DNA from: Candidatus Adiutrix sp.
GTDB taxonomy: Bacteria > Desulfobacterota > Desulfarculia > Adiutricales > Adiutricaceae
Direction: 5' to 3'
Assembly: GCA_031263565.1 (NCBI GenBank)
Contig: JAISFR010000004.1
Location: 1-64,000 of the forward strand
DNA length: 64,000 nt
Shown here one piece after another: positions 1 to 64,000 of this stretch. The notes under the pieces were generated by a model. It ran no database searches, was not told the origin of the DNA, and saw only the letters and a program-made list of their open reading frames with translations. A program made the translations under genes and the position numbers. Every line of letters starts with the position of its first letter. Position 1 is the stretch's first letter.

Positions 1-58
1 CGATACGGCCGACGCCGTGGGCCGGGTAGACGGCCAGATCTCCTAATGCCAGATTCAC
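1..58 (-). CDS. CarD/CdnL-like RNA polymerase-binding regulator (5' end only)
   Basis: Only the first 19 codons lie in the window; the gene runs off the left edge. Reading leftwards from a GTG at 58, the peptide begins NLALGDLAVYPAHGVGRI, which matches the start of the CarD_CdnL_TRCF domain (hydrophobic-GD-VVYP-HGVG-I). Proteins of this family bind the RNA polymerase beta subunit and stabilise open complexes. A GGAAGGAG ribosome-binding site sits about 7 bases before the GTG, and a TTGCCC-17-TATAAT promoter lies further upstream. TRCF/Mfd shares the fold but is not expected to begin at its very N-terminus with this motif. Confidence 0.72.
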   Translation of the reverse strand, partial: MNLALGDLAVYPAHGVGRI

Positions 59-85
59 CGGACACTCCTTCCACTACAGCAACTA

Positions 86-114
86 ATTATATCAAAGTAA
101 ACTGTGGAGGGCAA
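86..114 (-). promoter_or_regulatory. Sigma-70 promoter of the carD-like gene
   Basis: On the minus strand a TTGCCC -35 (109-114) is followed after 17 bases by a perfect TATAAT -10 (86-91), preceded by TGA (extended -10). The predicted start lies near 79, giving a leader of about 20 nt with a good ribosome-binding site before the GTG at 58. Confidence 0.6.
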
Positions 115-231
115 GTTGGAGGGCAGATTAATCCCGCAATTTTCGAAGTAGGCCCGATTATAAAAATAGCCGGTCGCCCCGGAGAGGGCGACGGAGCGGA
201 GCGACCGGTCCGGTCGGCCAATCCGTCCCCT

Positions 232-261
232 GCCGGGCAAAAATCGCCCTTTTTGCCCGGC
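232..261. repeat. Perfect 12-bp inverted repeat in the carD-nikK intergenic region
   Basis: GCCGGGCAAAAA (232-243) and TTTTTGCCCGGC (250-261) are exact reverse complements around a 6-base loop. There is no T-run after it on either strand, so it is a poor intrinsic terminator by itself. It may be part of the structured nikK leader RNA. The 59-491 gap holds no convincing gene; besides this it contains the carD promoter, a potential pseudoknot and a terminator. Confidence 0.75.
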
Positions 262-316
262 TACGACCAGAACACTTGAAGATGGAAAGCTACTTTGAGA
301 ATCGCTGAGGTTAATC

Positions 317-351
317 GGGCCGACCCTTTGACAGGCGGCCCTAAAAAGGGT
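317..351 (+). promoter_or_regulatory. Potential H-type RNA pseudoknot in the nikK leader
   Basis: On the plus strand GGGCCG (317-322) can pair with CGGCCC (336-341). ACCCTTT (323-329), inside that loop, can pair with AAAGGGT (345-351). The two helices interleave, which is the geometry of an H-type pseudoknot. It lies about 70 bases upstream of an intrinsic terminator that is itself just before nikK, an arrangement typical of riboswitches or attenuators. I could not match it to a known riboswitch class; the cobalamin box is absent. Pairing is seen in the sequence; function is inferred. Confidence 0.4.
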
Positions 352-422
352 ATAGTTATTCACATCGACCATGAAGGTCTGATTTTGACGACTGTCGCCC
401 GGTTGTTTTTCAGGGTCACGAA

Positions 423-466
423 GGCCGTTTTCCTTATTTGCATTAAGGAAGGCGGCCCGTTTTTTT
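423..466 (+). terminator. Intrinsic terminator/attenuator immediately upstream of nikK
   Basis: Arm 423-436 pairs with 444-457 (12 Watson-Crick pairs plus two G-T pairs) around a 7-base loop and is followed by CG and seven T at 460-466. It faces nikK, whose ATG is only 26 bases downstream. No plus-strand gene lies upstream within the window (the carD-like gene is divergent), so it most likely controls read-through into nikKL rather than ending another transcript. Confidence 0.75.
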
Positions 467-491
467 ATTGCCTGACGTAAAGGAGAAAGTC

Positions 492-1286
492 ATGAAGAAA
501 TTAGCCGCCCTGCTTCTGCCCGCCGCCCTGCTTCTGCTCTGGGCTCCCGCCGCCCCGGCCCACTTCGGGATGATCATCCCCTCCGCCCCGGTGGTCATGG
601 AAAGCGGAGAGGCCGATCTGAAGCTCAGCCTCAAATTCTGGCACCCTTTTGAGAATGCGGGCATGAACCTGGCCAAGCCGGCCGCCTTTCAGGTCCATTT
701 CGGCGGGGCCGGCGAAGATCTGCGGCCGGCCCTCAAAGAAATCAAGGAACGCGGCTTCAGCACCTGGGCCGCCGATTATCGAATAAAGCGTCCCGGTCTC
801 TATGCTTTCACCATGGAGCCCACCCCTTATTTTGAAAAAGAGGAAGACTGCTTCATCATTCACTACAGCAAAGTCTATGTGGAAGCCTTTGGCGATGACC
901 AGGGCTGGGCCGAGGCGGTGGGCCTGAAGACCGAAATAGTGCCCCTGGTCAGGCCCGGCGCCCTGTATGCCGGCAATGTTTTTCAGGGTCTGGTGCTGCT
1001 GGACGGCCGGCCCGTACCCGGGGCCGAGGTGGAAGTGGAATGGTATCCCGGGCCGGATCTTCAGGGCCAGGCCCCTTATGAATCCATGATTACCCAGACG
1101 GTCAAGGCCGATGGGGCCGGCATCTTCACCTACGCCGCCCCCCGGGCCGGCTGGTGGGGCTTTGCGGCCTTAAGCGAGGCTGATTATAAATTGAAGGAAG
1201 GCGGGCAGGACAAGTCCGTGGAACTGGGCGCGGTGCTCTGGGTGGATTTTCAGGAAATGCCCCCGGCCGTTCCCGTGGCCGAGTAA
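492..1286 (+). CDS. nikK: NikK-like periplasmic nickel-uptake accessory protein (DUF4198)
   Basis: 264 residues. The start at 492 is chosen because AGGAGAAAG lies 3-11 bases upstream and the product then begins with a classic signal peptide (MKKLAALLLPAALLLLWAPAAPA). The mature protein begins HFG-MIIPS, as in DUF4198/NikK proteins, where N-terminal histidines are thought to bind metal. The rest is a predicted beta-rich periplasmic protein (GNVFQGLVLLDGRPVPGAEV and WWGFAA are typical of the family) with no membrane helix. NikK proteins assist NikMQO energy-coupling-factor nickel transporters. The next gene, 6 bases downstream, encodes the partner NikL, but no NikM, NikQ or NikO is in the window. 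Transcription is probably gated by the leader terminator at 423-466. Confidence 0.8.
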   Translation: MKKLAALLLPAALLLLWAPAAPAHFGMIIPSAPVVMESGEADLKLSLKFWHPFENAGMNLAKPAAFQVHFGGAGEDLRPALKEIKERGFSTWAADYRIKRPGLYAFTMEPTPYFEKEEDCFIIHYSKVYVEAFGDDQGWAEAVGLKTEIVPLVRPGALYAGNVFQGLVLLDGRPVPGAEVEVEWYPGPDLQGQAPYESMITQTVKADGAGIFTYAAPRAGWWGFAALSEADYKLKEGGQDKSVELGAVLWVDFQEMPPAVPVAE

Positions 1287-1292
1287 CGACCC

Positions 1293-1919
1293 GTGAAGAC
1301 CGGGTTTTTCAGACGGCGCCTCGGCCGAAGCGCCGCCTGGCTGCTGGGCTTTTTGCTCATCTTGGCGGCCGGGCGAAGCGCTGAGGCCCACAGCGTCTTT
1401 ATCTTCGCCTGGGTGGATGCCGGGCGGATCTGCACCGAAAGCTATTTCACCAAAAAGAGCCGGGTGCGCGGGGGCCGGGTCTCCATGCGCGACTTGTCCG
1501 GAAATACTCTGGAAAGCGGGGTGACCGACGAGGAAGGCCTGTTCTGTTTCAAGCCTCCGGATCAGCGAGAGGGGCTGCTTTTTGTGGTGGAGGCCGGGGA
1601 AGGGCACCGGGCCGAATTTCGCCTGAGGGCCGAAGATCTGCCGCCCCCGGAGGCGGCGGTGCCCGCGGGCCCGGAAGCGGACTCGGCTGAAGCTTCCGCC
1701 CTTCCGGCGCCGCCGGGACTTTCGGCGGACCTGGAAACGAGGCTGCGAAATATTGTCCGTGAGGAATTGCGGGCTCAGTTGGGGCCCATCAATCGGGCCC
1801 TGGCCGAAAGCGAAAACGCCGGCGAGCCCGGCCTTCGGGAAATCGTCGGCGGCCTGGGCTGGCTGGCCGGCCTGGCCGGCCTGGCCTTCTGGCTGGCCGG
1901 ACGGCGGAAAAGAGCCTGA
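1293..1919 (+). CDS. nikL: NikL-like membrane-anchored nickel transport accessory protein
   Basis: 208 residues from a GTG start. An N-terminal signal segment ends at AEA|HSVFIFAW; the mature N-terminal histidine followed by FIFAWVDAGRICTES and the GGRVSMRDLSGN block match NikL proteins, which carry a carboxypeptidase-regulatory-like beta domain. An Ala/Pro-rich linker (about residues 110-145), a short amphipathic helix and a C-terminal membrane helix (WLAGLAGLAFWLAG) ending in RRKRA anchor it, mostly facing outwards. It follows nikK after 6 bases with only a weak ribosome-binding site, suggesting translational coupling. Missing transport subunits imply that it works with NikMQO encoded elsewhere, or that the locus is a remnant. 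Confidence 0.78.
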   Translation: MKTGFFRRRLGRSAAWLLGFLLILAAGRSAEAHSVFIFAWVDAGRICTESYFTKKSRVRGGRVSMRDLSGNTLESGVTDEEGLFCFKPPDQREGLLFVVEAGEGHRAEFRLRAEDLPPPEAAVPAGPEADSAEASALPAPPGLSADLETRLRNIVREELRAQLGPINRALAESENAGEPGLREIVGGLGWLAGLAGLAFWLAGRRKRA

Positions 1920-1965
1920 GCCCGGCGGCGGCCGAACGAGCAGGTTGTTTCTTGACCGCCCCTTA

Positions 1966-1994
1966 TTGATCTTGCTTCCGGCTTGTGATACAAA
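1966..1994 (+). promoter_or_regulatory. Candidate promoter upstream of the hypothetical gene and tsaD
   Basis: TTGATC (1966-1971), a 17-base spacer and TACAAA (1989-1994) form a moderate sigma-70-like promoter 35 bases before the next ATG. There is no terminator between nikL and this site, so read-through from nikKL is also possible. Confidence 0.35.
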
Positions 1995-2029
1995 TCTAAA
2001 GGCTGACCCTTCGGCCAACGGGAGCAAAA

Positions 2030-2389
2030 ATGTCTGAAGATAGCCCAAAAAACATCAATCCGGCCATGATGGCCGAACTGGAATGGGTCTGGGTGCTGAC
2101 CAGACCCGTCACCAAGCACCGCGATTCCATTTTCGTGCTGGACCTTGAGGACCGGGACGACGGCCGTCGCCGCCGGGTGGTCCCGGTTTTTGAACACCGG
2201 GAAGAGGCGGTGCTGATCAAGCCCGCTCTCTGCGGCGACCAGGCCGACGGCCACGCCGAGCACAGCATGCGGCTCAGCGAGGTCGGCGAGTTTGCGGCCA
2301 AAAACAAGCTGGAAATAATGTTGCTGGATGCCAGGGGCGCCATTCTGGCCCACCTGGAAGTCCGGGTCGAACAGGTTCCGGTGCATTGA
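2030..2389 (+). CDS. Hypothetical cytoplasmic protein
   Basis: 119 residues with GGGAG seven bases before the ATG. I do not recognise the family. It is soluble, highly charged and without signal peptide, membrane helix or cysteine motif apart from one Cys; the core alternates short hydrophobic strands (WVWVLTRPV, DSIFVLDLED, RRVVPVFEHR) with helices and could be a small alpha/beta domain. It ends 13 bases before tsaD and is probably cotranscribed with it. Part of its coding sequence (2183-2201) recurs exactly in the HU leader at 10313-10331. Confidence 0.7.
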   Translation: MSEDSPKNINPAMMAELEWVWVLTRPVTKHRDSIFVLDLEDRDDGRRRRVVPVFEHREEAVLIKPALCGDQADGHAEHSMRLSEVGEFAAKNKLEIMLLDARGAILAHLEVRVEQVPVH

Positions 2390-2402
2390 CGGGGCCGGTC
2401 TC

Positions 2403-3431
2403 ATGCTGACTCTGGGTCTGGAAAGTTCCTGTGATGAAACGGCCGCGGCGGTTTTTGAAGACGGGGCGGTTTTATCCGGCGTGGTGCGCAGTCAGGTTGA
2501 CCTGCATTGCCAATACGGCGGGGTGGTGCCGGAAATCGCCAGCCGGGCCCACCTGGAGGCGGTGGAGGTCGTCAGCCGGGAAGCCCTGGAGCAGGCCGGG
2601 CGGTCCCTGGAAGAGCTGGACGGGCTGGCCGTGACTCAGGGGCCGGGCCTGGTAGGGGCTTTGCTGGTGGCTTTGAGCTTCGCCAAGGGTCTGGCCCTGA
2701 CCACCGGGCTACCCTTGACCGGGGTCAACCACATCAAAGCCCATGCCCTGGCCCCCTTTTTAAGGCTCCCCGGCGCGCCGCCCGCCCCGGAACCGGAATT
2801 CCCGCTGGCGGCCCTGGTGGTCTCCGGCGGCCATACCAATCTCTTTCAGCTGGATGATTATCTGACTTTCAAGCCGCTCGGCCGCACCCGGGACGACGCG
2901 GCCGGCGAAGCCTTTGACAAGACCGCCAAACTGATGGGCCTGGGTTACCCCGGCGGCCGGGTCATTGAGGAACTGGCCCGGAAGGGCGACCCCACGGTCT
3001 TCCGGCTGCCCCGTCCCCTGCGGCATGAGGGGCTGGATTTTTCTTTCAGCGGGCTCAAGACCCAGGTGCTGACCCTCTGGCGCGGCGAGAATTTGGCCGC
3101 CCTGCCGGCCGATGATCAGCGCCTGGCCGATCTGGCCGCCGGTTTTCAGGCGGCCGCGGTCGAGGTGCTGGTCAGCAAGCTGGCGGCGGCCTGCGAAATG
3201 ATCGGCGCCCGAGGGGCCATCCTGGCCGGGGGGGTGGCCGCCAACGGGTCGCTGCGCCAGGCGGCCGAAAGGGCTTTGCGGGCCAGGAACATTCCGCTCT
3301 TCGTGCCGCCTCCGGCCTGGTGCGCCGACAATGCGGCCATGATCGCCGGCCTCGGCGCCCGCCAACTGGCCGTCGGTGAGAACCTCCTGGGCCTGGCGGC
3401 CGAAGCCTGCCCCCGCTGGCCGGTGGCCTGA
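2403..3431 (+). CDS. tsaD: tRNA N6-threonylcarbamoyladenosine transferase TsaD
   Basis: 342 residues, the usual length. TsaD transfers the threonylcarbamoyl group from the TsaC/TsaB product to A37 of ANN-decoding tRNAs, with TsaB and TsaE. It starts MLTLGLESSCDETAAAV. The metal-binding HIKAHA motif, the SGGHTNLF strand, GYPGGRVIEELA, FSFSGLKT and the GGVAANGSLR motif of the ASKHA fold are all present, ending with WCADNAAMIAGLG. The ATG at 2403 is chosen because it begins the conserved N-terminus; upstream in-frame codons read through the preceding gene. rsmA follows 48 bases downstream. Confidence 0.97.
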   Translation: MLTLGLESSCDETAAAVFEDGAVLSGVVRSQVDLHCQYGGVVPEIASRAHLEAVEVVSREALEQAGRSLEELDGLAVTQGPGLVGALLVALSFAKGLALTTGLPLTGVNHIKAHALAPFLRLPGAPPAPEPEFPLAALVVSGGHTNLFQLDDYLTFKPLGRTRDDAAGEAFDKTAKLMGLGYPGGRVIEELARKGDPTVFRLPRPLRHEGLDFSFSGLKTQVLTLWRGENLAALPADDQRLADLAAGFQAAAVEVLVSKLAAACEMIGARGAILAGGVAANGSLRQAAERALRARNIPLFVPPPAWCADNAAMIAGLGARQLAVGENLLGLAAEACPRWPVA

Positions 3432-3479
3432 GATGGGCTCTGAAGGTAAGGCTTTGAAGGTAAGCCGGCGGTTCCGGGG

Positions 3480-4304
3480 ATGCTGATCAAGGAGACTTTA
3501 AAAGAACTGGGCCTGGCGCCGGCCAAAAGTCGCGGCCAGAATTTTTTGAAGGCTGAAAATCAGATCGAACGTATCTGCCGGGCGGTGCTGGAGGCCGCCG
3601 GGGAGCGTCCGGAATTGATGGAGATCGGCCCCGGGCTGGGGGCCCTGACCCGGCCTCTGTTGGCCGCCGGGGCCAAAATAACGGCCGTCGAGCTGGACAA
3701 AGGCCTGGCCGGGAATTTACATAAGCTGGCCGAAGCTTATCCCGGGCGACTGACCGTTCTGCACCGGGATATCCTGAGCCTGGGCCATGATGACTTCAGC
3801 GCCGCGGAACCGATCCACCTTTACGGCAACCTGCCCTACAATATTTCCAGCCCGGTGATCCTGTGGTTTCTGGCTTTCCGCCGTTTTTTCGGCGGGGCCA
3901 CTTTCATGCTGCAAAAAGAGATGGCCCGGCGCCTGGCCGCCCGGCCCGGCGGCCGGGACTACGGGCGGCTTTCGGTGGTCGTCAGCCTCTTTTGCGAAGT
4001 AAAGCCGCTGATGGAAGTGCCGCCCTCGGCCTTTCACCCCCGGCCACAGGTGGACAGCCTGGTCCTGGCCTTAAAGCTTCGGCCCCCGGAGCGGGCGGCC
4101 GCCATCGACCCCGGGCATCTGGGCCGCCTGACGGCCGCCGTCTTTGCCGCCCGCCGCAAGACCGTCTTCAACAACCTCAGCCGGGCCTATGGCCGGGAAA
4201 AAGCCGGCAGCGCCTTAGCGGATTTGAAAATCGATCCCGGTCTACGGGCCGAGACCCTCGAGCCGGGAGTTCTGGCCGCCCTGGCCGAGATCCTGGAAAA
4301 GTAA
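3480..4304 (+). CDS. rsmA: 16S rRNA dimethyladenosine transferase RsmA (KsgA)
   Basis: 274 residues, full length. It dimethylates the two adjacent adenines of the 3'-terminal helix of 16S rRNA (A1518/A1519 in E. coli) late in 30S assembly. Motifs seen: KSRGQNFL near the N-terminus, the SAM-binding MEIGPGLGALTRPL, the acidic VELDKGL motif, DILSL, the catalytic NLPYNISSPV (NLPY) and a C-terminal helical domain with FAARRKTVFNNLS. The ribosome-binding site is weak (CCGGGG). The stop codon abuts that of the convergent metY gene with no spacer. Confidence 0.96.
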   Translation: MLIKETLKELGLAPAKSRGQNFLKAENQIERICRAVLEAAGERPELMEIGPGLGALTRPLLAAGAKITAVELDKGLAGNLHKLAEAYPGRLTVLHRDILSLGHDDFSAAEPIHLYGNLPYNISSPVILWFLAFRRFFGGATFMLQKEMARRLAARPGGRDYGRLSVVVSLFCEVKPLMEVPPSAFHPRPQVDSLVLALKLRPPERAAAIDPGHLGRLTAAVFAARRKTVFNNLSRAYGREKAGSALADLKIDPGLRAETLEPGVLAALAEILEK

Positions 4305-5612
4305 TCAGACCTTGGCCAGGGCCGAATCCAGGGCCTCGAGCAGATCCTCCACCGCTTCCAGTCCCACCGACAGGCGGATGAGGTCGTCCGGCGCTCCGGC
4401 TTTGGCTCGCTCTTCGGGCGTGAGTTGCTGGTGGGTGGTGGAGGCCGGATGAATGACCAGACTGCGGGCGTCGAGTATGTTGGCCAGGTGGGACCAGAGC
4501 TCCAGATGGTCGATGAAGCGCACCGCCGCCTCAAAACCGCCTTTGAGACCCACCCCGAAGACCGCTCCCGGCAGGCCGTGGAAATATTTTTGGGCCAGTT
4601 CAAAAATAGGGCTGTCGGGCAGGCCCGAATAGTTGACCCAGGCCACCTTGGGGTGCCCGGCCAGATGCCGGGCCACTATCTGGGCGCTTTCGGCCTGCTT
4701 TTGGGCCCTCAGGGGCAGGGTTTCCAGCCCCAAAAGGAATTCGTGGGCCCCGAAGGGCGAAAGGGTCGGCCCGAAATTGCGCAGGAGATCCAGGCGGATT
4801 TTATGGCAGACCACCTGGCTTTGGCCTCTTTGATAATTGGGCCGGCCGAAATGTTCCCAGAAATTGAGCCCCCCGTAGGTGGGGTCGGGCGCGTTGAGAT
4901 ATTTGGAATGGCGGGCGGTCCGGCCCCAGTCGAAATCGCCTTTTTCCAGAATCGCGCCGCCCAGATGGGTGCCGTGCCCGCCGATGAGCTTGGTCAGGGA
5001 ATAGGTCAGGAGATCCGCCCCGTAATCGAAGGGATTCAGGAGCGGGGGCGGGGCGGCCGAGTTGTCGATGATCAGCGGCAGGCCGTATTCATGGGCCACG
5101 GCGGCGACTTTTTCCAGATCCAGAATATAACCGCTGGGATTGGCCACCCCCTCCCCGAAAACGGCGCTGGTCTGATCGTCAATGGCCGCCCGCAGGGCCT
5201 CTTCATCATTGAGGTCCACAAAACGGACGCCCAGACCTAAACGGCGGAAAGTGTGTTGCAGAAGGGTGGAACTGCCGCCGTAGAGCTGGGGGCTGGCCAC
5301 AATGTTCTGGCCCGGATCGGTCAGGGACATCAGCAGAAGGGAGTTGGCCGCCGAGCCGCTGGCCAGACAAAGCCCTCCGGCCGCGCCGTGATAGGCGGCC
5401 AGGCGCTCTTCCAAAACGCTCACTGTGGGGCTGCCCAGGCGGCTGTAGAGAAAGCCGGGCTTTTTCAGGGCGTAGAGATCGGCCCCTTCCTGGGTGTCTT
5501 GAAAAACATAGCTGGTGGTGGCATAAATAGGTACGGCCCGGGCGCCCAGATTTTGGCGGACGTCATAGCCGGAGTGCAGGGCCCGGGTCGCCGGGCGGCA
5601 TTTGTCTTTCAT
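4305..5612 (-). CDS. metY: O-acetylhomoserine aminocarboxypropyltransferase / sulfhydrylase
   Basis: 435 residues, typical of MetY. It is a PLP enzyme of the Cys/Met metabolism family that makes homocysteine from O-acetylhomoserine and sulfide, a direct-sulfhydrylation route common in sulfide-rich anaerobes. Features: ATTSYVFQDTQEGADLYALK and YSRLGSPTVSVLEERLA at the N-terminus, SGSAANSLLL, NPSGYILDLE, IIDNSAA, and the PLP lysine in LLTYSLTKLIGGHG; the C-terminus has ARSLVIHPASTTHQQL. I place the start at 5612 (MKDKCRPATRALHSGYD), with GGAG ten bases upstream; the longer open frame adds a non-homologous segment. Members of this family are hard to separate from cystathionine gamma-synthase-like enzymes, but length and motifs favour MetY. 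Confidence 0.9.
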   Translation of the reverse strand: MKDKCRPATRALHSGYDVRQNLGARAVPIYATTSYVFQDTQEGADLYALKKPGFLYSRLGSPTVSVLEERLAAYHGAAGGLCLASGSAANSLLLMSLTDPGQNIVASPQLYGGSSTLLQHTFRRLGLGVRFVDLNDEEALRAAIDDQTSAVFGEGVANPSGYILDLEKVAAVAHEYGLPLIIDNSAAPPPLLNPFDYGADLLTYSLTKLIGGHGTHLGGAILEKGDFDWGRTARHSKYLNAPDPTYGGLNFWEHFGRPNYQRGQSQVVCHKIRLDLLRNFGPTLSPFGAHEFLLGLETLPLRAQKQAESAQIVARHLAGHPKVAWVNYSGLPDSPIFELAQKYFHGLPGAVFGVGLKGGFEAAVRFIDHLELWSHLANILDARSLVIHPASTTHQQLTPEERAKAGAPDDLIRLSVGLEAVEDLLEALDSALAKV

Positions 5613-5694
5613 TTTTAAACAACTCCGTTTAAGCCTGCTGTGGAAAAGCCGTGCGCCTGGCCGGGAATGGCCATAGTTATTTAGTGACAGACCC

Positions 5695-6618
5695 TTACCT
5701 GGCCGAGGCCAGAACCCCCGGCTCGGCCAGCCGCACCACCACCCGCTGGGCCGCCCGGGAGCCGAAATATTTTCTAATGAAGGGGATGGCCCTGGCGCTG
5801 GAAGCATCGCTGACCCGGAGATTGACCCAGTCGGCGCCGCAGTACTGGCGCATTTCGTTGTCGGTCATCCAGTTGCCGAGGCTGTCGCAGCGGGCGTTGG
5901 CCCCGTAGTCGAGGTTGAGCTCCCCGGCGTAGACCACTTCGCCGGCTTTGACGGTGATGGTGGCCAGACTGGGCCGGCCGTTATACATGCCCTGGCTCAA
6001 AAAATTGCAGATGGCGATGGGGTTTTCCGGGCCGCTGTTGGCCCCGATGCCGCCGACGTCGAAGCCGAAGCCCACGCCCACCCCGGAGCGCCCGCCGGAA
6101 CCGCCCCAGATGCCCACCCCGGTGGAGACGTCGCTGCCCGGCTTCCAACTGCGCAGCCAGGAAACCATGCCCAGGGAGGTGGCCACATCTTCCCGCCAGG
6201 GCTCATCCCAATCGGTGGCTCCGGGCCGCAGGCCTTCCTCGCAGTTGCTGAAGACCGAATAGAGGACGTAAGTGCCCGGCTCGACCATGACCAGGTCGTA
6301 GAGATCCATCTGGTCCAGGGCCCGGTGACGGTCGGAACGGTAGACGGTGAAGCTGTATTTTTTATGGGGCTCGTCGATCTTGAACCAGCGGGTGGCGATG
6401 AGACCGCCGCGGTTTATGGCGTGCAGCATGACAGCGCCCTGGCCCCGATCGAGACGGCTCTCGTCAAAGTTGACCAGTTGATTGATTTTACCGCCCAAGG
6501 CCGAAACGGCGCAGGCCGCCAGCGTCAGGCCCAGCCAGATGACCGCCGCCAGGCGAAAGATCTGGCCCCGCTTGAAAGTTGAAAAGTTCAGACTAAGCAG
6601 GGGCTTGATATGGGACAT
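5695..6618 (-). CDS. Hypothetical outer-envelope lipoprotein
   Basis: 307 residues. An N-terminal basic segment, a hydrophobic helix and the lipobox LAAC (Cys36) mark a lipoprotein. The mature part has a strand-rich domain (YSFTVYRSDRHRALDQMDLY, EPGTYVLYSVFSNCEEGLRPG), a glycine-rich stretch at roughly residues 165-195, then ITVKAGEVVYAGELNLDYG and a C-terminal segment with four more cysteines in the protein in all, suggesting disulfides. I recognise no characterised family; the VKAGEVVYAGEL phrase resembles DUF-type lipoproteins that bind surface polymers, but this is weak. It is divergent from the secreted protein at 6706, sharing an 87-base intergenic region. Confidence 0.8.
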   Translation of the reverse strand: MSHIKPLLSLNFSTFKRGQIFRLAAVIWLGLTLAACAVSALGGKINQLVNFDESRLDRGQGAVMLHAINRGGLIATRWFKIDEPHKKYSFTVYRSDRHRALDQMDLYDLVMVEPGTYVLYSVFSNCEEGLRPGATDWDEPWREDVATSLGMVSWLRSWKPGSDVSTGVGIWGGSGGRSGVGVGFGFDVGGIGANSGPENPIAICNFLSQGMYNGRPSLATITVKAGEVVYAGELNLDYGANARCDSLGNWMTDNEMRQYCGADWVNLRVSDASSARAIPFIRKYFGSRAAQRVVVRLAEPGVLASAR

Positions 6619-6639
6619 GGAAACCTCCGGACAAATTCG

Positions 6640-6668
6640 TTGTCAGTCCTCGTTATTTGATATATAAT
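6640..6668 (+). promoter_or_regulatory. Strong sigma-70 promoter for the 6706 gene and downstream tmk-tatD
   Basis: TTGTCA (6640-6645), exactly 17 bases, then perfect TATAAT (6663-6668). The predicted start is near 6675, followed by AAGGAAGG at 6687-6694. It is one of the best promoter matches in the window. Confidence 0.75.
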
Positions 6669-6705
6669 ACCAAAATCTCGCGTTTTAAGGAAGGTGTTTT
6701 GCCAG

Positions 6706-7326
6706 ATGTTGAGGAATTTTTTTTCTATCTCGGCGCTCGCCCTGGGGGCCACGCTTTTCTTCTGGTCGATCTCCGGCCCTCTTGCGGCTCAGGATGATCA
6801 GGGCCCTGACGCGGCCCGCATTTTAAGCGAACTGGCCAAGGCCGAGGCCGCGGTGCGCACCGACGATTACATCGGCGCCCTCGACGCCCTCTGGGCGGCC
6901 AAGGAAATGCTGTGGAACAAAGCGCCCTTAGGTGTGCGCAATGTGGCTTTCGTCACCGAGCATCCCGAAAATTTCGGCACTTATCAGCCCAAGGTCGGGG
7001 AGGACTTCAAAAGCCCGGAACCCCTGATTCTCTATTGCGAACCAGTGGGCTTCACCCAGGTCAAAGAAGGGGAAACCTATAAATATGCCCTTGTCGGGGC
7101 TTTCGACATTCTCGGCGCCGGGGGCCGGGTTCTGGGCGGCCAGAAGAACCTGGGGCCGTATGAACAGAGCGGCTACCGCACCTTCAGCACGGAAACCATG
7201 CTGGTGATGACCATCGGCACCCACAGCCTGGCCCCCGGCAGCTACACCATACGGGTCACCCTGACCGACAATCTGGACCGCTCCAAATCCGTCCAGTTGG
7301 ACAAGCACTTTAACATTGTCGAATAA
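6706..7326 (+). CDS. Hypothetical secreted protein
   Basis: 206 residues. The ATG at 6706 (MLRNFFSIS) is preferred over the GTG at 6694 because AAGGAAGG overlaps the GTG but lies about 11 bases before the ATG. A signal peptide ends near GPLAA|QDD. After a helical segment (AARILSELAKAEAAVRTDDY, then a WAAKEMLW helix), the rest is a beta-sandwich-like domain containing KSPEPLILYCEPVGF, YKYALVGAFDIL and SLAPGSYTIRVTLTDN. Periplasmic by prediction; no family recognised. It ends immediately before the tmk-tatD ATG (TAA then ATG, no spacer), so the two are probably coupled. Confidence 0.82.
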   Translation: MLRNFFSISALALGATLFFWSISGPLAAQDDQGPDAARILSELAKAEAAVRTDDYIGALDALWAAKEMLWNKAPLGVRNVAFVTEHPENFGTYQPKVGEDFKSPEPLILYCEPVGFTQVKEGETYKYALVGAFDILGAGGRVLGGQKNLGPYEQSGYRTFSTETMLVMTIGTHSLAPGSYTIRVTLTDNLDRSKSVQLDKHFNIVE

Positions 7327-8754
7327 ATGAATTTCAAAAAAGAAATAGGCCTCCGAGCCCCGGGTTTGAACCGGGGCTTTTTCATCGCCCTGGAAGGTCT
7401 CGACGGGGCCGGCAAAAGCACCCAGGCGCGCCTCCTGGCCGGGGCCTTAAGCGCCCTCGGCTTGCGGCCCCTGAGTGTCAAGGAACCCGGCGACGGCCCC
7501 TGGGGCCGGAAGATAAAGGCCCTGGCCCGGGCCGGCCGCCAGGGGCTGAGCCCCGGGGAAGAACTGAATTACTTTGTGCGGGACCGGGCCGAAGACGTGG
7601 CCGAAAACATCGGCCCGGCTCTTCTGGCCGGGCGGCCGGTGCTGGCCGACCGTTACATTCTCAGCAACGTGGCCTACCAGTCGGCCCTGGGCCTTTCGGA
7701 GGCCGTCATTTTAAACGCCAACCGTGATTTCCCCTGGCCGGATCTCATCGTCGTTTTAGAACTGCCCGTGGAGACGGGCCTGGGCCGCATCGCCTCCGGG
7801 CGGGCCGGGGGGCCTGATCAGGCCTTTGAAAAGCGTGATTTTCTGGAGAAAGTCAAGGCCGCTTTCGACCGCCAGAGCGGCCCCTGGCTGCTGCGCCTGG
7901 ACGCCCGGGACGAGCCTTCGGCCATTACGGCCCGGATAATCGAAGAGCTGCGCGGGCGCGGCTTTATCCGGGAAAAAAATGCGCGGATCGTCGACAGCCA
8001 CTGCCATCTTTCCCTGGGCGGCTTTGAGCGGGATCAGGCCGAGGTCATCGACCGGGCCCGCCAGGCGGGGGTGACGGCCATGCTGGAGGTGGGCCTGGGG
8101 CCGGAGAGCTGCCGCCGGGTTCTGGATCTGGCCGGGCGCGAGCCGGATATCCATCCGGTGCTGGGCTGGCACCCTCACGAAGCCGACGAATTCAGCCAGG
8201 CCGGCCTCCGGGAACTGCTGGACCTGGCCAAAGAGCCCGGAGTAAAAGGTTTTGGCGAGGTCGGCCTTGATTTCTGCCTGATGCGTTCCAGCCGGGAAAA
8301 ACAGCTTCTGGCCTTTGAAAGCCTTTTGGAGGCCGTCGGGGAACTGGACCTGCCCCTGGTCATCCACAGCCGCGACGCGTTTAAGGAAACTTATGCCCTT
8401 TTGAAAAAATACGTCCCGACCCTGAAACGGGGCGGGGTCATCCACTGCTTCACCCTGGGCTGGGCCGAGGCCCGGGCCTATCTGGATCTGGGCTTTTATC
8501 TGTCACTGCCCGGGCCGCTCACTTTTCCGAAGAATACGGAGATGCGGGAGGCGGCGGCCTTGATTCCGGCCGAAAAAATGCTGGTGGAAACCGACGCCCC
8601 TTATCTGGCCCCGGTCCCCTTCCGGGGGCGGCGCAATGAGCCGTCTTACCTGGTCTATCATCTGGCGGCCCTGGCCGAAATCCGGGGCCTGGATTTGGCG
8701 GCGGCCGCCGAACTGACCAGCGCCAACGCCGGCCGCCTCTTTCGTCTGCCCTGA
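7327..8754 (+). CDS. Fusion of thymidylate kinase and TatD-family metal-dependent DNase
   Basis: 475 residues in one uninterrupted frame. Residues about 15-212 are a thymidylate kinase (dTMP to dTDP): P-loop LEGLDGAGKSTQARLL (22-37), KEPGDGPWGRKIK, the FVRDRAED helix and ADRYILSNVAYQ (107-118). Residues 221-475 are a complete TatD hydrolase: IVDSHCHLSL (H225, H227), the metal glutamate in FGEVGLDF (E311), VIHSRDAF (H347), VIHCFTLG (H373) and VETDAPYLAP (D423). The junction is short (about 8 residues). The two genes are often neighbours in bacteria, usually with holB nearby, but are normally separate; holB is not here. It is not a frameshift artefact because a real single frame crosses the boundary. 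maf follows. Confidence 0.9.
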   Translation: MNFKKEIGLRAPGLNRGFFIALEGLDGAGKSTQARLLAGALSALGLRPLSVKEPGDGPWGRKIKALARAGRQGLSPGEELNYFVRDRAEDVAENIGPALLAGRPVLADRYILSNVAYQSALGLSEAVILNANRDFPWPDLIVVLELPVETGLGRIASGRAGGPDQAFEKRDFLEKVKAAFDRQSGPWLLRLDARDEPSAITARIIEELRGRGFIREKNARIVDSHCHLSLGGFERDQAEVIDRARQAGVTAMLEVGLGPESCRRVLDLAGREPDIHPVLGWHPHEADEFSQAGLRELLDLAKEPGVKGFGEVGLDFCLMRSSREKQLLAFESLLEAVGELDLPLVIHSRDAFKETYALLKKYVPTLKRGGVIHCFTLGWAEARAYLDLGFYLSLPGPLTFPKNTEMREAAALIPAEKMLVETDAPYLAPVPFRGRRNEPSYLVYHLAALAEIRGLDLAAAAELTSANAGRLFRLP

Positions 8755-8820
8755 TAAATTCCGGGGGCTCCCTGAAAATGAAATTTTCCAGAGCCTGAGT
8801 TCCGAGGTTCCCACCTGATT

Positions 8821-9414
8821 ATGATCTCCGAAAAATTGATCCTGGCCTCCTCATCCCCCCGCCGGGCCGAAATTCTGGCCTGGGCGGGTCTGCCTTTTGA
8901 AATCCGGCCGGCCGATATCGACGAGCGCCGCCGGCCCGGCGAGCCGCCCCTGGAATACGCCCTGCGCCTGGCCCGGGGCAAGGCCCTGGCCCGGGCCGAG
9001 GCCGGCCGCTTGAGTCTGGGCGCCGACACCACGGTTTTCATCGGCGACCGCATCTTTGAAAAGCCGGCCGGCCCGCAAGAGGCGGCCGAACACCTCCGTT
9101 TTTTGAGCGGCCGCACCCATCAGGTGGTGACCGCCTTTGCCCTGGCCGCCGGCGGCCGGCTGCTTCACGCCGAGCCGGTCGTCAGCCGGGTCAGCTTCCG
9201 CCCTTTAAGCGAACTGATGATTGAAAAGTACGTGGCCACCGGCGAGGGGCTGGACAAGGCCGGCGCCTATGGCCTTCAGGGCGGGGGAGGCTTTCTGGTG
9301 GAAGCCATCGAAGGTTCCTACAGCAATGTCGTGGGCCTGCCGCTGACCGAACTGCTCAGGGCTCTGGAAAATCTGCCCCGGCCCGGGAACCTCCATTTAA
9401 ATCCTGAAGCCTGA
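8821..9414 (+). CDS. maf: Maf-family nucleotide pyrophosphatase
   Basis: 197 residues. Maf/YhdE-type enzymes hydrolyse dTTP, UTP or modified nucleotides and act as house-cleaning pyrophosphatases. It has the N-terminal LASSSPRRAEILAWAG, the DIDE loop, the catalytic GADTTV (GADT-V/T) strand, EKPAGPQEAAEHL, the SGRTHQVVTAF strand, and DKAGAYGLQG followed by VEAIEGSYSNVVGLPL. All are canonical. The last 59 bases overlap the 3' end of the convergent glycosyltransferase gene, so the C-terminal tail beyond LTELL may be dispensable. Confidence 0.95.
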   Translation: MISEKLILASSSPRRAEILAWAGLPFEIRPADIDERRRPGEPPLEYALRLARGKALARAEAGRLSLGADTTVFIGDRIFEKPAGPQEAAEHLRFLSGRTHQVVTAFALAAGGRLLHAEPVVSRVSFRPLSELMIEKYVATGEGLDKAGAYGLQGGGGFLVEAIEGSYSNVVGLPLTELLRALENLPRPGNLHLNPEA

Positions 9415-10120
9415 GGTATTTTTTCAGGGTATATTCGCCGTTCAAAAAACACAGCGCCCAGCAGACCGGACCGCCCAGCAGGCCCAGGTTGATGATGAAC
9501 ATCTTAAACTGGTTCCAGAGCAGATGAGTCCAGATAGTCCAGGAAGAGGGGGTTTTCCCCTTTTTATGGGCGTCGTCCGCCCATAAGCCGGCATATTGAT
9601 CGAGTTTCCGGAAATAATGATCCCAGTCGCGATAGGTGTAATGCCTGAGGGCGCCCAGCGGCTTTTCCGGGAGGGAGAAAACCGGTTGGGCGTGGACCAG
9701 CCCCTGCCAGCGCACCGCTCCGCGGGGAAAGAGGCGGGGGACCCGGTCGGCTTTCAGCGGCCCGAAGCGGTGGCGGCGGCCGAAAGCGAAATTGCGGCGC
9801 AGCACCGTACCCACCGCCGCCGGACCTTGGGCCAGGTGTTTTCTGATAGCCTCCAGAAGGCCGGGGGTGAAACGTTCATCAGCGTCCAGGATGAAAATCC
9901 AATCTCCTCGGGCCTCGGAAGCTCCGAAATTCATCTGGTCGGCGAAATTCGCCAGTTGGCGGCGGATAACCCTGGCCCCCCGGGCTTCGGCCAGAGAGGC
10001 GGTCCCATCCTGGCTGTGGTCGTCCAGCACCAGGATTTCGTCAACGCCCGAAGCGCTGTCCAGGCAGGCTTCAATGTTCCGTTCTTCGTTTTTGGCCATG
10101 ACGATTACCGTGACCGTCAT
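9356..10120 (-). CDS. Family 2 glycosyltransferase, WaaE/KdtX-like
   Basis: 254 residues, start at 10120 with AAGGGGG upstream. A GT-A fold: VTVIVMAKNEERNIEACL at the N-terminus, VDEILVLDDHSQDGT, then ANFADQMNFG and the nucleotide/metal motif IFILDADERFTP. The QMNFGA-ARGDW pattern and the RVPRLFPRG and W-H segments resemble lipopolysaccharide-core transferases of the WaaE (KdtX) group that add glucose or heptose. A C-terminal hydrophobic segment (FKMFIINLGLLGGPVCWALCFL) probably touches the inner membrane. Its 3' end overlaps maf on the other strand by 59 bases. Sugar specificity cannot be read from the sequence. Confidence 0.88.
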   Translation of the reverse strand: MTVTVIVMAKNEERNIEACLDSASGVDEILVLDDHSQDGTASLAEARGARVIRRQLANFADQMNFGASEARGDWIFILDADERFTPGLLEAIRKHLAQGPAAVGTVLRRNFAFGRRHRFGPLKADRVPRLFPRGAVRWQGLVHAQPVFSLPEKPLGALRHYTYRDWDHYFRKLDQYAGLWADDAHKKGKTPSSWTIWTHLLWNQFKMFIINLGLLGGPVCWALCFLNGEYTLKKYLRLQDLNGGSRAGADFPEP

Positions 10121-10191
10121 TAAAAACCCCCTTCGCGATGACCTGTCGCCCAAGCCCTGACCATATTAGCAAAAACGCCCAGTATAAGCTA

Positions 10192-10220
10192 TTGCTTTCC
10201 GGTTGAGATACTGGTATAAT
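10192..10220 (+). promoter_or_regulatory. Strong promoter upstream of the HU gene
   Basis: TTGCTT (10192-10197), 17-base spacer, perfect TATAAT (10215-10220) with an upstream TGG giving an extended -10. The predicted start is near 10227, so the HU transcript would carry a leader of about 165 nt. Confidence 0.7.
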
Positions 10221-10226
10221 AAGTAG

Positions 10227-10321
10227 TTGATTAGACTGATTTTTGTCTTAAGGCCAGAGCGGCTGAGGGTCGCCCGAAGGTCTTGGGCGCCTCTGGCCGC
10301 AACTTGTTGCGGCCGGTTTTT
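10227..10321 (+). ncRNA. Structured HU leader with terminator hairpin: candidate small RNA or attenuator
   Basis: Downstream of the strong promoter, GGCCAGAG (10252-10259) can pair with CTCTGGCC (10291-10298), enclosing a smaller GCCC/GGGC hairpin. GGCCGCAAC (10295-10303) pairs perfectly with GTTGCGGCC (10306-10314; the 2-base loop means the closing pair opens) and is followed by GG and TTTTT. The two helices share GGCC 10295-10298, so they are mutually exclusive, as in an anti-terminator/terminator pair. It could be a stand-alone RNA of about 95 nt or a control element for HU. It does not show the conserved SRP RNA or 6S RNA motifs I know. Pairing is seen; function is inferred. Confidence 0.45.
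10295..10321 (+). terminator. Intrinsic terminator-like hairpin in the HU leader
   Basis: Nine-base perfect inverted repeat GGCCGCAAC/GTTGCGGCC followed by GGTTTTT. It lies about 70 bases before the HU ATG and would end transcription prematurely unless the alternative pairing forms. Confidence 0.55.
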
Positions 10322-10393
10322 GAACACCGGGCCTATATTGTGGTTTTTATCGAGTCCCCACCAGGCTTCACGGTAACAAGGAGAGAACAGGCA

Positions 10394-10666
10394 ATGACGA
10401 AAGCTGAGCTGACCGCCCAAGTGGCGGAGGAAACCGGTCTGACCAGGGCCGCCTCCAAGGAAGTTCTCGACAGCATTTTGGCCCAGATCACCAGGACCCT
10501 GAAAAAAGAAGGGCGTTTTGCCCTTTTCGGACTGGGCATCTTTGAAGTGGTCAAACGCAAAAAGAGAATCGCCCGCAACCCGCGGACCGCCGAACCGGCG
10601 GTGGTCAAGGCCCACCAGGCGGTCAAATTCAAGGCGGCCAAATCGTTGAAAGAGACCTTGAATTAA
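10394..10666 (+). CDS. HU-family DNA-binding protein
   Basis: 90 residues, full length. HU dimers bend DNA and compact the nucleoid. MTKAELTAQVAEETGLTRAA is the classic HU N-terminal helix pair; FALFGLGIFEVVKRKKR and the beta-arm RIARNPRTAEPAVVKAHQAVKF with the intercalating Asn-Pro (RNP) are clear. The ATG at 10394 has AAGGAGA nine bases upstream; the longer in-frame extension is leader RNA. Strong promoter and structured leader point to high, regulated expression. An atypical HU/IHF-like protein is encoded at 28881. Confidence 0.95.
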   Translation: MTKAELTAQVAEETGLTRAASKEVLDSILAQITRTLKKEGRFALFGLGIFEVVKRKKRIARNPRTAEPAVVKAHQAVKFKAAKSLKETLN

Positions 10667-10723
10667 GGGCTCAGGTTCTTTCTGGACAGGCCCTGATGAT
10701 TTTTCCGGGGGAATAATTGAACT

Positions 10724-11923
10724 GTGCCCATGCCGCGCGTCATCCTGATCCTGTTGCTGTTTTTCGTGTTTCTGGTCCGGCCGGCGGAAGTTCCGGCCCG
10801 GGAGGCCTCCTCGCCTTCCCCGGCCGCCGCCCAGGACCGGCCTGAAGACAGCCCCCTGGTCAAGCTTTACAAAAGCGCCCCGGCCGGTGAAGTGAGCAAG
10901 GCCCTGGCCGCCGGGGCCAAGGTGAACCTGCCCGACGCCGACGGGCTGACCCCGCTGATGCTGGCCGCCGGCTTCAATTCCGATCCGGAGGTGGTCACCC
11001 TCCTGGCCGCCGCCGGCGCCGACCTTTCGGCCCGGGAAAACAACTATGGCCTGACCGCCCTGATGCTGGCCGCCTCCGGCAATATGCCGGGCGTGGTCGA
11101 GGCTCTTCTGGAGGCCGGCGCCGAAGTTGACCAGCGTGATTTGTGGGGGGGCACGGCTCTCTATCACGCGGCCGGCAACAGCCGCAATCCGGGGGTCACC
11201 CTGTTTTTACTGCGGGCCGGGGCCGACCCGGAGGTGGCGGTCAACGGCCGGACCCCGCTGATGCAGGCGGTGGCCGTGGGCAATAAAGAGGCTTTGGGGG
11301 TTCTGCTGTCGCGAAAGGCCAAAGTCGCCTCGGCCGACCAGGAGGGCCGCACGGCCCTTCATCTCTGGGCCGCCGCCGCTGAGGAGCCGCTTCTGCTGAC
11401 CGACCTGCTCCAGGCCGGCGCCGACCTGGAAGCCAGGACCAATGAAGGCCTGACCCCCTATCTCAGCGCCGTGGCCGTCAATCCCGCGCTGGCGGTCATC
11501 GAGGCCCTGCGCGCGGCCGGCGCCGAGACCGGCGGACAGGACCGGCACGGGGCCGATGCCCTGCTCCTGGCCTCGCTCAGCAACCCCAACCCGGAAGTGA
11601 TCAAATATCTGCTGCGCCAGGGGGCGGACGTCAATGCCGTCCGCCCCAACGGGCTGACCCCGCTCCTGGCGGCGGCCGGCAACCCCGCGGCCGAAGTGGC
11701 CCGCAGCCTGATTCTGGCCGGGGCCGACATAGAGGCGGTGGATGCCCAGGGCCGCAATGCCCTGATCCTGGCCACCTGGCTCAACCCCAATGAAGAGGTG
11801 GCCAAAGTAATGGTGGGCGGCGGCCTCGACCCCCTGGCCACCGACCGTGAAGGCCGCAGCGCTTTTGATTACGCCGGCGGGGAACGCCCGGAGCTGCTGC
11901 GCTTTTTCAAACGGGAGCCCTGA
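10724..11923 (+). CDS. Secreted ankyrin-repeat protein
   Basis: 399 residues from a GTG (an ATG two codons later is equally possible; the ribosome-binding site GGGGGA is closer to the GTG). A hydrophobic signal segment (VILILLLFFVFLV) ends near residue 25. Residues about 48-395 form ten ankyrin repeats of 33-36 residues, each with the G-TPLMLAA helix and a GAD turn (for example DGLTPLMLAAG, NGRTPLMQAV, NGLTPLLAAAG). No catalytic domain. Export implies a periplasmic or secreted protein-binding scaffold. Ankyrin proteins are frequent in host-associated bacteria but also in free-living ones, so lifestyle should not be inferred. A HAD phosphatase gene follows after 15 bases. Confidence 0.88.
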   Translation: MPMPRVILILLLFFVFLVRPAEVPAREASSPSPAAAQDRPEDSPLVKLYKSAPAGEVSKALAAGAKVNLPDADGLTPLMLAAGFNSDPEVVTLLAAAGADLSARENNYGLTALMLAASGNMPGVVEALLEAGAEVDQRDLWGGTALYHAAGNSRNPGVTLFLLRAGADPEVAVNGRTPLMQAVAVGNKEALGVLLSRKAKVASADQEGRTALHLWAAAAEEPLLLTDLLQAGADLEARTNEGLTPYLSAVAVNPALAVIEALRAAGAETGGQDRHGADALLLASLSNPNPEVIKYLLRQGADVNAVRPNGLTPLLAAAGNPAAEVARSLILAGADIEAVDAQGRNALILATWLNPNEEVAKVMVGGGLDPLATDREGRSAFDYAGGERPELLRFFKREP

Positions 11924-11938
11924 GGTAATCTCAAAAAG

Positions 11939-12571
11939 ATGTTACAGACCGTTATATTCGATTTCGACCTGACTTTGGTGGATTCGGTTTACGCCATCAC
12001 CAGGGGCCTGAATAAAATGGCCGGCCATTTCGGCCTGCCGGCCGTCACGGAGAACGACACCCGCCGGGTCATGAGTCTGGAATCAAGGGATTTTTGGATG
12101 AAGCTCTGGGGACGTTACGACGAGGCCTGGAGCGCTTTTTTTGTGGCCGAAGTGGCCGGGGACGAGCCTAATTTTCTGGAAGTGGCCCCCGGAGTCGAGG
12201 AACTGTTGGGGCGTCTTAAAAAGCAAGGGCTGAGTCTGGGGCTGGCCACCAACCGGGACAACGCCTGGGCCGCCCTGGCGGGCATCGGCCTGGCCCGTTT
12301 TTTCGATACGGCCGTGGGCTCCGGGGACGTCGCTCACGGCAAGCCATCGCCGGACATGATCTTTATGGCTATGGACCAGATGCAGTCCGACCCGGCGCAG
12401 ACTCTTTATGTGGGTGACGCGGTTTTCGACATGCTGGCCGCCTCCCGGGCCGGTGTCCGGGCGGTGGGCCTTTTGGAGGGCGGCACTCCGCACGAGGAAC
12501 TGCTGGCCGCCGGGGCCTGGCGGATACTTCACGGTCTTCAGGACCTCGAGGAGGTCATGGCCGCTTTTTAG
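11939..12571 (+). CDS. HAD-superfamily hydrolase, phosphoglycolate-phosphatase-like
   Basis: 210 residues. HAD motifs: I, FDFDLTLVDS (nucleophile and acid Asp); II, LATNRDN; III, Lys in GKPSPDMIFMA; IV, YVGDAVFDM. A helical C1 cap lies between motifs I and II (residues about 17-85), as in Gph and pyrophosphatase PpaX. Substrate not determinable; a sugar phosphate or 2-phosphoglycolate is likely. Possibly cotranscribed with the ankyrin gene. Downstream is a large hairpin shared with a convergent gene. Confidence 0.88.
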   Translation: MLQTVIFDFDLTLVDSVYAITRGLNKMAGHFGLPAVTENDTRRVMSLESRDFWMKLWGRYDEAWSAFFVAEVAGDEPNFLEVAPGVEELLGRLKKQGLSLGLATNRDNAWAALAGIGLARFFDTAVGSGDVAHGKPSPDMIFMAMDQMQSDPAQTLYVGDAVFDMLAASRAGVRAVGLLEGGTPHEELLAAGAWRILHGLQDLEEVMAAF

Positions 12572-12610
12572 GGGTTCCCCGCCCGGGGCCTGGCCCATCG
12601 GGCTTTCCTG

Positions 12611-12655
12611 GGGCTTCATAACACTTAAAGAGGAGCTTTAAGCGTTATGAAGCCC
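12611..12655. terminator. Long hairpin between convergent genes, probable bidirectional terminator
   Basis: Twenty-base arms 12611-12630 and 12636-12655 pair with one mismatch around AGGAG. The right arm touches the stop codon of the radical SAM gene (12655-12657), and the HAD gene ends 40 bases to the left. There is no strong T-run, so termination would rely on the stem or Rho; mRNA 3'-end protection is an alternative. Confidence 0.55.
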
Positions 12656-13680
12656 TAATTGGTTGAAAGATAGGGCACGCTGCAGGCCCGGCAGGCCGGG
12701 AGGTCATAATAGCGGCCGTTTAAATGGGCCTGGCGCAGTTCCAGGTAGGCCGGGCTCCGCCAGATTTCCCCAATGGACTGCCGACGGGCGTCGCCCACGA
12801 TCAGCCGGCGTTCCCAGTCGCCGCAGCAGGGGCCGGCCGGGCCGTCCCAGAAGACGAAAAAGCGCCGGAAAAGATCCGGGCAGACAAAGCCGGGGAAGAG
12901 ACCGTAAGTTTTTTCATAATCCAGGCCCATGACCGTGGGCCGCCCAAAACCTATTTCGGCCACCTTCAGATCCCGAAAAAGCTTGATATAGTCAGCCTTG
13001 AGCTTCTCCAATTCGTCGCCGGCCAGATTTTTCGGCAGCACCATCGAGGCTCTGGTCTGAAGGCCCTTTTTGCCCAGTTCTTCCTTACTCTCCATAAAGT
13101 CCCGGATATTGGCCAGGGTTTTTTCATATTCGGCCCCCACCCTGACCGCCTCATATTCGGCCGGGTAGGGCGAATCAAAAGAGAAGAAAATGTCGCTCAG
13201 ACCGGCCTCCAAAAGGCGCCGCGATTTCTCCCGGCTCAAAAGCGTGGCATTGGTGTTGATCATGACCCAGAGCCCGGCTTCAGCGGCCAGGCTGACCATG
13301 TCTTCCAGCCGGGAATAGAGCAGCGGCTCGCCCAGAAAATTGAGCTTGACCGACTTGAGCCCCTCTTGGGCGCCTTCCTCGATCAGCCGCCGATACAGCC
13401 CGAAATCCATGTCGCCCAGGCGGCCTTCCGGGTTCCAGTCCGGCCGGCCCTCCTTAAGGTAATAAGTCCGGGGGCACATTGAGCAGCTGAGGTTGCAGCG
13501 GTTGGTGGGGTCGATGTCCAGATGCAGGGGAAAGGCTCCGGCTTCCCGCATTCCGGGCCGTTCATCCCACTGCCGCCGGTATTCCCGATAATCCGGGCGC
13601 CGATAGGGGCGCCAGTCAAGTTCGGGCGGGGCGGCCAGCTCATAATAAGTCGGGCTGCGATAGTTGATCGGCTCCGCCAT
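12655..13680 (-). CDS. Radical SAM protein with SPASM-like C-terminus
   Basis: 341 residues. The SAM-binding 4Fe-4S motif is CNLSCSMC (C62, C66, C69) after HLDIDPTNR. The TIM-barrel continues with LNFLGEPLLYSRLEDMV (GEP motif) and INTNATLLS. The C-terminal region has cysteines in VCPDLFRRFF, GPCCGDWER and PACRACSVPY, typical of a SPASM auxiliary-cluster domain with an IGEIWRSPAYLELR segment. Such proteins modify peptides, mature enzymes or act on sugars; no precursor peptide is visible nearby. The ATG overlaps the upstream IMP cyclohydrolase stop by one base, so it belongs to the same operon. Confidence 0.88.
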   Translation of the reverse strand: MAEPINYRSPTYYELAAPPELDWRPYRRPDYREYRRQWDERPGMREAGAFPLHLDIDPTNRCNLSCSMCPRTYYLKEGRPDWNPEGRLGDMDFGLYRRLIEEGAQEGLKSVKLNFLGEPLLYSRLEDMVSLAAEAGLWVMINTNATLLSREKSRRLLEAGLSDIFFSFDSPYPAEYEAVRVGAEYEKTLANIRDFMESKEELGKKGLQTRASMVLPKNLAGDELEKLKADYIKLFRDLKVAEIGFGRPTVMGLDYEKTYGLFPGFVCPDLFRRFFVFWDGPAGPCCGDWERRLIVGDARRQSIGEIWRSPAYLELRQAHLNGRYYDLPACRACSVPYLSTN

Positions 13681-14264
13681 TAGTTGGCCAAATAATCGGC
13701 GATCGTCCGGTCATACTCGCTGGTGCGGCGATAGACTTTCCGGGCCAGGTAGCGGCGGGTTTCCAGGCTGGTCTGGCCGGTGGCCGTCAATTCCCCCAAA
13801 ACCAGGGCATAGTCGCCGCTGTCGCAGAGCACGGTGACCGAGGCGAAATTCTTGGCCCCGGCCCGCAAAAGGCAGGGCCCGCCGATGTCGATATTTTCGA
13901 TGGCTTCCTCGAAAGTCACCCCGGGTTTGGCGATGGTGGCCTCAAAGGGGTAGAGGTTGACCACCAGAAGGTCGATCGGGCCATAGCCCCGCTCGGCCAT
14001 CTGGGCCATGTGTTCCGGCCGGTCCCGGCGATGGAGGAGCCCGGCGTGAATTTTGGGATGAAGGGTCTTGACCCGCCCGTCCAGAATTTCCGGGGAACCG
14101 GTGTAGTCAGCCACTTCGGCGACTTTCAGCCCTCCCCCGCTCAAAGCCTTGGCCGTGCCGCCGGTGGACAGGATCTCCACGCCCAGGCCGGCCAGGGTCC
14201 GGCCCAGTTCCAAAAGTCCGCTCTTGTCGGAAACGCTGATCAGGGCACGTTCCACTTTCTTCAT
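13680..14264 (-). CDS. purH: Stand-alone IMP cyclohydrolase (N-terminal half of PurH)
   Basis: 194 residues covering only the MGS-like IMP cyclohydrolase domain of Pur[52 protein letters not shown] ([11 protein letters not shown] is diagnostic), [29 protein letters not shown] and a C-terminal [11 protein letters not shown]. Full PurH is about 510-520 residues and carries AICAR formyltransferase C-terminally; that half is absent here and the following codons encode an unrelated radical SAM protein. The final step of IMP synthesis is therefore intact, and AICAR formylation must be encoded elsewhere. It overlaps obg by four bases (ATGA). Confidence 0.92.
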
Positions 14265-15316
14265 CTTGAGTCATCCATTTCCGGCCGCGTGGCCTCTTCC
14301 TTTTCGCGATATTTACAGATCTGGCGCCAGATGGCGCGTTTAAGGTCAACCAGGCCCTGGCCGGTGGCCGAGGAAAAAGGGTAGACGGCGGTGCGTGGTC
14401 TGGCCTTCTTAAGGGCGGCCAGGGCGCCCTGGCCTTCGGCCAGGTCCATCTTGCCCAGGGCGATGATCTGGGGTTTTTTGGCCAGGTTACGGTCAAAGGC
14501 CCGCAGTTCTTTTTTTATTTTTTCCAGGTCGCGTGTGGGCTGGCCGGCCTCAAGCCGCAGCGGGTCAAGAACATGAACCAGCACCGCGCAGCGGGTGAGG
14601 TGCTTCAAAAACTGGTGCCCCAGCCCGGCGCCCTTGGCCGCCCCGTCGATGAGGCCCGGAAGGTCGGCCAGGACGAAAGAGTGGCCGTCGTCATCCCGCG
14701 CCCCCTCCACCGAGACCACCCCCAGGTTGGGGACCAGGGTGGTGAAAGGGTAGTCGGCGATTTTGGGCCTGGCCGCCGACAGGCGGGAAATGAGGGTTGA
14801 TTTGCCCACGTTGGGATAGCCCAGCAGGCCGGCGTCGGCCAGAAGGCGCAATTCCAGGCGCAGGCGTCGGCTCTGGCCTTCCTCGCCGGGCTGGGCGTAA
14901 CGGGGGCTGCGGTGGCCGCCGGAGGCGAAATTGGAGTTGCCCAGGCCGCCGCGCCCGCCTTTGGCGGCCACGCAGACCGCCCCGGCCTCGGCCAGGTCGG
15001 CCAGTTGCTCGTCTGTTTCGGCGTCAAAGATCACCGTGCCCGGCGGCACGGCCAGGCGGACGTCCGGCCCGGCTTCGCCGCTTTTCCGCCGCCCCTGGCC
15101 GGGCCGTCCGTTGCCGGCCTTGAAATGCTGGTTGAGGTGGAAGCGCAACAGGGTTTCCTTCTGGCTGACGGCTTCGACAATGACGTCGCCGCCGCGTCCG
15201 CCGTCGCCGCCGTCCGGCCCGCCCCTGGGTACATATTTTTCCCGGCGGAAGCTGGCGCAGCCGGCCCCGCCGTGCCCGGAACTGATGTATATTTTGGCCT
15301 GATCGACGAATTTCAT
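14261..15316 (-). CDS. obg: Obg/CgtA GTPase, ribosome assembly
   Basis: 351 residues. Obg domain: [17 protein letters not shown] and [20 protein letters not shown], the glycine-rich OBG fold that docks on the 50S subunit. G domain: Walker [16 protein letters not shown], switch [22 protein letters not shown] and the ALGKMDLAE (NKxD-like, here GKMD) motif. A short charged C-terminus ([18 protein letters not shown]). Usually obg follows rplU-rpmA; these are not here. ATGA overlaps join it to the GT9 gene upstream and the IMP cyclohydrolase gene downstream. The G4 motif has Gly instead of the usual Asn (GKMD rather than NKxD), a deviation worth noting. Confidence 0.95.
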
Positions 15317-16353
15317 TGCTCAACCACGTTATTCAAAATTTTGGCCGCCTCTTGAAAAACCATTTCCGGGGTGACGACCGGGGCCGAAAGCCAGGGGCCG
15401 TCGCCGGCCTTCAGCCCGAAACGGGCCAGTGCCCAATCATAGCATAAAATCCGCGCCCGCGGACTCTGGGGCGGCCAGAGGGCCGGGCTGGTCCAGACAA
15501 AAATGCTGATGAGCGGAGTTTCGGTCAGGGCCACAATGTGGGAGGCGCCGGTATCAATGGTGATGAACAGATCGCTTATCTCGGCCAGGGCCAGAAGATC
15601 CTTCAAAGCGGTTCGCCCGCAGAAATCGGCCACCGGCGTCCCGGAGGCCCGGGCCAGGGCTTGAGCCAGGGGACTTTCATCAGGGCCTCCGGTCACGAAA
15701 AGGCGGGCCCCGAAGGCCGACCAGAGGCGCCGGCAAAGGTCGGCGAAATTGGGCAGCGGCCAGGTTTTTTCCGGCTGAAGGCCGGCCAGGGTCAGGCCGA
15801 CCAGAGGCCCCTGCCCGGCCAGAGCCGCCGTCAGTTCCCGGGCTTTGAACCGCTCCGCTTCGCTCAGAGGCGGGGCCGGGGGCCGCAGCGGCGGCCCGGC
15901 GGGCCGGCCCAGGGCCGCGGCGGCCAGTTTCTGCCCTCGATAGGCCTGCGATTCCAGAGGCCAGGCCTGGTCCACAATATCCAGATCCCGGGTATAGAGC
16001 CAGGACCAGCCCCCTTGGGGATAAAGGCCGCCGGCCCCGACCAGATTTTTAAGGCCGGCCAGGGCCGCGGCGACTATGGAGCGGGTCTGCCCGTCAAAAA
16101 CGAGCGCAGATCGGTAAGTCAGAGGGCGCAGAGAACGGGCCAGATTCCACAGGGCCGGCAGCCCCCGGCGGCGATCCAGAACAAAAATTTCATCCACCCA
16201 GGGGTGTCCCCGGGCCAGTTCGGCGATTTTGGGGCTCAGCACCAGCCCGGTTTTATGGTCGCTGTGTTGCTTTATAAAACCCAGCGCCGGCAAGGTCATC
16301 AAAAAATCGCCGATATGCTTGAGCTGAAAAGCCAGAAATGGCCCGGGCAGCAT
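15313..16353 (-). CDS. Family 9 glycosyltransferase (heptosyltransferase-like)
   Basis: 346 residues, GT-B fold. N-terminal AFQLKHIGDFLMTLPAL is the GT9 acceptor-site signature (usually R-hydrophobic-GD). The C-terminal half has PEKTWPLPNFADLCRRL, the FVTGGPDESPLAQAL strand, DFCGRTALKDLLAL and LFITIDTGASHIVAL, corresponding to the ADP-heptose-binding region of WaaC/WaaF. It probably adds heptose or another sugar to lipopolysaccharide core. It sits three bases downstream of the C26 amidohydrolase gene and overlaps obg by ATGA. Donor and linkage cannot be read directly. Confidence 0.88.
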   Translation of the reverse strand: MLPGPFLAFQLKHIGDFLMTLPALGFIKQHSDHKTGLVLSPKIAELARGHPWVDEIFVLDRRRGLPALWNLARSLRPLTYRSALVFDGQTRSIVAAALAGLKNLVGAGGLYPQGGWSWLYTRDLDIVDQAWPLESQAYRGQKLAAAALGRPAGPPLRPPAPPLSEAERFKARELTAALAGQGPLVGLTLAGLQPEKTWPLPNFADLCRRLWSAFGARLFVTGGPDESPLAQALARASGTPVADFCGRTALKDLLALAEISDLFITIDTGASHIVALTETPLISIFVWTSPALWPPQSPRARILCYDWALARFGLKAGDGPWLSAPVVTPEMVFQEAAKILNNVVEQ

Positions 16354-16356
16354 CCC

Positions 16357-17136
16357 TCAGGCCTCGGCCGCCATGATGAAGGCCGCAAACAGGGCCCGGG
16401 AGTGGAACTCGGCCAGTTGCCCTTCGGGATGCCATTGAACCCCAACCACAAAACGGGCCTCCCGGTGTTCCAGGGCTTCCGGCAGCCCGTCGGCCGCCCG
16501 GGCGCCGATCTTCAGCGGCGGGGCCAGGTCCTTGACTCCCTGATGGTGGCCGCTGTTGACCATGATTTCCGAAAAATTGAGGATATCGGCCAATTTGCTG
16601 CCGGCTTCAATGCTCACGCTGTGGGTGGCCCGGGCCCGGGGCAGGCGTTGGGCGTGTTCCACCGGCCCGGGGCGCAGGCTGGGCAGATCCGTCCAGAGAC
16701 TGCCGCCCAGGGCGGAATTGATCAACTGCAGCCCCCGGCAGATGCCCAGGACGGGCTTGTCCAGCTCCAGGGCGGCGGCCAGGAGGGCCGCTTCCCAGAT
16801 ATCCCGGGACCGGTCCACCAGGCGATAGTGATCCGGGTTGGGGGCGCCGTTGGGCGGGCCCAGGTCGCCGCCGCCGGCAAGCAGGAGACCGTCGAGCTGT
16901 TCCATATAAACCCGGGCGTTGTCATAAAGGTTGCCCGGCCCGCAGGCCGAGCGTTCGTCTTCCTGATCACTCAGGGGCGTGCGGATCAGGGGCAGAATCA
17001 GCGGCAGACCGCCGGCCAGGGCCACGGCTTCGCTGTAGAGCCGCCCCTGGCCGTCGCGGTCCAGTTGAAGTTTTGATTCCCCCCAGTCGCCGGTGGGAAT
17101 GTTGGCGGCACTGAGGCCGATGAGCGGTTTTGGCAT
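16357..17136 (-). CDS. Class I glutamine amidotransferase-like hydrolase, peptidase C26 (PuuD-type)
   Basis: 259 residues. Nucleophile elbow GICRGLQLIN with Cys133; catalytic His-Glu in VVGVQWHPEGQ; GLLLAGGGDLGPP supplies the oxyanion loop. This is the family of gamma-glutamyl-gamma-aminobutyrate hydrolase PuuD, which frees GABA in putrescine breakdown, and of other gamma-glutamyl hydrolases. No puu genes are nearby, so the substrate is open. It starts at an ATG at 17136, 16 bases after the stop of the upstream gene. Confidence 0.88.
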   Translation of the reverse strand: MPKPLIGLSAANIPTGDWGESKLQLDRDGQGRLYSEAVALAGGLPLILPLIRTPLSDQEDERSACGPGNLYDNARVYMEQLDGLLLAGGGDLGPPNGAPNPDHYRLVDRSRDIWEAALLAAALELDKPVLGICRGLQLINSALGGSLWTDLPSLRPGPVEHAQRLPRARATHSVSIEAGSKLADILNFSEIMVNSGHHQGVKDLAPPLKIGARAADGLPEALEHREARFVVGVQWHPEGQLAEFHSRALFAAFIMAAEA

Positions 17137-17152
17137 AAATCTTCACTTCCTT

Positions 17153-17572
17153 TTATCTGACCAGCACTTCGGCCTGTCCGTCCAGCACCAGGTGACCGTC
17201 CTGATTCTCGACCCAGGTGCGGAGCCGCACCCGGCCGCTGTGGGCGTTCTTCTCCATGATCTCCACCCGGGCGGTGATGGCGTCGCCCAGAAAAACCGGT
17301 TTTTTGAAATCCAGCTTCTGGCTCAGGTAGATGCCGCCCGGGCCGGGCAACTTGGTTCCCAGCACGGCGCTGATCAGGCCGGCGGCCAGCATGCCGTGGG
17401 CCACCCGCCGGCCGAAGATGCTTCGGGCGGCGAATTGTTCGTCCAGATGAACGGGGTTGAGGTCTTTGACCAGACGCCCGAAGCCGGTTACGGTTTCCTC
17501 GGTCACTTCCAGGCTGAGGCTGTCGGCGGCGCCGACCGTCAATTGTTCGAAGCTGAATCGGGTGACGGACAT
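17153..17572 (-). CDS. MaoC-like (R)-specific enoyl-CoA hydratase
   Basis: 139 residues, a single hot-dog domain. LVKDLNPVHLDEQFAARSIFG-RVAHGML carries the hydratase 2 signature (catalytic Asp and His: D-N-P-x-H and HG). Similar proteins (PhaJ, MaoC) hydrate trans-2-enoyl-CoA to (R)-3-hydroxyacyl-CoA. PGGIYLSQKLDFKKPVFLGD is also typical. In an anaerobe without visible PHA genes here it may act in fatty acid or branched acyl-CoA metabolism. It is eight bases downstream of the membrane coiled-coil gene. Confidence 0.9.
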   Translation of the reverse strand: MSVTRFSFEQLTVGAADSLSLEVTEETVTGFGRLVKDLNPVHLDEQFAARSIFGRRVAHGMLAAGLISAVLGTKLPGPGGIYLSQKLDFKKPVFLGDAITARVEIMEKNAHSGRVRLRTWVENQDGHLVLDGQAEVLVR

Positions 17573-17580
17573 GGTTTTTT

Positions 17581-18093
17581 CTATTCGCGGTCTCTTAATT
17601 CGACCAAATTCAGATTGGCCGTCGACAGGGACAGGGCGCTGATGACCACCGCCCAGTCCCGGCCGTCGAGGGCAAAGCGCAGGCTGCCGCCAGCCGCCAG
17701 TTCCCGGGTCACGAGCCGTTCTTCTTCAATGAAGTTGAGCTGAACCGCGGCCCGGCTTTCGGCGCTGTCCACCTTCAGCAGAGTCAGCACCAGGCGGCCG
17801 CCGAAGAGAATGCGGCTTTGATTGACCTTCAGCGGTATCCTGTCCAGAGAGGGGGCCAGGTCGTTCTGAACGTCGCATTCGGCCAGGGCCGCCTGCAGCC
17901 GAAGTATTTCCCGGCGCTGGTTTTCCAGCTCCAGCGAGGCTTCCTGGCGATAGGCCTCCAGCCTCTCCAGGGGCGGCTTCAGCGACTGGCGGCCGTGGTC
18001 GTAGCTGAAAAAATAGACCAGGCCGCAGAGGACGATCAGAGCCGCGCTCCGCCAGATTTTATCGCCTTTAATGTCTTTTTCCTTTAAAGGCAT
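17581..18093 (-). CDS. Hypothetical membrane protein with coiled coil
   Basis: 170 residues with the start placed at 18093 (MPLKEKD), four bases after GGGGAG; an upstream in-frame start at 18135 is possible. One membrane helix (AALIVLCGLVYFFSY, about residues 16-30), then a predicted coiled coil (LEAYRQEASLELENQRREIL and following residues) and a C-terminal beta domain (SRILFGGRLVLTLLKVD, RAAVQLNFIEEERL). Likely inner-membrane anchored with a periplasmic tail. No family recognised. It lies just downstream of the signalling cluster and could be its output or membrane partner; this is only positional. Confidence 0.72.
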   Translation of the reverse strand: MPLKEKDIKGDKIWRSAALIVLCGLVYFFSYDHGRQSLKPPLERLEAYRQEASLELENQRREILRLQAALAECDVQNDLAPSLDRIPLKVNQSRILFGGRLVLTLLKVDSAESRAAVQLNFIEEERLVTRELAAGGSLRFALDGRDWAVVISALSLSTANLNLVELRDRE

Positions 18094-18176
18094 GGGCTCC
18101 CCGGCGCCGGGACAAATGAAAATGGCGAAAAGCATTTTTCGCCAGCCATTATTTACAACTGTTTTTCAGGGCTTCC

Positions 18177-19082
18177 CTACAGCAGGAGCCCCAAAGCCAC
18201 CCGGGAGACGAAATCCATGGTGTCGTTCTGCCCGGAAGACTTGACCAGGCAGTCGTCGACCCCGTTGCCGGGGGTCATGACTTTTTCGATCTTGTCCTGG
18301 TTGGCGGTACAAATGATGAAATAGCAGGGGATGAGCCTGTGGGTGAACTTGACCGCCTGGCAGAAGTCCAGGCCGGTCTGGCCCTCCAGTTCCAGGTCGC
18401 TGACGATGATGTGGGGCCGCTCTTTCATGGCGATATTGAGTCCGTCGTCAGGATTGGAGGCGGTCAGGGTCTGGAAATTGTGATCGTCCAATATTTTTTT
18501 CAGCAGTTCCAACTGGTAAGGAGAATCAGAGACCACCAGGGTCTTGCGGGCCTGGGCGATGACCGGGTTGATCAGGAGATGGGCGATGAGCTTCTGAAAA
18601 CTGTGGCTCTTGCCGCGCAGTACGCCAAGCTGTTTCTCCAGGCGGTTGACGGCCGCCTCCGGGACGTAATTTTCCAGCGCTTTAAAGCGCAGTCGGCCGG
18701 GGCCGGAAATGGAACGCTCCACGTAATTCAAGAGAGCCGGAATCTGAAACTTGTGGGGCAGAAAGGCCCGGGCCCCCTCATTTAAGGCCATGAGCACCTG
18801 TTCGCGCCCGGTGTTCTCTTCGTTTTCGATTAAAATGAATTCCGGGCGCTCCGCCAGGTCGGTGGCGGTCTGCATCAATTTGACGCTGGCGGCGTCTTCC
18901 GGCCAGTAATCCATGATGACCACATCCGGGGTCTCGGCCATAATCCGGTCGGCCACGGCTTTGAGCCCCTGCTCGTAACTCAGGTCGCCCAGAATCCGAA
19001 CTTCATGCCTGGTTTCGGCCAGAGCTTTCTCCACCTCTTTGAGAATCTTTTCATCGTTCAGGCTCAAGATTATGCGGGCCAT
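18177..19082 (-). CDS. Tandem-receiver signalling protein
   Basis: 301 residues, start at 19082 (MARIILSLNDE) with GGAG five bases upstream; a GTG at 19088 overlapping cheA is the alternative. It has two CheY-like receivers: residues about 3-125, with VVIMDYWPED as the phosphoacceptor Asp and a Lys in FLPHKFQ, and about 182-300, with HIIVSDLELEG and CLVKSSGQN. Both lack the full acidic pair at the first strand (SLND, VVSDS), and the helix between them (NRLEKQLGVLRGK) may mediate dimerisation. No output domain. Either receiver may be degenerate, so it may act as a phosphate sink or adaptor for the upstream CheA. Confidence 0.85.
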   Translation of the reverse strand: MARIILSLNDEKILKEVEKALAETRHEVRILGDLSYEQGLKAVADRIMAETPDVVIMDYWPEDAASVKLMQTATDLAERPEFILIENEENTGREQVLMALNEGARAFLPHKFQIPALLNYVERSISGPGRLRFKALENYVPEAAVNRLEKQLGVLRGKSHSFQKLIAHLLINPVIAQARKTLVVSDSPYQLELLKKILDDHNFQTLTASNPDDGLNIAMKERPHIIVSDLELEGQTGLDFCQAVKFTHRLIPCYFIICTANQDKIEKVMTPGNGVDDCLVKSSGQNDTMDFVSRVALGLLL

Positions 19083-19084
19083 GA

Positions 19085-21238
19085 TCACTCCATCATCATA
19101 TTCTCGAATTCGGTTACATTGTAATACCTGACCAGTTGCTTTTCAAAAAAGCGGTTCACCTCAGCCAGAGAATAGGTGGAGGAGAACATGATCTTGAGTT
19201 TGGAAACCGCCAGCCCGCGTTCGATTTTGTCCAGGGGGGGCACGGTGTCCATCAGGTCGGCGATCTGGGCCAGACGTTTCAAAATCAGATAGACCGCCAG
19301 GGAAGGATCCTGGAAAGAGGGCCCGATTTTGATGAAGGACTGGTAGACCCTCACATCTCTGGAAGTTAGTTTGGCGAAATAGAGTATGTTGGCCAGGGGG
19401 GAAAGGTGAAAGGTGTCGCTGTCGGCCTCGTCGGCGGAACTTTCCTGGGCGCTTTCCTGGCGGCGGTATTTGGCCGCGGCGGCCAGAAGCTCGGGGTCGG
19501 TCACCTCGTAGCCTCGGCCGGCCCGGATCTGGCTCAGGCCCAGTTCCAGGTTTTTGACCGAATCCAGCAAGAGGTCGATGATATCCTGAGAAACCGACAG
19601 TTCCTTTTCCCGGATGCGGTCCAGGACGTTTTCGACCTCGTGGACAAAGGCCCCTACATTGGTGAAGCCGGTCATGATGAAGTTGCCCTTGATGGAGTGG
19701 AAATGCCGGAAGATGGTATTGATGCGCCGGATATTCTCAGGGTCCTTTTCCAACTGGAAGATGTCTTCGTTGAGGTCGTTGAGGATGTTGTGAATCTCGA
19801 TGAAGAACTCTTCGGCCACATTTTCGTCCAGATCCGCGGGCCGGGCCGCTTCCCCGGCCTCGTGAAATTCTTCCGCGGGACCGGCGCCCCGGCCGTCCGG
19901 AACAGCTTCGAAAGCGCCGGCGGCGGAAAGATCCAGACCCGAAACCCCGAAAGCCCCGCGGTCTTCGCCGCTTTCCAGGGTGCGCCCGGTGGCCAGGGCG
20001 ATCAGTTCAAAGGGGTCCAGCACCATGCCCAACTGGTTGCCGCCCAGGATGGTGGTGCCGGAAACGCCCCGCACCGAAAAAATTTCCGGCAGAGGAATGA
20101 GCACCAACTTCTGGGGCCGGATGAATTCGGATACTTTCAGGGCGATGCGGCCGTTTTTGGCGTCAATGATGATGACCGGCAGGGTGTCGAATTTTTCATT
20201 GAGCGGCGCGCCGCTCAAAAGGCCCCGAAGGTCGTGCAGGGGAATGATGGAACCCAGATACTGGATGCTCTCGGCGGCTTCCATGGTGGTGATGACTTCC
20301 CGGGGGTCGAAGGCCTGGGTGGCCACCACGTTGCCTATGGGCACCGCGCAGTAGCTCTCGCCGGTGCGGATGATCAGGGCGTCGGTGATGTTGACCGCCG
20401 AAAGCTGGGGAATCTTGTAGGTGAAGACCGTACCCCGGCCGGCGGCGGTTTCGATCAGCACTTCGCCGCCCAGAGTTTCCACGGTGTTCTTGACCACGTC
20501 CATGCCCACCCCGCGGCCGGAGATCTCGGTGGCCTCGATGTTGGTGGAAAAGCCGGGCTGCATGATCAGGTTCCAGCATTCGGCCTGGCTGATGGCCGCC
20601 GCGGCCGAAGGGGACAGAAGACCCTTTTCCACGGCCACCTGACGAATGCGGGCCTCGTTGAGGCCCCGGCCGTCGTCGCTGACCGAGACATAGGTGAAGC
20701 CTTCCTTTTTATAGGCGGTCAGGATCAACTGCCCGGTGGGCTCCTTGCCGCTGTGCTGGCGCTCCAAAGGATCTTCCAGACCGTGGTCGACGGCGTTTCT
20801 GATCTGATGGGCCAGGGGCTCGTAAAGTTTTTCGGCCACGGTCTTGTCGACCAGGGTGTCTTCCCCGACTATTTCAAAATTGACCTGCCGGCCTTTTTTC
20901 TTCGCAATGTCGCGCACCAGGCGCCGGAAGCGCAGGAAAGTGTCCCGGATGGGCACCATGCGGATATCCATGACCAGGTGGTGAAGATCGGAGGAGATGC
21001 GGTTGGCGGTCAGGGCCGCGTTCTTGACCATCTCCATGGAGCTTTTGTCAATGCTGGCCGCCGAGGTCGACAGATGCCGCTGAAGTATGGAAATATTGGA
21101 GGCGGTGATGATGATCTCCCCGGTCAGGCCCAAAAGCCGGTCAAGGTGGGAGATCTTGACCGCCATGCGATCCAGTTCCGGCGGGGCGCCGGGATCTTTG
21201 ACGTCTCCGGGGACTTGCGGGTTCGGATTACCAGGCAT
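19085..21238 (-). CDS. cheA: CheA-type histidine kinase with permuted domain order (P3-P4-P5-P1-P2)
   Basis: 717 residues. Order seen: residues about 22-95 CheA dimerisation helices; 120-280 HATPase with N-box HQIRNAVDHGLE, SDDGRGLNE and GRGVGMDVVKNTVETLGG; 282-425 a CheW-like SH3-type domain (VNITDALIIRTGESYCAVPI, YLGSIIPLHDLRG); a linker; 470-580 an Hpt domain with phosphorylatable His514 in FRHFHSIKGNF; 610-717 a P2-like alpha/beta region. Canonical CheA has Hpt first and CheW last, so this is effectively a circular permutation. All catalytic residues appear intact. The ATG overlaps the 3' end of cheY by 11 bases, ruling out a lost N-terminal Hpt. No receptor, CheW, CheR or CheB gene is nearby. 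Confidence 0.9.
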   Translation of the reverse strand: MPGNPNPQVPGDVKDPGAPPELDRMAVKISHLDRLLGLTGEIIITASNISILQRHLSTSAASIDKSSMEMVKNAALTANRISSDLHHLVMDIRMVPIRDTFLRFRRLVRDIAKKKGRQVNFEIVGEDTLVDKTVAEKLYEPLAHQIRNAVDHGLEDPLERQHSGKEPTGQLILTAYKKEGFTYVSVSDDGRGLNEARIRQVAVEKGLLSPSAAAAISQAECWNLIMQPGFSTNIEATEISGRGVGMDVVKNTVETLGGEVLIETAAGRGTVFTYKIPQLSAVNITDALIIRTGESYCAVPIGNVVATQAFDPREVITTMEAAESIQYLGSIIPLHDLRGLLSGAPLNEKFDTLPVIIIDAKNGRIALKVSEFIRPQKLVLIPLPEIFSVRGVSGTTILGGNQLGMVLDPFELIALATGRTLESGEDRGAFGVSGLDLSAAGAFEAVPDGRGAGPAEEFHEAGEAARPADLDENVAEEFFIEIHNILNDLNEDIFQLEKDPENIRRINTIFRHFHSIKGNFIMTGFTNVGAFVHEVENVLDRIREKELSVSQDIIDLLLDSVKNLELGLSQIRAGRGYEVTDPELLAAAAKYRRQESAQESSADEADSDTFHLSPLANILYFAKLTSRDVRVYQSFIKIGPSFQDPSLAVYLILKRLAQIADLMDTVPPLDKIERGLAVSKLKIMFSSTYSLAEVNRFFEKQLVRYYNVTEFENMMME

Positions 21239-21626
21239 GATCGAATATCCTCGTCAGTACGCTGTTGATCATTTCAGCCGTGGGGGGCTTGGTCAGATAA
21301 TCGTCGGCCCCCAACCTCAGGGCCCGGAAGATATATTTGGAATCGGCGTGGGTGGAGATGATGACCACCGGAATTTTTCTGAGGGCCGGGTCATTCTTGA
21401 TGGCTTCGGTCAGTTCAAAGCCGTCCAGCTCCGGCATGACCAGGTCGGTGATGACCAGGTCCACGGGCTTGGACTTCAGGATTTCCTGGGCCTTCAGCCC
21501 GTTTTCGGCTTCGGTGGTGCTCAGGCCCAGACTCTGAACGAGTTCCTTGATGGTCTTGCGCACGGCCAGGTAATCATCGACCACCAGGACCGATTTTCCC
21601 TGCCAGGGCGGGTTGGGTTGAGCCAT
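21228..21626 (-). CDS. cheY: CheY-like single-domain response regulator
   Basis: 132 residues. A complete receiver: VLVVDDYLAVRKTIKELV (acidic pair), VITDLVMPELDG with the phosphoacceptor Asp, VVIISTHADS (Ser/Thr switch) and DDYLTKPPTAEM (Lys). No output domain. First gene of the cluster, overlapping cheA by 11 bases, so translationally coupled. Probably the phosphorylation target of the adjacent kinase; could act on a motor, pilus or enzyme. Confidence 0.93.
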   Translation of the reverse strand: MAQPNPPWQGKSVLVVDDYLAVRKTIKELVQSLGLSTTEAENGLKAQEILKSKPVDLVITDLVMPELDGFELTEAIKNDPALRKIPVVIISTHADSKYIFRALRLGADDYLTKPPTAEMINSVLTRIFDHAW

Positions 21627-21798
21627 TTTATTTTACTCCCGGCCGCCGGGCCAGAATTTCACCGACAGCCTGTAGATCGCCTGGGGATCGAATTCGGCAC
21701 GTAACCAAAAAATGGTTTACGCCCAATTGATATAAGTTTTATCCTATCATTATTGGGTTCAGGATTCAACTCATTCCCCAGTCGCGCCCCAGCCGCGT

Positions 21799-22629
21799 TT
21801 AATTTCTCGGGTCCAGGGCGTCCCTGAGGCCTTCGCCCACGAGGTTGTAACTCAACACCGTCAGTAAAATGGCCAGGCCGGGGTAGAAGCTCAGCCACCA
21901 GGCCCGGCTCAGGTAATCCTTGCCGTCGGCCAGCATGGCCCCCCAGGTGGCTGTCGGCGGCTGGACCCCCAGACCCAGGAAAGAGAGGGAGCTTTCGGTC
22001 AGAATGGCCCCGGCCACCCCCAGGGTGGCGGCCACCAGGACCGGGGCCAGGGCGTTGGGCAATAGATGGCGGATGATGATGCGCAGGTCCGAGGCCCCCA
22101 AGGCCCGGGCGGCCAGGATGAAATCCCGGTTCTTCAGGCTGATGAATTCGGCCCGGACCAGACGGGCCACGCCCATCCAGCCGGTCAGGCCGATGACGGC
22201 CATGACGTTCCAGACCGAGGGCTCCAGGAGGGCGATGACCGCCAGGATCAGAAACATGCTGGGAAAACAGAGCATCAGGTCGCAGAAGCGCATGATCAGG
22301 CTGTCCGCCCAGCCGCCGTAATAGCCGGCCGCGCTGCCCAAAAGCAGCCCGATGGCCGTGGCCAGGCCCACGGCCACAAAACCCACCTTGAGGCTGACCT
22401 GGCCGCCCCAGATCAGGCGGGACAAAACGTCCCGGCCCAGGGAATCGGTGCCCAGCACATGCTCCCGGCCGGGGGGCCTGAGGCGGTTGCGGGGGTCGGG
22501 CCGGTCCGGGTCATAGGGGGCGATGAAGCCGGCCAGGCCGGAGACGATGAACAGGATCAGCACCAGAGAGCCGCCGGCCAGGGCCAGACGGTTGCGGGCG
22601 AAGCGTTTGAGGAAGGTTTTCAGGTTCAT
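21799..22629 (-). CDS. Peptide/nickel-type ABC transporter permease, OppC/DppC-like
   Basis: 276 residues. N-terminal helix (LALAGGSLVLILFIVSGLAG), the YDPDRPDPRNRLRPPG segment and GTDSLGRDVLSRLIWGG are hallmarks of OppC/DppC/NikC. Five to six membrane helices follow; the EAA loop that contacts the ATPase is in ARALGASDLRIIIRHLLPN. SSLSFLGLGVQPPTATWGAML is diagnostic near the C-terminus. It pairs with the OppB-like gene 83 bases upstream. No binding protein or ATPases of the system lie in the window, so they are encoded elsewhere. Confidence 0.93.
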   Translation of the reverse strand: MNLKTFLKRFARNRLALAGGSLVLILFIVSGLAGFIAPYDPDRPDPRNRLRPPGREHVLGTDSLGRDVLSRLIWGGQVSLKVGFVAVGLATAIGLLLGSAAGYYGGWADSLIMRFCDLMLCFPSMFLILAVIALLEPSVWNVMAVIGLTGWMGVARLVRAEFISLKNRDFILAARALGASDLRIIIRHLLPNALAPVLVAATLGVAGAILTESSLSFLGLGVQPPTATWGAMLADGKDYLSRAWWLSFYPGLAILLTVLSYNLVGEGLRDALDPRN

Positions 22630-22712
22630 CAGACTCCCCTGGCGACAGTGGCCGGACGGGCTGTTTACCGGGCAGGCCGGCGGGCGGATTACAGACCGGG
22701 CCGGCGCATAAA

Positions 22713-23696
22713 TTACTTGAAGGCGGCATCGCGGACGCGGGGGTCGACCCAGGCGTAGCCGAGGTCGGCCAGGAGGTTGCCCAGAAGGGTCAGCACCGCC
22801 CCGATGACCAGGCCGCCCATGACCAGGGGATAGTCCCGGCTCATGACCGCGGTGTAGAAAAGCTGGCCCAGCCCGGGGATGGCGAAGATGGACTCCATGA
22901 TGACCGAGCCGCCGATGAGGCCCGGCACCGAGAGGCCCAAAATGGTGATGACCGGTATCAGGGCGTTCCTCAGGGCGTGCTTGCCGATGACCACCCTCTC
23001 CGGCAGGCCCTTGGCCCGGGCGGTGGTCAGATAGTCCTGGCGGATGACTTCCAGCATGTTGGAGCGCATGTAGCGGGAGAGCCCGGCCAGTCCGCCGATG
23101 GTCGAGATGGTCAGCGGCAGGACCAGATGCCGGGCCAGATCGATTAATTTCCGGCCGGGGCTCAACTGGTCGAAATCGAGCGAGGTCAGGCCGGAAATGG
23201 GCAGCCAGCCCAGGTCCACCCCGAAAAGGCGCATGCCCAACAGGGCCAGCCAGAAAGAGGGCGCGGCAAAGCCGATAAAGAGAATGACCGTCGAGAGCCG
23301 GTCGAAGACCCCCCCGGCCCGCACCGCCGAAATGATGCCCACCGGCAGCGAGATCATCAGGATGATCATCAGCGAGGCCACGTTCAGAGCCAGGGTGACC
23401 GGCAGGCGCTCGACGATCTTATCCAGCACCGGCCGGCGGTCCGGGGAGAAGGAGCGGCCGAAATCCAGCCTGACCAGGCGGACCAGCCAAGAAAGGTACT
23501 GCTCGTGGAGAGGGCGGTCGAGCCCGTAGAGTTCAATGAGCCGCTGCTTGGCTTCCAGGGTCACCTGGGGGTTGAGGTCGGTCATCAGGTCGGTGGGCCG
23601 GCCCGGGGCCAGGTGCATGACCGCGAAACTGACCACGGTTATCCCCAGAAGGGCCGGAATCATCATTAAAAGGCGTTTGACGGTGTATTTCAACAT
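22713..23696 (-). CDS. Peptide/nickel-type ABC transporter permease, OppB/DppB-like
   Basis: 327 residues. Start at 23696 ([20 protein letters not shown]), with AAGGA nine bases upstream; this is the standard OppB N-terminus, and the longer frame upstream reads through a duplicated fragment. [26 protein letters not shown], a six-helix membrane core and the EAA loop ([21 protein letters not shown]) are seen, ending in [10 protein letters not shown]. Together with OppC it forms the membrane channel of a peptide, nickel or opine importer. Part of it (23434-23495) recurs just upstream of its own start. Confidence 0.93.
23434..23495. repeat. Direct repeat copy A, inside oppB
   Basis: A 62-base segment of oppB (encoding part of [13 protein letters not shown]) that recurs at 23711-23772 with two substitutions. 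This copy is the functional coding one. Confidence 0.85.
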
Positions 23697-23710
23697 ACAA
23701 AATATCCTTC

Positions 23711-23772
23711 CGGCGGTCAGGGGAGAAGGAGCGGCCGAAATCCAGCCTGACCAGGCGGCCCAGCCAAGAAAG
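23711..23772. repeat. Direct repeat copy B, duplicated oppB fragment in the oppB-hsp20 intergenic region
   Basis: Same orientation as copy A and 60 of 62 bases identical. It lies between the oppB start and the hsp20 promoter and is not translated as OppB. It is probably the scar of a tandem duplication that was mostly deleted. Confidence 0.85.
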
Positions 23773-23788
23773 TGACGGGCGGAGCTTC

Positions 23789-23816
23789 TTGACAACGGCG
23801 GAGACGTGTTTACTTT
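23789..23816 (+). promoter_or_regulatory. Promoter of the hsp20 pair
   Basis: TTGACA (23789-23794), 16-base spacer, TACTTT (23811-23816); about 70 bases before the ATG at 23882. A good housekeeping -35 but a weaker -10. I see no CIRCE inverted repeat and no clear sigma-32 -10 (CCCCAT-T), so heat control, if any, acts differently. Confidence 0.5.
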
Positions 23817-23881
23817 ATGGACGTAGATGATTTGGTCCCTGTGAGGGGATATTAGCAGATAAAACGCCAAGGAGGTGAATT

Positions 23882-24349
23882 ATGTCCCTGTTCAGATTCA
23901 GTCCCAAGGCCGGCCGTTATGGTTTGCCGTTCTGGGAACTGGAAAAGATGCGCGACCACATGGAAACCATCTACAACGCCCTGGCCGGCGGCGTCTCCCA
24001 GATAAGGAAAAATTATACCGGAGTTTTTCCGCTCGTCAACCTTTTCGAGGATGACGATCATCTTTACCTGATGGCCGAACTGCCCGGAGCGGCGCCCGAC
24101 AAGTTGGAAGTCTCGGTCAAGGGCGAGGCCCTGAGCCTGCGCGGCGAGGTCCGGGCGGCCGAGGCCGGCGACGAGGTCAACTATCACCGCCGGGAACGCG
24201 AGAGCGGCAGTTTTCGCCGCATCCTGGCCCTCCCGGTCAAGGTTGATACGGAGCGCATCGAGGCCGCCTTTAGAAACGGCGTTCTGACCGTGACCATGCC
24301 CAAGGCCGCCGAGGCCAAGGCCCACCAAATTGCCGTCAAAACCGAATAG
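23882..24349 (+). CDS. Small heat-shock protein Hsp20
   Basis: 155 residues with an ideal AAGGAGGTGAATT ribosome-binding site. The alpha-crystallin domain spans about residues 45-145: VNLFEDDDHLYLMAELPGA, DKLEVSVKGEALSLRGEV and the conserved A-x-x-x-NGVLTVTMPK. It is an ATP-independent chaperone that keeps misfolding proteins soluble. The N-terminus (SLFRFSPKAGRYGLPF) and an EMET-type helix are typical for archaeal/deltaproteobacterial pairs. The second Hsp20 starts 11 bases downstream; the two probably form mixed oligomers, as E. coli IbpA and IbpB do. Confidence 0.93.
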   Translation: MSLFRFSPKAGRYGLPFWELEKMRDHMETIYNALAGGVSQIRKNYTGVFPLVNLFEDDDHLYLMAELPGAAPDKLEVSVKGEALSLRGEVRAAEAGDEVNYHRRERESGSFRRILALPVKVDTERIEAAFRNGVLTVTMPKAAEAKAHQIAVKTE

Positions 24350-24359
24350 GAGGCGCCCC

Positions 24360-24791
24360 ATGAGCCAGGATTTAAATGTGCGTGACAAGCAGGAGGTCAA
24401 CGTGGGGGCGGCCGAAAACACCCGCAACGAACCCCTGTTCAGCCCGGTGGTGGATATCTGGGAAGGCGAGCGAGGCCTGATTCTGGTGTCTGATATGCCC
24501 GGCGTCGACCCGGAGAATCTGACCGTGGACCTTCAGGACAACACCCTGACCATCAGCGGGCAGGTGCCCCCGATGCCCGAAGGCCGCAAATCGCTCTTGA
24601 AAGAGTATGAGGTGGGCAATTTTTATCGCCAGTTCACCCTGGCCGACAGTATCGACCAGGCCGGCATCACCGCCACCCTGAAAGACGGCGTTTTGAGGCT
24701 GGAACTGCCCCGGGTGGCCCCGGCCCGGCCCCGCAAGATCAAGATCAAAACCGATGAGACGAGAGCCTCGGACGATCCCGGCAGTTGCTGA
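24360..24791 (+). CDS. Small heat-shock protein Hsp20, second of a pair
   Basis: 143 residues, AGGAGG nine bases before the ATG. Alpha-crystallin domain about residues 28-130: VVDIWEGERGLILVSDMPGV, ENLTVDLQDNTLTISGQV, EYEVGNFYRQFTLADSID and KDGVLRLELPR. The C-terminal tail has RKIKIKTDE (the I-x-I-type motif that docks in oligomers). It follows the first Hsp20 gene and is ended by a strong terminator 21 bases downstream. Confidence 0.92.
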   Translation: MSQDLNVRDKQEVNVGAAENTRNEPLFSPVVDIWEGERGLILVSDMPGVDPENLTVDLQDNTLTISGQVPPMPEGRKSLLKEYEVGNFYRQFTLADSIDQAGITATLKDGVLRLELPRVAPARPRKIKIKTDETRASDDPGSC

Positions 24792-24812
24792 TCATTATTT
24801 TATTTCTGACGA

Positions 24813-24842
24813 CCCGCCCGGCTCCCCGCCGAGCGGGTTTTT
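24813..24842 (+). terminator. Intrinsic terminator of the hsp20 operon
   Basis: CCCGC and CGGC (24813-24822, one C bulge) pair with GCCG and GCGGG (24828-24837, one A bulge), then TTTTT. It lies 21 bases after the second hsp20 stop. Confidence 0.85.
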
Positions 24843-24853
24843 ATTAAGCAAAA

Positions 24854-26728
24854 TCAAATATAAAAGTCTAGAGCTTGTTCCGTACTTATTCTCAGGCCCA
24901 CCGGGATCCATTTAGCTAATATGTCCGACAGCTCGTCTCGTTGAATGGGTTTGCTTAAAAAATCGTTCATCCCGGAGGCTAAAAGGGTCTCTTTGACTCC
25001 GGCCATGGCGTTGGCTGTGAGAGCGATGATGGGTATTTCAGACATGGCCCCGCCCATGGCTCGAATGTTGGCCGTGGTCTCCAGTCCGTCCATCTCAGGC
25101 ATCATCTGATCCATGAAAATCAGTTGGTATTTATTGTGAGCCACCTTTTCCAAAGCCTCCTGGCCGCTGGCGGCCCGGTCGGTTTGGATGCCGTGGATGC
25201 GCAGTAAACCGGAGGCTACAGTTAAATTGAGCTCATTGTCATCGACCACCAGAGCGACGATGGCCCCCCCGTAATTGAGATCGGATTTGGGTTTTTTAGA
25301 TAGTTGCGGTTTTTTCCCCTCTACTTTCGGAATGATAACCCTGAATAAACTGCCCTTATCATATTCGCTTTCTACTTCAATGGCGCCGCCCATCAGCTCA
25401 ACGAGGTATTTACTGACCGAAAGGCCCAGTCCGGTCCCTCTGATGTGGCGGTTTTTAGCCGTGTTCACCTGTTTGAAGGCCTCAAAAAGAAAAGGCAGAT
25501 CCTCTTTCTTGATGCCAATGCCAGTATCTGTTATTTCAAAAACGAGATTGTGGCCGGCCTTACTGACCTTTAAGGTGACGGAACCTTCTGTCGTGAATTT
25601 TATGGCGTTGCCTAAAATATTTAATAAGACCTGCCTTAACCTGACGTCATCCCCATTTAAGTAGAGAGGAAATTCCAGGTCCGATTCCAGCGATACAGTT
25701 ATATTTTTCTCGCCGGCTAAAAATTTGGCCATAGTGATAATGTTATCAAGGAGTCTTTCAAGGCTGTAGTTTATCGGGGAAAGCTTCATCTTCCCCAGCT
25801 CCAGTTTGGACAGATCCAAGATATCGTTAATGATGCTGAGGAGGGCGGTGCCGGCTGTTTTGATGTCCTCGACGTAAGCCTTGGGCCCTTCGGAAAGGGA
25901 AGGATCGCTGGCCAGGATCTCCGAGATGCCGATGATGGCGTTCATGGGGGTGCGGATTTCGTGGCTCATCATGGACAGAAACTGAGTTTTAGCTTGATAG
26001 GCGGTTTGAAAGCCCCTGGCACGGCGACGGTAGACGATTAAAAGGAAGATGACCGCACTCAGGACGGTGGTCAGTTCGACCATGAGCATTCTATTGACCG
26101 AGCGACTGTGTTCGCCGGCGGCGATCATGGCCGAGTCGGAGATATCCACTCCGGCTACGGCGATGACCTGGCCCTGGGAGTTGAAGACCGGGCTGTAGGC
26201 GGACATGAGTCCGTCCCAAATGCCGGCGTACTTGCCCATTTCTGTGGCCGTGACTTCCCCGTCAAAGGCGCTGTGGACGTAGCTGTCCGGTTCGGTAGCC
26301 ATCCCCGGCGTAACCATGGTCCCGGGGTCGAGATCGTTATCGATTATGTACTGGAGTTCACCGTCGGCCCAGCGCAGATAATAGACGAACCGAACGTTAT
26401 ATTCCTTGGCAAAGTCGATCAGTTGGGCCCTTTTAGCGGCCCAAAGTTCGCTGCCCGTATCCTCTGGTTTTCTGAGGTTGGCCAAATCCGACTCTGCCAT
26501 TAACAGGGCGGCGTGCTTGGCAGCGAGTTTAAGGCGGGAAGTGATGTCCTGATGGAGGAGGTCGGAGTATTGCTCAATGGACTGGTGCGCCCTAAAGGTT
26601 GTAAACACTATCCCCACGGTCAGCAACAGGAAGATGAAAAGAAAGGTGTTCTCCAGGATGTTAGCCAGTCGATTGTTCATGGAACCTGACCAAATTTTAC
26701 CTGGACTCGCTTTCGGGGGGCACGCCAT
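24854..26728 (-). CDS. Membrane hybrid sensor histidine kinase with receiver
   Basis: 624 residues with the start at 26728, eight bases after AGGA; 26680 is an alternative. Two membrane helices (about 28-45 and 215-234) flank a periplasmic sensor of about 170 residues (Cache-like: FVYYLRWADGELQYI, YSPVFNSQGQVIAVAGVDI). HisKA: MMSHEIRTPMNAIIG with His256. HATPase: NILGNAIKFT, ITDTGIGI and RGTGLGLSVSKYLVELMGG. C-terminal receiver: VVDDNELN, FMDQMMPEMDG (phosphoacceptor Asp) and LSKPIQ. A phosphorelay kinase, but no Hpt or DNA-binding partner is adjacent. It is convergent with the hsp20 operon. Confidence 0.93.
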   Translation of the reverse strand: MACPPKASPGKIWSGSMNNRLANILENTFLFIFLLLTVGIVFTTFRAHQSIEQYSDLLHQDITSRLKLAAKHAALLMAESDLANLRKPEDTGSELWAAKRAQLIDFAKEYNVRFVYYLRWADGELQYIIDNDLDPGTMVTPGMATEPDSYVHSAFDGEVTATEMGKYAGIWDGLMSAYSPVFNSQGQVIAVAGVDISDSAMIAAGEHSRSVNRMLMVELTTVLSAVIFLLIVYRRRARGFQTAYQAKTQFLSMMSHEIRTPMNAIIGISEILASDPSLSEGPKAYVEDIKTAGTALLSIINDILDLSKLELGKMKLSPINYSLERLLDNIITMAKFLAGEKNITVSLESDLEFPLYLNGDDVRLRQVLLNILGNAIKFTTEGSVTLKVSKAGHNLVFEITDTGIGIKKEDLPFLFEAFKQVNTAKNRHIRGTGLGLSVSKYLVELMGGAIEVESEYDKGSLFRVIIPKVEGKKPQLSKKPKSDLNYGGAIVALVVDDNELNLTVASGLLRIHGIQTDRAASGQEALEKVAHNKYQLIFMDQMMPEMDGLETTANIRAMGGAMSEIPIIALTANAMAGVKETLLASGMNDFLSKPIQRDELSDILAKWIPVGLRISTEQALDFYI

Positions 26729-26763
26729 GACACAATTCCTATGGAAAAACTGCAAGTTTTTGA

Positions 26764-26772
26764 ATTATATCA
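26764..26772 (-). promoter_or_regulatory. Extended -10 promoter of the hybrid kinase gene
   Basis: TGATATAAT on the minus strand, 36 bases before the chosen ATG. No good -35 is present at 16-18 bases. The same 9-base string occurs upstream of the carD-like and IHF-like genes. Confidence 0.45.
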
Positions 26773-26800
26773 TAGGAGGCTATGTATTGTGCGCATTATT

Positions 26801-26965
26801 TGAGCGGCCTTTAAATCCGCTTACCTGCGTGTCGGAGAGCAGGATCTGTTCGTGTCGGGTGGACTCATGAATTGGAAAGGACATCGTTGCTATATGCATG
26901 CGCACTACAACGCGAAAAAGGCTGTTGACGAGCGGGCCGCGTTTCAAGGCAGAGAGAAATACTGA
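26801..26965 (+). pseudogene. Decayed transposase-like fragment
   Basis: A short frame from the in-frame stop TGA at 26801-26803 to the TGA at 26963-26965 encodes about 53 residues without a good start, including YLRVGEQDLFVSGGL, WKGHRCYMHAHYN and KKAVDERAAF. The R-Y-hydrophobic-H-YYN-x-x-KA-D-R-F pattern resembles the region following the DDE domain in IS1634/IS4-type transposases (COG5421). The remainder of the transposase and terminal inverted repeats were not seen. The rest of the gap from 26729 to 27053 holds only the kinase promoter and no gene I can support. Confidence 0.4.
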
Positions 26966-27053
26966 ATGTGTTCGGGATCAAAACCTATGTATAATTTTCC
27001 GGAAGATTATAAAGAAAGAACAGCGGCTGAAGCAACTGACGTTGTTTAGGGGC

Positions 27054-27683
27054 TCAGGCCAGGGTCCGGGCCAGGCCTATCAGGCGGTAGACCAGGGCCG
27101 AGCCCAGCCAGGCCAGATCTTCGTTGGAGAAATAAGAGCCGGCGACCCGGTCGAAAAGCACCTGGCCGGCCGCCTCGAATTCATCGTCGGCATGGTGCAG
27201 AATGACCAGCAGATCAATATTAGGCAGAACCCGAAAGCGGGCGGCCTCGTCTCCGCGGCCGGCCGTCGGTTCCCCCCCCAGGGCAGTCGCGGCCCGGGTC
27301 AGAAGGCCCGGCGCCCGGCCGAAAACCTTGGCCAGCGGAATTTCCGCCCGGTTGGCGAAGGCCTTGATATAGAATTCGCCGCCGGGTATCTGGCGATAGG
27401 AGACCAAGTCGCCGGTGGGCGGATCACCCCCGGCCCCGGTCAGGTAATGGAGCAGCAGAACCGCGTCGGTCAGGCTGAATTCCTCGCCGGGTTTCTGGTC
27501 CCGCCAGGCGGCGTTCATCTCCGGGGCCAGCACCAGGGCCGGGCGGCCGAAGAAATCCAGTTGAAAACCATCCGGCGCGGACAGACGCACGGCCCCGGAA
27601 GCGTCGGCCACGGCCTGGGGATCTCTGGCGGCCAGTTCTTCAGCCGCGAGGCGACAGGCCTTCTTGTAATCGTCAACTCTCAC
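27054..27683 (-). CDS. DUF3786 protein
   Basis: 209 residues from a GTG with AAAGGAG six bases upstream. It matches DUF3786: DAVLLLHYLTGAGGDPPTG, LVSYRQIPGGEFYIKAFANR, PLAKVFGR, then NIDLLVILHHADDEFEA, LFDRVAGSYFSNEDLAWLG and a C-terminal LVYRL helix. The family is common in anaerobic Deltaproteobacteria, clostridia and methanogens, often near corrinoid or iron-sulfur proteins, with no established function. Here its neighbours are a DHH phosphoesterase upstream and a kinase, so context gives little. Soluble and cytoplasmic by prediction. Confidence 0.85.
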   Translation of the reverse strand: MRVDDYKKACRLAAEELAARDPQAVADASGAVRLSAPDGFQLDFFGRPALVLAPEMNAAWRDQKPGEEFSLTDAVLLLHYLTGAGGDPPTGDLVSYRQIPGGEFYIKAFANRAEIPLAKVFGRAPGLLTRAATALGGEPTAGRGDEAARFRVLPNIDLLVILHHADDEFEAAGQVLFDRVAGSYFSNEDLAWLGSALVYRLIGLARTLA

Positions 27684-27733
27684 GGCGGCTCCTTTTCGGG
27701 GGAAAGTCCAAAAGCGGCATGCGGTATAAGGTA

Positions 27734-28657
27734 TTAGCCGGCGGCGTTCTCTTCGTGAATATAGTTGATGACGGACTCCAGGGTGCGGTCGACCTCTTGA
27801 GGGTCCACCTGGCAGGTGGCCACGGATTCATGCCCGCCGCCGCCGAAATGGAGGGCGATGCTGCCCAGATTGGCCAGGCTGGAGCGGTTCAGGATGCTGT
27901 TGCCCATGGCCAGGGAGATGTTCTGGCGGTCTTTGCCCCAGGTGACGTGAATGCTGACCTTGCAGTCAGGATACATGGTGTAGACCAGAAAACGATTGCC
28001 GGCATAGATGTTCTCTTCATCGCGATAGTCGATGATGACCACTTCGCCCACCTGGCGGGTGCAGCGCTTGAGCATGTTGCGGAAAAGGTTGTCCTGCTCG
28101 AAATAGAGGTCGGCCCGCTCCTTGACATCCGGCTGGCGGAGAATTTCGGCCGCGGTCATGGACCGGCAGAAGTCGATCATTTCCAGCATCAACCGGTAGT
28201 TGGAGATGCGGAAATCCCGGAACCGGCCCAGGCCGGTGCGGGGGTCCATAATATAGCCGATGAGGATCCAATCGGTGGGGGCTTCGATTTCGCTTCGGGT
28301 CAGGTTGGCGCTGTCAACCTTGTCGACGGCTTCCATCATGGGGGTCCAGTGTTCGGGGAAACGGGACAGGCCCCCGAGAAAATCGTAAATGACCCGGGCG
28401 CAGGACGGCGCCACCCGGGACATGCCCCGATAGGAAATGGCGCCCAAACGCTCCCCCTCGCTGGTGTGGTGGTCGAACCACATGCCGCAGCCCGGCACAT
28501 AGGGGACATTGGCCAGAATGTCGTTGCTGGTGACTTCCACCAGTCCGGCCTGGAGGTCCTTGGGATGGGCGAATTGGTAGCTGTCGATCAGGCCGGCTTC
28601 CTTCAGCAGGGCTCCGCAGGCCAGACCATCGAAGTCGGAACGGGTCACCAGACGCAT
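27734..28657 (-). CDS. DHH-family phosphoesterase
   Basis: 307 residues. N-terminal DHH domain: VTRSDFDGLACGALL, MWFDHHTSEGE (the DHH motif) and VDSANL; C-terminal DHHA1 domain: SIHVTWGKD and FGGGGHESVATCQV. DHH/DHHA1 proteins include RecJ, NrnA-type nanoRNases, c-di-AMP phosphodiesterases and exopolyphosphatases. This one lacks the RecJ insertions and membrane GdpP domains, so a small phosphodiester or polyphosphate substrate is most likely. A different DHH protein, NrnA, is at 46934-47959. It is followed 50 bases downstream by the DUF3786 gene. Confidence 0.88.
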   Translation of the reverse strand: MRLVTRSDFDGLACGALLKEAGLIDSYQFAHPKDLQAGLVEVTSNDILANVPYVPGCGMWFDHHTSEGERLGAISYRGMSRVAPSCARVIYDFLGGLSRFPEHWTPMMEAVDKVDSANLTRSEIEAPTDWILIGYIMDPRTGLGRFRDFRISNYRLMLEMIDFCRSMTAAEILRQPDVKERADLYFEQDNLFRNMLKRCTRQVGEVVIIDYRDEENIYAGNRFLVYTMYPDCKVSIHVTWGKDRQNISLAMGNSILNRSSLANLGSIALHFGGGGHESVATCQVDPQEVDRTLESVINYIHEENAAG

Positions 28658-28834
28658 ATTTATTCCCCTCTCTTCAAATGGCTTCAGGCGCGGCCCGGAG
28701 CCCGCCTAATAATACCCAGCCTGTTCATAGTAGTTCATCTTACGGCGGCTGTCAACGAGGCTCGTAGGCAAGTTTTGGATAAGCGTTCCGTTGGCCGCTC
28801 TTTGACTGCTTTATGAAATTTGAAATTCTATTTA

Positions 28835-28843
28835 TGATATAAT
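28835..28843 (+). promoter_or_regulatory. Extended -10 promoter of the IHF-like gene
   Basis: TGATATAAT, with a predicted start near 28850, 30 bases before the ATG at 28881. The -35 at 17 bases (GAAATT) is weak. Confidence 0.55.
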
Positions 28844-28880
28844 CATCGGGTTGAATGATTTTAAAGCGAGACGACCTGTC

Positions 28881-29195
28881 ATGAACCGCCCCCGCCATAG
28901 CCGCCCACCGACCCTGACCCGGCGTCTGATGAAAACCCGGCTGAAAGAGCTGGCGCCGGAATTTCCGGCCGAAATGATCGGGCTGGTCACCCGGGAGATC
29001 ATCGAAACCCTGGCCGGGGCTCTGTCCACAGGCCGCCAGGTGGCCCTGCGCGGCTTCGGCCGCTTCCAACCCCGCCGTTATCAAAAGTCCACCAAACGTT
29101 TAGGCCTCATTTTTCGCCCCAGCCCGGAACTCCTGGCCCGGCTTAATCCTCGAAATCCGGCGCCCCCCGCGGACGAATCCGCCGAAAATATTTAG
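28881..29195 (+). CDS. Atypical HU/IHF-like DNA-binding protein
   Basis: 104 residues. TRRLMKTRLKELAPEFPAE-IGLVTREIIETLAGAL resembles the two N-terminal helices of HU/IHF, and RQVALRGFGRFQPRRYQ (GFG-F-x-x-R) is the strand-turn before the DNA arm. The arm is divergent (STKRLGLIFRPSPELL) and lacks the usual RNP tip; a basic proline-rich N-terminus and acidic tail are added. It is therefore a variant histone-like protein. The start at 28881 fits the predicted transcript start near 28850; an ATG at 28851 would be at the very 5' end. Divergent from the DHH gene. Confidence 0.75.
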   Translation: MNRPRHSRPPTLTRRLMKTRLKELAPEFPAEMIGLVTREIIETLAGALSTGRQVALRGFGRFQPRRYQKSTKRLGLIFRPSPELLARLNPRNPAPPADESAENI

Positions 29196-29237
29196 AAACG
29201 GCTGTTTTTAGGCTTGGTCATGTGCTAATATAACCCC

Positions 29238-30197
29238 ATGACCGCTGTGATCCAACAAGCTGTGGAATGTGTCCTGAGCCTGTTTCTCATCGGGCTGGTG
29301 GGTTACGTGCTGGCCAAACGGGGCTGGTTCAGCCCCGAAACCAAGGCCATGCTGCCCCGGCTGGTGACCATCGTCTCCCTGCCGCCCTACCTGTTCGTCA
29401 ACGTCATCCGCACCTTCAGCCGTGACGAATTGATCCACCTGATCTACGGCACGGTGGTCCCGGCTATTTCCATTGGGCTGACTTTCGGCCTGGCGCTGAC
29501 CCTGGCCAAACTGATGAAAGTGCGGCCTGGCCGCAAATATCTGTTTTCAGTGAGCTTTGCCACCTCCAATACGATTTTTATCGGTCTGCCGGTCAATGTC
29601 ACTCTCTTTGGCGAGGCGGCTCTGCCTTACGTGCTTCTGTATTTTTTTGCCAATACCACTTTTTTCTGGACCATCGGCAATTACTGCCTGAGCCTGGACG
29701 GCGGCCGGAGAGCGCCCGAGCGCATCTTCAGCCTGGCCACCGCCAAAAGGGTTTTTTCGCCGCCGCTGATGGGCTTTTTCCTGGGTCTGGCCCTGATCCT
29801 GAGCCAAACCCGGGTCCCCGGTTTCATTATGGACGCCGCCGGCTATGTGGGCAGTCTGACCACACCCCTGGCCATCATTTTCATCGGCATCACTCTGGCC
29901 GGGGTCAGCCTGAAAACCCTCAAGCCCGACCGTGATGTGGCGGTCCTGTTGCTGGGCCGATTTGTGATCAGCCCGCTGGTCATCATCGGGCTGATCCGGC
30001 TGATAGAGATTCCGCCGCTGATGGCCAAGGTCTTCATCATCCAGTCGTCTCTGCCGGTGATTTCCAGCGCCGTGCTTTTATCGGCCTATCACCGCTCCGA
30101 CGCCCATTACGCCTCGGCGGTCGTTTCCCTGAGCACTCTTATGTCACTGTTGACCATCCCCCTGTATATGGTGCTCATTTCCGCGATCCTTTTTTAA
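29238..30197 (+). CDS. AEC-family transporter (auxin efflux carrier/malate permease type)
   Basis: 319 residues with about ten membrane helices in two five-helix halves, as in Mem_trans proteins. Conserved features: LVGYVLAKRGWFSP, LVTIVSLPPYLFVNV, SFATSNTIFIGLPVNVTLFGE (helix-break region) and PLAIIFIGITLAG, ending with LLSAYHRSDAHYASAVVSLS. Bacterial AEC members move malate, malonate or other carboxylates. There is no ribosome-binding site, and a TAATAT lies seven bases before the ATG, so translation may be leaderless. The stop overlaps the TPR gene. Confidence 0.9.
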   Translation: MTAVIQQAVECVLSLFLIGLVGYVLAKRGWFSPETKAMLPRLVTIVSLPPYLFVNVIRTFSRDELIHLIYGTVVPAISIGLTFGLALTLAKLMKVRPGRKYLFSVSFATSNTIFIGLPVNVTLFGEAALPYVLLYFFANTTFFWTIGNYCLSLDGGRRAPERIFSLATAKRVFSPPLMGFFLGLALILSQTRVPGFIMDAAGYVGSLTTPLAIIFIGITLAGVSLKTLKPDRDVAVLLLGRFVISPLVIIGLIRLIEIPPLMAKVFIIQSSLPVISSAVLLSAYHRSDAHYASAVVSLSTLMSLLTIPLYMVLISAILF

Positions 30198-30208
30198 TGA
30201 GAGCGAAA

Positions 30209-30757
30209 ATGTCAAAATATTTGAAAATAATGATAACGGCCCTGCTTTTAAGCCTGGTTGCCGAAAGCCCGCTGCCGGCCCAGCCCCCGGACGACGGGGA
30301 GACCCCCGGCACCGCGCCCATCGCCCTGGTGGAGGAAGCCTATCTGGCTCACCGCAAAGGCGATTACGACGAAGCCATCAAGGCTTACAGCCGCATCATC
30401 CAGCGGCGGGGGTTGACCCGCCGGGAACGGGCCATCAGCTACCTTTTGCGGGGGGAAGCCAAGCGCGATTCCAAAAAGCTGGACGAATCCATTCTGGATT
30501 TCACCCGGGCCTTGCGCCAGTGGCCCAATTATCCCCAGGCCCACTATTTCCGGGGGCGGGTTTACGAGCAGCAGGGCAAAATGGTCGAGGCCTACGCTGA
30601 CATCGCCCGGGCCGCCCAATTGGAGCCCTCGCGCGATTCCTACCAGACCGCTTTGGCCCTGTTGAAAAAACGCATGGCCGAAGCGGGCCTGAAAGTTCAG
30701 AACGAAGCCCGGCCGCCGGAGCCCACCGCTCCGGAACTGCCTTCGGAAGACCGCTGA
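30209..30757 (+). CDS. Secreted TPR-repeat protein
   Basis: 182 residues; start at 30209 with GAG-AGCG upstream, while an ATG at 30197 overlapping the AEC stop would add four residues. A signal peptide (YLKIMITALLLSLVAESPLPA) is followed by three tetratricopeptide repeats: EEAYLAHRKGDYDEAIKAYS, AISYLLRGEAKRDSKKLDES and PQAHYFRGRVYEQQGKMVEA. A proline-rich acidic tail ends the protein. A protein-protein interaction scaffold in the periplasm; partner unknown. Confidence 0.85.
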   Translation: MSKYLKIMITALLLSLVAESPLPAQPPDDGETPGTAPIALVEEAYLAHRKGDYDEAIKAYSRIIQRRGLTRRERAISYLLRGEAKRDSKKLDESILDFTRALRQWPNYPQAHYFRGRVYEQQGKMVEAYADIARAAQLEPSRDSYQTALALLKKRMAEAGLKVQNEARPPEPTAPELPSEDR

Positions 30758-30783
30758 CCGGTCATTGGGGGTAAACTAAAGCC

Positions 30784-31812
30784 ATGAGAGGCATTGACTT
30801 CAGAAGCGACACCGTGACCCTCCCCACCGAGGAAATGCGTCTGGCCATGAGTGAGGCCCAGGTGGGGGATGACGTCTACGGCGAGGACCCGACCGTCAAC
30901 CAACTGGAAAAAAAGGCCGCCCGTCTTCTGGGCAAGGAGGCTGCCCTCTTCGTTCCCAGCGGCACCATGGGCAACCAGGCTTCCATCATGGCCCAGACCC
31001 GGCCCGGCGACGAACTGATCGCCGCTTCGGCTTGCCACATCGTCCGCTACGAAGCCGGAGGCGCGGCCCGGCTCTCCGGGGTGAGTTGCGCCCTGGCCGA
31101 AGGCGCGGAGATTTTTCCCGACGATCTGCGGGCCCTGATCCGGCCCGGCGGCGACCCGCACTATCCCCGCAGCCGGCTGCTCTGCCTGGAAAACGCCCTC
31201 GGCAACGGCGATGTGGTGCCCTTGGAGCGAATGCGGGCCCTCTACCTGATCGCCAAGGAATATGGCCTGTCCGTGCATCTGGACGGCGCCCGTCTCTTTA
31301 ACGCCGCGCTGGCTCTGGATGTTCCGGCCGCCGATCTGGCCGCCTGCGCCGATTCTATCAGCCTTTGCCTGTCCAAGGGCTTGGGCGCCCCGGTGGGCTC
31401 GCTCATTCTGGGCCCGGCCGATTTCATTCAAGAGGCCCGCCGTTGCCGCAAGGTGCTGGGCGGCGGTCTGCGGCAGGCCGGCGTTTTGGCCGCCTGCGGC
31501 CTCATCGCCCTGGACCGTATGGTCTCCCGGCTGGCCGTGGACCACGAAAACGCCCGGCTGCTGGGTGATTTGATGGCCGCCATCCCCGGCCTGACAGTCC
31601 ACACCGAACGGCTGAAAATCAACATGGTCTTCTGGTCGACCAGCCTGGAAAAATTCGACGAACAGGCCTACATCGAATTCATGGCCGCCAGAGGCATCCG
31701 GGTGGGCGGCTTCAGGTACGGCCAGAGCCGTCTGGTGACCCACAAGGATGTCAACCGCGACGACGTGGAATTTTATGTGGAGACTTTCAAGGATTTTTTG
31801 AAGACCATTTAA
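30784..31812 (+). CDS. ltaE: Low-specificity L-threonine aldolase
   Basis: 342 residues, PLP fold type I. It cleaves L-threonine/L-allo-threonine to glycine and acetaldehyde. Features: [66 protein letters not shown], the PLP lysine in [16 protein letters not shown] and LGGGLRQAG. All typical. It lies 26 bases after the TPR gene and ends in a region convergent with the AraC-type regulator gene. Confidence 0.95.
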
Positions 31813-31888
31813 CCAGAACTGATCATTGAGCCGGGGATTGGCTTGGCCGCCAGGGGTCAGTCGCCGGGCTTTGGTGAGAGATTGGCCC

Positions 31889-32656
31889 TCAGGGCTCCAC
31901 GGCCGGGCGGGAAGCGTTTTGGCGGTGCCAACGGCGATATTCCCGGGGAGTTTTGCCGGTCTGGGCCTTGAAACAGGCGGCCAGATAGCGCTGATTGCCG
32001 AACCCGCTTCGGCCGGCGATTTCAGCCAGGCCTAAATCGCTTTGTCTCAGGAGTTCAGCCGCCCGGACCAGCCGCCGGCTCTGAAGGTGGGCTTTCAGAC
32101 CCCGGCCCAGCACCTCGGCAAAAGAACGGCTCAGGTATTGGGGGGTCAGGGCAAAGGTCCTGGCCAGCCCTTCCAGAGTCAGGGCTTCGGAGAGCCGGTC
32201 CTCAATGTAAGAGATCACGGCTCTGATGCGGGTGAGGGCTTTGGACTCGCCCGGCTCTTTTTCGAGCGCCGCCAGGCTGCCGTCGCGTATCAGCCGGACG
32301 ATCTTGTTTCGACCCATGGGTTTAGGCAGGCTCGTCAACGACAGCCCTTTTTTATCCCAATTCATATCTATTCCGCCCTGATCGGCGGCAATCAAGACTA
32401 TTTTCAGCCGGGACGAGTTCCTGATCATTAAGGACAGCGCCTCCCGGCCGCTGAAGCCGGGCAGCCGCCAATCCAGCAAGACCAGATGCGGTCGGGCCAG
32501 CAGAGCCAAAAAAACAGCTTCCGGTCCGCTTTCCGCCACCAGCATTTCAGAAACCGGCAATTGTTCCTCTTTAATGATTCTGGCCAGATATTCCGAAACC
32601 AAAAGCTCATCGTCAGCCACCAGCAACTTTATCCGTCTCATAAGTTTCGCCGTCAT
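31889..32656 (-). CDS. REC-AraC response regulator 1 of the cupin-PocR system
   Basis: 255 residues, GGTGAGA six bases before the ATG. Receiver (residues about 8-125): LLVADDELLVSEYL and VLLDWRLPGFSGREAL (phosphoacceptor Asp). C-terminal AraC/XylS domain with two helix-turn-helices: LTLEGLARTFALTPQYLSRSF and LAEIAGRSGFGNQRYLAACF, ending KTPREYRRWHR. YesN-type. The receiver Lys is in TSLPKPMG. The gene starts inside the 3' end of the kinase gene (44-base overlap), so it is part of the same operon and translationally coupled. Confidence 0.92.
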   Translation of the reverse strand: MTAKLMRRIKLLVADDELLVSEYLARIIKEEQLPVSEMLVAESGPEAVFLALLARPHLVLLDWRLPGFSGREALSLMIRNSSRLKIVLIAADQGGIDMNWDKKGLSLTSLPKPMGRNKIVRLIRDGSLAALEKEPGESKALTRIRAVISYIEDRLSEALTLEGLARTFALTPQYLSRSFAEVLGRGLKAHLQSRRLVRAAELLRQSDLGLAEIAGRSGFGNQRYLAACFKAQTGKTPREYRRWHRQNASRPAVEP

Positions 32657-34301
32657 TCATCATCTCACCCGGACCTTGATCCTGGAGGCTGATCTCGGCA
32701 ATGCTTCCTCCCCCTGGCCGCGGCCGAAGATCAAATCGGTATTGCCCACCAAAATAATGCGCCAGGCGAACCCTGACGCTGCGCAGTCCGACCCCTTCAG
32801 GGCGGCCCTCGACCAGCCCCGGCCCATTATCAGCCACCGTCAGCCATAGGCGCCCCTCACGGCGCCGGATCTCGACTTCCACCAGACAGTGGCCGGGCCC
32901 GGATTCCACGCTGTTCTGAATGCTGTTTTCCACCAGGGGCTGGAGGGTCAGCCCCGGGATCAGACAGTCCCGGGCGGCCGGCGCCAAATCCAGGCGGTCT
33001 CTCAGCCGTTGGCCGAAACGGGCTTTTTGAATATCCAGATAACCCCGTAAAAGTTCCATTTCCTCACGGGCCGGAATAAGACTGCGGGTTTTGCCCAGGG
33101 CCGTCCGCAGCAGTTGCCCCAGGCTCAGCACCAGATTGGAAATATGTTTGGCGCCTTCCAGATAGGCCAGATGCTCGATTGTGTTGAGGGTGTTGAAAAG
33201 AAAGTGGGGGTTGAGCTGTGCTTCCAGAAGCTTGAGATCAGCCTCCTGCAGGGCCTGCTTCAGTCTGGTCTCGGCCATGCGGGCTTCCAGCACGGCCAAA
33301 CGGGTCTGTTCCTCATCTCTTTGTCGGGCCATGTCGACCGACATTTCGGCAATACAGCGGGCCACCGACAAGGTATCTTCGGCGGCCGCGTGAACGGCGT
33401 GTTTTTTGTCGACGCTGATGCGTTCCAGAAGCCGGGGCAGGTCCTGGCCGGCCAGGGCGGCCGAAATCTGACGGTTTTCCTTCAAATATCTGACGGTCTC
33501 CTCCCGGTCGCCGCTGTTGAGGAAAAACTCTCCGCACTTCAGAAAGCCCCGGATGACGTTGCCGTTGACAATGGGGGTGATGATGCTGGCCACCCGTCCG
33601 CAGCAGACGAATATGTCCGATTTGTTGATGACCGCAATCTCGTCAACGGCTTTTTTAAAATTCCCCCGGCAGTGTTCCCCGCATTTATCCCGCATCAACT
33701 GACAGAGACGGGGCTGGTTGGAACTGCTGATCAGGCATGCGCCGTCGTGGGCGATCAGTTTGATGCTCTGATTCAGGGTTCGGGACAGTCGGTTGAGGAG
33801 GTCCTCAATAATGCCGACATCAATCAGGGATAAAATATCGCCCTTTTCATCCAGGCGGCAGTGTTTCGGCGCGGGCCGGCTGAGGAAGGGTTTTTCGTTG
33901 ATGGGAATATAGACCCCCAGCACCAGCAGATCTTCGTCAGGCGAATCATTGGCCATCACATGCCGACTGTAAGGAGGAATATAAAGAGTGTCGCCGGCCC
34001 GAAAGCTGTAATAAACCCCGTTGACTTCCTGATGGCCGTAGCCGGAGACAATATAGACCACCTGGGTGGAGCCCATGTGGTAATGTTCCATATCGACGCC
34101 GTTAATGTAGAATGTGGTGAAGCCGACCCCTATTCTTTCCATGCCGGCCCGCCCCGGGTCAACCAGCCACTGCATGTGCCCCCAGTCAAACTGCTGGTCG
34201 CCCCGGGGCCAGGAGTCATCCTCCCTGGGCCTGACGATTAAAGGTTCAGAATCGGCCGGAACCGTCTCATCGGCCCTGATAAATTTCAGGGTCACCGGCA
34301 T
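32613..34301 (-). CDS. Soluble histidine kinase with cupin and PocR sensor domains
   Basis: 562 residues, no membrane helix. Residues about 60-135 are a cupin (HYHMGSTQVVYIVSG, H73 and H75; AGDTLYIPPYSRHVM, H114). Residues about 155-325 are a PocR sensor with cysteines 200, 207, 211, 233, 234 and 256 (LMRDKCGEHC, FVCCGR), which could bind a small diol or a metal. A coiled coil leads to a LytS/YesM-type kinase (LNPHFLFNTLNTIEHL, His366), with ADNGPGLVEGRPEGVGLRSV closing the HATPase. It overlaps both flanking regulator genes (10 and 44 bases). A cytoplasmic ligand sensor by inference. Confidence 0.92.
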   Translation of the reverse strand: MPVTLKFIRADETVPADSEPLIVRPREDDSWPRGDQQFDWGHMQWLVDPGRAGMERIGVGFTTFYINGVDMEHYHMGSTQVVYIVSGYGHQEVNGVYYSFRAGDTLYIPPYSRHVMANDSPDEDLLVLGVYIPINEKPFLSRPAPKHCRLDEKGDILSLIDVGIIEDLLNRLSRTLNQSIKLIAHDGACLISSSNQPRLCQLMRDKCGEHCRGNFKKAVDEIAVINKSDIFVCCGRVASIITPIVNGNVIRGFLKCGEFFLNSGDREETVRYLKENRQISAALAGQDLPRLLERISVDKKHAVHAAAEDTLSVARCIAEMSVDMARQRDEEQTRLAVLEARMAETRLKQALQEADLKLLEAQLNPHFLFNTLNTIEHLAYLEGAKHISNLVLSLGQLLRTALGKTRSLIPAREEMELLRGYLDIQKARFGQRLRDRLDLAPAARDCLIPGLTLQPLVENSIQNSVESGPGHCLVEVEIRRREGRLWLTVADNGPGLVEGRPEGVGLRSVRVRLAHYFGGQYRFDLRPRPGGGSIAEISLQDQGPGEMMNDGETYETDKVAGG

Positions 34302-35044
34302 GGCCCGGGCTCCGAATCACTTGATTTTCCGGTTTCTCGCCGAAAATCGCCGGGCGTGAGGCCGGTCTGACTTTTGAAAAAAGTGGCGAAATAGCCGGGG
34401 TTTTCAAAACCGACCAAAGCGGCCACCTCGCTGACCGACAAGGCCGGATGGGCCAGGAATTCGCGGGCCCTGGTCAGGCGCCGTTTACGTATTAAGTCGC
34501 CTAACGGGCGGCCGGTCAGTTTCTTGATCTTGCGGCCGAGATGAGCTGGGCTGAGATAAAGGGACTTGGCCAGGTCAGCGGTTCTGAAAGGCTCGGCCAT
34601 ATATTGGTCAATGTAGTCAAGGGCCCCCTGAAGCAGTTTCTCCGACCCGTCCCCGGCGGCGGCCGGCTCAAGGGCGGCGGCCATCTTTCGAACCTGCCTG
34701 GCCAGTTCCCGGGCACCGGCCGGTTTCAAAAGATAATCCCGGGCGCCGAGCACAAAGGCCTGGCGCACCAGATTAAAATCATCATAGGCTGAAACAACCG
34801 AAACGTAAGTATCGGGCAGCTCTTTCAGAATAACGGCTATGGCCGACAATCCGTCCAGGTTGGGCATTTTCAGGTCCATCAGCACGGCGTCCGGCTTCTG
34901 TAAACGACACTCCTCAAGCGCCTCCCAGCCGTCAGCGGCTTCCAGCAGCCGGGCAACCGGCAGGGCCTCCTCCTCAATCACCGCCCTGACGTAAGAACGG
35001 ACGACGCTTTCATCATCGGCCACCAATAGGCTTATCTGAGGCAT
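34292..35044 (-). CDS. REC-AraC response regulator 2 of the cupin-PocR system
   Basis: 250 residues. Receiver: LLVADDESVVRSYVRAV, VLMDLKMPNLDGLSA and YLLKPAGA (Lys). C-terminal AraC domain: FRTADLAKSLYLSPAHLGRK and LSVSEVAALVGFENPGYFAT-FK, then GLTPGDFRRE. First gene of the operon, its stop overlapping the kinase start by ten bases. It is divergent from the dehydrogenase-TRAP genes, the likely targets. Its similarity to the first regulator suggests a duplicated output, but the two receivers differ enough to permit different roles. Confidence 0.92.
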   Translation of the reverse strand: MPQISLLVADDESVVRSYVRAVIEEEALPVARLLEAADGWEALEECRLQKPDAVLMDLKMPNLDGLSAIAVILKELPDTYVSVVSAYDDFNLVRQAFVLGARDYLLKPAGARELARQVRKMAAALEPAAAGDGSEKLLQGALDYIDQYMAEPFRTADLAKSLYLSPAHLGRKIKKLTGRPLGDLIRKRRLTRAREFLAHPALSVSEVAALVGFENPGYFATFFKSQTGLTPGDFRRETGKSSDSEPGPCR

Positions 35045-35186
35045 ATCTGAACACTCCGGCCGGCCGGGGATGGTTAAAAAAACGAACCTTCAGGACTTTA
35101 AGGGCGCATTCCGTCTCAAATTCAAAAGTCTTGGCCGGAAGAACAGAAGCGAAAAGCCGATCAGCAGGATAATATGCAATCAAAAT

Positions 35187-35203
35187 ATAAACCGCCAGTT
35201 TAT
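35187..35203. promoter_or_regulatory. Palindromic operator candidate in the divergent regulator-TRAP intergenic region
   Basis: ATAAAC-CGCCA-GTTTAT is a perfect 6-5-6 inverted repeat. It is 142 bases left of the regulator start and about 100 bases before the dehydrogenase ATG. AraC-type regulators often bind directly repeated half-sites instead; nearby ATTGT occurs twice (ATTGTCTATTGT at 35203-35214). Binding is inferred. Confidence 0.4.
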
Positions 35204-35300
35204 TGTCTATTGTACCATTTTTCCCGGATAGTTCAAGTTCATTGTCATGTCCGCCCCCGCGGACTTTCGTCGGGCCAGGCCCGTTTTCAGGAGGAAAAAG

Positions 35301-36398
35301 ATGGAAGTAACGGATGTTAGATACCGGGTGGAGGTCAGTAAGCTGATTCCCTTTGCCGCCGAGATTCTGACCAAATACGGCGAAGATCCCGAGGATGCGG
35401 CCATCACCGCCGAGGCCCTGGCCGAGGCCGATATCTGCGGAGTGCGCAGCCACGGCTTCGTCAGGTTCGGCCAATATATCAACCGCGTCAAGCAGGGCAG
35501 CCTGGCGGTCAAGACCCCGGTCAGCATCATCAGCGAGAGCCGCAACACGGCTTTGCTGGACGGGCACAACGGCTTTGGCTTTGTGGTCTGCCAAAAAGCG
35601 TTGGAAATCGCCCGGGCCAAGGCCGAAAAGTCCAATATAGCTTTCGTGAGCGTCAAAAACAGCAACCATTTCGGCGCCGCCGGCATCTGGGCCAGCCGCC
35701 TGGCCGGCCGCGACATGGTGGCCTTTGTCGGCACCAATGCCGAGCCCATTGTCTCCGCCCCCGGCGGCCTGGGCCGGGCCATCGGCTCCAACCCCTTTTC
35801 CTGGGCCGCGCCGGCCGGCAAATATGGGCAGCTCTGTCTGGACATTTCCGCCGGGGCCATGGCTCAGGGCAAAATCTGGGAATACCGGCGGCTGAATAAG
35901 CCCTTCCCCCCCCATTGCTGGCTGGGGCCGGACGGCGTGGAAACCACCGACCCCTTTTACACTGATTTCGCTGAATTCATCATGATGCCTTTCGGCGGGC
36001 ACAAGGGCTTCGGTCTGGCGGTGATGATGGAGGTTTTCACCTCCCTTCTCTCCGGCGGCCCCCTTGATGCGGAAATTCCCAGTCTGGCCCGGGATATGGA
36101 CAAGCAACAGCATCTGACTCAATTCTTCTGCGCCATAAGCGTCGAGACCTTCCGGCCGCTGGCTGAATTCGTCGGGGACTCTGAGCGGCTGATTGAATAT
36201 CTTCACTCTCTGCCTGTTAAAGAGGGGGCGGCGCCGGTCATGTATCCGGGCGAGCCGGAATTTATATCCCGGCGGGCGGCCCTGAAAGACGGACTGTTGA
36301 TCCCTGAAACCGTGGTTCGGGAACTGAATGAACTGGCTGAGTCCGTCGGAGTGGCCGGCGCCGCCCAGATTTTTGACCAGCGGCTGGAAATGTCTTGA
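35301..36398 (+). CDS. Ldh2-family malate/L-lactate-type dehydrogenase
   Basis: 365 residues, start at 35301 with AGGAGG eight bases upstream. NAD(P)-dependent Ldh2 fold: EADICGVRSHGFVRFGQYI (catalytic His51), SNHFGAAGIWASRL, GSNPFSWAAP (cofactor-binding loop), DISAGAMAQGKI and GGHKGFGLAVMMEVFTSLL. The family includes malate, ureidoglycolate and L-sulfolactate (ComC) dehydrogenases and 2,3-diketo-L-gulonate reductase (YiaK). In E. coli YiaK sits beside a TRAP transporter just as here. Substrate not determinable; a 2-hydroxyacid or a ketoacid is likely. Confidence 0.9.
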   Translation: MEVTDVRYRVEVSKLIPFAAEILTKYGEDPEDAAITAEALAEADICGVRSHGFVRFGQYINRVKQGSLAVKTPVSIISESRNTALLDGHNGFGFVVCQKALEIARAKAEKSNIAFVSVKNSNHFGAAGIWASRLAGRDMVAFVGTNAEPIVSAPGGLGRAIGSNPFSWAAPAGKYGQLCLDISAGAMAQGKIWEYRRLNKPFPPHCWLGPDGVETTDPFYTDFAEFIMMPFGGHKGFGLAVMMEVFTSLLSGGPLDAEIPSLARDMDKQQHLTQFFCAISVETFRPLAEFVGDSERLIEYLHSLPVKEGAAPVMYPGEPEFISRRAALKDGLLIPETVVRELNELAESVGVAGAAQIFDQRLEMS

Positions 36399-36440
36399 AC
36401 CTCTGGTCCCGGATAACACAAAACCCATAAGGAGCCAAGC

Positions 36441-37490
36441 ATGATGAAAAAAACCGCGTCTCTGTTTATCATGATCGTCTGCCTGAGCCTCGGCGCCGGA
36501 CCGGCCCTGGCCCAGCAAAAAGCCGATCCTGACAAGACTTATGTCATCAAAGCCACCAGTGTTTTTAACCCGAGCCACGTCTGGATCCGGGGCCTGGAAA
36601 AATTCAAGACCCTTTTGGCCGAAAAAAGCGGCGGCCAGCTCAAGGTTCAGGTCTATCCGGCCGGCCAGCTTTCCGGCGGCAACAACCGCACCATGTGTGA
36701 ACAGATTCAGGCCGGCACCCTGGAAGTCATTCTCCTGTCGCCTTTTTCCTGGGGCGGCCTGGTGGCTGAACCCCAAATTTTCGCCCTGCCCTTCATGTTT
36801 CCCTCCACCGAAGTGGCCCTGAAAGTCGCCGAATACCCTGAGGCCCTGGCCATGCTGGACAGGATGTACGCCAAGGTCGGCGTAAAAAACCTGGCTGTGG
36901 TCGACCACGGCTTCCGTTATCTGACCAACTCCAAACGGGAAGTCCGTAAGCCAGAAGACGCCAAGGGCCTCAAGCTCCGGGTGCCGCCCACGCCCCTGCT
37001 GATGGACGAATTCCAGCTCATGGGCGCCCTGAGCGTCTCCATCCCCATGACCGAGCTCTACACTTCGCTGCAGCAGGGCACGGTGGACGGCCAGGAAAAT
37101 CCCAGCGCGGCTATTGATTCCAACAAGATGTACGAGGTCAATAAATTCATCACCGTCTGGAACTTCACCTGGGACCCGGGCATTCTCCAGATAAACGCCA
37201 AATTCTACGAAAGCCTGCCCGAAGAATACCAAAAGATGGTCGATGAAGCCGCCGCGGAGGTGGGCCGCTGGATCAATGAAACCGTGGCCAGCGAAGACCA
37301 GATGCTTCTGGAGAAATTCGCCGCGGCCGGAGGCATCAACTCAATCCTGATCCCTGAGGAAATAAAAACCTTTGAAGAATTTTTCCAGCCCATTCACGAC
37401 AAATATTCCAAAGAATACGGGCTGGAAAATTACCGGCTGCTGAAGGACCTGACCGCCAGGGTACTGGCCGGCGAGACCTACAAGCCGTAG
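36441..37490 (+). CDS. dctP: TRAP transporter solute-binding protein DctP
   Basis: 349 residues, AAGGAG eight bases before the ATG. Signal peptide to PALA|QQK. The mature periplasmic domain has VFNPSHVWIRGLEKFKTLL, YPAGQLSGGNNRTMCEQI and LPFMFPSTEVA, then the GLKLRVPPTPLLMDEFQLMG helix that carries the family Arg contacting the substrate carboxylate, and TSLQQGTVDGQENP. It supplies substrate to DctQM. It follows the dehydrogenase by 42 bases and is followed by a hairpin before dctQ. Confidence 0.95.
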   Translation: MMKKTASLFIMIVCLSLGAGPALAQQKADPDKTYVIKATSVFNPSHVWIRGLEKFKTLLAEKSGGQLKVQVYPAGQLSGGNNRTMCEQIQAGTLEVILLSPFSWGGLVAEPQIFALPFMFPSTEVALKVAEYPEALAMLDRMYAKVGVKNLAVVDHGFRYLTNSKREVRKPEDAKGLKLRVPPTPLLMDEFQLMGALSVSIPMTELYTSLQQGTVDGQENPSAAIDSNKMYEVNKFITVWNFTWDPGILQINAKFYESLPEEYQKMVDEAAAEVGRWINETVASEDQMLLEKFAAAGGINSILIPEEIKTFEEFFQPIHDKYSKEYGLENYRLLKDLTARVLAGETYKP

Positions 37491-37501
37491 CGCTTCCGGG
37501 C

Positions 37502-37537
37502 CTCTTTTCCCAAAGCGCTCAAGCGGCGGGAAAAGAG
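37502..37537 (+). promoter_or_regulatory. Intercistronic hairpin between dctP and dctQ
   Basis: CTCTTTTCCC (37502-37511) and GGGAAAAGAG (37528-37537) are perfect 10-base complements. There is no T-run after it. Such hairpins can protect the upstream message, giving more DctP than membrane subunits. Confidence 0.55.
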
Positions 37538-37574
37538 TCCTGTAAATCAGCCTGTCACGAAAGATGGTGAACGG

Positions 37575-38072
37575 ATGAAAGTTCTGAAATTTTTAATAGG
37601 CCACTTTGAAGAAATTCTGGCCGCCCCCCTGATGGTGGTCATGTCTCTGATGGTAACCATACAGGTGCTCTGCCGTTTTGTGTTCCACCTCAACACCCCC
37701 TGGGCTGAGGAGTTTTTACGCTATTGCTTCATCTGGAACATCATGCTGGGTTCCTCCATCGCCATCAAACTCAAGGCCCACATAGGGGTCAGTCTTCTGG
37801 TCGAGTACCTGCCCCGTCTGCCCCGGATGCTCACCGAGACTCTGGCCCTGATCACGGTTATTTTCATCTGCGGACTGTTCTTTCAGGCCTCCTGGTCGGT
37901 CATGGTCCTGCAAAAAGGCTCCGGGCAGATAATGCCGGCCCTGGGCGTGCCGATCTTTACCAGCACTCTGGCTCTGCCGGTGGGCTTCACCCTCATTGCG
38001 CTGCGAAGTCTGGTTCAACTGCTTGACAATTGGAAGCGTTTTCTGAACCGGCCGACGAAAAAGGAGGTCTGA
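37575..38072 (+). CDS. dctQ: TRAP transporter small membrane subunit DctQ
   Basis: 165 residues, four predicted membrane helices. The family signature is present: VTIQVLCRFVFHLNTPWAEE (R-F-x-x-N-x-P-W-x-E-E), then a FIWNIMLGSSIAIKLKAHIG helix pair. The N-terminus is cytoplasmic. It stabilises DctM in the membrane. Ends two bases before dctM. Confidence 0.94.
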   Translation: MKVLKFLIGHFEEILAAPLMVVMSLMVTIQVLCRFVFHLNTPWAEEFLRYCFIWNIMLGSSIAIKLKAHIGVSLLVEYLPRLPRMLTETLALITVIFICGLFFQASWSVMVLQKGSGQIMPALGVPIFTSTLALPVGFTLIALRSLVQLLDNWKRFLNRPTKKEV

Positions 38073-38073
38073 G

Positions 38074-39345
38074 ATGGTCGCCCTGATGCTCATACTCTTT
38101 TTGGTGGCCATGTTCATCAGCGTCCCCATATCCCTGTCCCTGGGAATGGCCGCCGGGCTGGCGCTGACCTTAGTCAGCGGCCTGCCGAACATGATCAGTG
38201 CCCAGATGATGTACACCGCGGCCGACTCCTTCAACCTCATGGCCATTCCCTTCTTCATCCTGGCCGGGAACCTGATGGGCCACGGCGGCCTGTCCAAACG
38301 GCTGATAGATTTTTCAAACATGCTCGTCGGCGGCTTCAGCGGCGGCCTGGGAATTATCGCCATTATCACCAGCATGTTTTTCGCGGCCATCTCCGGTTCT
38401 GGCCCGGCCACCGTGGCCGCCCTGGGCACTATCCTGATACCGGGCATGATCAAGGCCGGTTACGGCCGGAGTTATTCCTCGGCCTTGATGGCCACCGCCG
38501 GGGCGGTGGGCATCATCATTCCGCCCAGCATACCCATGATTCTCTATGCCGTGCAGGCCGAGGTCTCGGTGGCCAGGATTTTCATGGCCGGCTTCGGCCC
38601 GGGCCTGATTTTCGGCGGGCTGCTCCTGATGACGAATTACTACCTGTCCCAAAAAAAAGGCTATAAAAGACCGCCGGATGAAGAGGTTCCCAGTTGCAGC
38701 TGGGACGTAATCTTCTCCCTGATCATGCCGGTTTTGATTCTGGGCGGCATTTACGGAGGCATCTTCACCCCGACCGAGGCCTCGGGCGTGGCCGTGATTT
38801 ACGGCTTCATCGTCGGCGCCTTTATCTATCGCGAATTGAACCTGAAAAACATACCCAAACTTCTGATCGAATCCACGGTCTCCTCGGCGGTGGTCATGCT
38901 GATCGTCATGTGCGCCTCGCTCTTTTCCTTTGTGCTCATCAGCGAGGGCACTCCTCAGCGCCTGGTGGCCTTCATCAGCGAAATAACCACCAACAAGCTG
39001 GCTATTCTATTGATGCTCAACATCTTTCTTTTAGTGGTAGGCTGTTTTCTGGATGCGGCCTCGGCCATTATCGTTCTGACGCCGATCCTCCTGCCGCTGG
39101 CTACGGCCATCGGGATAGAACCCACCCATTTCGGGATCATCGTCGTCGTCAACCTGGCCATCGGCCTGGTCACCCCGCCGGTGGGCCTGGATCTCTACGT
39201 GGCCTGCGGCATATCCAAGATCAGCCTTGAAGAAATCACCAAGGCGGTCTGGCCCTTTCTGGTCGCGGTGCTGATTGCTTTGGCCATCATTTGCGCCATA
39301 CCCCAGATCTCCCTGGGCCTGCCGGACTGGCTGGGTTTAAAATAA
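38074..39345 (+). CDS. dctM: TRAP transporter large membrane subunit DctM
   Basis: 423 residues, about 12-14 membrane helices, the sodium-coupled transport subunit. ISVPISLSLGMAAGLAL, FNLMAIPFFILAGNLM, SGSGPATVAALGTILIPGM and IIIPPSIPMILYAV contain the family hallmarks, with VNLAIGLVTPPVGLDLYVAC near the C-terminus. AAGGAGG lies six bases before the ATG. It ends 21 bases before the convergent 2-hydroxyacid dehydrogenase stop. Confidence 0.95.
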   Translation: MVALMLILFLVAMFISVPISLSLGMAAGLALTLVSGLPNMISAQMMYTAADSFNLMAIPFFILAGNLMGHGGLSKRLIDFSNMLVGGFSGGLGIIAIITSMFFAAISGSGPATVAALGTILIPGMIKAGYGRSYSSALMATAGAVGIIIPPSIPMILYAVQAEVSVARIFMAGFGPGLIFGGLLLMTNYYLSQKKGYKRPPDEEVPSCSWDVIFSLIMPVLILGGIYGGIFTPTEASGVAVIYGFIVGAFIYRELNLKNIPKLLIESTVSSAVVMLIVMCASLFSFVLISEGTPQRLVAFISEITTNKLAILLMLNIFLLVVGCFLDAASAIIVLTPILLPLATAIGIEPTHFGIIVVVNLAIGLVTPPVGLDLYVACGISKISLEEITKAVWPFLVAVLIALAIICAIPQISLGLPDWLGLK

Positions 39346-39365
39346 GCGGCCCTGAGACCTCAGGC

Positions 39366-40319
39366 TCAAACCTGGTTCCGGGGCTGCCCGCTGAGAAAAG
39401 CCTGAAAATTTTCCACGGCCGTGGCCATCAGGCGACGGCGGCTGGCCAGGGCCGCCCAGGCGATATGAGGGGTGATCAGGCAGTTTTTGGCCTTCAACAG
39501 AGGGTTGTCGCCCCGGATGGGTTCGACTGAAACCACGTCCACCGCCGCGGCGTAAAGGCGGTCGTGATTGAGAGCTTCGGCCAGATCCTCCTCGACCACC
39601 AGGTCGCCCCGGGCGGTGTTGATGAGAATGGCGCTGGATTTCATCCGGGCCAGGCTGGCCCGGTTGATGAGGCCGCGGGTCTCCGGGGTCAACGGGCAGT
39701 GAAGGGAGACGACGTCTGATTCCGTCAAAAGCTGGTCAAGGTCCACGCAGCGGGCGATCGGCCGGCCGACCTGCCCGGCGTGGGGACTATAGGCCAGAAC
39801 CTCCATGCCCAAAGCCCGGGCGATGCGCCCGGTAGCCAGGCCGATGCGGCCGAAGCCGATAAGGCCCATGGTCCGGCCGGCCAGTTCTATCAGCGGATAT
39901 TCCCAAAAGCTGTAATCAGGGCAGCTTTCCCAGCGCCCGGCTTTGACCGCCTGGTCATGGCGCCCCACATGATGACAGATTTCCAGAAGCAGGGCCACGG
40001 CAAACTGGCTGACCGCCGCCGTACCGTAGCTGGGGACGTTGCTGACCACCACGTCTCTGGCCCGGGCCGCTTCCGTATCCACGACATTGTAGCCCGTGGC
40101 CAGCACCCCGATATATTTGAGCTCCGGGCAGCGGTCTAAAATGGCCGCGCTGATGACGGTCTTATTGGTCAGGGCCGCCTGGGCCCCGCTCAGGCGTTCC
40201 ATAGTCAAATCAGGGGGCGTGCGTTCATAAACGGTCAAGTCGCCCAGGGCCTCAAAACCCGCCCAGCTCAGATCACCGGGATTTTCCGCGTAACCATCCA
40301 AAACCACTATTTTCATCAT
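39366..40319 (-). CDS. D-2-hydroxyacid dehydrogenase (glycerate/hydroxypyruvate-like)
   Basis: 317 residues, start at 40319 with GGAG eight bases upstream. NAD-binding core: LIGFGRIGLATGRIARALGM, SLHCPLTPETRGLINR, INTARGDLVVEE (catalytic Arg), a Glu in VVSVEPI and TPHIAWA (His). N-terminal YIGVLATGYNVVD and NVPSYGTAAVSQFAVALLLE are typical of the HprA/TtuD-like group. It and the Ldh2 enzyme could oxidise and reduce opposite stereoisomers of one 2-hydroxyacid. Convergent with dctM. Confidence 0.9.
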   Translation of the reverse strand: MMKIVVLDGYAENPGDLSWAGFEALGDLTVYERTPPDLTMERLSGAQAALTNKTVISAAILDRCPELKYIGVLATGYNVVDTEAARARDVVVSNVPSYGTAAVSQFAVALLLEICHHVGRHDQAVKAGRWESCPDYSFWEYPLIELAGRTMGLIGFGRIGLATGRIARALGMEVLAYSPHAGQVGRPIARCVDLDQLLTESDVVSLHCPLTPETRGLINRASLARMKSSAILINTARGDLVVEEDLAEALNHDRLYAAAVDVVSVEPIRGDNPLLKAKNCLITPHIAWAALASRRRLMATAVENFQAFLSGQPRNQV

Positions 40320-40396
40320 CTCGCCCGCTCCCTGGCAACAAAAGCCGGTTGAAGTTTTTCGCGTCGCTTGTTGGAACCGTTTCAGGCCGGATTGAT

Positions 40397-40798
40397 CTAA
40401 GGGGTTTTCACCACCGCCGGATCCCATTCAAAGAGTTCGGCCCCGCTCTCGCCCAAAGCCAAATAACGGAAAACCGAAAAATCTATGGCCAGGTAGCTCC
40501 GGACGCCGCCGTCTTCCAGGAGCACCAGTAAATCATGGGGTTCTGGGGAGAGCCTGACTTGAAAAGTATGCCGCTGGCCGGGCTTCAGGCGGTGACCGCC
40601 TAAAAGCGCCTGATCGCCGTAAAAGTCCTGATCGACCCGACGGACGTAAATATCGCCATAGGTGTCAGGGCTGGCATTTTCGATGGTGATGGTCAGGAAT
40701 TCCGACGCCTGTTCGGCCTGGGCCCCGGTCGGGCCCAAAAGCGCCATAAAAGCCAGAGACAATTTCAAGAGCCACAGCTTTTTCCGCAACGGATTCAA
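40397..40798 (-). CDS. Small secreted hypothetical protein
   Basis: 133 residues from a TTG at 40798, six bases after GAGGGA; a TTG at 40819 would overlap the upstream gene by 11 bases. Signal peptide: a basic start (NPLRKKLW), then LLKLSLAFMALLGPTGAQA. The mature part is a small beta-rich domain (FLTITIENASPDTYGDIYVR, RHTFQVRLSPEPHDLLVLLE) like a fibronectin- or DUF-type fold; no family recognised. Ten bases downstream of the MBL-fold gene and likely cotranscribed. Confidence 0.7.
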   Translation of the reverse strand: MNPLRKKLWLLKLSLAFMALLGPTGAQAEQASEFLTITIENASPDTYGDIYVRRVDQDFYGDQALLGGHRLKPGQRHTFQVRLSPEPHDLLVLLEDGGVRSYLAIDFSVFRYLALGESGAELFEWDPAVVKTP

Positions 40799-40808
40799 GG
40801 CCGGTCCC

Positions 40809-41567
40809 TCACATTTCAAAAACAGCCGTGGGCCGCCATTGGTTGGCGGCCACCGGTTCCAAAGCGTCGTTCAGGGCCCGGCGGGCCGCCTCCAGGGCCA
40901 GTTCCGGGAGGTTGTTGGTCTCGGAAAGATGGGCCAGGATCAGGTGGGCCAGATCGCGGTGATAGAGCCCGGCCGCCAGTTGGGCGGCCATATCATTGGC
41001 CAGATGACCGGTCCGGCTGCGGACCCGCTGTTTAAGCGGCCAGGGGTAAGGCCCGCTCATCAGTTTTTCATAATCGTGATTGAATTCCAGAACCAGGGCC
41101 CGAAGGCCCCGGTAACTCTGCCTGATCAGTTCCGTGGGAGCGCCCAGGTCCGTGGCCAGGCCCAGGCGGCCGGCGGAGCTTTCCACCAGAAAAGCCACCG
41201 GGTCCCGGGCGTCGTGGGAAATTGGCAGGGTTCTGATCTTCAGAGGGCCGAAATCCAACTGGTCGCCGGTGCGGAAAAGCTGCCACTGAACCTTGCCCAC
41301 CTGGAAGCCGGCCCCTTCCCGGGTGCCCTGGTTGGCCAGGATCGGGATCTTCAGAGCCCGGGCCAGGGGCCCCAGGCCGCTGATGTGGTCGCGGTGTTCG
41401 TGGCTGACCAGAACACAGCCCAGCTTGCGCGGATCCAGGCCGGCCAGTTCGGCCCGCTTCTTAAATTCATTAAAAGACAGGCCGCAATCCAGCAGAACGG
41501 CCAGACCGCCCTCCTCCACCCAAACCGCGTTGCCCCGGCTGCCGCTGGCCAAAACACAGAATTTCAT
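40809..41567 (-). CDS. MBL-fold metallohydrolase, YycJ/WalJ-like
   Basis: 252 residues, metallo-beta-lactamase fold. KFCVLASGSRGNAVWV at the N-terminus and SHEHRDHISGLG (HxHxDH zinc ligands) are typical of YycJ/WalJ, with PISHDARDPVAFLVE, LATDLGAPTELI and HLILAHLSETNN completing the ligands. The YycJ group has been linked to DNA exonuclease and mismatch-repair functions in Bacillus. Here it follows dut by 22 bases at the end of the RNA/translation operon. Confidence 0.9.
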   Translation of the reverse strand: MKFCVLASGSRGNAVWVEEGGLAVLLDCGLSFNEFKKRAELAGLDPRKLGCVLVSHEHRDHISGLGPLARALKIPILANQGTREGAGFQVGKVQWQLFRTGDQLDFGPLKIRTLPISHDARDPVAFLVESSAGRLGLATDLGAPTELIRQSYRGLRALVLEFNHDYEKLMSGPYPWPLKQRVRSRTGHLANDMAAQLAAGLYHRDLAHLILAHLSETNNLPELALEAARRALNDALEPVAANQWRPTAVFEM

Positions 41568-41589
41568 CTAATCGCCGCCTGCAGCAGAA

Positions 41590-42048
41590 TCAGACTGAAG
41601 TGGAACCAAAGCCCCCGACGCCCCGTTTGGTCGCCGGCAGTTCCTCCACAATCAAAATTTCCGGATGTTCCACCCGGCTGACGATCATCTGGGCCACCCG
41701 GTCCCCGCGCTGAATGGTCACCGCCTCGCGGCCCAGATTGATCATGGGCAGTTGGAGCTCGCCGCGGTAATCCGAGTCGATGGTGCCGGGCGTATTGACC
41801 AGGGTCAGGCCCTTTTTCAGGGCCAGGCCGCTGCGGGGCCGCACCTGGCCTTCATAGCCCGCCGGGATGGCCACCGCCCAGCCGGTGGGCAGCAGATGAA
41901 TTTCGCCCGGCTCAATGGTCAGGGCTTCCCTGACTCCGGCGGCCAGGTCCAGGCCGGCCGCGCCGACGCTCTGAAAGGCCGGGAGCGGCAGGTCGGCGTC
42001 CTCCTGGGGTCTCACTCGTTTAAATTCCAGCAGCATCAGCTCCCTCAC
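41590..42048 (-). CDS. dut: Deoxyuridine triphosphatase
   Basis: 152 residues, trimeric dUTPase. All five motifs are visible: AGLDLAAGV (I), RPRSGLALKKG (II), NTPGTIDSDYRGE (III), RVAQMIVSRV (IV) and RGVGGFGST (V). It hydrolyses dUTP to dUMP. The ATG at 42048 overlaps the peptidase stop (ATGA), and an in-frame ATG five codons on is possible. Confidence 0.96.
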   Translation of the reverse strand: MRELMLLEFKRVRPQEDADLPLPAFQSVGAAGLDLAAGVREALTIEPGEIHLLPTGWAVAIPAGYEGQVRPRSGLALKKGLTLVNTPGTIDSDYRGELQLPMINLGREAVTIQRGDRVAQMIVSRVEHPEILIVEELPATKRGVGGFGSTSV

Positions 42049-43286
42049 TCAAAGTCTTTGCGGGACAAAGGACCCAAAACGCAGACGGCCAGACGGTCTT
42101 CGGCCCAGTACTGATCGGCCAATTCCCGCAAATCTTCCCGGCTCACGGCCTTAAGGCGGCGGCAGGTTTCGGCCAGGGAGACGGCCCGGCCGAAGAGCAG
42201 TTCGTTTTTGGCCAGGCGGGACATGCGGTTCTCAACAGTTTCCGAACCCAGGATCAGGCCCGTTATCAGGCCTTCCACGGCCTCGTTCAACTCGGCGGCG
42301 CCCGGAGCCTCGCGGCGCAGCCGTTTCAGTTCAGCCAAAACCAGGTCTCTGGTCCGGGCGGCCCGTTCCGGAGAGGTGGCCGCGTAAATTTCCAGGGCGC
42401 CGGCTTTCAGGAAGGCGCTGTAACTGGAATAAACGCTGTAGGCCAGCCCCCGACGCTCCCGGATTTCCTGAAAAAGGCGGCTGGAGAAGCCGTCGCCCAA
42501 TATCCGGCTCAAAACAGCGGCCGCCTGGCGCCGGTCGTCCTCGATCTCAGGGAAATCGCTCCTGATCACCATATGGGCCTGTTCCAGACGCCGCCGCCTG
42601 ACCGTCAGGCCATATCGGCTTTCAGGGGCTTCAAGCAGCCGTTCGGCCAGGGCCGGGCGGGCCTTGAGGCGGACGGAGAGCAGATCGGCCAGGCGTTGAT
42701 GTTCCACCGCTCCGGCCGCGCTGATCACCAGGCGCGGCCCGGGGCATTGACGGTCCAGCCAGATTAAGATCTGTTCCCGCTTCAAAGCGGCGACCGAAAG
42801 CCGAGTACCGGCCACCGGGCGGCCCAAGTGGTGGCCGGGCCAGAAACCGGCGGCGGCCAGATCGTGGACCATCTCTTCGGGCTCGTCTTCGATCATGGCT
42901 ATTTCCTGCTGGATGACCCGCTTTTCCAGTTCCAACTCGGCTTCATCATAAAGGGAATTTTGAAAAATGTCCACCAGGAGGTCGAGGGCCGATTCCAGAT
43001 CTTCCGGCCGGACCCGGGTGTGATAGCAGGTCTGTTCCCGGCTGGTGAAGGCGTTGGCCTGGCCGCCCTGCCGGTCGATCTCCCGGGCGATGGCCGTTTT
43101 GTCGCGGCCGGGGGTGCCCTTGAAGACCATGTGTTCAATGAGATGAGCCAGGCCGTTTTCCTCAGGGCTCTCATCCCGCGCCCCGGCATCGACCCAGATG
43201 CCCAGGGCCACGGACGCGGCGCCCGGCATCTTCTCGCTCAACAGGCGAAGGCCGTTGTCTAATACGGTTTTACGTATGTTTTTCAT
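42045..43286 (-). CDS. M16-family zinc metallopeptidase (processing-peptidase-like)
   Basis: 413 residues. Inverzincin motif HLIEHMVFKGT (HxxEH), then EKRVIQQEIAMIEDEP supplies the downstream glutamate ligand. GLRLLSEKMPGAASVALGIWVDAG is the typical N-terminus, and RRGLAYSVYSSYS lies in the second half. Cytoplasmic by lack of signal. The gene commonly follows pnp in Bacteria, as here, 120 bases after a terminator. The target is unknown; homologues include YmxG and PqqF-related peptidases. Confidence 0.94.
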   Translation of the reverse strand: MKNIRKTVLDNGLRLLSEKMPGAASVALGIWVDAGARDESPEENGLAHLIEHMVFKGTPGRDKTAIAREIDRQGGQANAFTSREQTCYHTRVRPEDLESALDLLVDIFQNSLYDEAELELEKRVIQQEIAMIEDEPEEMVHDLAAAGFWPGHHLGRPVAGTRLSVAALKREQILIWLDRQCPGPRLVISAAGAVEHQRLADLLSVRLKARPALAERLLEAPESRYGLTVRRRRLEQAHMVIRSDFPEIEDDRRQAAAVLSRILGDGFSSRLFQEIRERRGLAYSVYSSYSAFLKAGALEIYAATSPERAARTRDLVLAELKRLRREAPGAAELNEAVEGLITGLILGSETVENRMSRLAKNELLFGRAVSLAETCRRLKAVSREDLRELADQYWAEDRLAVCVLGPLSRKDFE

Positions 43287-43340
43287 TTGGCTGGCCGGGA
43301 ACTCTAAAAATTCCCTTTTTTGAGGCGCCCCTGTATAAAA

Positions 43341-43377
43341 GCCGGCGGCCGCGCTTGATGGACGAGGCCGCCGGCTT
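43341..43377 (-). terminator. Intrinsic terminator of pnp
   Basis: GCCGGCGGCC (43341-43350) and GGCCGCCGGC (43366-43375) form a perfect 10-base stem around 15 bases. Read on the minus strand it is followed by TTTTAT, 30 bases after the pnp stop. The peptidase-dut genes may thus need their own promoter or read-through. Confidence 0.75.
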
Positions 43378-43406
43378 GACTTAAGTCAGGATAAAGGAAG
43401 CGCGGC

Positions 43407-45485
43407 TCAGTTTTCTTCCAGAACCGCCCGGCGGGACAGCCGGATCTTGCCCTGCTTGTCGATGCCCAGAACCTTGACGTCGATCAGGTCGCCTTCCTTG
43501 ACCACATCGGTGACCCGCTGAACCCGTTCCGAGGCCAGTTGGGAGATGTGGACCAGGCCGTCGGTGCCGGGCAGGATTTCCACGAAAGCGCCGAAGTCCA
43601 TAATCTTGACCACCCGGCCGTGGTAGATCTTATCCACCTCGGCCTCCTGGGTATAGCGGCGCACGGCGGCCACCGCGGCCTCGGCCTTTTCGGCCGTGGG
43701 GGCGTAGATGGTGACCTTGCCGCTGTCTTCGACTTCCAGGCGGGAGTCGGTTTCGGTCTGGATGGACTTGATGATCTTGCCGCCGGGGCCGATGACGTCT
43801 TTGATCTTTTCCGGATTGATCTCAATGACGGTCATCTTGGGGGCGTACTGGGAAATTTCGGCCTTGGGTTTTTCCAGGACTTCCTTCATCTTGCCCAGAA
43901 TATGCAGGCGGCCGCTCCGGGCCTGTTCCAGGGCCCGGGTCATGATCTCCCGGGTGACCCCGCTGATCTTGATGTCCATCTGTACGGCGGTGATGCCCCC
44001 GGCGGTGCCGGTCACCTTGAAGTCCATATCGCCCAGATGGTCCTCATCGCCCAGGATATCGGTCAGGATGACGACCTTTTCGCCTTCCACCACCAGGCCC
44101 ATGGCCACGCCGGCCACCGGGGCCTTGATGGGTACGCCCGCATCCATCAGCGACAGGGAGCCGGAACAGACCGAGGCCATGGAGGAGGAACCGTTGGATT
44201 CCATGATTTCCGAGACCACCCGGATGGTGTAGGGAAATTTGTCGTGAGGCGGAACCACGGCCCGGAGAGCCCGTTCGGCCAGCGCTCCGTGCCCGATTTC
44301 CCGGCGCCCGGGAGCGCCCAGGCGTTTGACTTCACCGGTGCAGTAAGGCGGGAAATTGTAATGGAACATAAAGGTTTTGGAGCTTTCACCGATCAGGGTG
44401 TCCAGGCGCTGATCGTCATAGCTGGTGCCCAGGGTGGTCACCCCCAGGCTCTGGGTCTCGCCCCGGGTGAAAAGAGCCGAACCATGGGCCCGCGGCAGAT
44501 AGGACACTTCGCAGGCGATGGGCCGCACCTCGTCAAGGGCCCGGCCGTCAATGCGCCGGCCGTCGTTGACGATCATGCCGCGCAGGATATCGCTTTCCAG
44601 CTTGCGGAGAGCGTAGCCGACGTCCCCCTGGCTGTCCGGGTACGGCCCGGCCAGGGCGGCCACGGCTTCGACTTTTAGCTGGGCGATCTTCTTCTGGCGG
44701 GCCTGTTTTTCCTTGGTGGTCAGGGCTGCCAGCATGGGAGCCCTGAAGTCGGCGGCCACCTTGTCCAGCACTTCCTGGTTACGTTCAATCTCCTCTACGG
44801 CCCGCTTTTCCTTGCCGCAGGCTTTCTGCAGTTCCAACTGCAGATCCAAAAGCGGCTGGATAGCTTCCTGAGCCATGAAAACCGCATCCAGGATTTCGGC
44901 CTCGCTGGCTTCCCGGGCGCCGCCCTCGACCATGACCACCGCTTCGCGGCTGGCGGCCACGATGAGGGTCAGGTCCGAAGCTTCAAGCTGGGTCTGGGTG
45001 GGGTTGGCGATGAACCGGCCGTCCACCCGCACCACCCGGACGCCGGCAATGGGTCCGGCAAAGGGAATATCCGAGAGGGTCAGGGCGCAGGAGACGCCCA
45101 GCATGGCCAGAAGGTCGGGGTCGTATTTGTCGTCCACGCTGACGGCCTGGGCAATAACCTGAGTTTCATAGGTCCAGTTCTTATTGAAGAGGGGGCGGCA
45201 GGGGCGGTCGATAAAGCGGGAAGTCAGGGTCTCCTTTTCCGAAGGCCGCCCGATTTCCCGGCGAAAAAAATTGCCGGGGATGCGGCCCACGGCGTAAAAG
45301 CGCTCCAGATAATCAACGGTCAGGGGCACGAAGTCCAGGCCCTCCCGTTTTTCATTGGAGGCCGTGGCCGTGGCCAGAATCATGGTTTCGCCCATGCGGA
45401 CAATGACCGAAGCCCCGGCCTGGCGGGCCACTTGACCGGTTTCAATGGAGACGACCACGTCACCGAATTTAGTTTCTACTTTCAT
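43407..45485 (-). CDS. pnp: Polyribonucleotide nucleotidyltransferase (PNPase)
   Basis: 692 residues, start placed at 45485 (MKVETKFGD); the longer frame has no ribosome-binding site. Two RNase PH domains ([20 protein letters not shown] and [13 protein letters not shown] in the first; [33 protein letters not shown] and GSSSMASVC in the second) flank an alpha-helical linker. KH ([20 protein letters not shown]) and S1 ([20 protein letters not shown]) follow. It degrades RNA 3'-to-5' phosphorolytically and can add tails. Follows rpsO, as in most Proteobacteria. Confidence 0.97.
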
Positions 45486-45620
45486 TTTTGTCTCTTTCTC
45501 CAGCATCGGGCGGCCGACGCGGCCGATCTGGCGTTATGGGCGTCATAATGACTGAACAACGCCAACAAACCGGTCGCCCAACCCGGCGGAGGCCTCCCAG
45601 GTCCTCCGCAAACCTAAAGT

Positions 45621-45644
45621 TTCAATTTTCAATCGAAAATTGAA
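45621..45644. promoter_or_regulatory. Ten-base perfect hairpin in the rpsO-pnp leader
   Basis: TTCAATTTTC (45621-45630) and GAAAATTGAA (45635-45644) pair perfectly around four bases. It lies on the pnp transcript 136 bases before its ATG. In E. coli the pnp leader hairpin is cut by RNase III and PNPase represses itself; a similar role is inferred. Confidence 0.5.
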
Positions 45645-45652
45645 TTTCTAAT

Positions 45653-45696
45653 ACAAGCGGGCGGCCGGAAGTCAATTCTTCCGTCCGCCCGCTTGT
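45653..45696. terminator. Long stem-loop after rpsO
   Basis: Arms of 19 bases (45653-45671 and 45678-45696) with one mismatch around TCAATT, starting six bases after the rpsO stop on the minus strand. There is no clean T-run, so it may attenuate, protect or be an RNase III site rather than a strict terminator. Confidence 0.6.
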
Positions 45697-45702
45697 GCTT
45701 AC

Positions 45703-45972
45703 TTATTTACGCAGGCCCAAGCGTCCGATCAGGTCGCGGTAACGGTTGATGTCCTGCTTTTTGAGATAATTCAATAAACGGCGGCGCTGCCCGACCAGCT
45801 TCAGAAGGCCCCGTCGGGAACTGTGGTCTTTGTGATGGTATTTGAAATGCCCGGTCAGGTTGACGATGCGTTCGGTCAGGAGGGCTACCTGAACCTCGGG
45901 GCTTCCGGTGTCGGAATCATGGGTGCGGTAGGCTTCAATCAGTTCACGGGTTTTTTCAGTGGTCATGGACAT
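45703..45972 (-). CDS. rpsO: Ribosomal protein S15
   Basis: 89 residues, standard length. [41 protein letters not shown] and [20 protein letters not shown] are highly conserved. It binds 16S rRNA helices 20-22 and helps assemble the 30S platform. AAGGAG lies seven bases before the ATG. Followed by a long stem-loop and then pnp. Confidence 0.98.
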
Positions 45973-46004
45973 GTCTAACTCCTTGCCTGGCGGCGCAGTC
46001 GGCG

Positions 46005-46937
46005 TCAGTCGCCGTAGTTGAAGACCCGCAGAGGCCGCAAGTAAGGCCTCCGGGGCGCTGGGGCTCCAAGGGAGCCCTGGTCATGGACCCGGCCCAGACC
46101 GCTTAAGCGGCCTGAGGGGTCCAAAATTCGATACTGTCCGGCCGGTTCTTCCGGGCGGGCCAGGGTCTGGCCCTGGAAAAAACGCCGGCTTTCCTCGTCG
46201 CTCAAAACCAGGGCCGGCCAGTCCGGCAAAGCCTCAGCCGGGGGAATCAAGCCCCGGCCCCAGTCTTCTTCACTCCAGGCGGCCACCTGTTCCAGGCCGG
46301 CGGCCCGGCTCAGGGACCAGGGGCCGACCGTTTCCCGCCGCAGACGGCTCAAGGCCGCGCCCGGCCCCAGTTCCCGCCCCAGATCACGGGCCAGGGATCT
46401 GATGTAATAACCGGAACCGACCTCGGCCTGAAAATCGGCCAGCGGCGGCTGGTAAGAGACGAGTCGCAAACGCCCGGCCCAAACCCGGCGGGCCGCAAGT
46501 TCCAGCGGCTGCCCGGCCCGGGCGGATTGGTGGGCCCGCCGGCCCTGAACTTTGACGGCCGAATAAGACGGCGGCACTTGCTCGTGCCAGCCCTCCCGGG
46601 CGCCCAGAGCGCGGACCAGCGCTTCTTCGGAAGGCCAGGGCCCCGCCGTTCTTTTCAGCAGCCGGCCCTCCAGGTCATCGGTGTCGGTGCTGAGCCCCAG
46701 TTCCAGTTGGCCGCAATAGCTTTTATCCAGACCGCTCAACCAGGGTTCCAGGCCGGTGGCCACCCCCAGGAGCAAAACCATCAGGCCGGTGGCCATGGGG
46801 TCCAGGGTGCCGCTGTGCCCCACTCTTTTCTGGCCGGCCAGTTTCCGCATTCTGGCCACCACATCGTGGCTGGTCAAGCCGGCCGGCTTATCAATCAGCA
46901 ACAGGCCGTGCCGATGGGCAATCCGGGCCGCGCTCAC
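46005..46937 (-). CDS. truB: tRNA pseudouridine-55 synthase TruB
   Basis: 310 residues from a GTG that overlaps the nrnA stop (GTGA). [20 protein letters not shown] and [13 protein letters not shown] (catalytic Asp in GTLDP) define Tru[24 protein letters not shown] and [14 protein letters not shown] follow, with a C-terminal PUA-like extension ([16 protein letters not shown]). It makes Psi55 in the T-loop of all elongator tRNAs. Confidence 0.97.
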
Positions 46938-47959
46938 AGAAATTTTTCAGCCAGGCTCAGCAGATTTTCCAGGGCCTCCCGGGCATTGGCGGCCTGGGGA
47001 TCGTTATAGGCCGAAGCCTGCCGATGCCCCCCACCCCCGAAATGGCGGGCTAAAGAGGCCGCGTCCACATCTTCCCGGCTGCGCAGACTGACCCTGACGG
47101 ACCCCGGCCCCCAGCCGGAATCCTTGATCAGAGCGGCCAGGGTCACCCCGGCCAGAGAACGGCCCAATTCCACAAAATCTTCGGTATCGGCCATCAGCGC
47201 CCCGGTTTTGGCCAGCATCTCCGGGGTGACCGTCAAAGCGGCCAGGCGTCCCCCAAAATGGAGGGTCAAAGTTTCCAGGGCCAGCCCCATCAGTTTCATT
47301 CGACGCAGCGGCAGGCTCTTGTTGACCAGGCGGTCGACCTCTTCCAGGCTGCCGCCCAGTTCCACCAGATCGGCCGCGGCCCTGAGGGTTTCGGCCCGGG
47401 TGTTGCTCTGGCTGAAAAAGCCGGTGTCCGTGGTGACGGCCACTAAAATAGCCCGCAAAGCCGGCCGGGGAGGAAGCCAGCCCAGGGCCCGGATCAGACC
47501 CCAGACCAGTTCCCCGGTCGAAGAGGCCCCGGAATCGAGAATTGAGTTCGGGCCGGTCTGTTCATCCGGGGTCAGCAGGTGATGATCCAGCACCACCAGA
47601 GGAGCCGGCCGGGGCGCTTTGGCCAGGCCGGCCGCCAAGGTCAGCCCCCCCGGTCCCAGGCGGTCGAAACTGTGGCAGTCCAGAAGAACGACCAGATCAT
47701 AGCCGGCCGGATCATCCAGGCCGGTCTTGACGTTCAGCCCGTCCAAAAGAAAATTCAGATGCTCGGCCCAACTGCCGGTCAGGTGGACATCCACCTCCCG
47801 CCCCGTTTTGAGCATGGTCAAAGCCAGGCCGGCCGCCGAACCCAGGGCGTCGCCGTCAGGATTGTGATGGGTCAGGATCAGGACCCGGGAAGCGGCCGTC
47901 AATATCTCCCCGAGGCCCGGCGGCAGAAAGTCAGGCCGGCCGGCGACCGCCTCAGTCAT
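46934..47959 (-). CDS. nrnA: NrnA-like DHH nanoRNase / pAp phosphatase
   Basis: 341 residues. DHH: ILTHHNPDGDALGSAAGLAL, LLDCHSFDRLG, VVLDHHLLT, ASSTGELVW; DHHA1: VRVSLRSREDVDAASLARHF and GGGGHRQASAY. NrnA degrades 2-5 nt RNAs and dephosphorylates pAp. The position between rbfA and truB is the standard one in Firmicutes and Deltaproteobacteria. It overlaps rbfA by eight bases. Confidence 0.94.
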   Translation of the reverse strand: MTEAVAGRPDFLPPGLGEILTAASRVLILTHHNPDGDALGSAAGLALTMLKTGREVDVHLTGSWAEHLNFLLDGLNVKTGLDDPAGYDLVVLLDCHSFDRLGPGGLTLAAGLAKAPRPAPLVVLDHHLLTPDEQTGPNSILDSGASSTGELVWGLIRALGWLPPRPALRAILVAVTTDTGFFSQSNTRAETLRAAADLVELGGSLEEVDRLVNKSLPLRRMKLMGLALETLTLHFGGRLAALTVTPEMLAKTGALMADTEDFVELGRSLAGVTLAALIKDSGWGPGSVRVSLRSREDVDAASLARHFGGGGHRQASAYNDPQAANAREALENLLSLAEKFL

Positions 47960-48341
47960 CTTTCCGGTCCTCGCCGGCGGCGGCTTCCGAATCCTGAGAC
48001 GGCCCGCTCAAACTGTTCAGCAGTTCGTTCATCTGCTGGGCGTATTCCAGGTTCCGGTCAAATTCGAACTCGATCTCAGGGACGTATTTCAGGTTCAAGG
48101 TTTCGCCCAGGGCGGCCCGCACATAGCCGGCCGCCTTGCCCAGAGTCTTGGCGGCCGAGGTCTTGGCCTCTTCGCCGCCCAGAACGCTGTAGCGGACCAC
48201 GGCCTTCTTCAGGTCGGCCGTGACCCTGACCCCGGTGACGTTGACTTCCCTGAGGCGAGGGTCTTTGCTTTTACTCAGCAAAAGCTCGGCCACGGTCTCC
48301 CTGATAAGTTCGCTCATTTTTTCCAGGCGTCGCCGGGTCAT
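47952..48341 (-). CDS. rbfA: 30S ribosome-binding factor RbfA
   Basis: 129 residues. A KH-type fold: RRRLEKMSELIRETVAELLL, DPRLREVNVTGVRVTADLKK and AAGYVRAALGETLNLKYVPE. It binds the 30S head-platform interface during cold-sensitive 16S maturation. An acidic tail (SEAAAGEDRKDD) overlaps nrnA. The DUF503 gene is 88 bases upstream. Confidence 0.95.
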   Translation of the reverse strand: MTRRRLEKMSELIRETVAELLLSKSKDPRLREVNVTGVRVTADLKKAVVRYSVLGGEEAKTSAAKTLGKAAGYVRAALGETLNLKYVPEIEFEFDRNLEYAQQMNELLNSLSGPSQDSEAAAGEDRKDD

Positions 48342-48429
48342 GCCTCAATCGCTCCAGTGTCCTTGTATATTGGGAATCCCTATTGATTGCCGAATAAGCC
48401 TGACTGTGCCGGCCATCAGTCGCCCGGCC

Positions 48430-48723
48430 TCAGCCGAAAAAGAGGTCAAATTCCATTTCGGAATCAGCCACTTCGGCATCGGCATTATCTTCAATAAAAT
48501 CCAGGATATTATCCAGGACGGCATTCAGCACACGCTTATCCGGACCGCAGACCGCAAAGCCCAGGATGGCCGTTTCATAGACATCCTGACGGCCGACCTC
48601 GCTGACGCCCACATTGAAGCGGGCTCCGACCCGACCCAGAAGGCTCTTGATCACCTTGCGCTTGCCCTTGAGACTGGAATTGCCCTCCAGGTTCAGGGTG
48701 ACCTGCATCAAGCCGACGTGCAC
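48430..48723 (-). CDS. ylxP: DUF503 (YlxP-like) protein
   Basis: 97 residues from a GTG two bases after the infB stop. VGLMQVTLNLEGNSSLKGKR-VIKSLLGRV, NVGVSEVGRQDVYETAILGF and the acidic C-terminus match DUF503, a ferredoxin-like small protein encoded between infB and rbfA in many bacteria. It is linked by context to ribosome maturation. No catalytic residues evident. Confidence 0.92.
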   Translation of the reverse strand: MHVGLMQVTLNLEGNSSLKGKRKVIKSLLGRVGARFNVGVSEVGRQDVYETAILGFAVCGPDKRVLNAVLDNILDFIEDNADAEVADSEMEFDLFFG

Positions 48724-48725
48724 CT

Positions 48726-51668
<2,943 letters not shown>

Positions 51669-51730
51669 CCCGATACCTTCACCACTTTCCGACATCCGGG
51701 CATTATACCCCAAAGCAAAAGCACATGCCA

Positions 51731-52060
51731 TTATTTTAAGAGCGGCTGGCTATTTTTCCGGCCGGATTTAATATCGACCGCCAGAAGCTCAAGATCGGTC
51801 AAATCCGGATCTTCTTCGATCTTGAAAGCCCGCCTCCAGGCCCGTTTTTTCAAAAACATATCCAGGCAGCCGGCCGAATCCCGGCAGAGCCAGGCTCCCC
51901 GCCCCCCCAAACGACGCCGGCTGTCCCTGACCAGTTTCGGTCCGTCGGGACCGTCAATCAAAGCCAGACGACAGAGATCCGTCTGCTTCTTCCGACAGCG
52001 ACAGCCCAGACAGCTTCGTTCCGGGAGACGGCGATTGTCGGCGGGCTTCAAATTCTTCAA
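51731..52060 (-). CDS. ylxR: YlxR-family protein (DUF448)
   Basis: 109 residues from a TTG overlapping the nusA stop (TTGA). [21 protein letters not shown] (CxxCRxxK) and [14 protein letters not shown] are the DUF448/YlxR hallmarks; the C-terminus (RAWRRAFK) is typical. It is encoded between nusA and infB throughout Bacteria and has been reported as a nucleoid or RNase P-associated RNA-binding protein. Confidence 0.93.
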
Positions 52061-53472
52061 TTCCCAGAAATTTCGCCCGCTTCGGAAGCGGATTCAGAGG
52101 CGGCCGGGCCATCCCCCGAGGGAGTCGGCGACCCCGGCTCGGCTTCGTCTTCCGATTGGGAAACCGAAGGCATGGCCATAATTTCCTTGGCCATCTGTTC
52201 CCGGGCCTCCGAAGCCGCATCTTCCCGGGCCAGGTTGTCCAGGTAAAACCGCGCGGCTTCCCGCACCTGGGCCGCCTTGCCTTCGTCACCGCCCAACAGG
52301 GCGGCCAGGGCGGCCGGATCGGCCTCATTGACCTCCCGGGCCGAACCGTAGCCGGCCTCGAAGAGGGCGTCGGCCGTGCTTTCGCTCAAGCCCGGCAGAC
52401 GAATCAGGGACTGATAGCCGTCTTTCAGGGAACGCTGGTATTTGGATTCGCTCTTGACGTCAATGCGCCAGCCCACCAGGCGGGAGGCCAGGCGGACATT
52501 CTGGCCCTTGCGGCCGATGGCCAGGGAAAGCTGTTCGTCCGGCACCACCACTTCCAGCGAACGGTTTTCCTCATCCACCACCACCCTGATGACCCCGGCC
52601 GGGGCCAGAGCGCTGGCCACATAGTGGGCAATATCGGGGCTGTAGGGAATGATGTCGATCTTTTCGCCCTTCAGTTCCTGAACCACGCCCTGGACCCGCG
52701 ACCCGCGCATGCCCACGCAGGCCCCCACCGGATCAATGTCCGGGTCGCCGGTGGTCACGGAAATCTTGGCCCGGCTGCCGGGTTCGCGGGCCACGGAAAC
52801 GATCTTGACGATGCCTTCGGAAATCTCGGGCACCTCGGCGGCGAAAAGGGCCGACAGAAAATCGGGGTGGGTGCGCGAAAGGATGATCTGGGGCCCGCGG
52901 CTGACCAGCTTGGCGTCGATGACCAGGGCCCGGAGGCGGTCGCCCCGGCGGTAATAAGTTTCCCTGGGTATCTGCTCCGAAGAGGGCAAGAGGGCCTCGG
53001 CCCGGCCCAGGTTCAGGACGATGTTGCCTTTGTCCACCCGCTGGACGATGCCGCTGATGATCTCCCCGACCCGGTCCTTGTAATCGTCGAAAATCAGATC
53101 GCGCTCGGCGTCCTTCATGCGCTGGATGATGACCTGCTTGGCCGACTGGGCGGCGATACGCCCGAAATCGGCGGTGTCCAGCTTGACCCCCAGTTCCTCG
53201 CCCACCGAGGATTCCGGGTCCAGCTTTTTGGCCTCCAAAAGGGAAATCTGGATGTCGGGCTCGGTGACCTCCTCCACCACTTCCTTAAACTGGAAAACTT
53301 CAATCTCGCCGGTCTCGTCGTTGTAAGTGACTTCAAAATTGTCGCTCATGCCGTATTTGCGCTTGACCGCCGAACGGATGGCCTCTTCCAGAGTGCCGAT
53401 CAGGATGCCCTTGTCAATGCCCTTGTCCCGGCTGACCTGTTCGATGATGCGTCTGAGTTCGTTGTTGTTCAT
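52057..53472 (-). CDS. nusA: Transcription termination/antitermination factor NusA
   Basis: 471 residues, start at MNNNELRRIIEQVSRDKGID (53472). N-terminal RNA polymerase-binding domain; S1 (VQRVDKGNIVLNLGRAEALL); KH1/KH2 (KISVTTGDPDIDPVGACVGM, RGSRVQGVVQEL, IALGRKGQNVRLA is here AIGRKGQNVRLASRL). C-terminal helix-hairpin-helix repeat (LIRLPGLSESTADALFEAGY), followed by an acidic tail. The longer frame reads through rimP and is not used. The ribosome-binding site is only GGG at nine bases. Confidence 0.96.
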   Translation of the reverse strand: MNNNELRRIIEQVSRDKGIDKGILIGTLEEAIRSAVKRKYGMSDNFEVTYNDETGEIEVFQFKEVVEEVTEPDIQISLLEAKKLDPESSVGEELGVKLDTADFGRIAAQSAKQVIIQRMKDAERDLIFDDYKDRVGEIISGIVQRVDKGNIVLNLGRAEALLPSSEQIPRETYYRRGDRLRALVIDAKLVSRGPQIILSRTHPDFLSALFAAEVPEISEGIVKIVSVAREPGSRAKISVTTGDPDIDPVGACVGMRGSRVQGVVQELKGEKIDIIPYSPDIAHYVASALAPAGVIRVVVDEENRSLEVVVPDEQLSLAIGRKGQNVRLASRLVGWRIDVKSESKYQRSLKDGYQSLIRLPGLSESTADALFEAGYGSAREVNEADPAALAALLGGDEGKAAQVREAARFYLDNLAREDAASEAREQMAKEIMAMPSVSQSEDEAEPGSPTPSGDGPAASESASEAGEISGN

Positions 53473-53542
53473 GATCAATACCCAAAATTTGAGGAGGAAT
53501 GCCAAAATCCGCGCCAGAAAGCGCCGGGGCCGGAAATTTCGC

Positions 53543-54106
53543 TTAAAATACGATTTCATCAAGGGACAGGCGACACGAAGTGACCTCATCCAAAGTAAAA
53601 TCCAGACGCCCTTCATCCGTCGCCAAAGCCAAAGCGTCTCCGGGCAAAAGTCGCCCCCGGCGGGTTGAGACCCGGCCGTCACGGCGGAGCCGCAACCGGA
53701 CCAGCCGGCCGGCGAAACGCCGATAGTCGGCTTCCCGCAGGAGCGGCCGATCCAGCCCCGGGGAGGAGACTTCCAGCACATAGCCGTCGGGCTGTTCCCC
53801 GGAGTCGCTTTCCAGGGCCGCTTCCAGGGCCCGGGAAGCAGCCGCGCAGTCGTCCAGGCTCACCTGTGAACCTCTTAAGGCCTGGTCTTCGGCCCCGTCC
53901 GGCTCCGGCCGACGGTCAATAAACAAACGCAGGACCGGGCGCCCGCCTTCGAATGGACACTGAACGGCCACTGGCTCCAGACCCAGGGGCTTTAAGGCCG
54001 GATCGGCCAGGAACTCGGCCCTGGCGGCGAAATTCTTCAAAAGGGCCCTGGAAGATTGAGGGGCGGCGGGCATTCGTTTTTTGGAAACGGCGGCTTGAGC
54101 GGCCAT
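53543..54106 (-). CDS. rimP: Ribosome maturation factor RimP
   Basis: 187 residues. LGLEPVAVQCPFEGGRPVLRLFIDR is the alpha/beta domain start; VSLDDCAAASRALEAALE and YVLEVSSPGLDRPLL (VSSPGLDRPL is diagnostic), then an SH3-like C-terminal (RLRLRRDGRVSTRRGRLLPG) are seen. RimP helps S12 and S19 join the 30S. First gene of the nusA operon. An in-frame ATG 11 codons on is possible. Confidence 0.93.
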   Translation of the reverse strand: MAAQAAVSKKRMPAAPQSSRALLKNFAARAEFLADPALKPLGLEPVAVQCPFEGGRPVLRLFIDRRPEPDGAEDQALRGSQVSLDDCAAASRALEAALESDSGEQPDGYVLEVSSPGLDRPLLREADYRRFAGRLVRLRLRRDGRVSTRRGRLLPGDALALATDEGRLDFTLDEVTSCRLSLDEIVF

Positions 54107-54253
54107 AAGGGCTTCTGTCCAGGGGGTGACGATGGCCGATTCGGCTCAAAATGGTCAAGCCCCAAAAAATAAAGCGGGCAAAAGGCCCACTTCGTAAGGA
54201 GTGTTGGCGGTTTAAATACGGCGCTGAAAATGCCGTTCGCCCGAAGGACGAAC

Positions 54254-54329
54254 TGGAGCGGGCAACGGGGTTCGAACCCGCGACCCCAAGCTTGGGAAGC
54301 TCGTACTCTACCAACTGAGCTATGCCCGC
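54254..54329 (-). tRNA. tRNA-Gly (anticodon CCC)
   Basis: 76 nt including an encoded CCA. Acceptor GCGGGCA (from 54329) pairs with TGCCCGC; D arm GCTCAGTTGGTAGAGT; anticodon stem CGAGC/GCTTG around TTCCCAA gives anticodon CCC, reading GGG; T arm GCGGGTTCGAACCCCGT. All four arms fold. It is 147 bases upstream of rimP on the same strand. Confidence 0.97.
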
Positions 54330-54539
54330 TCGCTCGCTTAAGGCCCGGCCCCCAAGGGGCCTACAGCGCCGGAATCATCCGGCGGCCGGATCTGGTCCGG
54401 GAAACGACCAAGTCGCCGCTGAATATCTCGACCTCAGGCCTATCAACGCAAAGGCGGTCATAAAAGACCACCTGGACGTTATATAGCGCATCAAGCGGAG
54501 AATGTCAAGCGTTTTTTAGCCAAAACCGAAGGCCTGAGC

Positions 54540-55616
54540 CTATTTTTTTCGATAGCGCTCCACTTCCTCCACGGTGGGTTTGACCACCCAGGGGCTGGCG
54601 CTCAGTTTAAAATCTTCCTTGATTTTTTGGCCGACGGCTTCGGCTTCTGACCTGGTGTTAAAAAAACCCACCCGGATGCGGTATCTGGTCACACCCTCGA
54701 CCGGGGCCTTGTAGGCGTAGACCTGCCCGCCCAGCTCGGCGGCCATGAGCCTGGTCAGCAAGGGCAGTGATTCGGCCGCATCCGGGGTGGAAGATATATT
54801 GACCGCCCAAAGGTCGGATATGGCCAAAGCGGCGTTCTCAGCGGCCGGGCTTTCGGCCGGAACGGCCTCGGTTTGATTTTCAGCCGGTTTACTTTCAGCC
54901 GGAGCGGCTTCGGCCTGACTCCCAGCCGCCGCGCTTCCGGCCGAACCGGTTTCCACGGAAGCTTCTTCCGCGCCAGCCTCAGCGGCTTTTCCGGCCTCGG
55001 CCGAAGGGGCGCCAGCCTGGTCCGCAGCCGTTTTATTTTCGGCCGGAACGGCCCGGGTCTCGGCCGCCTTCATTCCGGTCGAAGTCGGGGCGGCCTTTTT
55101 ATCCGAAGACTGACCGGAACTTTTGCGGGCAGGCGTTGATGACGGCCGGACCTCGGCGGCGGCCCTGGTTTCCGGAGTGGGCGAAAAATCAACAGCGTCA
55201 GGGACTTTTTCAGGCAGGGCCCCGACGGCCGGGACCTCCGGCCGGGCCGGCTCCTCCCGGGCCGAAGGCGTCGGCGCCGGCTCCGGTTCCGGCCCGGGCT
55301 CTTGCCGGAAAGCGTACCAAGTCAGGGCAATTATGGCCAGAACCGCCAAAATGGCCATCATGATGTTTTTCGGGCCTGATTTTTTAGGTGAAATATAATC
55401 CGGTCTTTCCTCAGCGTAAAGATCGGAGGGGCTGACGTCAAAATCGTCCGGCGGAGAGTCCTCCGACTCCGAGGCCGCCGCCTTTCCCCCAGGCGCTTCG
55501 GACTCCACGGCCCCAGCCGCCGCTTCAGGCTCGGACGGACCGGGAATTTCAGGATCCCGCCGGCGGTCGCCTTCCACCTCAATTTGATTCTGTTCAGGGC
55601 GATCTTTGCTTTCCAT
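54540..55616 (-). CDS. SPOR-domain membrane protein
   Basis: 358 residues, start at 55616, seven bases after AGGGA. N-terminal acidic cytoplasmic region, a membrane helix (IMMAILAVLAIIALTWYAF, about residues 84-102), a long Ala/Glu/Pro-rich periplasmic linker, then a C-terminal SPOR domain (WAVNISSTPDAAESLPLLT, YRIRVGFFNTRSEAEAVGQK). SPOR domains bind denuded glycan strands at division septa. The TPR gene upstream (55724) may belong to the same operon. Confidence 0.88.
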   Translation of the reverse strand: MESKDRPEQNQIEVEGDRRRDPEIPGPSEPEAAAGAVESEAPGGKAAASESEDSPPDDFDVSPSDLYAEERPDYISPKKSGPKNIMMAILAVLAIIALTWYAFRQEPGPEPEPAPTPSAREEPARPEVPAVGALPEKVPDAVDFSPTPETRAAAEVRPSSTPARKSSGQSSDKKAAPTSTGMKAAETRAVPAENKTAADQAGAPSAEAGKAAEAGAEEASVETGSAGSAAAGSQAEAAPAESKPAENQTEAVPAESPAAENAALAISDLWAVNISSTPDAAESLPLLTRLMAAELGGQVYAYKAPVEGVTRYRIRVGFFNTRSEAEAVGQKIKEDFKLSASPWVVKPTVEEVERYRKK

Positions 55617-55723
55617 GGCCATTCCCTGTGATCAGGCGTCTTTTGGCCCGAGTTGCCAATAATGACCCGAGCCCTAAAATAATATATTAAAGCCTCGCTA
55701 TTTCCGCTTCAGACCCGGGCAGC

Positions 55724-56626
55724 TCATTCAGCGGCCGACGCTTCTGAACCCGCGGTCGCCTCTCCTTGAGAGCCGCTTTCCGTGGCCGGGGCGGCGGCCG
55801 GCAGCTCCGGGGCCGGTTCGGCGGCGGCCGGTTCCGAAGAAGCGGCCGCCTGATTTTGATCAGGCCGGACGGGGTCCGCCGAAGCGGAGGTCAACGCCGA
55901 CGGCAGGGTCATCAGCGGAAAGGGCACCGGACGGCCGGTCAGTTCGGCCAGCTTAATGTTGGCCCGGTAAGCCTGATAAGATTGAGGATATTGATTGATC
56001 AAAGTCTCGTAAGGCTTGACGGCCTCATCTTTTTGACCGGCCGACCCGTAAGCCCGCCCCAGGGACAGGAGCACGTCCGGCTTGAAATCATCCTCCAGGC
56101 GGGGAATGGCCAAAAGGGCCTCATAGCTTCTGGCGGCCAGAACAAAGTCTTTTTTACTCTCGTACAGGCCGCCCAGGGTATTGAGCAAAAGAGGTTTCAG
56201 GGAAATCTCGGCCGGCTTGAGCGTCTGAAGGAGACTCTCGCCCAAGGGCACGGCCTGGTCCAGATCGCCTTCCAGGCTGTAAAGGCTCAAGAGGTCATAT
56301 TCCGCCAGACGGGCGGCCTTGCGTCCGGCATATTGCCGGCGAACTTCTTCCAGGGCGGCGATAAGGGCCCCGGGCCGGGCCTCTTCCCCTCCGGCCTCCA
56401 GGGCCTCTTCATAAGCCGCGACCGCTTTTTCTTCTTCCGACTGCTGATAATGCCGATAGAGGGCCGCCCCAATGATGACCAAAGCCACCAGCGCCGCCCA
56501 GACCAGCAGGCCTTTGGTATGGCGCAGAGAATACTCATAAATTTTTTCAAACGTGGTCAGAAAGGCGTCCTTCTCGCGGAGAAGGTCGTGGATAGGTTTT
56601 TGGTCTGAAGGTTTTTTTCCCGCCAT
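55724..56626 (-). CDS. Membrane-anchored TPR protein, YfgM-like
   Basis: 300 residues from an ATG at 56626. A membrane helix (GLLVWAALVALVIIGAALY, about residues 39-57) anchors a periplasmic tetratricopeptide domain (QQSEEEKAVAAYEEALEAG, SLKPLLLNTLGGLYESKKDF, KPDVLLSLGRAYGSAGQKDE, KPYETLINQYPQSYQAYRAN). A low-complexity Ala/Pro/Glu tail follows. It resembles TPR_21/YfgM proteins that accompany SecYEG and periplasmic chaperones. Rho lies upstream. Confidence 0.85.
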   Translation of the reverse strand: MAGKKPSDQKPIHDLLREKDAFLTTFEKIYEYSLRHTKGLLVWAALVALVIIGAALYRHYQQSEEEKAVAAYEEALEAGGEEARPGALIAALEEVRRQYAGRKAARLAEYDLLSLYSLEGDLDQAVPLGESLLQTLKPAEISLKPLLLNTLGGLYESKKDFVLAARSYEALLAIPRLEDDFKPDVLLSLGRAYGSAGQKDEAVKPYETLINQYPQSYQAYRANIKLAELTGRPVPFPLMTLPSALTSASADPVRPDQNQAAASSEPAAAEPAPELPAAAPATESGSQGEATAGSEASAAE

Positions 56627-56871
56627 GGTTTCAGTTTTTCCCAATTTTCGGTTGAATCACGGCCATTTTGATTGAAATTTGAAATTGAGCCGCCGGCCGC
56701 CACAATCTTGTTAAAATACTCCAGTCGGAGCCAAAATGCAAGCGGCCCCGGAAGCCGGGAAGCCGACCGCTGACGCCCGCAGCCCGCAAAAACCGGGCCG
56801 ATCAGACCGCCGGCGACAAGGCCGGGAAAAACAGCCGCCGACGACCTAAAGCCAGGGGGCTTCCGGCCGGG

Positions 56872-58134
56872 TCAGTGGCTCATGGAGTCAAGGAAATCCT
56901 TGTTGCTCCTGGTCCCGCGGATCTTATCCAGCAGGAATTCCATACTCTCCACCGGGCTCATGGGGCTCAGAAGCTTGCGGAGGATCCAGATGCGGTTCAA
57001 CTCGCTGTCGGAGAGCAGCAGATCTTCCTTGCGGGTGCCGGAACGATTGATGTCCATGGCCGGGAAAACGCGCTTGTCGCTGAGCTTGCGGTCCAGATGT
57101 ATTTCCATGTTGCCGGTGCCCTTGAATTCTTCAAAAATGACTTCGTCCATACGGCTGCCGGTGTCGATGAGGGCGGTGGCGATAATGGTCAGCGAGCCGC
57201 CCTCTTCCACATTGCGGGCCGCGCCGAAAAAGCGCTTGGGCCGGTGCAGGGCGTTGGAGTCCACGCCGCCGGACAGAATCTTGCCCGAAGGGGGCACCAC
57301 GGTGTTGTAGGCCCGGGAAAGGCGGGTGATGGAATCCAGGAGGATGACCACATCATGCTTGTGTTCCACCAGGCGTTTGGCTTTCTCGATGACCATGTCG
57401 GCCACCTGGACGTGGCGGGTGGCCGGTTCGTCAAAGGTGGAACTGATGACCTCGCCTTTGACCGATCTCTGCATGTCGGTGACTTCCTCAGGGCGTTCGT
57501 CGATCAGGAGCATGATCAGGACGGTTTCAGGGTGATTTTTGGTGATGCTGTTGGCTATGTTCTGAAGGAGAATGGTCTTGCCGGTGCGGGGCGGCGAGAC
57601 GATGAGCCCGCGCTGGCCTTTGCCGATGGGGGTCATCATGTCCATGATGCGCATGGAGTAGTTGCGGCTGTCGGTTTCCAGCTCGATGCGTTCCTGGGGA
57701 TAGAGGGGAGTGAGGTTGTCGAACAGTATCTTGTCGCGGTGACTTTCTTCTGGATCTTCGAAGTTGCACTGCTCAACCTTCAAAAGCGCATAGTAGCGCT
57801 CGCTTTCCTTGGGCGGCCGGATCTGACCGGTGACCGTATCCCCGGTGCGCAGATTAAAGCGCCTGACCTGACTGGGCGAGACATAGATATCGTCCGGCCC
57901 CGGAAGATAATTTGATTCCGGAGCCCGCAGAAAACCGAAGCCGTCGGGCAGGGTTTCCAGAACGCCGCCGCCGAAAATCATGCCGTTGTGTTCGGTCTGG
58001 GCCTGCAGGAGCGCGAAAATCAATTCCTGTTTGCGAAGCCCGGTGGCTCCCTCAATTTTGAATTCCTTGGCCAGGGCGGTCAAGTCGCCGATTTTCATCT
58101 TTTTCAGATCGGAAAGATCCATCTTTTCGGTCAT
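56872..58134 (-). CDS. rho: Transcription termination factor Rho
   Basis: 420 residues. Rho_N SAP-like helices ([19 protein letters not shown]), RNA-binding OSB ([38 protein letters not shown]), Walker [16 protein letters not shown], Walker [16 protein letters not shown]-loop [12 protein letters not shown] and R-loop [20 protein letters not shown] hexameric RNA-dependent ATPase. Preceded by a strong promoter and a leader of about 260 nt, which suggests autoregulation. Confidence 0.98.
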
Positions 58135-58403
58135 AATCTAACTATTCCTGTCATTCATTGGCGGTCCCTTCTGGACCGGGAGGCTTAAGATCGCCGCGCA
58201 CGGACGGCGCGGACGGAAGGTCAAGTTGGAGTGAGGCGGCAAGTTCACAGCCCCTCTCGGGAAAGCGCACAAATAGGCAACAGTGAAGGCAAGCTTGGTG
58301 CTTCCTATTATGTATTATTTCAATTTGATTTAAAATCAGGCCCGGCCGGTTTGACAGTCGCATCAAAACCCGCCTAAAGAATGGAAACTGACGTGTTTAG
58401 GGC

Positions 58404-58432
58404 AATATATATAGAAAAGCGACCATTGTCAA
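58404..58432 (-). promoter_or_regulatory. Near-consensus promoter of rho
   Basis: On the minus strand TTGACA (58427-58432), 17 bases, TATATT (58404-58409). The predicted start is near 58397, leaving a leader of about 260 nt before the rho ATG at 58134. The 58135-58590 gap contains this promoter and an AT-rich island (about 58510-58570); no gene is supported there. Confidence 0.7.
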
Positions 58433-58590
58433 GCAATATCGTACCTGAAAAGTATTTCTTGACAGCCCTAAAACAAATCCGAATGGGACAAGCGGAAAAA
58501 GATGGGTGTAACTATTTGATTTTTATAAAATTTTATTATATAAAATATAAATCATCATATTATAATTAATAGTGGCGGGGGGAGGATGCG

Positions 58591-59445
58591 TCAGTTGAAG
58601 TTGGAAAAGGTGTTGCACATATCGGGGTCGCCGGAGTCGAAACCCCTTTTGAACCATTGATGGCGCTGGGCCGAGCTGCCGTGGGTGAAACTGTCGGGCG
58701 CCACCCGGCCGCCGCCCTGCCGCTGGAGACGGTCGTCCCCGATGGCTTCGGCCGTGCTGAGGGCCTCCTCGACATCGCCCGGCTCCAGGATGCCCTCCTC
58801 CTGCATGGCCTGCCCCCAGACCCCGGCAAAACAGTCGGCCTGCAGTTCCAGCCCGACCGAAAGCCGGTTGGTCTCGGCCTGATCGGCGCCCTGCCGCCCT
58901 GGCCTCATTTTCTGGTCCAGGCCCAGCAAATGCTGAACATGATGCCCCACCTCATGGGCGATCACATAGCCCTGGGCAAAATCGCCCCCGCCGCCCAATT
59001 TGTCTTTCATGTCCTGGTAGAAGGAGAGATCGATATAAACCGTCTGGTCGCCAGGGCAGTAAAAGGGGCCCATGGCCGCCTGACCGTAGCCGCAGGTGGT
59101 TTCGGTCAGCCCGCTGTAGAGAACCAGTTTGGGGGGAACATAGCTTCGGCCCATTTTCTGAAAAATACGGCCCCAGGTCTCTTCGGTCGTTTTCAGGGCC
59201 ACCGAGGTGAACCGGGCCATTTCCCGTTCTTCAGGCGACGGCGTATAGGCCTCGCTGCCGGGGGAAATATTGCTCCCGTCCGATATCAGGGGGGTCAGGT
59301 CAAGGCCGTAATAGCCGGCCGCCACGACCACCAGCAGCAAAACAAGGCCCGGGCCGCCGCGCAGCGGGACGCCCCGCCCGCCTGAGAAAGCCTGTCCCCG
59401 GCGATCTTCCACATTGTCGCTTTCACTGCGGCCGCGCCAACGCAT
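58591..59445 (-). CDS. Neutral zinc metallopeptidase, YpfJ-like
   Basis: 284 residues. [17 protein letters not shown] is the family N-terminus, then a membrane helix ([19 protein letters not shown]). Catalytic [15 protein letters not shown] (HExxH) and [12 protein letters not shown] supply zinc ligands; [20 protein letters not shown] and [18 protein letters not shown] are conserved. An inner-membrane protease with an external domain. Its 3' end faces the AT-rich region before rho. Confidence 0.93.
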
Positions 59446-59479
59446 ATCAGGACCTCAATCTGTGAACGGTTACACTGTT

Positions 59480-60373
59480 TCAGTTTTCAGCAGGCCTGGC
59501 TTTGGAAGGCATCCGTTCCAGGAGGCTCAAAATTCCGTCCAGCCAGGGCCCTTCCAGGGAATCTATTTCTCCGGCGTCGCAGGCCGCGGCCCAGGCCGGC
59601 GCCAGGGGCAGGCGGGCCGAAGCGGGGATGCCGAAAGCGGCGGCCTGTTCCGCCAGGCGGCTGGGGCCGAAAAGCTCAGTTTCCCGGCCGCAGTCCGGGC
59701 AACGGAAATAGCTCATGTTTTCCACCAGGCCCAGAATCGGCACCTTCATCATCCGGGCCATGTTGACCGCTTTTTCCACGATCATGCTCACCAGTTCCTG
59801 GGGGGTGGCCACGATGACCAGACCGTCGAGGGCAATGGTCTGAAAAATGGTCAGGGGCACGTCGCCCGTGCCTGGCGGGAGGTCGATGAAGAGATAATCG
59901 GCCCGGGGCCAGATGACCTCGGTCCAGAACTGCTTGACCAGGCCGCCGACCACCGGCCCGCGCCAGACGACCGGATCGGTCTCGTTTTCAATCAGCAGAT
60001 TGATGCTGATGATGTCCACCCCGCCCCGGCTGCGGACCGGATAAAGGCCGAACTGATCAGCTTTGGCCCGCTCCCTGAGGCCGAAAAGCCTGGGAATGGA
60101 GGGCCCGGTGATGTCGGCGTCCATCAGGCCCACTCCGTGATTCCGGCGCCTCATGGCCGAGGCCAGAAGACCGCTGACCAGTGATTTGCCCACCCCGCCT
60201 TTGCCGCTGACCACCCCGACGACCTTGTCGATGCGGCTGAGTTCGTGAGGGCGCTCCCGAAAGCTTTCCGGATCTTCCGGACTTGGGCGGCAGCCCCCGC
60301 CGGACGGGACCTGGCGGGAATCGCAGTCCACCAGACAGGAAGAGCATTGGTCGCGGCCGCAGTTTTCACTCAT
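59480..60373 (-). CDS. mrp: Mrp/NBP35-type Fe-S carrier P-loop ATPase
   Basis: 297 residues, start at 60373 with GGAG ten bases upstream. N-terminal cysteines (NCGRDQCSSCLVDC) resemble eukaryotic NBP35 and archaeal/deltaproteobacterial Mrp. Walker A is a deviant VVSGKGGVGKSLVSGLL; GLMDADITGPSIPRLFG, LFIDLPPGTGDVPLT and LGLVENMSYFRCPDCG (CxxC bridging cluster) follow. It assembles or transfers Fe-S clusters. Independent of its neighbours, as far as can be seen. Confidence 0.94.
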   Translation of the reverse strand: MSENCGRDQCSSCLVDCDSRQVPSGGGCRPSPEDPESFRERPHELSRIDKVVGVVSGKGGVGKSLVSGLLASAMRRRNHGVGLMDADITGPSIPRLFGLRERAKADQFGLYPVRSRGGVDIISINLLIENETDPVVWRGPVVGGLVKQFWTEVIWPRADYLFIDLPPGTGDVPLTIFQTIALDGLVIVATPQELVSMIVEKAVNMARMMKVPILGLVENMSYFRCPDCGRETELFGPSRLAEQAAAFGIPASARLPLAPAWAAACDAGEIDSLEGPWLDGILSLLERMPSKARPAEN

Positions 60374-60422
60374 AATAATCATCTCCAGATAGATAAAAAT
60401 AGGCCATTATATTGACAGAGCC

Positions 60423-60857
60423 CTAATTGCCCATAACAATGCCGGCCTGGCCGCCGCTGGCCCGGATGGTTTTGAAAACCGCCATCCGGTGGGTCTTGCC
60501 TCGGGGCTTGTAATTTTTCTTCACGAAAAAATTCTCCAGCACCACATGCTGGGTGAAGCTGTCGGCCGCGCCTTCCCGCCCGCCCCAACTGCGCCCCTGC
60601 CGGTTATAGGCGTAATAGGAGATATTGGGATCATCGGTATTTAAACGATGCTTGCGCGCGGATTTGGGTTCCACCATCCACCAGCCCCGGGTCAGCCATT
60701 CGCCGCTGATCTGATCATGGTACTTGAAGCAGACGTAAGCCCGGGAGCTGGTGTTGTTGACCATCTCCACCAGCACCTGAGCCCGGGCCTGGGCCGGATA
60801 GAGCAAAAATCCCAAGACCAGTAAAAACTTAAAGGCTGGCATGGCCGTGCGTTTCAT
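60423..60857 (-). CDS. Secreted DUF1036-like protein
   Basis: 144 residues. Signal peptide (FKFLLVLGFLLYPAQARA). The mature domain has VNNTSSRAYVCFKYHDQ, WLTRGWWMVEPKSARKHRL, ISYYAYNRQGRSWGG, which fits the DUF1036 pattern (N-T-S, A-x-x-Y, GWW-x-V-x-P). Function unknown; periplasmic. It lies next to the type IV pilus locus but on the opposite strand. Confidence 0.8.
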   Translation of the reverse strand: MKRTAMPAFKFLLVLGFLLYPAQARAQVLVEMVNNTSSRAYVCFKYHDQISGEWLTRGWWMVEPKSARKHRLNTDDPNISYYAYNRQGRSWGGREGAADSFTQHVVLENFFVKKNYKPRGKTHRMAVFKTIRASGGQAGIVMGN

Positions 60858-61110
60858 AAAAATCCTCTGGCGGCGCCCCGCAGCGTAAAACTATATATTT
60901 TAGGCATTATACGCAGTTTCCGGCCGGGCCGCAAGTGGAGCTTCAAAGAAGCCGGGCTTCAAAGCCGATCATCCGCATTTGAAGCCAGACTGGCCCTCCG
61001 GCAGCGGGCCTCCCGGCAAAATTAGCTGGAATTATGTTTCATTTCCTGATAAATTAGGTAACCGGTTCTCGAACCAAAACCCGAAAAAAGTTTAACCGGA
61101 GGGAGGCATC

Positions 61111-62310
61111 ATGCCCATATATAACTGGAAAGGCATCGGCAGCGGCGGCCGGAGGCGTAAAGGCAAGCTGGAGGCCCCTGACGAACGTCAGGTCGAAAAT
61201 TTTCTGAAACGGCTGCGCATCAGCGACTATAGCATCAAAGAGGCGCCCAAGGACCTTGTGCTGATGAAGCCCAAGGTCAAGCCCAAAGATGTCATGATCT
61301 TCACCAGGCAGTTTTCCACCATGATCGACGCCGGTCTGCCCCTGGTTCAGAGCCTGAAGGTTTTGAGTGACCAGGCCGACAACCCCACCTTTAAGAGCGC
61401 GCTTCGGGATATCAACAATTCCGTCCAGTCCGGCAGCACTCTGTCGGATTCCATGCGCAAATACCCCAAGATGTTCGATGAACTCTACTGCAACCTGGTC
61501 GCGGCCGGCGAAGCGGCCGGTATTCTGGACAGCATCCTGAAAAGATTGGCCGAATATATTGAAAAGAATGAGAAACTCAAGCGCAAGGTCAAAGGCGCCA
61601 TGGCTTATCCGGCGGTGGTGCTTTTTGTGGCCGGAGCGGTGGTCATTGTTCTGCTGGTCTTCGTCATACCGGTCTTTACCGAGGTCTTCTCCGGCTTCGG
61701 GGCCGAACTGCCGGCTTTGACCCAGATGGTGGTCAACGCTTCTGACATAATGATCAACAATGCGGTGGCGGTGCTTATCTGCACCGCTGTTTTCGTTTTT
61801 ACCATGGTCAAAGTGGGCAAGACCTCCAAAGGCCGGGCCATTCTGGACGCCGGCGCCCTGAAGGCTCCGGTTTTCGGGGATTTAGTACGCAAGGTGGCGG
61901 TGGCCAAGTTCAGCCGGACCCTGGCCACCATGCTGCAGGCCGGGGTGCCCATTATCTCGAGCCTGGATATCGTGGCCAGCACGGCCGGCAACAAAGTGGT
62001 GGAGGAAGCCATCATCGAATCGCGCATGGCCATTGCCGAAGGCCGTTCCCTGACCGACCCGCTCATGGAATCGGGAGTCTTTCCGGGCATGGTCACCCAG
62101 ATGATCGCCGTCGGCGAAGAGGCCGGCGCCCTGGACGCCATGCTCCTGAAAGTGGCCGATTTTTACGACGACGAAGTGGACGCGGCCGTGGATACCCTGA
62201 CCACTCTGATCGAGCCCATGCTGATCGTCTTTTTGGGGGTCACGGTCGGCACCATCATCATCGCCATGTATTTGCCCATTTTCTCCATGGGCGAGGCCGT
62301 CGGCGGCTGA
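61111..62310 (+). CDS. pilC: Type IV pilus inner-membrane platform protein PilC
   Basis: 399 residues, GGAGGGAGG about seven bases before the ATG. Two T2SF domains (about residues 60-185 and 265-385): MIFTRQFSTMIDAGLPLVQS, LCNLVAAGEAAG is here YCNLVAAGEAAGILDSIL; FSRTLATMLQAGVPIISSLD and TQMIAVGEEAGALDAMLLKV. Three membrane helices (VVLFVAGAVVIVLLVFVIP, AVLICTAVFVFTMV, IEPMLIVFLGVTVGTIII). It couples the PilB/PilT motors to pilin assembly. pilS follows. Confidence 0.95.
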   Translation: MPIYNWKGIGSGGRRRKGKLEAPDERQVENFLKRLRISDYSIKEAPKDLVLMKPKVKPKDVMIFTRQFSTMIDAGLPLVQSLKVLSDQADNPTFKSALRDINNSVQSGSTLSDSMRKYPKMFDELYCNLVAAGEAAGILDSILKRLAEYIEKNEKLKRKVKGAMAYPAVVLFVAGAVVIVLLVFVIPVFTEVFSGFGAELPALTQMVVNASDIMINNAVAVLICTAVFVFTMVKVGKTSKGRAILDAGALKAPVFGDLVRKVAVAKFSRTLATMLQAGVPIISSLDIVASTAGNKVVEEAIIESRMAIAEGRSLTDPLMESGVFPGMVTQMIAVGEEAGALDAMLLKVADFYDDEVDAAVDTLTTLIEPMLIVFLGVTVGTIIIAMYLPIFSMGEAVGG

Positions 62311-62335
62311 CAGCATCTTCATCGCCACTTTGTCT

Positions 62336-62362
62336 CCCTTCCCCGGTTTTTCCGGGGAAGGG
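62336..62362 (+). promoter_or_regulatory. Intercistronic hairpin between pilC and pilS
   Basis: CCCTTCCCCGG (62336-62346) and CCGGGGAAGGG (62352-62362) form a perfect 11-base stem with a TTTTT loop. There is no T-run behind it. It ends 14 bases before the pilS ATG and could affect translation or message stability. Confidence 0.55.
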
Positions 62363-62376
62363 GCGGAAAGCGTTCC

Positions 62377-64000
62377 ATGAACAGTTCCGGGCATCCCGAA
62401 TCAGGGGAGCGGCCGGGCCATAAAATAGCCCGGGCTCCCCAGCACCGCTGGCTGATGATCCTGCGGCTGCTGATCAGCACTTTTCTTCTGATTACCCTTT
62501 CGCTGTTAAAAACCCACGGCAATATGGCCGATCCGGCCCTGAACTGGTTTTCGGTCGGCTTGGCCGCCCTGGGCATCTATTTCTCTCTGGTCGTTTTTTA
62601 CTATTTTCTGCCGGGTCTGGGGCGCTGGAACTTTTTTCTCCAGGCTTCCCAGGCGGCCGCCGACCTGGCTTTGGCCATCTGCCTGACCCTGATCACCGGC
62701 GGCGGGGACAGCCCTTTTTCTTTTCTATTCCTGATCGCCATTTTAAACAGCAGTTTCTGGGGCGGAGTCCGGGGCGGGCTGGTGGTGGCCACTTTTTCGG
62801 CCGCCCTGTGGGGTGGCCTGGTCACTCTCCAGGGCAGCGGCTGGCTGGCCTCCTGGCTGCCTGATCTCAATCTGGCGCCCGGCAGCGGCAACAGTCTGGT
62901 GCGCATTCTCATCAATACCGGGGCCTGTTATCTGGTGGCCGGCCTCAGCGGCTATCTGGCCGCCCAACTCTTTCTTTCCCGCCGGGCCCTGGTCCGCAGT
63001 CAGACCTATCTGGACCGTCTGGCCGATCTCAATGAAAATATTATCCAGAGCATTGATTCCGGGCTGATCACCGTGGACCAGAGCGGCTTGATTTTAAGCG
63101 TCAACCAGGCCGGCCAGGCCATTTTGGGGCGGGAGCTGCCCGAACTCGCCAGGCGGCCCTGGCAACTGTTCCTGCCCCAACTGGAACATATCCTGCCCCT
63201 GTCCCCCGGCGGCCGGACCTCTTTTTTCGACGCCGGCGGACTGCGTTTCGAATATCTGCGGGAAGCGGACGGGCAGGAACTGCTCCTGGAACTGAATGTC
63301 CTGGCCCTGATGGACCGAAGCGGGGAGGTCTGGGGCCGCCTCTTCGTGCTGAAGGACCTGACCAGCTTCAGTCAGATGGAGGAGGCCGTCCGCAAAGCCG
63401 AACACCTGGCCGCCCTCGGCGAACTGGCCGCCGGCCTGGCCCACGAACTCAGAACGCCCTTGACTTCCATGACCGGCGCCTGGCATCTGCTGTCGGAACA
63501 GAGTCCGGAGCCCGAAGACCAACAGCGCCTCATCAAGATCATCGGGCGGGAAATGGAGCGGCTGGCCAAGCTGACCACCGACTTTCTCTCCTTTGCCCGT
63601 CCGGCCCGGGCCAACCCCAAGGCCTTTGTCCTGGACCCGCTGGTGGCCGACCAACTGAAACTCTTTCAGCATTCCCGTCAGGAGGGGATGGTTCTGGAAA
63701 GCCGGCTGGGGGCCCCGCCGCCGGTCTATTTCGATGAAGACCAGATTCGTCAGATTATCTGGAATCTTCTGATGAACGCCGTGGAAGCCGGAGAAAAAAG
63801 CGAGCATCTTCATATTCTGGTGGAGACCGGTCTCGCTCCGGCCTGGCCGGACCATGTCTCTCTGCGCATCAGCGACAACGGGCCCGGCATCGCCCACGAA
63901 AATTTGACCAAAATCTTCGAGCCCTTCTTTACCACCAAATCTTCGGGGAACGGCCTGGGGCTGCCGACCATCAACCGCATTCTGCACGAAGGCAACGGCC
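62377..64000 (+). CDS. pilS: PilS-like membrane sensor histidine kinase (3' end missing)
   Basis: At least 541 residues, open to the right edge; start at 62377 with GGAAAG six bases upstream. About six membrane helices (for example LMILRLLISTFLLITLSLL, LVVATFSAALWGGLVTL), then a PAS-like region (NENIIQSIDSGLITVDQSG, SVNQAGQAILG). HisKA: GELAAGLAHELRTPLTSMTG; HATPase: NLLMNAVEAGEKSEH, ISDNGPGIAHEN and FFTTKSSGNGLGLPT. In Pseudomonas and Myxococcus, PilS controls pilin transcription with PilR; adjacency to pilC supports this. PilR should lie beyond the window. Confidence 0.88.
   Translation, partial: MNSSGHPESGERPGHKIARAPQHRWLMILRLLISTFLLITLSLLKTHGNMADPALNWFSVGLAALGIYFSLVVFYYFLPGLGRWNFFLQASQAAADLALAICLTLITGGGDSPFSFLFLIAILNSSFWGGVRGGLVVATFSAALWGGLVTLQGSGWLASWLPDLNLAPGSGNSLVRILINTGACYLVAGLSGYLAAQLFLSRRALVRSQTYLDRLADLNENIIQSIDSGLITVDQSGLILSVNQAGQAILGRELPELARRPWQLFLPQLEHILPLSPGGRTSFFDAGGLRFEYLREADGQELLLELNVLALMDRSGEVWGRLFVLKDLTSFSQMEEAVRKAEHLAALGELAAGLAHELRTPLTSMTGAWHLLSEQSPEPEDQQRLIKIIGREMERLAKLTTDFLSFARPARANPKAFVLDPLVADQLKLFQHSRQEGMVLESRLGAPPPVYFDEDQIRQIIWNLLMNAVEAGEKSEHLHILVETGLAPAWPDHVSLRISDNGPGIAHENLTKIFEPFFTTKSSGNGLGLPTINRILHEGNG

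Follow-up and report, generated by a model that had tools for sequence, protein, structure and literature searches.

CheA ranks among the most studied signaling kinases, and the stretch of DNA analyzed here, referred to as the window (64,000 nucleotides of Candidatus Adiutrix sp., contig JAISFR010000004.1), contains a cheA gene in which the Hpt domain lies behind the CheW-like domain. This locus raises the question of whether its product is a genuine CheA or two genes joined by error, and, if genuine, where the rearranged kinase came from and how it would work. The features on which the analysis rests are as follows:

18177..19088, minus strand: REC2, 303 aa with two receivers (Pfam Response_reg), overlapping the cheA stop by 4 bases
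19085..21238, minus strand: permuted CheA, 717 aa, P3-P4-P5-P1-P2 by Pfam, an order repeated in 66 further genomes
20963..21160, minus strand: P3 dimerization domain (H-kinase_dim), residues 27-92; PF02895, 24.7 bits, cutoff 23
20405..20815, minus strand: P4 ATPase domain (HATPase_c), residues 142-278; PF02518, 53 bits
19997..20380, minus strand: P5 CheW-like domain, residues 287-414; PF01584, 50.5 bits
19829..19990, minus strand: variable P5-P1 linker, residues 417-470; 51-64 aa in relatives
19544..19816, minus strand: P1 Hpt domain, residues 475-565; PF01627, 41.9 bits
19697..19699, minus strand: codon of His514, predicted phospho-acceptor in FHSIKGN, invariant in alignments A1 and A2
19415..19513, minus strand: P1-P2 linker, residues 576-608; 32-34 aa in relatives
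19142..19348, minus strand: P2 response-regulator docking domain, residues 631-699; PF07194, 23.5 bits, cutoff 23
21228..21626, minus strand: stand-alone CheY-like receiver, 132 aa; Pfam Response_reg, 98.5 bits, overlapping cheA by 11 bases

The cheA gene is a single open frame starting at 21238 and stopping at 19085 on the minus strand, and the five Pfam domains of its product, each exceeding the curated gathering cutoff, read P3-P4-P5-P1-P2 rather than the canonical P1-P2-P3-P4-P5. The core (residues 26-408) aligns with P3-P4-P5 of Thermotoga maritima CheA 1b3q (E 2e-68) and also with 3ja6, which together with the Pfam domains bears out the initial annotation of the protein as a CheA with Hpt and P2 last. 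The P3-P4-P5 unit, which PMC10542144 treats as the core of CheA, is present in that order, and the Hpt with His514 is on the same chain; Hpt had been expected within residues 470-580, where the Pfam profile indeed found it. Active-site motifs had been described as intact, and in 29 diverse sequences, down to 35% identity, the N (RNxxDHG), G1 (DDGxG), and G2 (SGRGVGMDVV) ATP-binding boxes of P4 are invariant, as are H514, K517, G518, and N519 of P1. Six diverse relatives have the same Pfam domain order, with H-kinase_dim just below the cutoff in three of them, and the PF07194 score of P2 reaches 36-38 bits in some relatives. Since the upstream cheY overlaps the cheA start by 11 bases and only ~25 residues precede P3, no N-terminal Hpt is missing, as had been argued from the same overlap.

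The tail of the protein (residues 465-717) was modeled by AlphaFold with a pLDDT of 83. In a fold search the best match to this model was the P1-CheY/P2 structure 2lp4, and TM scores by target were 0.92 with CheA P1 1tqg and 0.83 with T. maritima CheA P2 1u0s_A; P2 alone gave no match by phmmer against the PDB, but the fold search of the tail did match. What had been called a P2-like domain is therefore correctly placed last but is P2 proper. The full-length AlphaFold model, built on a shallow alignment, has a mean pLDDT of 59 and models P3 and P5 poorly. Together, these data identify the 717-aa protein as a genuine CheA-type kinase with a domain-level circular permutation, in which the P1-P2 block has kept its internal order and shifted as a unit from before P3 to after P5.

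The permuted order was found in 67 genomes from three bacterial phyla (37, 20, and 10 genomes; phylum names are the labels of records L025, L030, and L039). A whole-collection scan returned 20 more permuted proteins, full-length or nearly so, from termite-gut Adiutrix, other "Deltaproteobacteria" records, and one Planctomycetota-labeled record (L025); they include a protein encoded by the finished chromosome CP026657 (strain Smac51). In addition to these 20, the scan returned a Nitrospinota protein at 43% identity and a record truncated by its contig end (L029). None of the remaining loci returned by the scan is permuted. In a profile search of the window's class, 36 copies lie on one contig each and one is interrupted by contig ends. 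The carriers are 35 of the 37 genomes of the own family and both genomes of another family of the order; the permuted CheA was found neither in the two genomes of a third family nor in the rest of the class. Among 395 sampled genomes of the window's phylum it occurs in the own family only. It is carried by 20 of 24 Nitrospinota genomes and by 10 of the 372 genomes sampled from the L025 phylum. In the phyla of G467 (369 genomes) and of the Spirochaetes-labeled G471 (393 genomes), no permuted CheA was found among the two to three best candidates scored per genome. Permuted proteins score 516-1407 bits against the full-length profile (complete copies in the window's class at least 1130), and the best-scoring canonical CheA of that class reaches 326, which excludes a chance match. 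One genome of the window's genus (G001; 2.1 Mb, ~91% complete), unlike nearly all its relatives, gave neither a FliG match nor a permuted-CheA candidate and perhaps represents a reduced, nonmotile lineage.

This distribution bears directly on the possibility that a frameshift, misassembly, or gene fusion joined two genes. In its favor, three L025-phylum genomes (L206, L207, and L208) have a permuted cheA frame that is interrupted within its P3-P4 part, these breaks being either assembly errors or pseudogenes. The frame is, however, continuous in dozens of independent assemblies, and misassembly or frameshift in the window is ruled out by 36 further genomes of the order, CP026657 among them and one with the gene split by contig ends, and by two more phyla, so that an artifactual origin, which the initial annotation had named as the outcome that would undo it, is vanishingly improbable.

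To place the permuted CheA among other CheAs, we constructed a tree on the P3-P4-P5 core, which excludes the permuted trait itself, from 42 permuted and 65 canonical proteins, the latter including the three other CheAs of the own genome and the five other CheAs of a Nitrospinota genome. All 42 permuted proteins group in a single clade (SH-aLRT 100), which contains two Nitrospinota groups and one Adiutricales/L025 group. Its stem, at 1.8 changes per column, separates it from the 65 canonical CheAs, a set without labeled F1-F17, ACF, or Tfp references. A recent rearrangement of a CheA of the own genome was considered and rejected, the other three being distant on the tree. P1 and P2 have diverged in step with P3-P4 and P5 (r 0.91-0.96 between their pairwise distances), indicating that the parts of the permuted protein have been inherited together. 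The phylogenetic evidence indicates that the permuted CheA is an old, inherited, and singly derived class.

Wherever the contig extends, in Adiutricales, Nitrospinota, and the L025 phylum, cheY is found directly upstream and REC2 downstream of the permuted cheA, with a cheA-REC2 gap of up to ~2 kb in a few Adiutricaceae (L027). The partner CheY conserves all its phosphorylation residues (D17, D18, D61, T92, and K113 in 52 aligned frames). The N-terminal receiver of REC2 is degenerate; its C-terminal receiver keeps D231, T261, and K283 and retains only one member of the usual acidic pair. Clustering of flanking genes detected no real gene other than cheY and REC2 common to all three groups, two small mixed clusters being opposite-strand frames over cheA, and MCP, CheW, CheR, and CheB genes are absent from the cassette in all three groups wherever neighborhoods are readable; a CheX-family gene lies nearby at five Nitrospinota loci. 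The cassette is a chemosensory module without a receptor or coupling protein of its own, and these sequences are best read as a functioning CheA class that is carried in a portable cassette of cheY, cheA, and REC2 and would dock on CheW and receptors encoded elsewhere. As a separate observation, the partner CheY and its orthologs share a nearly invariant STHxDxxY motif, in which a His directly follows the conserved Thr, an arrangement that looks unusual for CheY. Elsewhere in the window, the purH frame at 13680-14264 on the minus strand encodes only 194 aa; these cover MGS (IMP cyclohydrolase) and just the beginning of the AICAR transformylase domain, the remainder of which is absent from this frame.

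We consider it probable that the protein is a functional CheA kinase, that it belongs to an ancient class which arose once by relocation of P1-P2 as a block, and that it works as follows. P3 would dimerize the protein; P4 would bind ATP and phosphorylate His514 of P1, which would hang off the P5 C terminus by a flexible linker of ~55 residues; P2 would dock the co-encoded CheY, and the phosphate would pass to CheY Asp61. It might also pass to Asp231 of the REC2 C-terminal receiver as a second output or sink, a role that is a guess because this receiver has lost an acidic residue and the first is degenerate. P5 would connect the kinase to receptor/CheW complexes whose genes lie elsewhere in the genome. 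Ordinary CheA already has P1 and P2 on long tethers, so the chemistry would be kept after relocation; in E. coli these linkers, joining P1 and P2 to the core, are long and disordered (PMC10653900), and a liberated Hpt is fully functional (PMC10542144), which suggests that the new tether need not impair catalysis. With 51-64 residues, the P5-P1 linker should be long enough for P1 to reach either subunit, in cis, as the initial annotation had suggested, or equally in trans. The permutation would leave the start of the P3 helix unburdened and make P5 internal. The initial annotation had this the wrong way around in proposing that the CheW-domain end is freed: the P5 C terminus is free and P1-P2 is attached to the P3 N terminus in canonical CheA, and in the permuted protein the P5 C terminus carries P1-P2 and the P3 N terminus is free.

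Outside the cassette, the own genome encodes five MCPs and three CheWs, as well as three further CheAs, whose genes adjoin fliF/fliG in one case and a CheD-receiver fusion in another and cluster with CheW-CheR-CheB in the third. The permuted P5 is the lowest-scoring CheW domain of the genome (54.7 bits vs. 78-130), which, together with a cassette lacking receptor, CheW, CheR, and CheB in every group, weakens its predicted coupling to a receptor array. The lack of these genes in the cassette, the divergence of P5, and a sequence in which no membrane segment was found could be taken to mean that P5 has drifted and that the protein works as a soluble kinase independent of arrays, with its input through REC2 or another protein instead of MCP/CheW. 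Such a kinase seems quite unlikely, given a P5 that is full length, scores above the Pfam cutoff in all cases tested, and retains many invariant residues, in a genome where CheW and MCPs are available.

An alternative specific to the Adiutricaceae arises from the CheA encoded in the cheA-cheW-cheR-cheB cluster, in which all 16 readable copies (L101, L211, L213-L221, L223-L226, and L229) have intact P4 motifs and a pseudo-P1 without the phospho-accepting His, substituted by R, S, K, and the like, the Lys being replaced too; the own-genome copy (L101:1232-3865; G000 contig C107) lacks His throughout the 429 residues that precede P3, and HTIKG is retained in the cluster CheA of the outgroup L228, which belongs to another family of the order. 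Such a kinase would need an acceptor in trans, for which the permuted CheA is one candidate, and the bipartite CheA3/CheA4 of Rhodobacter sphaeroides, acting together as one CheA (PMC10542144), offers a precedent. The permuted protein could then be mainly a phospho-acceptor partner, its His514 phosphorylated in trans by the His-less CheA. This we regard as doubtful: the permuted P4 is intact, other acceptors exist in the own genome (a pair of canonical CheAs and one stand-alone Hpt protein), and all five further CheAs of the Nitrospinota genome G063 keep their P1 His, so that acceptor partnership is not the ancestral role and is rejected as a general role for Nitrospinota. The narrower idea of a division of labor in the Adiutricaceae, between an array kinase without His and a permuted CheA giving His514 and a CheY dock, is likewise unlikely; if true, the signals of one array would be written onto a kinase from a separate cassette. 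The stand-alone Hpt protein (L230:1141-2022; G000 contig C132) is 293 aa long with HTIKG and is encoded near a sigma-54-type activator gene. L101:1232-3865 also contains, at residues ~335-450 before P3, three to four LGEILVxxGxIxxxxLxxAL(xx)Q repeats that match only DUF4388 in Pfam, weakly, and that we take to resemble MshEN/GspE-N-type repeats.

The output of the permuted CheA is probably not confined to the flagellum. FliG is present in most carriers, but no FliG match was obtained in five Nitrospinota carriers, three of them sisters on the tree (G063, G462, and G463), most FliG-negative genomes being drafts whose completeness is not given. A strict flagellar link is accordingly unsupported, and this pattern suggests an output that is either nonflagellar or additional to the flagellar one.

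The permuted CheA shares with canonical CheA (E. coli and T. maritima) the five domains, the catalytic and Hpt residues, and the internal order of P1-P2, and differs in the C-terminal position of P1-P2 and in having only cheY and REC2 around its gene. CheAs of Helicobacter pylori and of the ACF and Tfp classes (PMC10542144) likewise have a signaling domain after P5, which shows that P5 tolerates a C-terminal extension; there, however, a receiver follows P5 and the Hpt is N-terminal, whereas here P1-P2 follows P5. The bipartite CheA3/CheA4 (PMC10542144) also shows that P1 need not precede P3 on one chain, but consists of two proteins with the Hpt separate, in contrast to P1-P2 fused after P5 in one continuous frame. 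A survey of 13,673 CheAs (PMC10542144/PMC10782961) describes CheAs that are split, that miss P2, that have extra Hpt domains, or that are fused to receiver or CheC/CheX domains, and its text mentions no protein with Hpt behind CheW and no permutation; nor was a permuted or C-terminal-Hpt CheA found described in the openly licensed literature. The permuted CheA is a new CheA variant and not a new kind of system. The class provides a natural test of how strongly receptor control depends on P1 and P2 being tethered to P3, which has previously been addressed through liberated P1 domains and linker mutants.
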